From positions 1 to 31,867 of the IMG/VR virus record IMGVR_UViG_3300037070_004264: a DNA stretch of 31,867 nucleotides. One strand, written 5' to 3'. Under the pieces are notes generated by a model. The model worked only from the letters and a program-made list of their open reading frames with translations, did not search any database and had not been told where the DNA came from. Position 1 is the stretch's first letter. Every line of letters starts with the position of its first letter. This DNA is from a virus. Below, piece after piece: positions 1 to 31,867 of the stretch. Made by a program: the position numbers and the translations under genes.

Positions 1-415
1 TACTTGTAACAGCCGCTACGCCATAATTTGAAGGATCGGCATTAATTTTAGCCACGATTTGAGTAGCAATGTACTCTCTGCGTAACTGAGCCGTTGTACC
101 TTCAACAGCCAAAGAAAGGCTTGTTTTGTAAGAATACAGCTTTAAAGGAGATTCAGAACCAGAGATATTACGTCTTGAGTCGCCGATTAATACTCCATAA
201 ACTGTACTTCCAACTGGAACCCATGTAGTATCTACACCTCCAATTGTTACTACTTGTGGTACTTCAGCTTTATATTTAATCTGCTTAATAGAAGATAGTA
301 ATTTCTTCCATGTAGCACTTAAACCAGCTATGGTGATGTACCCACCACTGCTTTGTACGTCAGTCGCTGCGGACGTGCGTAACAAAACTGCTTCGTTAAT
401 TTGTTGTTTTGCCAT
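1..415 (-). CDS. Structural protein, 3' part cut by the window edge
   Basis: The gene starts with ATG at 415 and reads leftward out of the window, giving 138 codons with no stop. The protein opens MAKQQINEAVLLRTSAA and is rich in Ser, Thr, Val and Gly, with alternating hydrophobic residues that suggest beta structure. No enzymatic motif is visible. It follows the connector-like gene in the head-gene block and has its own promoter-like sequence at 449-480, so a virion (head, neck or tail) protein is the best reading. The family was not recognised, and the missing C-terminus prevents more. Confidence 0.6.
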   Translation of the reverse strand, partial: MAKQQINEAVLLRTSAATDVQSSGGYITIAGLSATWKKLLSSIKQIKYKAEVPQVVTIGGVDTTWVPVGSTVYGVLIGDSRRNISGSESPLKLYSYKTSLSLAVEGTTAQLRREYIATQIVAKINADPSNYGVAAVTS

Positions 416-448
416 GATTTTTGTTTTTAAGTTAAATTATTAATGTTG

Positions 449-480
449 TAAATATAACATATTTAGCAACGCTAAAGCAA
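449..480 (-). promoter_or_regulatory. Promoter-like sequence before the left-edge structural gene
   Basis: On the minus strand TTG (480-478) and TATATTTA (456-449) are 21 nt apart. This fits the Bacteroidota pattern TTG / TAnnTTTG with one mismatch in the -7 box. The spacer contains the hairpin TTTAGC-GTT-GCTAAA (476-462). The 13-nt core of that hairpin, TTAGCGTTGCTAA, also occurs on the plus strand at 15283-15295. Confidence 0.45.
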
Positions 481-482
481 TG

Positions 483-1265
483 CTATGAAATATTTTTATT
501 TACCTCCTTATCAACAAACATAGCTTTATTAAAGTCCGATATGTCCCCGCTCAAAATTCCCGCCACAACCCAACACATTTTCTCCTGCACCTGTTCTGGT
601 AAATTACTGTCCACTAAAATAGAGGTTAATATCACCTGTCCACTAGTTAAATCTTGCGTTGAATTAGTTGTAAACGTATCGGCTGGATTGTACGTAACGC
701 CATTATATTCGCTTTGGTTAACCACCGTATAGTTTGTGAAAGGAGCTAAAACCCCCACTCCATCATCAATTAAATTGCTCTCATTGCCCATATAAAAGTT
801 AGAGGGCGTTTTAAGATAAGTTAATTCACAAGTTGGCGTTCCTGTTGTCCCGCGATAAACTTTCCATCCAGTAGCGTCTTCTCTTTGAAAGATGTATTTA
901 TTAGTCGGCGCTGTATATGTATTTTGCAACTGCCTGTTAAGCTGATCGTCATCGGTTGGCGTTACTTCCGCTAATGTCCCGTCAATAAAGACATTCATTA
1001 CCTGAAAATAATAATAGTCGGCAGGATAATTAATGTGGCTTACAATATAATCAGAGGTGGTTTGTAGCGTTGTAACGGCTGGAGTAGCGTCTGTTTTAAG
1101 AGTATATAAATACTTCCTTACTTCATCAGGTTGGTCTTTAAAAAACTCTACAATTTTCTTTTGCACCATCACAAAAGTTATATTTATCTGATTAAAAGTA
1201 AATCGGGATGTTCTTGAGCGGTCTAAATAAGACATCACTCGTTCGTAGGAAGAAATTGCGTTCAT
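483..1265 (-). CDS. Head-tail connector / neck-like protein
   Basis: 260 aa. The N-terminal 60 residues (MNAISSYERVMSYLDRSR and onward) look helical. The middle is aromatic-rich, with a run of Tyr around residue 84, and probably forms beta sheet. The C-terminus carries CWVVAGILSGDISDFNKAMFV. Proteins of this size directly downstream of capsid genes in tailed phages are often head-completion or adaptor proteins, and that positional argument is the main evidence. No catalytic motif is seen. A terminator (1293-1315) separates it from the upstream gene, so it may need read-through or its own start signal. A tail-hub protein is an alternative. Confidence 0.5.
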   Translation of the reverse strand: MNAISSYERVMSYLDRSRTSRFTFNQINITFVMVQKKIVEFFKDQPDEVRKYLYTLKTDATPAVTTLQTTSDYIVSHINYPADYYYFQVMNVFIDGTLAEVTPTDDDQLNRQLQNTYTAPTNKYIFQREDATGWKVYRGTTGTPTCELTYLKTPSNFYMGNESNLIDDGVGVLAPFTNYTVVNQSEYNGVTYNPADTFTTNSTQDLTSGQVILTSILVDSNLPEQVQEKMCWVVAGILSGDISDFNKAMFVDKEVNKNIS

Positions 1266-1292
1266 TGTAAATGTTTTGCCATAAAGATAAAT

Positions 1293-1315
1293 AAAAAAGG
1301 CGGTTATTAGCCGCC
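1293..1315 (-). terminator. Intrinsic terminator between virion genes
   Basis: On the minus strand the 5-bp stem GGCGG/CCGCC with a 7-nt loop is followed by six T. It lies 25 nt past the stop of the 375-aa gene and 28 nt before the ATG of the connector-like gene. Confidence 0.75.
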
Positions 1316-1339
1316 CTTTAAATTTGTGTTTAATGAATG

Positions 1340-2467
1340 TTATGCTTCAGTAGCTTCTAATTTCTTAGCATCTATTTTAGCCTGTAGCGCCTCTGGTGAA
1401 ATTTTAGCTACTTGCCATCCTTTCACCCCTAAAGCTTTTGCTTCAGCTCTCAAGGCTTCCATATCAACCTTTGGCGCAATGTTTTTTTCAACATCACCTG
1501 TTGATAACTTTTTTTCTCCCATCTGAGTTATTAAAGCCTCCATTTCAGCTAATCGTTTCTTTAGAGCCTCTTTTTCAGGGTCTTCGCCACCTACCATAGG
1601 TAATGAAGTGATTGGCTTAGATGTTTGCTCTAATCCTTTAGCTCTTTTATCAAGAGTAAATGTATTAATAGCCGCCGCCAAATCAGGATTCTTAACTAAA
1701 TGAGCAATTGCTAATTCCTGAGTCTTACCAATGTTCATTCCGCCGTATTTAAATCCTTCCATTGGATTAAATTCAATTACAGCCATTGACATCGCGTTTT
1801 TAAGAATAGTAAGGTAAGTTTTAGTTGGGCTGTTATACATATCCAAAAATTCCTTAGCTCTTGGAGCCTTTCCGTTAACCCCCTCTACAACGTTACACAA
1901 TTCATTAGCTAATACCATCGGCGAATAAACATCAGGATTAATGCCCATATTACGAGCGCAATCCTTCAATTCTTCCCCATAAGGAAGTGACTCAATAATT
2001 TCAATAGCTTTTTTCTTATGTGAACGCGTGTCGATTTCTTTCTGAGCCGCCGCTTCTTTATCGCGCACCTTAAATCGAGGTCTGCCTTGCGTGTCTACAA
2101 ATTTACCAGACTCAATAGCCTTTAATACTATGCAGCACAATTCAGCTTGCATTGGGTCAGTACGATCAAAAAAGGTATTATTACCCAATCTTAATCTTTG
2201 ATACTGAATCTCCTTGCTGATATTGTGAATTCCAGTTGGTTTGCCCCAGATAATTCCAGTTTTTTTGTCTACAAACTTTGCGTAAGACGCGTTATTAGAT
2301 AGTCCGCGTTCTGAATCTGTTTTCTTTAAAGCCTCAATTTCAATCATCCCGTGTCTTGGACATATATCAGAATTGTCAAAATTAATATGCTTGTGCTTCA
2401 TTCCGTTACCATCTTGTACCCAAATGAATGGTGAAGTGGTATCTACTGTGTTATTTACGTTTTCCAT
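1340..2467 (-). CDS. Virion-associated protein with C-terminal LEM/Rho-N-like motif
   Basis: 375 aa. The N-terminal part has a possible metal site: HKH near residue 25, a Cys at about 36, then PRHG. A helical, Glu/Lys-rich segment follows around residues 296-340. The last 40 residues contain LRAEAKALGVKGWQVAKI, which resembles the short LEM/SAP/Rho-N-like helix pairs that phage virion proteins often carry at a terminus. It lies between the capsid and connector genes, each boundary marked by a terminator. The function is unknown; a minor head protein is likely. A hairpin leader precedes the ATG at 2477-2489. Confidence 0.55.
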   Translation of the reverse strand: MENVNNTVDTTSPFIWVQDGNGMKHKHINFDNSDICPRHGMIEIEALKKTDSERGLSNNASYAKFVDKKTGIIWGKPTGIHNISKEIQYQRLRLGNNTFFDRTDPMQAELCCIVLKAIESGKFVDTQGRPRFKVRDKEAAAQKEIDTRSHKKKAIEIIESLPYGEELKDCARNMGINPDVYSPMVLANELCNVVEGVNGKAPRAKEFLDMYNSPTKTYLTILKNAMSMAVIEFNPMEGFKYGGMNIGKTQELAIAHLVKNPDLAAAINTFTLDKRAKGLEQTSKPITSLPMVGGEDPEKEALKKRLAEMEALITQMGEKKLSTGDVEKNIAPKVDMEALRAEAKALGVKGWQVAKISPEALQAKIDAKKLEATEA

Positions 2468-2476
2468 TTTTTTTAT

Positions 2477-2489
2477 GCGCCTCTCGCGC
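2477..2489 (-). promoter_or_regulatory. Leader hairpin GCGC-GAGAG-GCGC
   Basis: On the minus-strand mRNA a 4-bp GC stem closes a GAGAG loop 9 nt upstream of the ATG of the 375-aa gene. The same loop on a different 4-bp stem (CAGC/GCTG) is found before the terminase-small-like gene at 10224-10236, so the stem changes while pairing is kept. Confidence 0.45.
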
Positions 2490-2507
2490 TTTTAAATTAT
2501 TTAATAA

Positions 2508-2534
2508 AGGGCAATAGAGGTTTTCTACTGCCCT
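2508..2534 (-). terminator. Terminator directly after the capsid gene
   Basis: On the minus strand AGGGCAGTAG pairs with CTATTGCCCT, with one internal mismatch and a 7-nt loop, followed by TTTATTAAAT. It begins 10 nt past the capsid stop codon. The T tract is interrupted, so termination may be partial. Confidence 0.6.
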
Positions 2535-2543
2535 AATTTATTT

Positions 2544-4034
2544 CTAGCCCTTGTAGATAATACCGCAAAGTGAAGTATTATAAACAACTAACATATCTTG
2601 TTTTAAGCAAGCGTATTTGTTAGCATCTTGTTCTGACTGTACGAAACCAGCTTTACCAGTTAAACCTAAGAAGTCAGCTTCAACCATTTTACGCGACAAG
2701 CCATTAGCCTGTTTGTGTAAAATTTCCATAGTAGGACTGTCGCCTGAACCAGACTTAGACATACCAATGAAGAAGATTGTGCTTGACATATCAGGATTAC
2801 CTTGAGCGTCTAACGATGTAAACATACGAGGGTCATCAAACATTGTGTGCTTAATGAACGTACAGCTGTTACCGTTAAGGTTAATGCGCATGAAGTTCAT
2901 ACCAGTTCCAGTTTTTGCTCCACCAGCTTCTTTAGAATCAAGAACAGTTTGGAATAAACTTGTATTTTGATTACCAGAAATTGTCGGCGCAACACGCTGT
3001 AAATTAGCATAAGCAGCAGTACCACAAATACCATAGAACTCGATCTCATCAATTTGATTTGAACCAAGTTGCATAGTCTGCATAATGTCTTCAAAGTCAT
3101 CAGCAGTTGGATTTCCATCTGAACCAGAACCGTAAAGAATGTTGTTACCATTTACTTGTTGTTCGAAACCATCACCTTGTACGATAGGGAATCCTGTTTC
3201 AGGATCGTTTCCTAAAGCAGAAGTTGTACGTAATGAACCATCAGAATTCTTCATAGAAGATACTCCGAATAATTTATGACGCTCGTCTTCAGCTGACATG
3301 ATAGCTTTTAATTGTTGTACTTTAGTGTACATCCAACCTCTTGCCATTCCTGCTGCGTTTGAATATTCATACCATAAAATATCAGAATCAGCATCACCAG
3401 TAATGGTAGCTGTTTTACGCTGAATAGTAGTATGAGTAACAAATACATCAGGCTTTTTATCGCGAGAATAACCACGTAATGAACCTTCACCAAATGAAGT
3501 GTGAACTGGCATACAGGTAAAAGTTCCTGTTTGAGCCGCCACATCAGTTGCATAAGCGAAAGTTGCTCCATCAACAGTTTGAAAAGTGTAAACGAATCCT
3601 GAAGTAACATTACCATTACCACCATCCATTACACGCGCTTGTAAACGAGAGTTGAACATTACAACATCACCTTGGTTAAGGTAATCGCTTTGCATTAATA
3701 ATTGGAACGCTCCGCCAGTTGCAGAAGAACCAATTTGCGATAAGATAACCGCGTTAGTTTCGATACGGCCAATCACATCAAAACGATATGCTTTATTGCC
3801 AATACCACTTCCTTTACCTACAAGGAATTTTTGCTTTGCTCCAGCTTCAGCGTTAATACCATAAGGTGTAACTGCTCCATCTGTTAACAACGTCATAATA
3901 TAACGACGATTTTTATACTCTAACCATTTACGGATTTCGGGCTTTAGCGCCTGATTCCTGATTAAGTCATTTTCATCTGTACAGGTCGGGCCAAAAGTGC
4001 CTTGTACGATGTTTATTTGTCCTTGAAGTGCCAT
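2544..4034 (-). CDS. Major capsid protein
   Basis: 496 aa, a usual length for a phage major capsid protein. It lies between a scaffold-like gene and smaller head genes, and a terminator follows directly, as is common for a highly expressed capsid gene. The protein is rich in Gly, Ser, Thr and Asn with regular beta-like segments, and no enzyme motif is seen. The last 20 residues (CLKQDMLVVY and onward, from residue 476) probably form the final strand of the fold. The same segment recurs at the N-terminus of the membrane protein at 10260-10655. The call rests on gene order and size; an HK97-type fold is inferred. Confidence 0.82.
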   Translation of the reverse strand: MALQGQINIVQGTFGPTCTDENDLIRNQALKPEIRKWLEYKNRRYIMTLLTDGAVTPYGINAEAGAKQKFLVGKGSGIGNKAYRFDVIGRIETNAVILSQIGSSATGGAFQLLMQSDYLNQGDVVMFNSRLQARVMDGGNGNVTSGFVYTFQTVDGATFAYATDVAAQTGTFTCMPVHTSFGEGSLRGYSRDKKPDVFVTHTTIQRKTATITGDADSDILWYEYSNAAGMARGWMYTKVQQLKAIMSAEDERHKLFGVSSMKNSDGSLRTTSALGNDPETGFPIVQGDGFEQQVNGNNILYGSGSDGNPTADDFEDIMQTMQLGSNQIDEIEFYGICGTAAYANLQRVAPTISGNQNTSLFQTVLDSKEAGGAKTGTGMNFMRINLNGNSCTFIKHTMFDDPRMFTSLDAQGNPDMSSTIFFIGMSKSGSGDSPTMEILHKQANGLSRKMVEADFLGLTGKAGFVQSEQDANKYACLKQDMLVVYNTSLCGIIYKG

Positions 4035-4068
4035 AATTTGTTTTTAGTTTTTGAGTTAATTAAAGTTT

Positions 4069-5385
4069 TTACTCACTACTAAAAGCCTTTTCTTCTTTTA
4101 AAATGTCAAATTGATTTGTTATCGGTTTTTTTGTTACTACTTGATTAGCCCCGCCTGTTTTAACTGTAGTTGGCGTGTTGTGTAACGTCTTCTTTTGTTC
4201 CAGTAATAATTTTTCCCGAACTCTGTTCTCGTAGGATTGCATCCCCTTATCATGGAACTCAAGCATTGTTATGGCTCTTGCCAATTTCTCAGGATTGTTT
4301 AACAAGTCATTAACAGCACCACTATTAATTTTATTAGCGAGAAACTGTCGGTCTGTTTGGTTTAAATTCTTGTCCAAGAACGAAGGAACTCTGTCCAACG
4401 CTTTAATTACTTGTTCAATTTTCGCCTTTTCAGCCGTTGATTTTTCTTGTAACTGACGAGTCTGATACTCTTGTATTTTCTGTTGTTGAAAATTCTGTAT
4501 GTTTACTTTTTCTTTGTTAAGATCAATTCTGATTTTAGAATCCAAAAGGTCAAGTTGATTTGAGTCTTTTATCTTCTGCATTTCAACATCAATCATTTCG
4601 GGAGTGTACTCAGGATTAGATAATCTAATATCTTCTCTTATAAGCTCCTCTTTCCCTAATTTCAAATAGTTGTCTATTGTTAATGTCGGCGTAATAATTT
4701 GCTCTAATGTTAAATCAGGAATAGCATTTGCTAATTCTAAAGCAGTTGCTACATCGGGCTTTAATTTACTAAACACCGATTCTTGAGCTTCAGTCTTTGC
4801 CTTTTCAATTTCAGCTTGCCATTTAGCTGTTTCAGCTTTTTCGTAAACGTCAAACCCATTTTCTTCTTTATAATCGGCTGGCACTTCTAATCCTTTAGCT
4901 AGCATTAAAGCTTTCCAAGTGCCGTCTTCAGCGCCTAATAAACCAATCTTAACCTCGTCTTCTGTTACAAAGCCTTCTGTTTCGGTTTTCTTTAATTCAG
5001 CCGCTGAAATTTCTTCTTTGGTGGCTGTTTCTGGTAATCCTAATTCAACTGCCTTAGCTTTTAGCTCATCCGCGATTTTTGTTTCAGCCGCCTTAATTTC
5101 TTCAGGTGTGGCTGTTTCTGGTAGGCTTAATTCTTTGGCTTTTGCAACTAATGCTTCAGCATCTTTTACTTTATTGTCGGCCTCTAATTTATCTTTATCC
5201 GCCTGTTCTTGAGGCGTAATTGTTAAATTAAGGTCAACTTCTGTTTTGGCAGTGCTGCCAGTGTCATCTGATTTAAAAACTGGTTCGGTTTCCAATATGG
5301 CAAACGGGTCGTTTTTAACATCAGGTGTAGGTGTAGGTGTCGGCTCTCCCGATTTGTTTACAACTATGTCTGTGTTTTCTTCCAT
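4069..5385 (-). CDS. Scaffold-like protein
   Basis: 438 aa, acidic, low in aromatic residues and largely helical. An N-terminal Pro/Thr stretch (TPTPTP) is followed by two tandem copies of a short motif, LSLPETATPEEI and LGLPETATKEEI, a type seen in phage capsid scaffold and protease-scaffold proteins. A long predicted coiled coil covers about residues 265-345. It lies between portal and capsid genes, where scaffolding proteins usually sit. No serine-protease motif was identified, so a separate or fused prohead protease is not supported. Confidence 0.65.
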   Translation of the reverse strand: MEENTDIVVNKSGEPTPTPTPDVKNDPFAILETEPVFKSDDTGSTAKTEVDLNLTITPQEQADKDKLEADNKVKDAEALVAKAKELSLPETATPEEIKAAETKIADELKAKAVELGLPETATKEEISAAELKKTETEGFVTEDEVKIGLLGAEDGTWKALMLAKGLEVPADYKEENGFDVYEKAETAKWQAEIEKAKTEAQESVFSKLKPDVATALELANAIPDLTLEQIITPTLTIDNYLKLGKEELIREDIRLSNPEYTPEMIDVEMQKIKDSNQLDLLDSKIRIDLNKEKVNIQNFQQQKIQEYQTRQLQEKSTAEKAKIEQVIKALDRVPSFLDKNLNQTDRQFLANKINSGAVNDLLNNPEKLARAITMLEFHDKGMQSYENRVREKLLLEQKKTLHNTPTTVKTGGANQVVTKKPITNQFDILKEEKAFSSE

Positions 5386-5421
5386 TTTTATGTATTATTT
5401 TGAATGTAAATGTATTAAGTT

Positions 5422-7635
5422 TTATTGACCTTGCAAAAATTTATTTTCAGCGTTATGCTGGTCATTAACCAACTTATTGCCAGATTTATTATCATCAATA
5501 GCCATTTGACCCTCTGTTTCAGCTCCAATCTTTTCTAACATCAGGTTTCTGGTTTCAGTTAATTGTTGTTCATGAATTTGCTGTTGTTGTTGTAACATTT
5601 GCTGTTGCATAGCCTGTTGATTTTGAGCATCCGCCGCTTGTTGTCTTATTGCGTTTTCCTGAACTCTTACATAAGCATCTTCAAATATTTGTTTGGCTTC
5701 TACAAAGGTTTCTGACATTTCAAATTTCAATACTTCCAAAGGAGTTATTTGCTGGGCGTTAATAGAAAACTCAAGCATTTGACGCATCTTTTGTTTGATC
5801 TCGTTATAACGTCCGCCGCTTTGTAAATACACGCCGTAATCCCTGAATCCAATCTCAGTAGTGATTTGCATATACTTAAACTTCTCACTACCTAAAATTT
5901 GCTCGCCCTCATCCTGTCTGTAAAACGCATAACTAATCTTAGAAGCCTCCGCAATACGCATTAACACTTGTTCGGTATAAAGCTCCATTGCGTAATAAAT
6001 AGGGGCTGTTTGCGTCCGCGAATTTTCTATAGCTTGCTGGGAATTCGTTACGGTAGCAGATGCCTGAATAGACCCCTCCCTTGTTTCGTTAATACCAGTA
6101 AGTCTATCCATTGTCATTAGAATCTGGTCTTTAAGCGCCAACAATTGTTGCACTGACTGACTTAACCCTAAATCGAATTCTTTAAACAACTCCATCCCTG
6201 ATAAATTACGATTAGCAAAGTTTCCTGAAGCTGAACTGTCAACATCAATAAAACTATCGTTAGCCATATCGTAGGCAATTTCCTTTAGCGTCCGCTTTTT
6301 CGGCAACGCTGCTCTGTCGTACATGATAACCTTACCCTTAAATTTAGCAAGTTCTTTCATTATCTGATACATTGTAATATCAAATAGATTATCAAAATTC
6401 TCTATTACTTTCTGTACTGAAATTCTTAGTCCATCAACAGTACCAACATTAATACCGATATAAGAACTATCAAGTATATAAGCTGGGTTATCGTGACGGC
6501 GCATTTGGAATGGTTTACGGCGCATATTTTTAAATATTACCCCTCCAATCATTGTCCCCTCCCACAAATCTTCTTCCCACTTAGTTTCGATTACATATTT
6601 ACCCTTTTCAACGTCCTTTTCAAAAGCTTCTTTATTAAGTTCATATTGTTTAGGACTTATCTCAATTGTCACCTTTTCGGTTTCGCTACTCCACTCTAAT
6701 TGATTGGTGGTTTTAGGCGCGATTTTATAGTAACGAGGCTTCATTGCCTTCCATTCAATATGAATAACGTCCACAAGTAATTGCTGTCCGTTCATAGTCC
6801 CCATCCACTGTCTTGTTGACCAGTTATCATACCAAGTGTTCTGCATATCCTGAAGCATATTTTTTTCAGCTTCAGTGAATTCATAACGATTCATTAATTG
6901 ATAAACTGGCATCCTTTGGCGACAACCCTTAATCGGACTCTTTTCTAAGAAATAATCATTCTCAATCTCCTGATAAATTGCATCGCGCGGATCAATTTTC
7001 AAATAATCAACATTACCCTTTTCGTCAATTTCAATCTTACCATAACAAGAACTTGTAACACAAACATCCAAGAATTGCTCGCCAAACTTTTGAACTAAAT
7101 TTAGCTTCTTAATCTTCTCATTTATAATAAGTTGCATTATATCTTCGCACTTATCTTTGGGGCTATATTTATCCCAAATCGGGTCTTCTTCAGAGCTTGG
7201 TATTTGAGCGCCCTCCATTACATCTACTCCCGCTTTATCTCGCAAATCTTCTAATGCTGGTTTAGCTAACATAGCGCCCGTCATAAAATCCATTTGACGC
7301 ATCTTATCGCTTATTGCCTCTATGTTAATAGTTTCAACAGTAGCTGCTAATGGTCTTTTGATCCACTCTCCGTGAAGTAAATTTAGTTTAGTTCTACCCG
7401 CGCGATAAGCTATGTATTTAGCTTTATTTTGTTTGCCGTAAGTTTTTTCCCACAGTCCGTTATGTGAGGCTGTTTTAACGCCATTATACGACTGATAAAG
7501 CGAAGTCATTTGCTGTCTTCGCCAATCGTATGTTGTAAGTAAATTTCGTGCGTAAAATAAAAACCCTTTACACCAATCAGGTGTTTTTTGTGTTTCGGGA
7601 ACTGAAATGTCGGGCAGACCAATATAATTACTCAT
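5422..7635 (-). CDS. Portal protein
   Basis: 737 aa, within the large size class of portals in podovirus-like and crAss-like phages of Bacteroidota. The N-terminal part includes a segment from about residue 80 with AGRTKLNLLHGEWIKRP. A central mixed region is followed by a helical crown, and a Gln-rich tail (QQAMQQQMLQQQQQ) spans about residues 680-700. It lies directly downstream of TerL (43 nt gap) and upstream of the scaffold-like gene, which is the standard order. The portal would form the dodecameric ring at the packaging vertex. Name and role rest on position, length and general look. Confidence 0.78.
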   Translation of the reverse strand: MSNYIGLPDISVPETQKTPDWCKGFLFYARNLLTTYDWRRQQMTSLYQSYNGVKTASHNGLWEKTYGKQNKAKYIAYRAGRTKLNLLHGEWIKRPLAATVETINIEAISDKMRQMDFMTGAMLAKPALEDLRDKAGVDVMEGAQIPSSEEDPIWDKYSPKDKCEDIMQLIINEKIKKLNLVQKFGEQFLDVCVTSSCYGKIEIDEKGNVDYLKIDPRDAIYQEIENDYFLEKSPIKGCRQRMPVYQLMNRYEFTEAEKNMLQDMQNTWYDNWSTRQWMGTMNGQQLLVDVIHIEWKAMKPRYYKIAPKTTNQLEWSSETEKVTIEISPKQYELNKEAFEKDVEKGKYVIETKWEEDLWEGTMIGGVIFKNMRRKPFQMRRHDNPAYILDSSYIGINVGTVDGLRISVQKVIENFDNLFDITMYQIMKELAKFKGKVIMYDRAALPKKRTLKEIAYDMANDSFIDVDSSASGNFANRNLSGMELFKEFDLGLSQSVQQLLALKDQILMTMDRLTGINETREGSIQASATVTNSQQAIENSRTQTAPIYYAMELYTEQVLMRIAEASKISYAFYRQDEGEQILGSEKFKYMQITTEIGFRDYGVYLQSGGRYNEIKQKMRQMLEFSINAQQITPLEVLKFEMSETFVEAKQIFEDAYVRVQENAIRQQAADAQNQQAMQQQMLQQQQQIHEQQLTETRNLMLEKIGAETEGQMAIDDNKSGNKLVNDQHNAENKFLQGQ

Positions 7636-7677
7636 TTTTTAGAATTGATTTCACCAAAAATAAGCATTTTTTTGTAA

Positions 7678-9684
7678 CTACGTACCAAACAGGTCGCTAT
7701 CTTGCTCATCGTTTTTCAACTCCTGAGTTTCTACGTTATGATGGTAGTTTCCGTTTCTGTCAAAAGTGCCAGCGTGAAGGTTGAAAGCTTCATCAATATC
7801 AGAGTCGTCGTGATTAGATGGAGGCGCTTCTTCTGCCGCTGCTTGCATTAAAGCAATCCCATAAGCATCCGCCAAATCGTTATCCGACCCTTCTTCAACT
7901 TCATCAAAGTTCTGCAACTGATTAATTAATTCATCAAACCATATCTGGTCAACATTATAATAAATAGCGGTATCCATTAAACCTACCATTTTAGGTCGGC
8001 TTCCCTTTGTTAACAATATTCCGTGAACGTGAGTTTGGTCTGAATTAGAGTTTTCAAATGCTTTTGGACGTAAGGCTAAGTATTGTTGTCCGTAATTTTC
8101 TTCGAAATATTTTATCACATGAGGTTTTGCAGCATCTATCAAAGTAGCCCCTTGTAAATTATAATACACAGCTAATTTTAAACACATTTCATAAAACATT
8201 TCCTTACGCTTAGGTCGCGTACAAATTACCGCAACAGGCGCTATTTGCGGGGCGTTTACAATAGTATTAGCTCGTATCAATACGCACATAGCCCCTAATG
8301 ATTTAGAGGTCTTAGAAGTGTCCTGATCGTAGCTGTCGATTCCGCCTGAATATAGCCCCCAATATCCTTTTAATGGATGTCCGTTGTCAAGTATTAAAAA
8401 TGTAGTTTCGTCTTTATCTTCTTTTGTAGCTGGTTTTGCAATTATTTGTAAGGGAATTTTTCTAAGCTTTGTATTCTCATCCATCGCCCAATCCAATTTC
8501 CATCGGGAATATTTTTTTGGTGAATTAGAAACAATATATTCTTGGTCGTTTAGTTTTTCAGTGTCGAATTCATTAACCGCCGTTTTTCTAAACATATCCT
8601 TTTCTTCTAAAGGATTGTTCTGCTTATACTCTAAATACTTCTTTTTATTTCCGCTTTTAGCAAGCTTATCTGACTTCTTTAAAATAAATTCTTTCGCCGC
8701 TATTTCATCTTCAACTCCAATTAATTCAAACTTTTTGTGGGTCAATAATAAATTAGGAATCTGCTCAATAATTTCTCCGTTACGGGTAGCGCCTCCGTAA
8801 TTTGGCTTGTGCATTCGAGTGGCTGGCGCTAAAAATTTAATCATATTAAATTCATCAGCGTGTTCCCAAATATATTTATAATCTTTAGAGCCTTTATTTA
8901 CATTCCCCGCTGTACCGTAAAAAAGCATCGTGCCAATTTGTTTATCACCATCAGTTAATGTATCCTCAGTTGCATTATAAAACTCAATAAGATTAGGAAA
9001 TTCTCCGCACTCCTCTGCTACAACATCGTTTAAATATAATCCCTTAAATAAATTGGGGTTATTAAACATTGTTCTAACGTGAATTTTATTTTTTGTTCCT
9101 TTATCAATCCACTGATTGTTTTCGTCTTGTATTTCATAACCCGCTTGTACTTCATCGTTATTACTAATTAATGTTTTAGTTTGTAATTCAAGTGGCATTA
9201 AAGAATCTCCATTACTCCACTTAGTCATAAAATCTAAAGCATAATCTTTTAACCCTGCCGCTATACCAGCGTTATATCCATACGTAAATCTATAACCATA
9301 ATCAATTACAGCCTTATGCGTAAACTCTGAAATACCTTTTCGTCGCGCTTTACCAATAATTATATTTTTACCTTTAGATTTAGCATATTCATATAATAAG
9401 GAAATTTCGTGGTGCAAATCAACTATATCTGGTGTAATAATACCGTTAATAGTTGACATATAATTAAAGTTTAAATAATAATAAAACCTTCCTGTTATAT
9501 ATGTCCCGCCACTTTGGTAGCCGTTAAAAATCCTAAAAATTTGCTCCTCCCAGTACTTTTCAAAATCTGGCGTTCCTTTTACTTTAGGATTTAATCTTGA
9601 GTCTGCATATTTCGGAATTCCGTAACGTGCGACAGGATTTAAGCAACAGCCCTTCCCTTTATAATATGGCGGACGTAAAATCAT
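7678..9684 (-). CDS. terL: Terminase large subunit
   Basis: 668 aa. The ATPase half shows a deviant Walker A, GKARRKGIS, at residues 111-119. A Walker-B-like strand LNDVVAEE lies at about 219-225, and a coupling motif YGTAGN at about 256-261. The C-terminal RNase-H-like nuclease half shows GIDSYD at 448-453, a strand with Asp in TLIDAAKP at about 514-521, and a terminal acidic cluster DNDLADAYG at 601-609. This is the DNA-packaging motor, cutting concatemers and pumping DNA into proheads through the portal. Its ATG overlaps the stop of the upstream gene by 4 nt (ATGA), so translation is probably coupled. Confidence 0.9.
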   Translation of the reverse strand: MILRPPYYKGKGCCLNPVARYGIPKYADSRLNPKVKGTPDFEKYWEEQIFRIFNGYQSGGTYITGRFYYYLNFNYMSTINGIITPDIVDLHHEISLLYEYAKSKGKNIIIGKARRKGISEFTHKAVIDYGYRFTYGYNAGIAAGLKDYALDFMTKWSNGDSLMPLELQTKTLISNNDEVQAGYEIQDENNQWIDKGTKNKIHVRTMFNNPNLFKGLYLNDVVAEECGEFPNLIEFYNATEDTLTDGDKQIGTMLFYGTAGNVNKGSKDYKYIWEHADEFNMIKFLAPATRMHKPNYGGATRNGEIIEQIPNLLLTHKKFELIGVEDEIAAKEFILKKSDKLAKSGNKKKYLEYKQNNPLEEKDMFRKTAVNEFDTEKLNDQEYIVSNSPKKYSRWKLDWAMDENTKLRKIPLQIIAKPATKEDKDETTFLILDNGHPLKGYWGLYSGGIDSYDQDTSKTSKSLGAMCVLIRANTIVNAPQIAPVAVICTRPKRKEMFYEMCLKLAVYYNLQGATLIDAAKPHVIKYFEENYGQQYLALRPKAFENSNSDQTHVHGILLTKGSRPKMVGLMDTAIYYNVDQIWFDELINQLQNFDEVEEGSDNDLADAYGIALMQAAAEEAPPSNHDDSDIDEAFNLHAGTFDRNGNYHHNVETQELKNDEQDSDLFGT

Positions 9685-10211
9685 TTCTTGGCTATTACTT
9701 TTTCATAGTAAGACTTCCTATCCATTATCTCCTCAAGCCAGCTTCGCTCCATATTACCCTTGATCTTACCCTGTTTTCTTATCGATTCGGCAACTTCACT
9801 CTCTAATTCAATAATATCTTTTCTTAGTCCTGAAATAATTTCGCGGGCATTCTTAATGGCTGTTACAGAAGTTTCGTTATCCACAACTTCTAACATCTGC
9901 TCAATTTTCTTTTGATACCTAGCTACCTGTTCTACTTTTGGATTATACTGAAGTGATTTATACACCTCTATCGCGCGATTAACTTTAGGGGATGTAAGAA
10001 TTTTAGGATTATTGTCATTCCATACGTGAATCATAGCCTTTCGGATACGGTCTTCTTCAGGAAACTGTCTATAAATACTAAAATAGTCGTAAGCAAGAAT
10101 TACATAAAGCAATTCGTCTTCGTTAAGAACCCCTAATTCGGGGGAAAGTTTAACCACTTCTGGTCGTAAAATTACGTTTTGGCGGTCATCCGCGTAAATA
10201 AGTAAACTCAT
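9681..10211 (-). CDS. Terminase small subunit-like protein
   Basis: 176 aa. The N-terminal half is globular (MSLLIYADDRQNVILRPEVV). From about residue 85 the protein is strongly helical and coiled-coil-like (EQVARYQKKIEQMLEVV), ending basic. It overlaps terL by 4 nt and precedes it, the usual place for the small terminase, which binds the packaging site and oligomerises through helices. No clear N-terminal HTH is visible, so the call is mainly positional. A hairpin with a GAGAG loop precedes its start. Confidence 0.5.
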   Translation of the reverse strand: MSLLIYADDRQNVILRPEVVKLSPELGVLNEDELLYVILAYDYFSIYRQFPEEDRIRKAMIHVWNDNNPKILTSPKVNRAIEVYKSLQYNPKVEQVARYQKKIEQMLEVVDNETSVTAIKNAREIISGLRKDIIELESEVAESIRKQGKIKGNMERSWLEEIMDRKSYYEKVIAKK

Positions 10212-10223
10212 ATATCTGTGTTT

Positions 10224-10236
10224 CAGCCTCTCGCTG
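10224..10236 (-). promoter_or_regulatory. Leader hairpin CAGC-GAGAG-GCTG
   Basis: A 4-bp stem with GAGAG loop on the minus-strand mRNA ends 12 nt before the ATG at 10211. The loop equals that of the hairpin at 2477-2489, while the stem sequence differs. Confidence 0.45.
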
Positions 10237-10259
10237 TTGCAACAAATATAGGGAATTAT

Positions 10260-10655
10260 TTAATATCGCATATAGTAGTCCTTGCCTTTATGCTTAACAT
10301 GAGATATAAAAGAGGTGTCAAGCGTGTCAGAAATTATTGTAAAAGCTAATATAAGAATCTGGGCATCTAAGTATCCAATAGCTAAAGCTGTTATTTCTCC
10401 GCAAAAAATTGCGAGCGGAATTAACAATGCGTTAATGGCAATAAATCCAAGCAAAAATGCAAATATCAATAACCAACCTTTTTTTCTACATCGGAATCTA
10501 ACTATCTTGTATAAATAGTCGTTGTATTTTTTCTCCGCCCATGTTTTTTTTCTTTCTGGCGGCAATTTATAAATAACACTACATATAGATGGGCTATACA
10601 CCATTAACATATCTTGCTTTAAAAAAGCCGCCTTATATTCAAACTCATTTTCCAT
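10260..10655 (-). CDS. Membrane protein with an N-terminal copy of the capsid C-terminus
   Basis: 131 aa. Residues 12-30 (LKQDMLMVYSPSICSVIYK) match residues 477-495 of the capsid protein at 13 of 19 positions without gaps. A basic linker (PPERKKTWAEKKYNDYLYK) follows. Residues 59-112 then hold two or three hydrophobic segments (WLLIFAFLLGFIAINALLIP, then two more), so the protein should be in the membrane. The start ATG overlaps the stop of the nuclease gene (TAATG). Possible roles are tethering capsid assembly to the membrane, interference with capsids of another phage, or a leftover of capsid-gene duplication. None is proven. Confidence 0.65.
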   Translation of the reverse strand: MENEFEYKAAFLKQDMLMVYSPSICSVIYKLPPERKKTWAEKKYNDYLYKIVRFRCRKKGWLLIFAFLLGFIAINALLIPLAIFCGEITALAIGYLDAQILILAFTIISDTLDTSFISHVKHKGKDYYMRY

Positions 10656-11410
10656 TAAAACGCTTCGTTTGTATCCTCTGCCACTACAACTTTACTAGCC
10701 AATAAAGCATCTATTTGAGGCTTGTATGTTTCGAGTAATAATTTAACGTCCGTCTTAAGATAAACAACTGGTATTACTTGATGTTTTGTAAAATCATCGG
10801 GCGGAATAAAATGGATAAACAATCGTTTAATTTTTCGCCCCGTTAAATTTTCCCACATATATGCGTATAAACTTAACTGTAATGAATATTTTACATAATT
10901 ACATTCTGACAAATGCTCAAATGGCGGGTATAGATTTTTACTATACTCGCTATTGTATAAAATACCCTTCGATTTATTTGTTTTGAAATCAGAAATAATA
11001 ACAGAAACATTTTTTCCTGTGCCCACCGCTGAAATTTTATCCGCCGTCCCCGCTATACGATATTGCTCATCGTACAAACACACCTCGTCGTGACTACGCC
11101 ATCCCTTATATACTTCCAATATGCTTTTCAATCCTTCTTCCCATTCAGGTTTTTCACAAGTCTTGAATTGATTATATGTTTCAAGGGCTTCGTGTATGCT
11201 GGTTCCGTGATCCCGCGCGTCATCGCCTTTAGCCTTCCATTCAGCAAGTTTTTCTGGCGTGGCGTTTTTATACGCGAACGTGTTTTCAAATGGTTCTGAT
11301 AGCATATTCAGAATTTTTGATACCGATATATACTCATCGCTGTTTACGTGCGTGTAAACGTGTTTAATAGGCTCTAAAGCCACTTTCTCCTCGAATAGTC
11401 CGTGAGCCAT
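10655..11410 (-). CDS. PD-(D/E)XK family nuclease (RecB/Cas4-like)
   Basis: 251 aa. The core motifs are in order: GTSIHEALE at residues 69-77, AGTADKI with Asp 124, DFKTN with Asp 141 and Lys 143, and QLSLYAY with Gln 178 and Tyr 182. This is the layout of RecB-like/Cas4-like exonucleases. No Cys cluster for an iron-sulfur centre is seen. Such phage proteins usually act in recombination or DNA degradation; no annealing protein was recognised beside it. TAATG overlaps link it to both neighbours. Confidence 0.85.
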   Translation of the reverse strand: MAHGLFEEKVALEPIKHVYTHVNSDEYISVSKILNMLSEPFENTFAYKNATPEKLAEWKAKGDDARDHGTSIHEALETYNQFKTCEKPEWEEGLKSILEVYKGWRSHDEVCLYDEQYRIAGTADKISAVGTGKNVSVIISDFKTNKSKGILYNSEYSKNLYPPFEHLSECNYVKYSLQLSLYAYMWENLTGRKIKRLFIHFIPPDDFTKHQVIPVVYLKTDVKLLLETYKPQIDALLASKVVVAEDTNEAF

Positions 11411-11595
11411 TATTTTTCTTTAATTATTTCTAAAATACGTTTAAACTTACTCTTTTTAGCGTAAGCTGTTGTAACAACTATAAAAACACCACTTATTTCG
11501 TCACGCGTATATAAATAATGGTCATCGCTTTTATAAACATTTCCATATTGATGCCTGAAGGTATAAATGCCTTGTTTCAGTTTTGGTTCTACCAT
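11410..11595 (-). CDS. Hypothetical small basic protein
   Basis: 61 aa, basic C-terminus (KKSKFKRILEIIKEK). It is probably a small beta domain with many Tyr. Its stop overlaps the ATG of the nuclease gene (TAATG), so the two are likely translated together. No family recognised. Confidence 0.6.
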   Translation of the reverse strand: MVEPKLKQGIYTFRHQYGNVYKSDDHYLYTRDEISGVFIVVTTAYAKKSKFKRILEIIKEK

Positions 11596-11597
11596 AA

Positions 11598-12365
11598 TTA
11601 TGCTTTTTTAAGTATTGGTTCTGGTGTTTTGTTTATTGTGAGTACATTTTCATCTGCATTTAAAGTGAAAGTTTCTTCTACCACTTCTGTTTTTTGTCCG
11701 CCAGCAATTAAATCTTCTGTAATGTCAGTATCATCGTCAACAACTAACCCGTCAGCCTCAAGTACCACGCAACCAAATTTTTTCTCTAATATGCTGGATA
11801 ACAGCTCTTTCTGTTCGTCAGGCGACATATTTTTAATAGCTTCAATATCTACACCCTGCTCTTTTGTCTTCTCGAACCAACGAACCAACACTTCTTCGTC
11901 GGTCACTTGAACTGAGCCAGACATATAATGTTCAACTTCTGTAATAATCTCCTTAATAATCAATTGTACAGCATCAAAGTTATGATAATTGTCGCCCGAT
12001 TCAATCTTAGCTGTTTTAGGCTTTATCTCTTTATTACCAAGTGATAAAATAGAACCTTCCAGTATAAATCCAGTACCTTCGTCTTCAGTTGTGTCGATTA
12101 CAATTTGCAGTCCCGTGATTTCTGTTTCTTGGATGGTGTAGTCTTTAGTGGCTTTATCTTCATCACCGCGCAAAATTCTACACAACTCCAAATAAAACGG
12201 TCTTAGTTCTTTAAATTTATTTTCAAGTCCCAAGTGAATAGGTTGCTTGTTCTTTTCCTTCACTTCTTTATTAAACACGCGACCATTCTTTTCAACTTGT
12301 GTAAGATGCGTGGTCAACAAACCTCCAAAACCGTTGCCCAAAATTTTTACTGATTTTAATTTCAT
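11598..12365 (-). CDS. Hypothetical protein with acidic C-terminus
   Basis: 255 aa. The N-terminus MKLKSVKILGNGFGGLLTTH is followed by an alpha/beta region. Near residues 170-195 is MSPDEQKELLSSILEKKFG, and the tail is acidic (VVDDDTDITEDL). It lies 2 nt upstream of the small gene before the nuclease, so a role in phage DNA metabolism is possible. An acidic tail is also seen in single-strand-binding proteins, but no OB fold can be asserted here. The family was not recognised. Confidence 0.65.
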   Translation of the reverse strand: MKLKSVKILGNGFGGLLTTHLTQVEKNGRVFNKEVKEKNKQPIHLGLENKFKELRPFYLELCRILRGDEDKATKDYTIQETEITGLQIVIDTTEDEGTGFILEGSILSLGNKEIKPKTAKIESGDNYHNFDAVQLIIKEIITEVEHYMSGSVQVTDEEVLVRWFEKTKEQGVDIEAIKNMSPDEQKELLSSILEKKFGCVVLEADGLVVDDDTDITEDLIAGGQKTEVVEETFTLNADENVLTINKTPEPILKKA

Positions 12366-12377
12366 TTTTTATATGTT

Positions 12378-12554
12378 TTAGTTATTGTTAATTTTCTCTT
12401 TATTCCAAATCCTATCAAGTAAACTTCCTTCGTCCGCCGAATAAGCTATTTTTTCCAAATCAGCCCTTAAATTTTCTTTATACTCATCTTCTATTTTTTG
12501 AAGCCAAGTTTTTTCAAAAAGTTGCCTTTGCTGATATTCGTCGTTACTTGCCAT
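12378..12554 (-). CDS. Hypothetical small protein
   Basis: 58 aa starting MASNDEYQQRQLFEKTWL at 12554. An upstream in-frame ATG at 12626 lies deep in the preceding gene, so the later ATG, 11 nt inside the end of that gene, is preferred. The protein is charged and helical. No family recognised. Confidence 0.6.
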   Translation of the reverse strand: MASNDEYQQRQLFEKTWLQKIEDEYKENLRADLEKIAYSADEGSLLDRIWNKEKINNN

Positions 12555-12906
12555 AATGTTTATTCCCGCACGATTCGCAAGTTTTAGTGGTTTTATATCG
12601 CCGATACATTTTACCCTCATATACACCTATTGAATCGCCTCCATTGTCAGTGCTAGTTAAAAGTGGCTCAATAAATTTTTCTGAGGCTTTAATAACGTCT
12701 CCATTGGCTCTAACGAGCCAAAAATCATCATACGCGTCAACTCTCGCTAATTCAGCTAAAGCGTGTCTCGATTCAGTAAACGAACCTTCTGGCAATTCTA
12801 TTTCTCCAACCAATTTACTTTCATAAAAGTATTGAATCTTATCCCCCTTAAATGAAAGTCCGCCCATTATTGACTGAAGCTTAATTTGTATTTCTTGTCT
12901 ATCCAT
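12544..12906 (-). CDS. Hypothetical protein with C-terminal CxxC
   Basis: 120 aa. It begins MDRQEIQIKLQSIMGGLSFK and ends with CESCGNKHYGK, half of a possible zinc knuckle. The N-terminal half probably forms a small alpha/beta domain. It overlaps both neighbours by 8-11 nt. Function unknown. Confidence 0.65.
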   Translation of the reverse strand: MDRQEIQIKLQSIMGGLSFKGDKIQYFYESKLVGEIELPEGSFTESRHALAELARVDAYDDFWLVRANGDVIKASEKFIEPLLTSTDNGGDSIGVYEGKMYRRYKTTKTCESCGNKHYGK

Positions 12907-13168
12907 TACACAATATATTTAAGGCAAATGCCCTGTCATAAAAATCATTCCTTTTGCCGTCTGCGATTTCTTTAACTAAAGCACCTATTGGCATATTAAT
13001 TCCAGTGTTATTATACGTTCTAATAAGCCTTCCAAGTTGCCTTACAGATAAATTTAAACCGTCTTCCGCCAATTTAATTCTTATAGCCTTTTCGTTAGTT
13101 GGTTTAGGAAAAAAATTTTGCCCGTCCTCAGAAACAAACTTTCTACCGTCAATTATTACTTCTTCCAT
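12899..13168 (-). CDS. Hypothetical small protein
   Basis: 89 aa. The N-terminus MEEVIIDGRKFVSEDGQNF is followed by a helical part with LSVRQLGRLIRTYNN, which could be a DNA- or protein-binding helix pair. The start is fixed by a TAATG overlap with the preceding 47-aa gene. No family recognised. Confidence 0.6.
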   Translation of the reverse strand: MEEVIIDGRKFVSEDGQNFFPKPTNEKAIRIKLAEDGLNLSVRQLGRLIRTYNNTGINMPIGALVKEIADGKRNDFYDRAFALNILCNG

Positions 13169-13311
13169 TAAAATATAGGTTTCGAAAGGTCTATTTTATT
13201 CGCTTGTTTAATCCGCTTCTTAATTTTTCGGGGCAGACGATATTTTCTTTTATTAAGAAAAATTCTATCAAAAGCCCTTCTCGTTTTTTCTGTAATAACC
13301 ACTTCTTCCAT
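13168..13311 (-). CDS. Very basic 47-aa protein
   Basis: 47 aa with a Lys/Arg-rich middle (KRKYRLPRKIKKRIKQ, residues 21-36). It fills the space between two genes exactly. Its ATG overlaps the preceding TGA (TGATG) and its TAA overlaps the next ATG (TAATG), which argues strongly that it is translated. It shares the start MEEV with the next gene. Nucleic-acid binding is possible from charge alone. Confidence 0.6.
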   Translation of the reverse strand: MEEVVITEKTRRAFDRIFLNKRKYRLPRKIKKRIKQANKIDLSKPIF

Positions 13312-13679
13312 CAATCCTGTTGTATCAAACAATTCTCATTTTCCATATACGACACATAACTATCCAAATCCTTAAACACCACTAAATGTACCGCCGCCGA
13401 TTGTATCATTCTCCTTCTCTCCTTTGGTACAAATTCTATCAATTCCTGACTCCTATCAAAGTTAATAGGAAAGAAGCTCACTGTTACATCATAAGGTAAT
13501 AACCTCCCATCCTCATCCACCGCTAAATTATCAGCCATTAAGTAAGTCCAAGATATTGGATCGGTTTCATCGCCCGACCATAAATTAGCCTCCTGTAAAA
13601 AGAATACAGTAGTATAAACAGCCTTCACGCCCTTTATATCCAATCCGTGATTCTTTGTTATGGTGTATTTAGAGGTCAT
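13311..13679 (-). CDS. Hypothetical protein
   Basis: 122 aa when started at MTSKYTITKNHG (ATG at 13679). An upstream ATG at 13721 would overlap the previous gene by more than 50 nt, so the later one is preferred. The protein is an alpha/beta domain with many aromatic residues (VTVSFFPINFDRSQELIEFV). No motif or family recognised. Part of the overlapping accessory gene chain. Confidence 0.6.
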   Translation of the reverse strand: MTSKYTITKNHGLDIKGVKAVYTTVFFLQEANLWSGDETDPISWTYLMADNLAVDEDGRLLPYDVTVSFFPINFDRSQELIEFVPKERRRMIQSAAVHLVVFKDLDSYVSYMENENCLIQQD

Positions 13680-13887
13680 TAGTTTTTCTCTTTTTTGGAG
13701 GGTTATTGAATTCATACACATCGCGCATAAAATCTTCTCTTAAGACGGTTGTCTCAACGCCCGATCCTTTCAGCACTAAAACATCCATCAATTTCCCTTG
13801 AGTGCCAGAGGTCGTTTCCTTGCAAGTGAAATATCTATTACGATTATACACCTTATTCGCGTTTTCAATTATTTCATCTATTCCCAT
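13669..13887 (-). CDS. Hypothetical small protein
   Basis: 72 aa, MGIDEIIENANKVYNRNRYF and onward, with a basic end (PPKKRKTNDL). It probably forms a small beta domain similar in look to phage proteins that modify or bind nucleic acid, but no family can be named. It overlaps the neighbours by about 10 nt on each side. Confidence 0.6.
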   Translation of the reverse strand: MGIDEIIENANKVYNRNRYFTCKETTSGTQGKLMDVLVLKGSGVETTVLREDFMRDVYEFNNPPKKRKTNDL

Positions 13888-14189
13888 ATCCCTTGTTCTA
13901 TGAATTTACCCTCATTACTGAATACCAATTTCGTGTAGGCATTACCTACTATCTTTTCTGAGAAAGTCGTTGTGCCGTCACTAGCAGAGCGTATTTCGCT
14001 ATTCTGAAGCGCTATTACTTTTAATTTTTGGTCGGCGGAGAAACCTTCTAAATACCCATACTCCCCTACCTCTACTTCATTAACCTTACACTCTATCCCA
14101 AACCCCCTATACAGTTCTACAAACTTCTCTAAGTCGGTTTTGCCCGCATTTAATTTTTGCTGATTAGTGCCAAATCCATCTGTTGCCAT
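13878..14189 (-). CDS. Hypothetical protein
   Basis: 103 aa. The sequence shows a helix (KTDLEKFVELYRGFGIEC) and then alternating beta segments. It follows a leader with AAAACCGATAA and a TATATTTG box, so it probably begins a transcription unit running left to the accessory genes. No family recognised. Confidence 0.65.
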   Translation of the reverse strand: MATDGFGTNQQKLNAGKTDLEKFVELYRGFGIECKVNEVEVGEYGYLEGFSADQKLKVIALQNSEIRSASDGTTTFSEKIVGNAYTKLVFSNEGKFIEQGIWE

Positions 14190-14194
14190 AATTT

Positions 14195-14225
14195 TTATCG
14201 GTTTTACTTATGTTATGCAAATATA
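14195..14225 (-). promoter_or_regulatory. Promoter -7 box and AAAACCGATAA leader
   Basis: TATATTTG at 14225-14218 on the minus strand fits TAnnTTTG. No good -33 TTG is seen at the usual distance. The leader element AAAACCGATAA lies at 14205-14195, 5 nt before the ATG. Confidence 0.4.
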
Positions 14226-14264
14226 CTATTATTCCCCTTGTTTAGTTATAGAATTTATTAACAG

Positions 14265-14732
14265 TTAATACCTTAAAGTTGTCCAATGGATTAAATTATA
14301 CTCCGCCGATTTATTGAAATGCCCGAAAAACTTAACCGAACTTTCAAATCCATCATTTATAGCCAGCCGTTGTAATTTAGGCAATCCCAATAACTTCCCA
14401 TCCACATAAACATCAGGGGGCAATCCCGCCAATTTATAGTCAATCTTTACAACCTGAGTGCTAACACAAGGCGTTTGCTCTACAAATCTTTCAGGACTCG
14501 AATGATAAGGTCTCCCACTCCAATAAGCCAAATCCAACATCATTCCTTTCTTAATCATAAAGCTTGGACGCATCGTATGATATTTCGGCATATAAACTTT
14601 AGGGGATTCTCCAGTAGTCAATAAGTCTAATGTTTCACGCCTAGTTAGCCCGCTCTTTAAACTTTGCATTATCTTCTCCCGAAAACTTGTCGGCGACCCA
14701 TCCGCCCATTTTTGCATAAAATATATTATCAT
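14265..14732 (-). CDS. Hypothetical protein
   Basis: 155 aa from ATG 14732, 3 nt after the preceding stop; a second Met at residue 6 could also serve. Notable segments are SLKSGLTRRETLDLLTTGE and a Pro/Tyr-rich middle (KVYMPKYHTMRPSFM). No motif assigned. It ends about 75 nt before the next transcription unit begins. Confidence 0.6.
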   Translation of the reverse strand: MIIYFMQKWADGSPTSFREKIMQSLKSGLTRRETLDLLTTGESPKVYMPKYHTMRPSFMIKKGMMLDLAYWSGRPYHSSPERFVEQTPCVSTQVVKIDYKLAGLPPDVYVDGKLLGLPKLQRLAINDGFESSVKFFGHFNKSAEYNLIHWTTLRY

Positions 14733-14735
14733 ACC

Positions 14736-14960
14736 TTAATCCTCCTTGTTAAAATAATCATCATCCCGAAAAAATTCTTCCGCCGATGCAATATAAGGAC
14801 TCCCATCACCAACCTCCTCAATCCTATAATTCCTATACTCACTCTCATTTAAAGCCTCCAACATCCCCGCCAATTCCTCATCACTCACCTTATAAACACT
14901 ACTTATCAATACCCTTATAGCATTTTCTCTACTTATACCATATGTTGACTTACACCCCAT
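14736..14960 (-). CDS. Hypothetical acidic small protein
   Basis: 74 aa, MGCKSTYGISRENAIRVLIS and onward, with an acidic end (FFRDDDYFNKED). It is the first gene of the leftward unit that starts at the 15 kb control region, behind the early-type promoter at 14979-15008. Early, non-structural function is inferred from that position. Confidence 0.6.
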   Translation of the reverse strand: MGCKSTYGISRENAIRVLISSVYKVSDEELAGMLEALNESEYRNYRIEEVGDGSPYIASAEEFFRDDDYFNKED

Positions 14961-14978
14961 AATTATCAGTTTTTCAAT

Positions 14979-15008
14979 TTATACGCAAAGATACATATAA
15001 AGTTACAA
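14979..15008 (-). promoter_or_regulatory. Early-type promoter (copy 1)
   Basis: On the minus strand TTGTAAC (15008-15002) and GTATAA (14984-14979) carry the motif seen upstream of several other clusters. A TATCTTTG box at 14993-14986 lies between them. The leader AAAACTGATAA follows at 14973-14963, just before the ATG at 14960. Confidence 0.55.
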
Positions 15009-15167
15009 TAATTAATAACTAAATAAAAAATTATTTATAGTTATGAGGGGGATACTATGTCACCCTTTACGCGATTACGATCCCAAATGCCCGTACCCCC
15101 GCCTCTTTTTCTGGCGCTAATAGGTAAAAAAGGAATCTCTTATTTTTTGTTTTAATACGGGGGTTTT

Positions 15168-15224
15168 CGCATCAGGTTTGTTGTATTTCGCGTGTCCTAT
15201 GCGTTTACATCAAATTTGTTGTGA
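15168..15224. promoter_or_regulatory. Operator pair, control region
   Basis: Two similar sites, CATCAGGTTTGTTGT (15170-15184) and CATCAAATTTGTTGT (15208-15222), lie 38 bp apart. The second is identical over 15 nt to a site at 26494-26508 near the two-HTH gene, where another pair lies 37 bp apart. The core CAAATTTG is a palindrome. Confidence 0.6.
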
Positions 15225-15361
15225 ACATAACCTGATGAGACAAGGGAAAGAATAGCCCCCGTGTGGTGTGATATAACAGTGCTTAGCGTTGCTAATGGGT
15301 GATTTAGCCCCTATTTATGCTAATATGCGACTGTATATCGGATAGAGTGTTACTAAATACG

Positions 15362-15369
15362 TATATTTG
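15362..15369 (+). promoter_or_regulatory. Promoter -7 box TATATTTG
   Basis: This matches TAnnTTTG and lies 22 nt before the ATG at 15392. No strong -33 TTG is found at 19-21 nt upstream. Confidence 0.4.
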
Positions 15370-15391
15370 GGCTATATTTAACACTATTTAT

Positions 15392-15592
15392 ATGCAATTA
15401 TACATAATAACTAAAGACGGAATACCCTTTCCTGATGCCTTTACAAGCAAGAAACAAGCCCTTATTAATGCAGGGATCAGCTACAACAACGTAACGCGTA
15501 ATGCCGATACGATTAACAGGAATGGCTCTAAATACTGTTTATATTCAATTAGAGCGCATAAGATTAAAGGCAGGGGAAAGGGCTTTAAATGA
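15392..15592 (+). CDS. Hypothetical small basic protein
   Basis: 66 aa from the ATG at 15392 (MQLYIITKDGIPFPDAF). An earlier in-frame ATG at 15317 would place the TATATTTG box inside the gene, so it is not used here. The protein is basic at the end (KIKGRGKGFK). First rightward gene after the operators, so early expression is likely. No family recognised. Confidence 0.55.
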   Translation: MQLYIITKDGIPFPDAFTSKKQALINAGISYNNVTRNADTINRNGSKYCLYSIRAHKIKGRGKGFK

Positions 15593-16005
15593 TTAATAAT
15601 GCGTGTAATGGCTTTATTTTGCGTTTTAACTGATTTTGTTTATTGTCGGGCGTAAAAATTTAAGTTAGGCGCTAATATTTGAATGATATAATATCTCCCC
15701 TCCCCTTTTTTGGTGGTTTTGGGTTTTATTGATCCCTTGTGATTTATCCCTGCTTTAGGTATATGTTTAACTTTGGTACTTTTGCTTTGTATTGTTTATC
15801 TGCTATCTATAAGATGTGAAAGGTTATTAGTGTTTGGTTCGTCCGCCGATTAAAATTTGTTTGGGTGGTGGTAATTGGTTTGTGATGGGGTTTAAATGCT
15901 CTCTGGCGTGTTAAGTGTGTGGTGTATAATGTATGGTAATAGTCGGGCGCGAAAATTGTATAATGAATAAAAGATTAATTCTAATCGCAATTTTATTTCA
16001 CTGTA

Positions 16006-16031
16006 TTGCAATAGGTTGCAATAGGTTGCAA
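16006..16031 (+). repeat. Tandem 10-bp repeat TTGCAATAGG
   Basis: Two perfect copies at 16006-16015 and 16016-16025 are followed by TTGCAA. The period equals one helical turn, as in short iterons. Confidence 0.65.
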
Positions 16032-16059
16032 GATGTTTAAATAAATTGTTATAATTTAC

Positions 16060-16090
16060 TGTAACCTTTAGGCGGGTAATACAGTATAAG
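16060..16090 (+). promoter_or_regulatory. Early-type promoter (copy 2)
   Basis: TGTAACCTTT and GTATAAG with 14 nt between the TTT and GTATAA. It lies about 60 nt before the first gene of the plus-strand small-gene cluster. Confidence 0.5.
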
Positions 16091-16152
16091 AAGTATATTA
16101 GCATTGCAACGATAAATACTAACACACACATTAACCACTAAAACCTACTCAA

Positions 16153-16410
16153 ATGAAAATTAGCGAATTGATTAAAAAACTTCAAATACTTCAAGAGAAA
16201 CATGGAGATAATGAGTTAAGATTTAAAGCAAATGATTCTTTTGGAACGCTTGGCGGAGATATGAATCTTATTTTAAAAGTAGGTGAGGATAAACTAGGAT
16301 TAGATTGGTTTGGCACTTGCACTAATAGAGATAGTAAGACCACTTTAATTGAATTCTATTTAAATAACGATTACGACAACAAAAAACCAAAATTAACATT
16401 TAGAAGCTAA
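16153..16410 (+). CDS. Small phage protein, MKISELI type
   Basis: 85 aa. The opening MKISELIKKLQILQEKHGDNEL is typical of a widespread family of short phage proteins starting MKISELI.L..., whose function is not known to me. The rest is beta-rich. It leads the plus-strand cluster behind promoter copy 2. Confidence 0.7.
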   Translation: MKISELIKKLQILQEKHGDNELRFKANDSFGTLGGDMNLILKVGEDKLGLDWFGTCTNRDSKTTLIEFYLNNDYDNKKPKLTFRS

Positions 16411-16430
16411 CCCCCTATACTAACCAATCA

Positions 16431-16450
16431 TTAAAACCCTGTCAAACATG
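16431..16450 (+). repeat. Shared leader element (AAACCCTGTCAA), copy 1
   Basis: The element runs directly into the ATG at 16448. Copies 2 and 3 are at 16694-16712 and 17757-17776. Copies 1 and 3 differ at one of 20 positions. Confidence 0.65.
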
Positions 16451-16672
16451 AGCGCAACTAAAAAACAAATACAATCTTTAAATATTTGCTTCGACCATAA
16501 AGGACTATTTACCTGCCCTTGTTGTAAAACTCAAAGTAGCCAATATCCTGACATTGAAAATAAAGGAGAGGATAAAACGCAAATATTTTGCAACTATGGA
16601 TGTGGGTATATATTTTTAGAAGACCATCAACAAACAGAAGTTAGAAGCAACTGGTGGGAAGCATACCTTTAA
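16448..16672 (+). CDS. Zinc-ribbon-like small protein
   Basis: 74 aa with CPCC at residues 23-26 and CNYGC around residues 48-52, two Cys pairs that could hold one zinc ion. The end is Trp-rich (NWWEAYL). It follows a leader with AAACCCTGTCAAAC shared with two other genes of the cluster (16431-16450). Function unknown. Confidence 0.6.
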   Translation: MSATKKQIQSLNICFDHKGLFTCPCCKTQSSQYPDIENKGEDKTQIFCNYGCGYIFLEDHQQTEVRSNWWEAYL

Positions 16673-16693
16673 AATTAACAAATAATAACCCTT

Positions 16694-16712
16694 ATAAACC
16701 CTGTCAATTATG
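16694..16712 (+). repeat. Shared leader element, copy 2
   Basis: ATAAACCCTGTCAATT before the ATG at 16710; same core as copies 1 and 3. Confidence 0.65.
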
Positions 16713-17099
16713 AAAACCACTAAAAAAGACCTCCAAGACCGCGTTAAACAATTAGAAGAACAGTTAAGCGAAGCCCGCGAGCGTAACGCAGGATTTAATA
16801 AATACAAGTTCGTTGAAGACCTTCAGACTGAAATTAAGGCACAAATTGAAAGCGGAGATATTGAAGATGAAGATGGTATCCGCGAATATATTGATAGTGA
16901 TATTGATAATGCTGTTATTTACTACAAACGCGCATTTGAAATAGCTATGGAATTGAACGCTACCCACTTTGAAGATGATAACTTTGGAATGCCTAAAGAT
17001 ATTAGCCAGCACGCGTATTTTGCCCTTTATGAGTACGTATATAATGAAATTGATATGAGCGGGTTAAATGAGCTAATTGAAGAAAAGCAAAACGCCTAG
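16710..17099 (+). CDS. Hypothetical protein with N-terminal coiled coil
   Basis: 129 aa. Residues 4-27 (TKKDLQDRVKQLEEQLSEARER) form a short coiled coil. An acidic helical domain follows (IEDEDGIREYIDSDIDNAV). Its leader is the shared AAACCCTGTCAA element. No family recognised. Confidence 0.65.
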   Translation: MKTTKKDLQDRVKQLEEQLSEARERNAGFNKYKFVEDLQTEIKAQIESGDIEDEDGIREYIDSDIDNAVIYYKRAFEIAMELNATHFEDDNFGMPKDISQHAYFALYEYVYNEIDMSGLNELIEEKQNA

Positions 17100-17102
17100 C
17101 CT

Positions 17103-17168
17103 ATGCAAACTAACCTATTAACTATTCATGAACTACTAGAAGTGGCTCTGAATTACGCACTTAACTAA
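17103..17168 (+). CDS. Possible 21-aa peptide
   Basis: MQTNLLTIHELLEVALNYALN, starting 3 nt after the previous stop. Its TAA begins a 15-nt sequence (TAACTATTCCCGCGA) that also begins at the stop codon of the gene at 17774-17944, which makes translation more plausible than length alone would. Confidence 0.35.
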   Translation: MQTNLLTIHELLEVALNYALN

Positions 17169-17220
17169 CTATTCCCGCGATTTTCGGGAGGTCGGGCGAG
17201 GACGAATGGCTACCTATTTA
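17166..17220 (+). repeat. 3' UTR module copy 1, with long-range inverted repeat
   Basis: TAACTATTCCCGCGA at 17166-17180, then a CCCG/CGGG hairpin and GGCGAGG at 17195-17201. The stretch 17200-17220 is an inverted repeat of 18484-18504 with 20 of 21 positions matching. Confidence 0.55.
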
Positions 17221-17277
17221 GATGGTGACCCGCTAAACCCTTCCGCACTTAAATATTAACATTTAAAACATAAGACT

Positions 17278-17562
17278 ATGAAAGATTTAAAACATACACC
17301 AGCCCCGTGGATACACGAAGGACAGGGGATAATAGTAGCTGAAAAAAGAAAGGCTGTTATATTGGCAACCGTTAATGATATGACCACAAGTTTAGATTCT
17401 AAAAGAGAGTCAGTTCAAAACGCCAAACTAATAGCCTCTGCCCCTGAATTATTAGAGGCGTTAATCGGTATTCTTAATAGGAACGATGCCAGAAAAGCTA
17501 ATAAACTAATCCCAATGGATATAGCTATTATAAAAGCAGCAATTAAAAAAGCCACTGAATAA
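17278..17562 (+). CDS. Phage protein of the 'TPAPW / NAKLIASAPELLEAL' family
   Basis: 94 aa. It has the two hallmarks of a family of small phage proteins found across many hosts: HTPAPWI near the start (residues 6-12) and NAKLIASAPELLEAL at about residues 49-63. The role of the family is unknown to me. It lies in the run of small early-type genes. Confidence 0.75.
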   Translation: MKDLKHTPAPWIHEGQGIIVAEKRKAVILATVNDMTTSLDSKRESVQNAKLIASAPELLEALIGILNRNDARKANKLIPMDIAIIKAAIKKATE

Positions 17563-17583
17563 CTAACCTTAATACCTGAAATT

Positions 17584-17760
17584 ATGCGCAAGGAAGTATA
17601 TTTTTTAAGAATAGTAGATGTTAATGGTAAAATTCACCAGCAATATTTAAAACGCTCTGAAATTACCCTTCTGCCCACTATATTAGCGGAAAACAAATCC
17701 GTTAACATTGAAAGTACTTACATAACTAAAGATCATTATAAACTATTGTTTAACTGTTAA
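17584..17760 (+). CDS. Hypothetical 58-aa protein
   Basis: MRKEVYFLRIVDVNGKIHQ and onward. It begins 21 nt after the previous stop, and its TAA is followed closely by the shared leader of the next gene. Probably a small beta protein; its length is below common gene-finding cut-offs. Confidence 0.55.
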   Translation: MRKEVYFLRIVDVNGKIHQQYLKRSEITLLPTILAENKSVNIESTYITKDHYKLLFNC

Positions 17761-17776
17761 AACCCTGTCAAATATG
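17757..17776 (+). repeat. Shared leader element, copy 3
   Basis: TTAAAACCCTGTCAAAT then the ATG at 17774; 19 of 20 positions equal copy 1. Confidence 0.65.
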
Positions 17777-17944
17777 AAACCTATTAAAACCTACACCCAA
17801 ACCCCACAAGGCACAATGGTACACAATGGATATTTTATCCTTGATGCTGGAAATAGCCTAAAACACGTACCAATTAGCGAAGTAATGGGAGAAAGAGCAC
17901 CAATAGAAAACCCTTTACCGCTTGTAATAGTGCCGATAGGTTAA
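17774..17944 (+). CDS. Hypothetical 56-aa protein
   Basis: MKPIKTYTQTPQGTMVHNGY and onward, ending PLVIVPIG. It follows the third copy of the shared leader, and its stop codon starts the second copy of the 3' UTR module. No family recognised. Confidence 0.55.
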   Translation: MKPIKTYTQTPQGTMVHNGYFILDAGNSLKHVPISEVMGERAPIENPLPLVIVPIG

Positions 17945-17976
17945 CTATTCCCGCGAATTCGGCTCTTTTGGCGAGG
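17942..17976 (+). repeat. 3' UTR module copy 2
   Basis: TAACTATTCCCGCGA (17942-17956), a short CCG/CGG hairpin, and GGCGAGG at 17970-17976. The distance between the two conserved blocks is 28 nt here and 29 nt in copy 1. Confidence 0.5.
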
Positions 17977-18069
17977 TTAGAGCAACGATAATAAGATGGA
18001 GATACCTAACTACCATTTAGCACTAAGCCCAGCGCAATTCAATTAATAACGCTTTAAAACTTAAATAAG

Positions 18070-18219
18070 ATGAAAAAGTTAATATTTATCCCCGCACTTT
18101 GTAAATTTACAACCGTTGTGGAAGAACGCGAAACCTTTTATATTGCTGAATACAATAAGCGTGGATTTGAAACAATGGATTATCCAAAAGACCAAGTAAC
18201 ATTAATAAGTTTAAACTAA
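18070..18219 (+). CDS. Hypothetical 49-aa protein
   Basis: MKKLIFIPALCKFTTVVEER and onward. It is a small beta-rich protein similar in style to the 58-aa protein upstream (a YF-I strand pattern). Not a clear signal peptide. Located 5 nt before the next gene. Confidence 0.5.
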   Translation: MKKLIFIPALCKFTTVVEERETFYIAEYNKRGFETMDYPKDQVTLISLN

Positions 18220-18224
18220 ATACC

Positions 18225-18446
18225 ATGAGAAAAATACCTAAAGCATATTGGATACTCCTAATGTACGCCATAGGTCGCGACGAATTAGGATACTGGGAAA
18301 AGATGGGCTATGATAGTGCCTATAGCGAAATTGAGGGCTTATACTCGCACTTTAACGCCTTCCATAAGCAACACCAAATAGAAGATTTTGAAACCGTTGT
18401 ATTGGCTTATTTGCGGTCACAACTGCCAGACACAACGCAAATTTAA
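18225..18446 (+). CDS. Hypothetical protein
   Basis: 73 aa, MRKIPKAYWILLMYAIGRDE and onward, mostly helical with many aromatic residues. The hydrophobic stretch (WILLMYAI) is short and followed by charge, so a membrane segment is unlikely. No family recognised. Confidence 0.6.
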   Translation: MRKIPKAYWILLMYAIGRDELGYWEKMGYDSAYSEIEGLYSHFNAFHKQHQIEDFETVVLAYLRSQLPDTTQI

Positions 18447-18450
18447 GCGC

Positions 18451-18504
18451 GGACGAGTAACGCCACACACAGAAAGCACAATTTAAATAGGTAGCCCTTC
18501 GTCC
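18451..18504 (+). repeat. Intergenic hairpin and partner of the 21-nt inverted repeat
   Basis: GGACGA (18451-18456) can pair with TCGTCC (18499-18504). The stretch 18484-18504 is the inverted partner (20 of 21) of 17200-17220. Confidence 0.5.
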
Positions 18505-18537
18505 TGACCAAATAACCCTAATCCGTCGGAAAAGAAA

Positions 18538-18624
18538 ATGAAAACAACAACTAGAAATAAACTAATTAAAATAATGAGAGAAGAACGTAACAGATACGCC
18601 CCTATCCCTCCTAAAAATAGATAA
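18538..18624 (+). CDS. Possible 28-aa basic peptide
   Basis: MKTTTRNKLIKIMREERNRY and then a Pro-rich end (APIPPKNR). The coding potential is uncertain. It sits in line with the neighbours and ends 3 nt before the next ATG. Confidence 0.4.
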   Translation: MKTTTRNKLIKIMREERNRYAPIPPKNR

Positions 18625-18627
18625 GCT

Positions 18628-18765
18628 ATGAAAACGCAATACTGGAACCCTGACAAAAACGCATGGGTAGATAAATTACCGAAAAAGTTTATTGACAAAC
18701 TTGTAAAAACAAGACAAGTGCCAACTGAAACTATTCAACCCGTAACCGTAACTAAGGAACAATAA
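18628..18765 (+). CDS. Hypothetical 45-aa protein
   Basis: MKTQYWNPDKNAWVDKLPKK and onward. The opening resembles short phage proteins that begin K-YWNP. Basic and soluble. Starts 3 nt after the 28-aa peptide and ends 7 nt before the next gene. Confidence 0.5.
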   Translation: MKTQYWNPDKNAWVDKLPKKFIDKLVKTRQVPTETIQPVTVTKEQ

Positions 18766-18772
18766 AACCCCT

Positions 18773-19033
18773 ATGCTAAGTAAAGACAAAAAATACTTTG
18801 CCCTGAACACCATAATCTTTGAAAAAGGACAGACAATCCAGCACAAGAATTTAGGATACACGGCTGTTATTAAAAGATTCTTAGCCCACGGTAACGCCCT
18901 TATTGAAATACCAAACACCCCCGAAAATCAACGTATCTGGGCTTGCTTGAAGGATTCTAAAGGCGCTTACCAGATAAAAGCTACTAACTTAGCTAAACAT
19001 TTTAAACATCAAATACTAACTTTAAACCTATGA
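18773..19033 (+). CDS. Hypothetical small protein, possible SH3-like barrel
   Basis: 86 aa. The pattern FEKGQTIQHKNLGYTAVIKRFL at residues 16-37, followed by beta segments, could be a small SH3-like barrel. This is a guess from pattern only. Its end overlaps the next ATG by 4 nt (ATGA). Confidence 0.55.
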   Translation: MLSKDKKYFALNTIIFEKGQTIQHKNLGYTAVIKRFLAHGNALIEIPNTPENQRIWACLKDSKGAYQIKATNLAKHFKHQILTLNL

Positions 19034-19341
19034 AAAAAACAGCGATTCAAAAAAGACATGAGATTTACACATCAGCCTTTACAAATTACAATTCTTTTAC
19101 AAGCCAATCAGGTAGTAGGATGTTGGGGGCTTGCGAAGCGATAACTTGGGCAATTACTGGTTCTTTTTGTAATTCGGATGAAATATGCTCCAAGCGCAAA
19201 TACCCTGAGCTTTTTAGGTTTAAACAAAACGATAATATGTTATGGTTGGACGAAGAAAGATTTTCTAAATTATCATACAGAAAAAGAATTAAAATGCGTA
19301 AAATAGTACTACAAATTTGCGCCGAAATGACTAAACCCTAA
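19030..19341 (+). CDS. Hypothetical protein
   Basis: 103 aa, basic, with SGSRMLGACEAITWAITGSFC in the middle and a Lys/Arg-rich helix (SYRKRIKMRKIVLQI) near the end. Translationally coupled to the gene before it. No family recognised. Confidence 0.6.
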   Translation: MKKTAIQKRHEIYTSAFTNYNSFTSQSGSRMLGACEAITWAITGSFCNSDEICSKRKYPELFRFKQNDNMLWLDEERFSKLSYRKRIKMRKIVLQICAEMTKP

Positions 19342-19345
19342 TACT

Positions 19346-19669
19346 ATGCACCCATCAATAATGTTCGGCGGAGAGCCAAAGAAATTTAGTGAATTGCTTG
19401 AAATGGTAATGGCGGACATTATTGTCTGCCCCGAAGTAAAACAAGACATCCGCCAATTAAAAGTTTGCCTGATAACTGATATATTTAGCTGTGGCAAGTG
19501 TTTAAATGGCTTTTGCGTGGGTTATGAAGATTATCTATCCCCCACTACCTTTATGTTTGACTGTCTTTATGATAAGACCATAGATGAATTAGAGCTAATA
19601 CTCGCTGAATTGTCAGCGAAATTAAAACTACAAGCAATGTCCGCTATTGAATGGCGAGGCATTAGATAA
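19346..19669 (+). CDS. Hypothetical Cys-rich protein
   Basis: 107 aa with a cluster CGKC..GFC at residues 49-56 and further Cys at 28, 41 and 73. The C-terminal half is helical. It could bind metal. The start is uncertain because Met 6 and Met 20 are also possible. Confidence 0.55.
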   Translation: MHPSIMFGGEPKKFSELLEMVMADIIVCPEVKQDIRQLKVCLITDIFSCGKCLNGFCVGYEDYLSPTTFMFDCLYDKTIDELELILAELSAKLKLQAMSAIEWRGIR

Positions 19670-19786
19670 ATTACTCCGCCCTCTTTTGTTCAGCGTTTTC
19701 CCTGACAGGTGGATATGAATAAAATGGCGGGGCTTATTGTATTGCAGGACGAATAACGATTTTTTAACTGATAAAATATTAAAGCC

Positions 19787-20275
19787 ATGAATTTCACTTC
19801 ACAAAGTCACAACCGCAAAAACTCTATCCTAAAGGACGGAACCCACTTGGTAACTATCTCTGAAGTGTCGGACGATTTAGCTAAAGGCTTTCCTTCTCTC
19901 TGGTCAGATCGTACACCACAATTAAGATTTAAGTTTAAAAGTGCTTCAGGCGCGTTCATAAGTCAGTGGGTCAACTTACTTGGTTATTATACTAAAGAGT
20001 CCATCGGTGAAATAATTCCCGCTCATATCACATTTAAACAGCATCCTGTTTCAAAAGAATTCTTTGCTGTTGATGTTCGCAATAACAAGCGTATTGAGAA
20101 TAAAGAAAAGACTGCTGTTTGTCATGCTATTATCGGACGCATAGCTTCATCTTCAGGAATGATCGACGGGCAGGATTTTGGTTTAAATGATCTTCTTGGT
20201 CGGCAGTTATATATTACTGTGGCTAATGGTAAAGTAACGCATACTCACACTATACAGGAAATGGTTTCTAAATAA
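19787..20275 (+). CDS. Possible phage single-strand DNA-binding-like protein
   Basis: 162 aa, last gene of the plus cluster. The opening MNFTSQSHNRKNSILKDGTH is followed by regular strands (LRFKFKSASGAFISQWVNLLGYY) and a final GRQLYITVANGKVTHT. This layout recalls the phage single-strand-binding proteins with an OB-like barrel (DUF669-like proteins have similar endings). The acidic tail usual for SSB is absent, so the call is tentative. An AACTGATAAAATA leader precedes the ATG. Confidence 0.45.
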   Translation: MNFTSQSHNRKNSILKDGTHLVTISEVSDDLAKGFPSLWSDRTPQLRFKFKSASGAFISQWVNLLGYYTKESIGEIIPAHITFKQHPVSKEFFAVDVRNNKRIENKEKTAVCHAIIGRIASSSGMIDGQDFGLNDLLGRQLYITVANGKVTHTHTIQEMVSK

Positions 20276-20297
20276 AAAAAGCGGGTACTTTGCCCGC
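20274..20297 (-). terminator. Intrinsic terminator of the leftward cluster
   Basis: On the minus strand GCGGG-CAAAGTA-CCCGC is followed by seven T and ATT. It ends transcription arriving from 26 kb toward 20.4 kb, at the border with the convergent plus cluster. Confidence 0.8.
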
Positions 20298-20338
20298 CCT
20301 ATCAGCTCGTTATTGATTCGACTTTCTACTCAGTGTCA

Positions 20339-20369
20339 CCGCTCAAGGACTGCTGCTAAAGCAAAGCGG
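20339..20369 (+). terminator. Possible terminator of the rightward cluster
   Basis: CCGCT (20339-20343) pairs with AGCGG (20365-20369), with an inner GCT/AGC pair, followed by a T-rich stretch. Weak but placed correctly after the plus genes. Confidence 0.4.
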
Positions 20370-20380
20370 ATGTGTTTATT

Positions 20381-20914
20381 TTAAGTAAGTTGTTTTCTGA
20401 ATGTCTCGCTTTTAATTTTAGAAGCCATTTCTTGTACTCGCTTCCATTCTTCATATTCTTTAGGAGTTAAATCATCAGTCGTTTTTGGCTTCCCTTCAGT
20501 CACAAGTAAATCATTTGCCTTACAAAATGCTGAGTAAAATATATCAAGCTCTTGTTTGTATAGTCGCGGATAAACCCCCAGCATTGATTCTATTTCCATG
20601 TACTCGGCTACTGTACAAGTGACAAAGTAATTCCCTTTAAGATTTAACTGTTTAACTTTCTTAGTCGGTATCTCTCCGTATTTAGGAATTTTATAATTGA
20701 CGCGGGCTACAATTTGTCCCCATAATCTCACAGTATCATCATCTTTAAACTTAAAGAAATAGTCCGCCGTTTTCTCCCCTTCAATATCTTCAATGGTTAG
20801 CTTATGCTTTTTCATTAAGTCATTAAGCATTTTATCGGCGTTAATTTTTTCTCCGCCAATACCCTTATCCGCAAGTGCCTTTAACTTTTTAGCTAATTCT
20901 ATGTGTTTACTCAT
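20381..20914 (-). CDS. DUF2786-like phage protein
   Basis: 177 aa. The first 45 residues (AKKLKALADKGIGGEKINAD, then ML.DLMKKHKLTIEDI) match the DUF2786 pattern known from phages and bacteria, whose function is unknown. The C-terminal part is mixed alpha/beta and basic. It overlaps the preceding wHTH gene by 8 nt and ends the leftward cluster before the strong terminator. Confidence 0.75.
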   Translation of the reverse strand: MSKHIELAKKLKALADKGIGGEKINADKMLNDLMKKHKLTIEDIEGEKTADYFFKFKDDDTVRLWGQIVARVNYKIPKYGEIPTKKVKQLNLKGNYFVTCTVAEYMEIESMLGVYPRLYKQELDIFYSAFCKANDLLVTEGKPKTTDDLTPKEYEEWKRVQEMASKIKSETFRKQLT

Positions 20915-21260
20915 TGATCTTAAACATTATTTGATTAACCTCTCCCCACCCCTTAAACACAGGGTGTAGGTATACTGTCTTTCCTTCCTTCATTACACAT
21001 CCAGCCTTGTGAAGTCTTCCAATCGCCGTCGAAATATTTGCCAGCGGGATGCCTGTTTGCTTTACTATTCTGTTTCTTACATGATGATCGATGTTTATTG
21101 TAGCGTCCGCCATTAAAACAAGCTCATTAAGCAACGATAACTCTGTTGGGGAGGTAATGTTCCATTTTAAATAAACAATGCCTTTAAGGGCTTCTATGCG
21201 ACTTAAGGATATGGTCTTTTGTTTTATGGGTTTTGTTTCTGTTGTAGTGTTGTCGAGCAT
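20907..21260 (-). CDS. Winged-helix DNA-binding-like protein
   Basis: 117 aa. Residues 60-92 (RNRIVKQTGIPLANISTAIGRLHKAGCV) have a helix-turn-helix layout, followed by a wing-like KEGKTVYLHP. This resembles small replication or transcription regulators of phages. It lies between a zinc-ribbon gene and the DUF2786 gene with overlapping ends, so all three are likely co-translated. Confidence 0.65.
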   Translation of the reverse strand: MLDNTTTETKPIKQKTISLSRIEALKGIVYLKWNITSPTELSLLNELVLMADATINIDHHVRNRIVKQTGIPLANISTAIGRLHKAGCVMKEGKTVYLHPVFKGWGEVNQIMFKINE

Positions 21261-21698
21261 TTATTCTAATGTTTTATTGCAATTTTGACAAAATTTATTC
21301 TTAACATCCGATTCATCATAGCTATTACAGCCACAAATTCTACATTCTATAAACTCTTTACAAATATCGCCACCGTGAAAAATAATTCTATATTGCGGTC
21401 TGTTTTTTTGTTCGTATATATCAACAGTATCTGTATGATTACCGCCCATTCTGTCGGAAAAATAAATAAACATTAAAGACTCGCATTTCGCACAATAAAT
21501 CGCGCCCGTCCACGGTTCTGATTTTTCGCCGTAACTATTAGCCTTATTTCCGCAATTAAGACAACCGCTTTCTTCACATTTATAGCGGGTCATATCAACA
21601 TCTAATCGTTTAACGAAATGAAAATTATCCTTCACTTCTTGCATTTTAATTTCCTTTGATTTAAGAAAATCATTTATTGATATACCTCGCTCTTTCAT
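21261..21698 (-). CDS. Double zinc-ribbon protein
   Basis: 145 aa with two Cys-pair sets: CLNCG at about 45-49 with CAKC near 73-76, and CRICG near 118-122 with CQNC near 137-140. This fits two zinc ribbons. A nucleic-acid-binding role is likely from the fold class; the partner is unknown. Overlaps the upstream gene by 4 nt. Confidence 0.65.
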   Translation of the reverse strand: MKERGISINDFLKSKEIKMQEVKDNFHFVKRLDVDMTRYKCEESGCLNCGNKANSYGEKSEPWTGAIYCAKCESLMFIYFSDRMGGNHTDTVDIYEQKNRPQYRIIFHGGDICKEFIECRICGCNSYDESDVKNKFCQNCNKTLE

Positions 21699-22207
21699 TT
21701 CCTTATCTCTTTCAATATTTGGTCATTAATAGCCCACAAACTTGCGTTACTATATCCCCCCTCTGCTATCTGATTATAAAGCTTTGTCCATTTTGATGCA
21801 GGAGCGCTATACTGTACCATGTACGTTAATCCAAAGTTAATTAAATACTCTGAATTTGATACTCTGAATATTAATCCTTTTTCCACTAACTTAATAAATG
21901 TATCTCTTGTGGCGTGTATGTTGGTGGGATAAGAATTCATCGGCGCGATAATTTTATTTCCTGCTTGCTTAAAATTACGCTCTATGGCTTTAATATAAGC
22001 CCTGTACTTAATCATTAATCTTGTGGAGTAGGATATGGTATTGTAAACACTACTCTCTTTAATGAGGAAATTAAGTAGGTTGGCTTCATTCTTGTCTAAT
22101 GCCACTATCAAGTTAAAATAGTTAGGCGTGACAATTCGCTTCTTATTGCTGGGTAGCATCTGCCATAAATTTTTGGCTTCTGTGTTTTTTATTTTATTTG
22201 TGTTCAT
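21695..22207 (-). CDS. Possible winged-helix protein
   Basis: 170 aa. The middle (YPTNIHATRDTFIKLVEKGL and IFRVSNSEYLIN, residues 95-125) looks like a helix-turn-helix with wing. The N-terminal helix region (ISYSTRLMIKYRAYIKAIER) is basic. A DNA-binding or replication role is inferred only from the pattern. It is coupled to both neighbours by 4-nt overlaps. Confidence 0.55.
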   Translation of the reverse strand: MNTNKIKNTEAKNLWQMLPSNKKRIVTPNYFNLIVALDKNEANLLNFLIKESSVYNTISYSTRLMIKYRAYIKAIERNFKQAGNKIIAPMNSYPTNIHATRDTFIKLVEKGLIFRVSNSEYLINFGLTYMVQYSAPASKWTKLYNQIAEGGYSNASLWAINDQILKEIRK

Positions 22208-22605
22208 ATTTCAATCATTTTATACGGCTTAAATTCACCGCCATTATTTAATGAATTAAGCATTCGTTCCGCTTCTAAAAACATTCTTGGTCTGCCACTA
22301 TAATGTTCGGGCATTTCGTAGCCATATCTGTCAACAATCTTGTAATATTTTACTGGCACATATTTTATCAGAATCCTTTTTGATTTTACGTTGTCAGCGA
22401 AATATATTTCGCCTCCCCTAAGAACAAATTGTTTTCTATCCTTTAGGTATTCATTATATGAATCAACTAAGGCGTTTTCTGGGCTTGTGTATGACAAATG
22501 CTCTTTAGTCTCCTTGTCTTTAATCCAAATAACACATTCATACAATGGATTAATTGTAGCCTTTCCGTTTTTAGGATAAACTGTTGTATATTTTGGGATT
22601 ATCAT
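22204..22605 (-). CDS. Hypothetical protein
   Basis: 133 aa from ATG 22605 (MIIPKYTTVYPKNGKATINP). A longer reading from 22668 is possible, but that part is the shadow of a 23-codon membrane peptide whose TGA overlaps this ATG (ATGA). The protein is basic and rich in Tyr. No family recognised. Confidence 0.6.
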   Translation of the reverse strand: MIIPKYTTVYPKNGKATINPLYECVIWIKDKETKEHLSYTSPENALVDSYNEYLKDRKQFVLRGGEIYFADNVKSKRILIKYVPVKYYKIVDRYGYEMPEHYSGRPRMFLEAERMLNSLNNGGEFKPYKMIEI

Positions 22606-22673
22606 TCTTCTATTGATATTGCTATTCCGTAAAATATTATTGCTGCTATAAGCAACCATTTCAACCACTCCAT
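22602..22673 (-). CDS. 23-aa single-span membrane peptide
   Basis: MEWLKWLLIAAIIFYGIAIS followed by IEE. One hydrophobic helix with a charged end. The start overlaps the preceding TAA (TAATG) and its TGA overlaps the next ATG (ATGA), so it is exactly framed by coupling sites on both sides. It follows another small membrane-protein gene. Confidence 0.5.
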   Translation of the reverse strand: MEWLKWLLIAAIIFYGIAISIEE

Positions 22674-22831
22674 TATTTCCTTTTATTTATTTCGTGTATA
22701 ATTCCAGCAGCCACTATTCCCGCAATCCATCCCATAAAAAACGAACCGTCAACCCCTAAACCAACAACTGTTGATATAATTCTAAACACCATAAACACGG
22801 CAACGCATATCAATATAGTTTTCCAATTCAT
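22673..22831 (-). CDS. Small two-span membrane protein
   Basis: 52 aa from ATG 22831 (MNWKTILICVAVFMVFRIIS). Two hydrophobic segments with a short Gly/Asp turn and a basic end (HEINKRK). A start at 22867 would lie far inside the previous gene. A holin-like size and layout are noted, but nothing shows lysis function. Confidence 0.6.
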   Translation of the reverse strand: MNWKTILICVAVFMVFRIISTVVGLGVDGSFFMGWIAGIVAAGIIHEINKRK

Positions 22832-22832
22832 T

Positions 22833-23162
22833 CTATTTTCGTTTAAAGGTGTTACAAAGTAATTCATCTACAATTCTTGGTGATACTGGAGCAAAACAAT
22901 GTCCAACAAATCGAGGCATTTTTACAATATCCCTTAATTTAAACACTTCATCTTCAGTTAATGGGTATCTGTCAATACATTCCTCTAAAGTTAAACGAAC
23001 AACATTGTTCGGGTTTTTGTCTTGTTTGTCCACCATCCGAATTTTAAAGCGGGCTGTTGCGGTCATGTTATCTTGTTCCGAATACAAAGTCATCTTATGG
23101 TAAATCCCATATTGCCTGTCAAATTCAGCGCAACCTCTATAACAATCTATTTCCTGTTTCAT
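22833..23162 (-). CDS. Hypothetical protein
   Basis: 109 aa from ATG 23162 (MKQEIDCYRGCAEFDRQYG). A GTG start at 23186 is possible. An alpha/beta look with a central RLTLEECIDRYPLTEDEVFKL. It leads the group of small membrane and DNA-binding genes that continues left. Confidence 0.6.
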   Translation of the reverse strand: MKQEIDCYRGCAEFDRQYGIYHKMTLYSEQDNMTATARFKIRMVDKQDKNPNNVVRLTLEECIDRYPLTEDEVFKLRDIVKMPRFVGHCFAPVSPRIVDELLCNTFKRK

Positions 23163-23186
23163 AATAATCTTAAAATAATCCCCCAC

Positions 23187-23361
23187 CTCAAATAGTTATT
23201 CCGCGTTCCACATTCATTAAAAATTAACAAAATCGCGTTTATATTTCAAAGGAATGGGGGAATGGGTTGGTTTTAATATTTAAGTGCGTTAAAATTGATT
23301 TATGTGCGTTTTGGAGGTGTTTTAATAGCATCGGCGAGAAAATTTTAACCGCCCGATAAAC
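23187..23361. other. Short intergenic region
   Basis: 175 nt with two TGCGTT-type direct repeats and TCGGCGAGAAAATTTT at 23331-23346, similar to the GTCGGGCG-AAAATT sequences at 15.6 and 15.9 kb. No promoter box is clear. Confidence 0.3.
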
Positions 23362-24155
<794 letters not shown>

Positions 24156-24168
<13 letters not shown>

Positions 24169-24479
24169 GTCTGCACAGAATTTAATGATGCAATTGCTTT
24201 ATCAGTCATCGGATGAAATTCAATTAAATCAGTGACAACACTCAAATCGTCCGCATCTAATTGTTCTGAGAACTTACAACTGTTAGGCTTTGTCACACCT
24301 TGTTTCGCTAATTGACTTGTGTCTAAAGCCCCACTCCAATAGTATAAACGACGAAGTGAATTAATGCCAATTGTTTTACCTTCAATGAAGGAAATTTTCC
24401 CCATGAACACCCCTGCGCTATTTGCACGAATGATGTAGAATTTGTTTTTGTCGAACATTTTGTTGTTTTCTGTTTTCAT
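24156..24479 (-). CDS. DUF6948-like phage protein
   Basis: 107 aa. KFYIIRANSAGVFMGKI, then RRLYYWSGALDTSQLAKQGV and CKFS follow the pattern of a family of small phage and bacterial proteins I remember as DUF6948 (name given with moderate certainty). In phages it is often encoded next to glycine-repeat proteins, as here. Role unknown. The AAAACCGATA leader lies 24-34 nt before the ATG. Confidence 0.7.
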
Positions 24480-24523
24480 AATAATTGTTTGGTTTTAGTT
24501 TATATCGGTTTTATATTATTGAT

Positions 24524-25312
24524 TTATAATTTCTCACAAGCATCAAGTATAGCTTTTATTTCTTCCATTGTTCCCCATGTACAGCCTATCTTCACTTTTT
24601 TTGCTTGCATTGTTACTAATTCATATTCCTGACCATCAACATCAAATCGTTCTAATTTCTTTGAGCCAAACATCATTTCTTTGCTATTAACCCAATCATA
24701 AATAGCCTTTAATTGTCCATAAGTACCCTTTTCGCCTTTACAAATAATATCAATAACTATTCCTTCTTTCTCAATCGTCACTTCATGTCCGCCGAAAGTA
24801 AGGGAGGGTTCTTTTACTATCTCAGCCCATTTGCCTTTTAAATAAATACACCATCCGCAGAAATTCAAATTATCGCTATTAAACTCATAATTATATCCAC
24901 ATTCCTCTGTTAAGGTAATAACCCCCGAAGAACAATTAGGCATTAAATTAATGTCGCGCTTAATCTTATTTCCAACTTTAAACCCCCTCTTTTCTGCCTC
25001 TTTCACTAAAGCGTCCTTAACGGTGTTTTCATCCGCCAATTCAAACACGTCATCTTTTTTTGAATAACTAACATAATCATTCTCTTTCCAAATACCACTA
25101 GCTAAAATCGCTTCGGAGTACCAAACGGTATCGCCACATTTTTTTTCAAACCTTAACAAGGTTTTCAGTCTGCCATTAACGGTTGTAAAATTAAATATAT
25201 ACCATTTCCCTACTTCAAACTCTGGCTTGGGGTTTCTAAGAGCTTCTATTTCTTTTCCTAAAGCTTCGTGTTTAGCTAATAGTTCTTGGATTTTTTCTTC
25301 GTTTGATTTCAT
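24524..25312 (-). CDS. Hypothetical protein with N-terminal coiled coil
   Basis: 262 aa from ATG 25312 (MKSNEEKIQELLAKHEALGK). An upstream ATG at 25348 would cover the leader and is rejected. A helix leads into beta segments with VGKWYIFNFTTVNGRL and a Trp/Tyr-rich middle. This looks like a family of phage proteins with small beta barrels that begin F.VGKWY, but no function is known to me. It has its own strong promoter. Confidence 0.65.
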   Translation of the reverse strand: MKSNEEKIQELLAKHEALGKEIEALRNPKPEFEVGKWYIFNFTTVNGRLKTLLRFEKKCGDTVWYSEAILASGIWKENDYVSYSKKDDVFELADENTVKDALVKEAEKRGFKVGNKIKRDINLMPNCSSGVITLTEECGYNYEFNSDNLNFCGWCIYLKGKWAEIVKEPSLTFGGHEVTIEKEGIVIDIICKGEKGTYGQLKAIYDWVNSKEMMFGSKKLERFDVDGQEYELVTMQAKKVKIGCTWGTMEEIKAILDACEKL

Positions 25313-25334
25313 AATATTTATCGGTTTTATGATT

Positions 25335-25376
25335 GTTATACTGTACAAAGATAATAAAGGTTACAATATTTCACAA
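25335..25376 (-). promoter_or_regulatory. Early-type promoter (copy 3) with full Bacteroidota box
   Basis: On the minus strand TTGTAACCTTT (25366-25356) and GTATAAC (25341-25335) match the early motif. In addition TTG (25376-25374), a 20-nt spacer and TATCTTTG (25353-25346) match the Bacteroidota housekeeping promoter. The AAAACCGATAA leader follows at 25328-25318. Confidence 0.65.
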
Positions 25377-25405
25377 CTTTATTTCTTATTTAGTTGGAGG
25401 TGAGG

Positions 25406-25636
25406 TTATAAAAGTTTTTCTGCCATTAACATAAACTCATCGACCCCGCAATTTATAAATACAGAATTGCCCCTGAAATAATTAATTTTAGCTGTGTGTA
25501 AATTGTAAAAAATTGTTTTGCCTCGTCGGGCGATAGAAAAATAACCATCATTCACTTCTTTAACCGTAAATCTATGGCTGATTAACCTTAAAACTTCATT
25601 TCTGAAATAATCTTCGTGGTGGGATACTTTAACCAT
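25406..25636 (-). CDS. Hypothetical small protein
   Basis: 76 aa, MVKVSHHEDYFRNEVLRLIS and onward. A helix followed by beta hairpins (RFTVKEVNDGYFSIARRGKT). No motif assigned. Confidence 0.6.
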   Translation of the reverse strand: MVKVSHHEDYFRNEVLRLISHRFTVKEVNDGYFSIARRGKTIFYNLHTAKINYFRGNSVFINCGVDEFMLMAEKLL

Positions 25637-25669
25637 TACTTCTTAACTCTATACTACTATATATATAAC

Positions 25670-25689
25670 TACTATGTTTTTCCATAGTA
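25670..25689 (-). terminator. AT-rich hairpin after the regulator gene
   Basis: TACTATG and CATAGTA form a 7-bp stem with a 6-nt loop. It is followed on the minus strand by a TA-rich stretch rather than a clean T run, so termination is uncertain. Confidence 0.35.
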
Positions 25690-25719
25690 AACATTCCCAA
25701 ATTTTGTATGTGAAAATTG

Positions 25720-26475
25720 TTAAAAAACATAGCTATTCATTGTTTTTTTAAATACTCTGCCATCAAAAACAAATGTCCCGTAATTCAATTTCTTGATATG
25801 GTCAGGAATATCCTCAACCCTACAGCCCCTTTTACGTTCACCAGTTTTTTTTAATGATAGCCCAATGTCGTTTAAGGTCATTAGCGCCCTTTCGGCTGTT
25901 GATTTAGAAACGCCCATTATCTTTCCAATTGTGCTTAACGGAATTGCTACTGCGAAGGCTTCACAATTTGCTACTCTTAATTTCTTCCCGCTTTTATAGG
26001 CTGAATTATAAAGTTGCTGTTTTTCCTCTGTTGAGAGCTTGTCCCTTCTATCTTTGCTGAATTTCGTGTACAATTTACTTTGATAAAGGGGTTTAACTAA
26101 TAACACCCTTATTAAGCTCCGCAACTGCTTAGTGTTTTCCGCGAGTTTTAATGATATGGTTAAATATTTGGAATTTTTACGAATATCTTTTTTGCCGTTT
26201 TCAAGGGTAGTGTATTCATATTCTTTATTAATGCTTTTTAATTTTTTATGTTCCCCCCACGGCTTTATCCATCCGCGATCTAAACAGTCCGCCCACCACT
26301 TACGAACAGTTCTCTCGTCCATCCCACAAACGCGCGACATTGATTTAAAAGAAGTGGTATTGTAGATGGTGGAACTCGGGTAGTACTTCTTAAGCAATAG
26401 AAAGAAAGCAAAGGCGTTTTGCGCCCGCTTATCCCTTCCTATGTGTTCTTTTAAAAACTGCTTATGTATGTACAT
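25720..26475 (-). CDS. Regulator or replication initiator with two HTH domains
   Basis: 251 aa from ATG 26475, which has AAGGG 6 nt upstream. Upstream starts (TTG 26499, ATG 26496) lie in the operator and are not preferred. A first HTH at about residues 43-70 (SMSRVCGMDERTVRKWWADC) and a second at about 179-206 (STIGKIMGVSKSTAERALMT) are clear. The basic linker between them is long. The operator pair at 26494-26546 lies directly upstream, which suggests self-control and, through the same sites at 15.2 kb, control of the other early region. A replication-initiator role is an alternative. Confidence 0.7.
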   Translation of the reverse strand: MYIHKQFLKEHIGRDKRAQNAFAFFLLLKKYYPSSTIYNTTSFKSMSRVCGMDERTVRKWWADCLDRGWIKPWGEHKKLKSINKEYEYTTLENGKKDIRKNSKYLTISLKLAENTKQLRSLIRVLLVKPLYQSKLYTKFSKDRRDKLSTEEKQQLYNSAYKSGKKLRVANCEAFAVAIPLSTIGKIMGVSKSTAERALMTLNDIGLSLKKTGERKRGCRVEDIPDHIKKLNYGTFVFDGRVFKKTMNSYVF

Positions 26476-26493
26476 ATATCCCTTTATAATACG

Positions 26494-26546
26494 CATCAAA
26501 TTTGTTGTAAAATGTTTTTAATTTGAAATACAACAAATTTGTTTTG
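26494..26546. promoter_or_regulatory. Operator pair before the two-HTH gene
   Basis: CATCAAATTTGTTGT at 26494-26508 and TACAACAAATTTGTTTTG at 26529-26546, the latter with the perfect palindrome AACAAATTTGTT. The CAAATTTG centres are 37 bp apart, against 38 bp in the pair at 15.2 kb. Confidence 0.6.
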
Positions 26547-26844
26547 TTTTCCTTAATTCGATTGGGATAGTCTAAAAACACAAAACCCACTCTTCTTTGG
26601 AAAAAGTGGATTTATTAATGTTGAGTAGGTTCGTGTCGCCGAAAAATGTCGGTCGCACAGTTTCTATAATCAATAAAATAATTTTAATGTATTTTTTCCC
26701 AATTATACATTAATAAATCCGTCATAAAAATACAACAGGACTTACATATATGCAAATATTTTATAGGAAATTTACAATGTTTCTGATTGTCAGGCGATTA
26801 TTTTTCGGTCTTTGGCTATTTTTATAGCCTTATCAGCTAAATTT
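26547..26844. other. Noncoding stretch with terminator and hairpin
   Basis: A 298-nt 3' region of the lipoprotein transcript. Besides the terminator at 26574-26609 it contains a possible hairpin around 26634-26659 (GTG..CCGA / TCGG..CAC). Nothing else was identified. Confidence 0.4.
26574..26609 (-). terminator. Intrinsic terminator insulating the two-HTH gene
   Basis: On the minus strand CCACTTTT pairs with AAGAGTGG (one T-G pair, 7-nt loop), followed by GTTTTGTGTTTTT. It stops transcription from the lipoprotein genes before the operator pair. Confidence 0.65.
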
Positions 26845-27084
26845 TTACAAAGCATCATTCAAAGCTTTTATAGCATTTGCTTCCGCAACCTTATGTTCTT
26901 CTTCGCTAACAAACGCAGACTCTTTGTTAAAGAGCATTAAAACTTCATCCAACGCCCTTACTAGGCTTTCTGCTATTTCTTTAGAAACATATTCGCCAGA
27001 TTGGTCAAGTGGCTTATTAACCACGTACTGTTGTTTCCCTTGATGAAAGGTTAGCTTTAATGGATTTCTTATTGAATTACGCAT
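26845..27084 (-). CDS. Hypothetical small protein
   Basis: 79 aa, MRNSIRNPLKLTFHQGKQQY and onward, with an acidic helical second half (EEEHKVAEANAIKALNDAL). A leader AAAACCCGATAAG precedes the ATG. Second gene of a two-gene unit with the lipoprotein. Confidence 0.6.
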   Translation of the reverse strand: MRNSIRNPLKLTFHQGKQQYVVNKPLDQSGEYVSKEIAESLVRALDEVLMLFNKESAFVSEEEHKVAEANAIKALNDAL

Positions 27085-27103
27085 ATTTCTTATCGGGTTT
27101 TAA

Positions 27104-27343
27104 TTAACACTCACTACATTTACCTTTCTTCTCAGAACTTGTGCCTACAGACCCGCTATTGCGTAATTGCTGGCATTTAGCGGCGGCATCTGATTGAGTT
27201 TTTTCGCAGGACTTCAACACTTTATTGTTTCCGTCCATGACATAAACACAATAGGCTTCATCCGCCGAATTGCCCGATCCTTTTTTCTTACAGCTAACCC
27301 CTATCAAAGCAGTTAAAGCCATCATTGTTATTAGTTTTTTCAT
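27104..27343 (-). CDS. Small Cys-rich lipoprotein
   Basis: 79 aa. A signal peptide MKKLITMMALTALIGVSC ends with a lipobox-like Cys at residue 18, followed by KKKGSG. The mature part has five further Cys, including CSEC at the end, so disulfides are possible outside the cytoplasm. It should sit in a membrane facing the periplasm or the surface. Phage lipoproteins of this size can exclude other phages or act in lysis; neither is shown. Confidence 0.75.
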   Translation of the reverse strand: MKKLITMMALTALIGVSCKKKGSGNSADEAYCVYVMDGNNKVLKSCEKTQSDAAAKCQQLRNSGSVGTSSEKKGKCSEC

Positions 27344-27380
27344 TTGATTTTTATTAGTTATTAAATCAGTTTATTAGATT

Positions 27381-27412
27381 GTTATACGGTAATCACAATG
27401 TAAAGGTTACAA
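27381..27412 (-). promoter_or_regulatory. Early-type promoter (copy 4)
   Basis: On the minus strand TTGTAACCTTT (27412-27402) and GTATAAC (27387-27381) with 14 nt between. It lies about 40 nt before the lipoprotein ATG. Confidence 0.55.
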
Positions 27413-27442
27413 TTTTATGTAATTTTATTTTTAGCCCCTACA

Positions 27443-27470
27443 CTATACAAAGATATAAATTATAGTTACA
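27443..27470 (-). promoter_or_regulatory. Early-type promoter, divergent copy
   Basis: TGTAAC (27470-27465), TATCTTTG (27455-27448) and GTATAG (27448-27443) on the minus strand. The spacing is about 2 nt shorter than in the other copies, so it may be weak. Confidence 0.4.
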
Positions 27471-27612
27471 TAAAAATGATTACTTTAACACTATGACCAC
27501 ACATTTAACACTTCTGGTTCATTCAGAATAAATTATGCTCCATATCAATTGCTATTAAAACTATATAAATTCTATTGAATTTGAATCTTTTTGATTATCG
27601 ACGGTATAAAAA

Positions 27613-27730
27613 TTTGGTCAATTTGATTAAATACTATATCTTTACAATCAAATCACTCTTTAGCTTTTATTCTTAGGGGCTTAAATAGGTTTTTTATCGG
27701 TTGGAAGCCTCATGTAAAAGTGGGGCTTCT
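27613..27730 (+). ncRNA. Possible short RNA: promoter and terminator-like hairpin
   Basis: TTTG (27613-27616), a 20-nt spacer and TATCTTTAC (27637-27645) fit the Bacteroidota promoter with one mismatch. About 60 nt later GAAGCCTC (27704-27711) pairs with GGGGCTTC (27722-27729) with one G-T pair, followed by TAAATTTT. A transcript of about 80-90 nt, or a leader with an attenuator, is inferred. Confidence 0.4.
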
Positions 27731-27811
27731 AAATTTTAAAAGGCTGATGTAAAATTAATATCCCTAACATTCAACATATTACAACATAATTACAATTAAA
27801 GTTATAATTAA

Positions 27812-27842
27812 TTGAAACTTTATATCTATCTTTACAGTATAA
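27812..27842 (+). promoter_or_regulatory. Early-type promoter (copy 5) before the structured RNA
   Basis: TTGAAACTTT (27812-27821), TATCTTTAC and GTATAAAT (from 27837) in the order of the early motif. It lies about 55 nt before the first helix of the RNA region. Confidence 0.5.
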
Positions 27843-28353
27843 ATAACAAAATAAGTTCATTCATTTATTGGAAATTAAAATTAAGGTATAGAGTATCAAT
27901 AGGTGTAAGCTAACGATGGGCTGAACACTCTTAGTGCACCAGAGGACAACCGCTGCGGTCTTGAAAAAAAGGCTAATGACAACCACCCTATTGAAAGACA
28001 GAAATGTTGGACAGCTATCTTAATTTATTGTTTGCGGTAATCCCCGCGTATACAGGGCTAAATAAATGGCATATCCTATTCACGAGTTGATTTGGGCTAT
28101 TAGGTTGACCGCCCCGCAAACAAATATTATTACAACCTCCGCGCACTTATTATTAATTTAAAAACCTTTAGGGGGTTTGAAGATTAAGCGGAGGGGTGTA
28201 TAATTCGGCGGATAACGTTCTTTATATTAATGGGTTTTTCATACCAGACAATTTATTACCGTCCGCCGAATTTTTTAAGAATGTCCGCCATCTCCTCATG
28301 CTGGATTAATACGGCAACGTGGGGTTACTGAGAGGAGAGTGTATTGGAAGGGG

Positions 28354-28401
28354 TTATAGCTGAAAAATACATTTTTTGTGGGGTTCGACTCCCTGCTATG
28401 T
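28354..28401 (+). ncRNA. tRNA-like element 1 (acceptor plus T arm)
   Basis: A T-arm-like GGGG-TTCGACT-CCCT (28380-28394) is followed at once by GCTATG, which pairs with TATAGC at 28355-28360 (one G-T pair), as an acceptor stem stacked on a T arm. Only about 19 nt replace the D and anticodon arms, so this is not a normal tRNA. An alternative pairing, 28340-28345 with 28366-28371, competes. Confidence 0.4.
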
Positions 28402-28412
28402 GGCGCAAAAAT

Positions 28413-28549
28413 GAAGGAATGAGGGACTAAATAACGTTTGGGTCGGCTCAGGGCGCAACTTCTTAATTGATAAAATAGGCGAGTATGAAAAAAGACTTTA
28501 AAGATGCCGTTCTCTTTAGGATGCCACAGGTTCGACTCCTGTTTCCTTT
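28413..28549 (+). ncRNA. tRNA-like element 2 with 106-nt internal part
   Basis: The T arm ACAGG-TTCGACT-CCTGT (28526-28542) is perfect. The next seven bases TTCCTTT pair with GAAGGAA at 28413-28419 (one G-T pair), giving a full acceptor stem. Between them are 106 nt with a 6-bp stem and 8-nt loop (TAAAGA/TCTTTA, 28499-28518). The layout recalls the closing domain of tmRNA or a tRNA with an insertion. No CCA is encoded. Confidence 0.4.
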
Positions 28550-28660
28550 ACAAAACAAGTTCCAGTTGTCCAGATGAAAGATTCTGTTCTGCGTGTAATA
28601 ACACGCCCGATACTTTAAAGCGGGAAAAAACCGATAATACAAACATTTAAAACTAAGAAA

Positions 28661-28951
28661 ATGAAAACAGTAATCACAGGAATTTTTGTAGTGTTAAGCT
28701 ACATTTGCGCCATAGTGTTTAAAATATGGGCTTTAATATCATTTATACTTTATTTAGTAAAAGACCGCCCATTTGATTGGTTTAGCCTATGGCTTTGCAT
28801 TGGCGGATGGGGAGGGGTTATTGTGTTTGGGCTTCTGTCTATTATATTTAAGCACGTGGAGGCAAAGACAATCCTTAAAAGCAGAACATCTTCTTTTCAA
28901 AAGAAGCTTGAAAAAATGGCTGAAGAAAGAAAACAAAAAACACACAATTAA
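28661..28951 (+). CDS. Two-span membrane protein
   Basis: 96 aa. Two hydrophobic segments (VVLSYICAIVFKIWALISFI at about 10-29, and GGWGGVIVFGLLSIIF at about 48-63) and a basic cytoplasmic-type tail (KKLEKMAEERKQK). An AAAACCGATAA leader lies 24 nt upstream. A holin-like role is possible from layout, but there is no lysis gene beside it. Confidence 0.65.
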   Translation: MKTVITGIFVVLSYICAIVFKIWALISFILYLVKDRPFDWFSLWLCIGGWGGVIVFGLLSIIFKHVEAKTILKSRTSSFQKKLEKMAEERKQKTHN

Positions 28952-29062
28952 ATGCCCGACAACAACATCCAGCCAACAAAAAAGAAGCGTAAACGCATTA
29001 CGATCAAACCAGAACCAGTGTTTAGTAGTAGCTCTGTTTACGATAAGAAGAAAATAAAGTAA
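28952..29062 (+). CDS. Possible 36-aa basic peptide
   Basis: MPDNNIQPTKKKRKRITIKP and then PEPVFSSSSVYDKKKIK-type end. It starts directly after the preceding TAA. The Lys/Arg block suggests nucleic-acid contact. The coding call rests on adjacency only. Confidence 0.45.
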   Translation: MPDNNIQPTKKKRKRITIKPEPVFSSSSVYDKKKIK

Positions 29063-29069
29063 TAGAATT

Positions 29070-29100
29070 TTGTAACCTTTCGATAAAAGCTACGTATAAC
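29070..29100 (+). promoter_or_regulatory. Early-type promoter (copy 6)
   Basis: TTGTAACCTTT (29070-29080), 13 nt, GTATAAC (29094-29100). The leader AAAACCGATAA follows at 29105-29115 and the ATG comes at 29118. Confidence 0.6.
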
Positions 29101-29117
29101 TATCAAAACCGATAATT

Positions 29118-29261
29118 ATGATAACAAGAATCGCCACCCAAGACTACTCTGAAAGCCAAGTGCTGACAGTAGATGCTGACAAAGAAACTATAGCTAAGAT
29201 ATTAGCCTTTGTCGCCGATCTAAACAAAGAGCAACAAACAAAGCCAAACGATGTAAAATAA
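29118..29261 (+). CDS. Hypothetical 47-aa protein
   Basis: MITRIATQDYSESQVLTVDA and onward, with a central helix (KETIAKILAFVADLNKEQQ). First gene after promoter copy 6 with the complete leader, which makes it credible despite its length. Confidence 0.55.
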   Translation: MITRIATQDYSESQVLTVDADKETIAKILAFVADLNKEQQTKPNDVK

Positions 29262-29320
29262 ATCGCCCGACGAACCAAATAAATAAACCTAACAAGGGGG
29301 AATAGACCTCTCAGAGAATT

Positions 29321-29659
29321 ATGCCCGAGATACCTAACGCAATGAATAAGATAGATGAGTCAAACGATATTGACCGCTCAAATGAAAACGACCCGATTCA
29401 AGAAAAGATTTGGGAGATTGACAAACAAGCTCAGCAAGCGAAAGATAATATTAAACGTATTGTTGAATTAGAAACCGTTATTAGACAAGCTTTAAATATA
29501 CTTCCGTTATGGGGAATACCAAATAGTGCTCAGGCAGACCCCGAACATCAAAACGAGTATCAAGCGGTTATACAAATGGAAAATAATTTCCGCTTTATTC
29601 TTGGCGAAAAAATAACAGCAACAACAGACCCGCTAAATGATATTGAATTACCTTTTTAA
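29321..29659 (+). CDS. Hypothetical acidic protein
   Basis: 112 aa, helical in the first half (QEKIWEIDKQAQQAKDNIKR) and ending IELPF. The end DPLNDIELPF looks like the short acidic tail of single-strand-binding proteins, but no OB domain is seen. No family recognised. Confidence 0.6.
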   Translation: MPEIPNAMNKIDESNDIDRSNENDPIQEKIWEIDKQAQQAKDNIKRIVELETVIRQALNILPLWGIPNSAQADPEHQNEYQAVIQMENNFRFILGEKITATTDPLNDIELPF

Positions 29660-29694
29660 ATAACTCCCCCAATACTAATAACTAAATAAATAAT

Positions 29695-29970
29695 ATGGGA
29701 ACGCTAAACAAACAAATAGAAAAATTCTGTGCTACTGCTTACAATGTGCTTAAAGATGAAATTTCGGATAAAGCCTGTTGGACTGAAAGCGGAAGGGATA
29801 GAGAAAAATATCTTGACTTCATTATGCTAAAGAGCCATTATTATTATGGTAAATGGGTTGTTTTTGAGGGTGCTGTTTTTTTAATGACCGTTGATGAAAA
29901 TCTTTTAAAAGAATGGCTTGAAAAATATTCTCCACCCTCAAAAAAAGAAACAGAACCTAAAACAACATAA
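29695..29970 (+). CDS. Hypothetical small protein
   Basis: 91 aa, MGTLNKQIEKFCATAYNVLK and onward, with a Tyr-rich middle (LKSHYYYGKWVVFEG). Soluble alpha/beta look. No motif assigned. Confidence 0.6.
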   Translation: MGTLNKQIEKFCATAYNVLKDEISDKACWTESGRDREKYLDFIMLKSHYYYGKWVVFEGAVFLMTVDENLLKEWLEKYSPPSKKETEPKTT

Positions 29971-29997
29971 CCCTCACAAATAACTAAAGACAAGTAT

Positions 29998-30215
29998 ATG
30001 GAAAAGCTATCAAGATTAAAAAAAGGAGATAAAATTATAATTGAATACGGTCACCAAATTCACAAAGCCACCGTTACGGCTAATTTTCCACAATCAAGAA
30101 GAATTTATTTAAGCATATCAATTGGTTGTGGGGTCTAATCAGACTAAAAGATTCTAAACGGTACGAGGATTATTCTTTTGAAAATTTTGACATCCTCAAC
30201 CCCTCTCTTACCTAA
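29998..30215 (+). pseudogene. Small gene apparently broken by a -1 frameshift
   Basis: The reading frame from ATG 29998 gives MEKLSRLKKGDKIIIEYGHQ and on to a stop at 30136-30138. One base back, near 30120, the sequence continues in a frame with WLWGLIRLKDSKRYEDYSFE and stops at 30213-30215, just before the next gene. The joined product of about 72 aa would be a normal small beta protein. No slippery heptamer is seen, so mutation or sequencing error is more likely than programmed shifting. Confidence 0.5.
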
Positions 30216-30237
30216 TAACCTATAAACAAAACCGCTG

Positions 30238-30522
30238 ATGAACCGACCCCTCCATGACCACCCATTTTTCGCTGATACAGACGAACTGGAAGCCTTTGTA
30301 AGCAAAGCTATAGATAACAGCATAGATTCAAAATGCGATTACTGTAACCGCCCACAAAGGAATAAAAAGAATTATGAGGGGATATATAGTGTTTGCGAAG
30401 ACTGCTGGTCAAACAACAAAAACAGGGCTATCTTGGATATACAGGCTCTATATGCTGAGGGGGATGAGCCAATACCATACACTGCTATAAATTCATTCTT
30501 CAAAGGATATTGGGAGATTTAA
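30238..30522 (+). CDS. Zinc-ribbon-like protein
   Basis: 94 aa with CDYC at residues 33-36 and CEDC at 53-56, a likely zinc-binding knuckle, flanked by acidic N-terminal and aromatic C-terminal parts. Nucleic-acid or protein binding is possible. No family recognised. Confidence 0.65.
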   Translation: MNRPLHDHPFFADTDELEAFVSKAIDNSIDSKCDYCNRPQRNKKNYEGIYSVCEDCWSNNKNRAILDIQALYAEGDEPIPYTAINSFFKGYWEI

Positions 30523-30548
30523 AACAAAATTAAAAACCGATAAAATAT

Positions 30549-31867
30549 ATGAAAGAGTTCAATAAGAAAATTCAGGCAAAATTTGCCCTGATGCAAAAAA
30601 CAGGTAAGCTATTTAGAGTAGCGTTAACGGGTGACCAAATATGGGAATTGTATCTCAATTCATTCCCAGCCGAACAAAACCCTATTTTCCGCGACCCAAA
30701 CAGTACAACTAAAAACTGTAACCACTGTAAGAACTTTATCCGCCGTTATGGAAATATTGTAGCTGTGGATGAAAACTATGCCATTACAACGATGTTTGAT
30801 GTTGACGGTGGCGCTGAGTATCAAAATACAGTAGAGGCGCTTACAGCGGCTTTAAAGGGAGCTAAAATCGGGGAGGTATTTTTTGAAACATTCAATGAGC
30901 TTAATTCCCTTCCATACGAATCTTGCACTAAAACAAGTAAAGCCTTCCAATTAGGCGTAGCTAGTAATCCTAAACGCTATACAAAAGAAGAAGCGGAAAA
31001 ATTCGGCGTGGTTAAACCTAACGAAGTTCGCACATTTAATCACTTACATTTGTTTGTGGACGCTGAATTTGTGGACAAATCTGGTAACTCCGTTGAATCT
31101 ATAATGGGTAATTTCCGTGACGCTAAGAATGTGTTTCAAAAGGCTATGGAAACTATTTCTATTGATACACTACAATTAGTGAAGGATTTAATCAATCAGG
31201 GGTCATTACTGGACGGCACAACACATCTTTATAAAATTGAGCAAATCATCCCGCTTAAAAAACAATACGATGAATTGTCAGCTAAACAACGCGATAATTA
31301 TTGTTGGATAGCTTCTTACAAACTACCGTTCGCTAAGTTTAAGAACGAACTTATTGGAACACTTTGTACAGAACTATCTGAAGGCAAAGAATTGAACGAT
31401 GCTTGTCAGGCATGGAACAAACGTGTTGACCCCGCAAATTACATGAAGGCTACCGCTCCTATCACAAAGAAGCAGATAGAAGAAGCTAAGAAGTTTGTAC
31501 AAGAAAATGGATATGAAGAATCTTTTAACCGCCGTTTTGCTCATATTGATGACATTAAAGCTTCAGAAATATTACACGTTAATGTTGGTAAAGGCGATAT
31601 TAAATCAGTATCAATATTTGATAACATTAAATCGACATCAACCCGCCATAAACGCGCCGAATTTGATGGTGTAGAAGAAGTGACAATTGATAAGTTTATG
31701 AAGGATATACTACCGTCATGTACATCAGTAGAGGCTTTCTTTGCTAATAATCATCAAGGCAGCCTTGTATCACTCACTACATCTTGCGCTAATGGTTCAT
31801 CAAAACCAATGTTCAAATGGGCTAACAACTACTCATGGACATTCAATGGTAATTTGGCTGGAAATCT
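30549..31867 (+). CDS. Large phage protein, N-terminal 439 codons
   Basis: It starts MKEFNKKIQAKFALMQKTGK behind an AAAACCGATAA leader and runs out of the window. Early features are LTGDQIWELYLNSFP, then CNHCKNFIRRYGNIVAV at about residues 57-73, a Cys pair near a basic helix. Similar proteins of unknown function occur in several phage groups (from memory). The C-terminal part, missing here, may hold further domains. Not a known polymerase or helicase by motif. Confidence 0.6.
   Translation, partial: MKEFNKKIQAKFALMQKTGKLFRVALTGDQIWELYLNSFPAEQNPIFRDPNSTTKNCNHCKNFIRRYGNIVAVDENYAITTMFDVDGGAEYQNTVEALTAALKGAKIGEVFFETFNELNSLPYESCTKTSKAFQLGVASNPKRYTKEEAEKFGVVKPNEVRTFNHLHLFVDAEFVDKSGNSVESIMGNFRDAKNVFQKAMETISIDTLQLVKDLINQGSLLDGTTHLYKIEQIIPLKKQYDELSAKQRDNYCWIASYKLPFAKFKNELIGTLCTELSEGKELNDACQAWNKRVDPANYMKATAPITKKQIEEAKKFVQENGYEESFNRRFAHIDDIKASEILHVNVGKGDIKSVSIFDNIKSTSTRHKRAEFDGVEEVTIDKFMKDILPSCTSVEAFFANNHQGSLVSLTTSCANGSSKPMFKWANNYSWTFNGNLAGN

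Follow-up and report, generated by a model that had tools for sequence, protein, structure and literature searches.

The question raised by this locus is whether the DNA between two facing phage operons specifies an RNA and, if so, of what kind. The window, meaning the whole stretch of DNA analysed, is a 31.9-kb virus record taken whole as one contig. By its sequence, the phage is a relative of the crAss-like phages of Bacteroidota. The portal gene (5422-7635, minus strand) matches PHROG family 6547 and the large terminase gene (7678-9684, minus strand) matches PHROG family 6681. For both, the nearest named phages, 20-26% identical, belong to the crAss-like and Flavobacterium phages. The region of interest is flanked by a minus-strand operon, containing a replication-initiation-like gene (25720-26499) and a lipoprotein-like ORF (27104-27343), and by a plus-strand operon that opens at 28661. 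The first gene downstream (28661-28951, plus strand) encodes a 96-aa probable membrane protein with a homologue in a related phage, G006. The region has no fitting ORF, as the original prediction had noted. Using translation table 11 the longest is 59 aa and antisense; when TAG and TGA are read through, the longest inside the region are 71 aa (antisense) and 66 aa.

Other parts of the window deserve a brief description. The late minus-strand and middle plus-strand operons are separated by a stretch of about 1.2 kb (positions 14961-16152) with a weak coding signal. In relatives the gap is similarly sized and patchily conserved (77-94% identity to G005, and 75% over 652 nt between the relatives G011 and G014). 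The ORF at 30549-31865 runs off the contig and belongs to PHROG 1735, whose function is unassigned. Several otherwise unrelated huge phages encode proteins 67-79% identical to it, and in many of them the gene precedes tRNA genes by about 1 kb. Because it is common to unrelated huge phages, this gene is of no use for synteny. Finally, 23362-24168 encodes a 268-aa protein, the first half of which is a nearly pure (GNGNGYGNGDGN) Gly-Asn/Tyr/Asp repeat.

On the plus strand of the region, five domains lie back to back, each closed by 7-11 Watson-Crick pairs. Domain 1 (27896-27994) is a four-way junction, in which TCAATAGG pairs with CCTATTGA around three hairpins. Domain 2 (28028-28123) is closed by TTGTTTGCGG and CCGCAAACAA and has three inner hairpins. 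In domain 3 (28131-28200), CCTCCGC pairs with GCGGAGG (28136/28194), inside an outer TACA/TGTA pairing and around a long inner hairpin. Domain 4 (28202-28272) is closed by AATTCGGCGGA and TCCGCCGAATT, and domain 5 (28291-28338) by TCTCCTC and GAGGAGA. The original prediction had listed these five closing helices, and all are present where it placed them. Each is also found in the unconstrained minimum free energy (MFE) structure of 27880-28345, with pair probabilities of 0.57-1.0 (mostly above 0.8). The same structure contains a helix absent from that prediction (28009-28286, GGACA/TGTCC plus TCTTAA/TTAAGA, plus strand), which encloses domains 2, 3, and 4.

Such an arrangement is not expected by chance. 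We scored chains of sequential, non-overlapping domains, with spans of 35-115 and at least seven Watson-Crick pairs closing each. The window region gave five domains and a chain score of 110, compared with means of 1.6 domains and 27.8 for 500 dinucleotide shuffles. Neither value was matched by any shuffle (0/500). By the same measure, the region is the first-ranked 450-nt stretch in the window and the related genomes G003, G005, and G006, some 200 kb together. Note that the signal vanishes once G-U pairs are permitted in closing helices. Hence, the excess consists of long, pure Watson-Crick helices. In global folding energy the advantage over shuffles is only modest, with z-scores of -1.0 (27890-28625), -1.4 (27890-28345), and -2.3 (28005-28290). 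Folded singly, domain 3 (z -3.79) and domain 4 (z -3.04) are better than shuffles; domains 1 (z -1.06), 2, and 5 are not below them. Over 27890-28625 the plus-strand fold is 24 kcal/mol more stable than that of the minus strand, and the plus strand is the more foldable in every relative too. The base composition also changes at the boundaries. Briefly, G+C is 0.18 immediately upstream and 0.46 at the start of domain 1 (27896), stays at 0.33-0.49 within the region, and falls past 28620.

An early-type promoter had been predicted just upstream. Part of this claim stands: a -7-like box of the Bacteroidota type (TAnnTTTG-like), TATCTTTAC, can be read at 27827-27835 (plus strand), about 60 nt before domain 1. 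From this sequence, the RNA would be expected to start near 27842-27847. The box has no convincing -33 partner; the TTG at 27812-27814 is just 12 nt away. Positions 27809-27866 are similar (E 0.1) to a segment that precedes tRNA genes of LR756500.1, a 462-kb phage. Before 28661, we found no intrinsic terminator besides the hairpin of a T-arm (see below). Separately, there is a canonical TTTG-N20-TATCTTTAC promoter at 27613-27645, followed some 60 nt later by the hairpin GAAGCC...GGGGCTTC with TAAATTTT. This unit (27613-27735) possibly makes a short RNA, of about 90 nt by its sequence, ahead of the large one. A similar promoter-terminator unit lies near 8610-8716 of G006.

The 3' end of the region resembles tRNA. 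The sequence GGTTCGACTCC occurs twice (28382 and 28529), with a full 5-pair T-stem at each. By that test these are the sole T-arms window-wide, and two T-arms arose in 0/20,000 shuffles of the region. For the first (TGGGG TTCGACT CCCTG, 28379-28395, plus strand), an acceptor partner was sought within 700 nt and none was found. The second T-arm (28526-28542) belongs to an element at 28413-28549 (plus strand), where GAAGGAA (28413-28419) and TTCCTTT (28543-28549) form a 7-bp acceptor. The total span is 137 nt, and a T-arm with such an acceptor was seen in 0.01% of shuffles. The D arm and anticodon arm of this element are not recognisable. Neither ARAGORN nor Rfam detects a complete tRNA in the region; the best Rfam tRNA score is 17.6 bits, against a gathering threshold of 29, and ARAGORN at a relaxed threshold returns one poor, intron-bearing candidate. 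Thus, of the two tRNA-like elements originally predicted, the T-arms are real and the elements are not tRNA genes. We infer that the second T-arm and its acceptor are a tRNA-like processing element. A GC hairpin, GCGTGT-AATA-ACACGC, is present at 28591-28606 (plus strand), as had been predicted, without a T run after it.

Unusual tRNA genes were encountered in other phages. LR756500.1 has two (L060:1626-1758 and 2018-2157), with perfect 7-bp acceptors and spans of 133 and 140 nt. Their inserts of about 60 nt lie near or in the D-arm, share GAACTC(T)AAGTYATTACAG toward the insert 3' end, and may represent introns of an unusual class among the tRNAs of huge phages. In a further tRNA-like gene (L048:12401-12517), the acceptor and T-arm are perfect, a D-arm is present, and the anticodon/variable region is enlarged.

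Does the region encode a known RNA? The original prediction had likened it to GOLLD and ROOL. The Rfam covariance search of the window RNA gave no match to either, at the gathering threshold or at E up to 10, so the likeness does not extend to membership and is an analogy only. Both RNAs are phage-borne, occur near tRNAs, and have no assigned function as yet (PMC12286853). Like the window RNA, GOLLD exceeds 0.5 kb and has many domains, and it is associated with tRNAs or has a tRNA within (PMC12286853). However, the universally conserved 3' region of GOLLD is absent here. ROOL is of similar length, about 0.6-0.7 kb, and is found near tRNA islands (PMC12286853), where the window RNA has a tRNA-like end. 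The pseudoknotted fold of ROOL is not apparent in the window RNA, although our folding was done without pseudoknots. YrlA and other bacterial Y RNAs are also noncoding with a tRNA-like part, but the window RNA has no Rfam match of this kind. The Y-RNA reading was prompted by a TROVE (Ro60-type) protein encoded among crAss001 early genes (PMC8375218); TROVE (PF05731) was found neither in the window, which is a fragment, nor in 21 other phage records. For group I and group II introns, too, Rfam gave no match at either of these cut-offs (gathering, or E of 10). A P1-like pairing near 28424-28444 was considered as part of a group I intron and rejected, there being no core. Since no GOLLD, ROOL, or other Rfam class matched, the suggestion that this may be a new class stands, and the window RNA has a good claim to represent a new class of large phage RNA.

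Relatives offer an independent view of the locus. By blastn, the RNA region has no sequence homologue among phages, plasmids, and related contigs. IMG/VR queries with the window replication gene and membrane protein returned nothing, or G006 alone, and the G006 helicase returned only itself. G006, found via its portal protein, is an 80-kb genome with a terminase about 50% identical to that of the window. There, the plus operon is faced by a homologue of the replication gene together with a lipoprotein-like gene, and 9868-10310 is noncoding. This segment lies 1.6 kb inside the plus operon and opens with TTTG-N19-TACCTTTAC. In its fold, a three-hairpin domain 1 is followed by a large domain containing three sub-domains, and then by a final hairpin. 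The strict domain plan of the window and G006 RNAs was seen in 0/600 shuffles of the former and 2/600 of the latter, with criteria that were fixed after both folds were known and a window plan that varies with the flanks co-folded. Tree-edit distance between the window and G006 structures, which uses no such plan criteria, was a second measure, with 300 shuffles in each direction. The p values were 0.003 and 0.000 for full MFE structures and 0.02 and 0.01 for coarse structures. Both place and domain plan match in this proposed class, which has two members only, without sequence similarity.

In G011, G014, and G016, relatives that were brought in by terminase alignment and cover this locus, the corresponding early divergent region contains an RNA of another kind, about 0.22-0.44 kb long, heading the early operon. 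We refer to this family as R1 (L147:9763-10220, plus strand; L148:14892-14440, minus strand; L149:4655-4890, plus strand). The G011 RNA is 74-81% identical to those of G014 and G016. The R1 core has 11 compensated base pairs (0/500 shuffles), from three sequences only, two of them nearly alike. In the core, 97.6% of cells are paired, compared with 31-44% when slid. Conserved inner motifs are ATTGACGGTTGAGGCT, GCGTAGAATAGCATTAAT, and TATCGTAAGAAACA. No R1 RNA has an Rfam match above cut-off, and the R1 sequence pattern has three matches in bacterial genomes, none of which (0/3) is a family member. A covariance model of the core recovers its three members only. It finds nothing in the whole window and recognises neither the window RNA nor that of G006. 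With filters off and the window region alone, its best score is 14.2 bits at 27668-27772, outside the RNA, whereas members score 143-159. Similarly, a hand alignment of domain 1 from the window and G006 to the G011/G014 core was not above shuffles and was rejected by the model. The G011 and G014 RNAs fold unlike that of the window and, by tree-edit distance, the G014 RNA is not similar to the window fold. We conclude that an RNA occupies a conserved position, and that at least two kinds of RNA are found there.

Taking helix statistics, G+C, strand bias, position, and the RNAs of relatives together, the central claim of the original prediction, a large structured noncoding RNA in the early region, has good support; its GOLLD/ROOL label does not, nor would its tRNA-like elements if taken as tRNA genes. 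The window phage very probably makes a folded, non-protein RNA of about 0.7 kb heading its early operon. The best explanation, at somewhat less than even probability, is a large, early, untranslated structured RNA that is freed at its tRNA-like end and acts in trans. The early transcript would open with the untranslated RNA, at about 27845-28620; here the folding is computed and the transcription presumed. In order, the predicted fold runs through domain 1, with its four-way junction, a 278-nt domain with three sub-domains, domain 5, and the tRNA-like elements. Because no terminator precedes the early genes, one transcript probably covers both the RNA and those genes. Host RNase P and RNase Z would then be likely to cut at the tRNA-like element, given its T-arm and 7-bp acceptor, releasing the RNA from the mRNA. 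The freed RNA may have a stable structural or scaffolding role in trans early in infection, as proposed, by analogy only, for GOLLD and ROOL. Note that G006 has no T-arms, so release in this way cannot apply to all of these RNAs.

The main rival is a cis-acting early leader, in which the RNA stays on the early mRNA and either modifies RNA polymerase or controls the early operon. The models are the boxA/nut site and the HK022 put leader; place would be conserved and sequence would not. We regard this as possible, though somewhat doubtful. An exact boxA, GTTCTTTAAAA, lies between promoter and RNA in G006, G011, G014, and G016, and directly precedes the RNA in the latter three. The 16-mer GTTCTTTAAAAACATT is identical in G006 and G014. 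GTTCTTTAAAA fits GYTCTTTAANA, the consensus for NusB/NusE-dependent antitermination, which was derived for gammaproteobacteria (PMC5725501). In G011 and G014 the RNA directly adjoins the early genes, and the lack of a terminator after the window RNA also suits a leader. Long untranslated RNAs would be expected to need boxA antitermination. However, GYTCTTTAANA has no match in the window, and GTTCATTCATTTATT, considered there as boxA-like, was unsupported by the boxA test. Since the window has no match, boxA backs the class of loci and not the window RNA directly. Known antitermination leaders occupy a similar place, just past an early promoter, but at 0.7 kb the window RNA far exceeds them and has a different fold. 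Its T-arms, moreover, suggest processing.

It is improbable that the region holds the remains of a tRNA or tmRNA gene, perhaps with introns or inserts, beside meaningless intergenic hairpins. The two T-arms, the candidate from the relaxed ARAGORN run, and the spans of the huge-phage tRNA genes with inserts (133 and 140 nt, versus 137 here) are in keeping with such remains. So is the tmRNA in the early region of a related phage, Flavobacterium phage FpV4; tmRNAs are present in FpV4 and two huge phages. Like tmRNA (RF00023), the window RNA has a tRNA-like acceptor and T-arm at its 3' end. Conversely, no tag ORF was found in it, and no model match, to E 10, was obtained for tmRNA or introns, though the same Rfam library detects the FpV4 tmRNA at 58.2 bits. 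Nor was an acceptor partner found at tmRNA distance, 250-450 nt away. Above all, domains 1-5 are the strongest signal and have no tRNA parts. The FpV4 tmRNA itself (NC_041872.1 81947-82361, minus strand; L064:31947-32361) is unannotated, is missed by ARAGORN, and sits inside a 2.3-kb stretch without annotated genes.

A DNA-level structure, such as a replication origin or recombination hairpins, is very unlikely: the site does lie between divergent operons and near the replication-initiation-like gene, but the plus strand folds better in the window and all relatives, the G006 RNA is 1.6 kb within an operon, the RNA of other relatives covaries, and T-arms are present.

We return to the large, early RNA released to act in trans. 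Put most broadly, and tentatively, the locus may represent a class of structured RNAs that is so far undescribed, large (0.36-0.7 kb), and fast-evolving, and that opens an early operon in phages related to the crAss-like group. The window and G006 would share a domain plan without sequence similarity, and the window RNA would be freed by its tRNA-like end and be trans-acting. To our knowledge, few known RNAs are as elaborate as GOLLD and ROOL. Flavobacterium psychrophilum phages, distant relatives of the window group, are cultivable, and the question is therefore testable. If our proposal is true, positionally conserved, fast-diverging RNAs heading an early operon in these phages would link large phage RNAs to a defined stage of infection and to a possible antitermination element.
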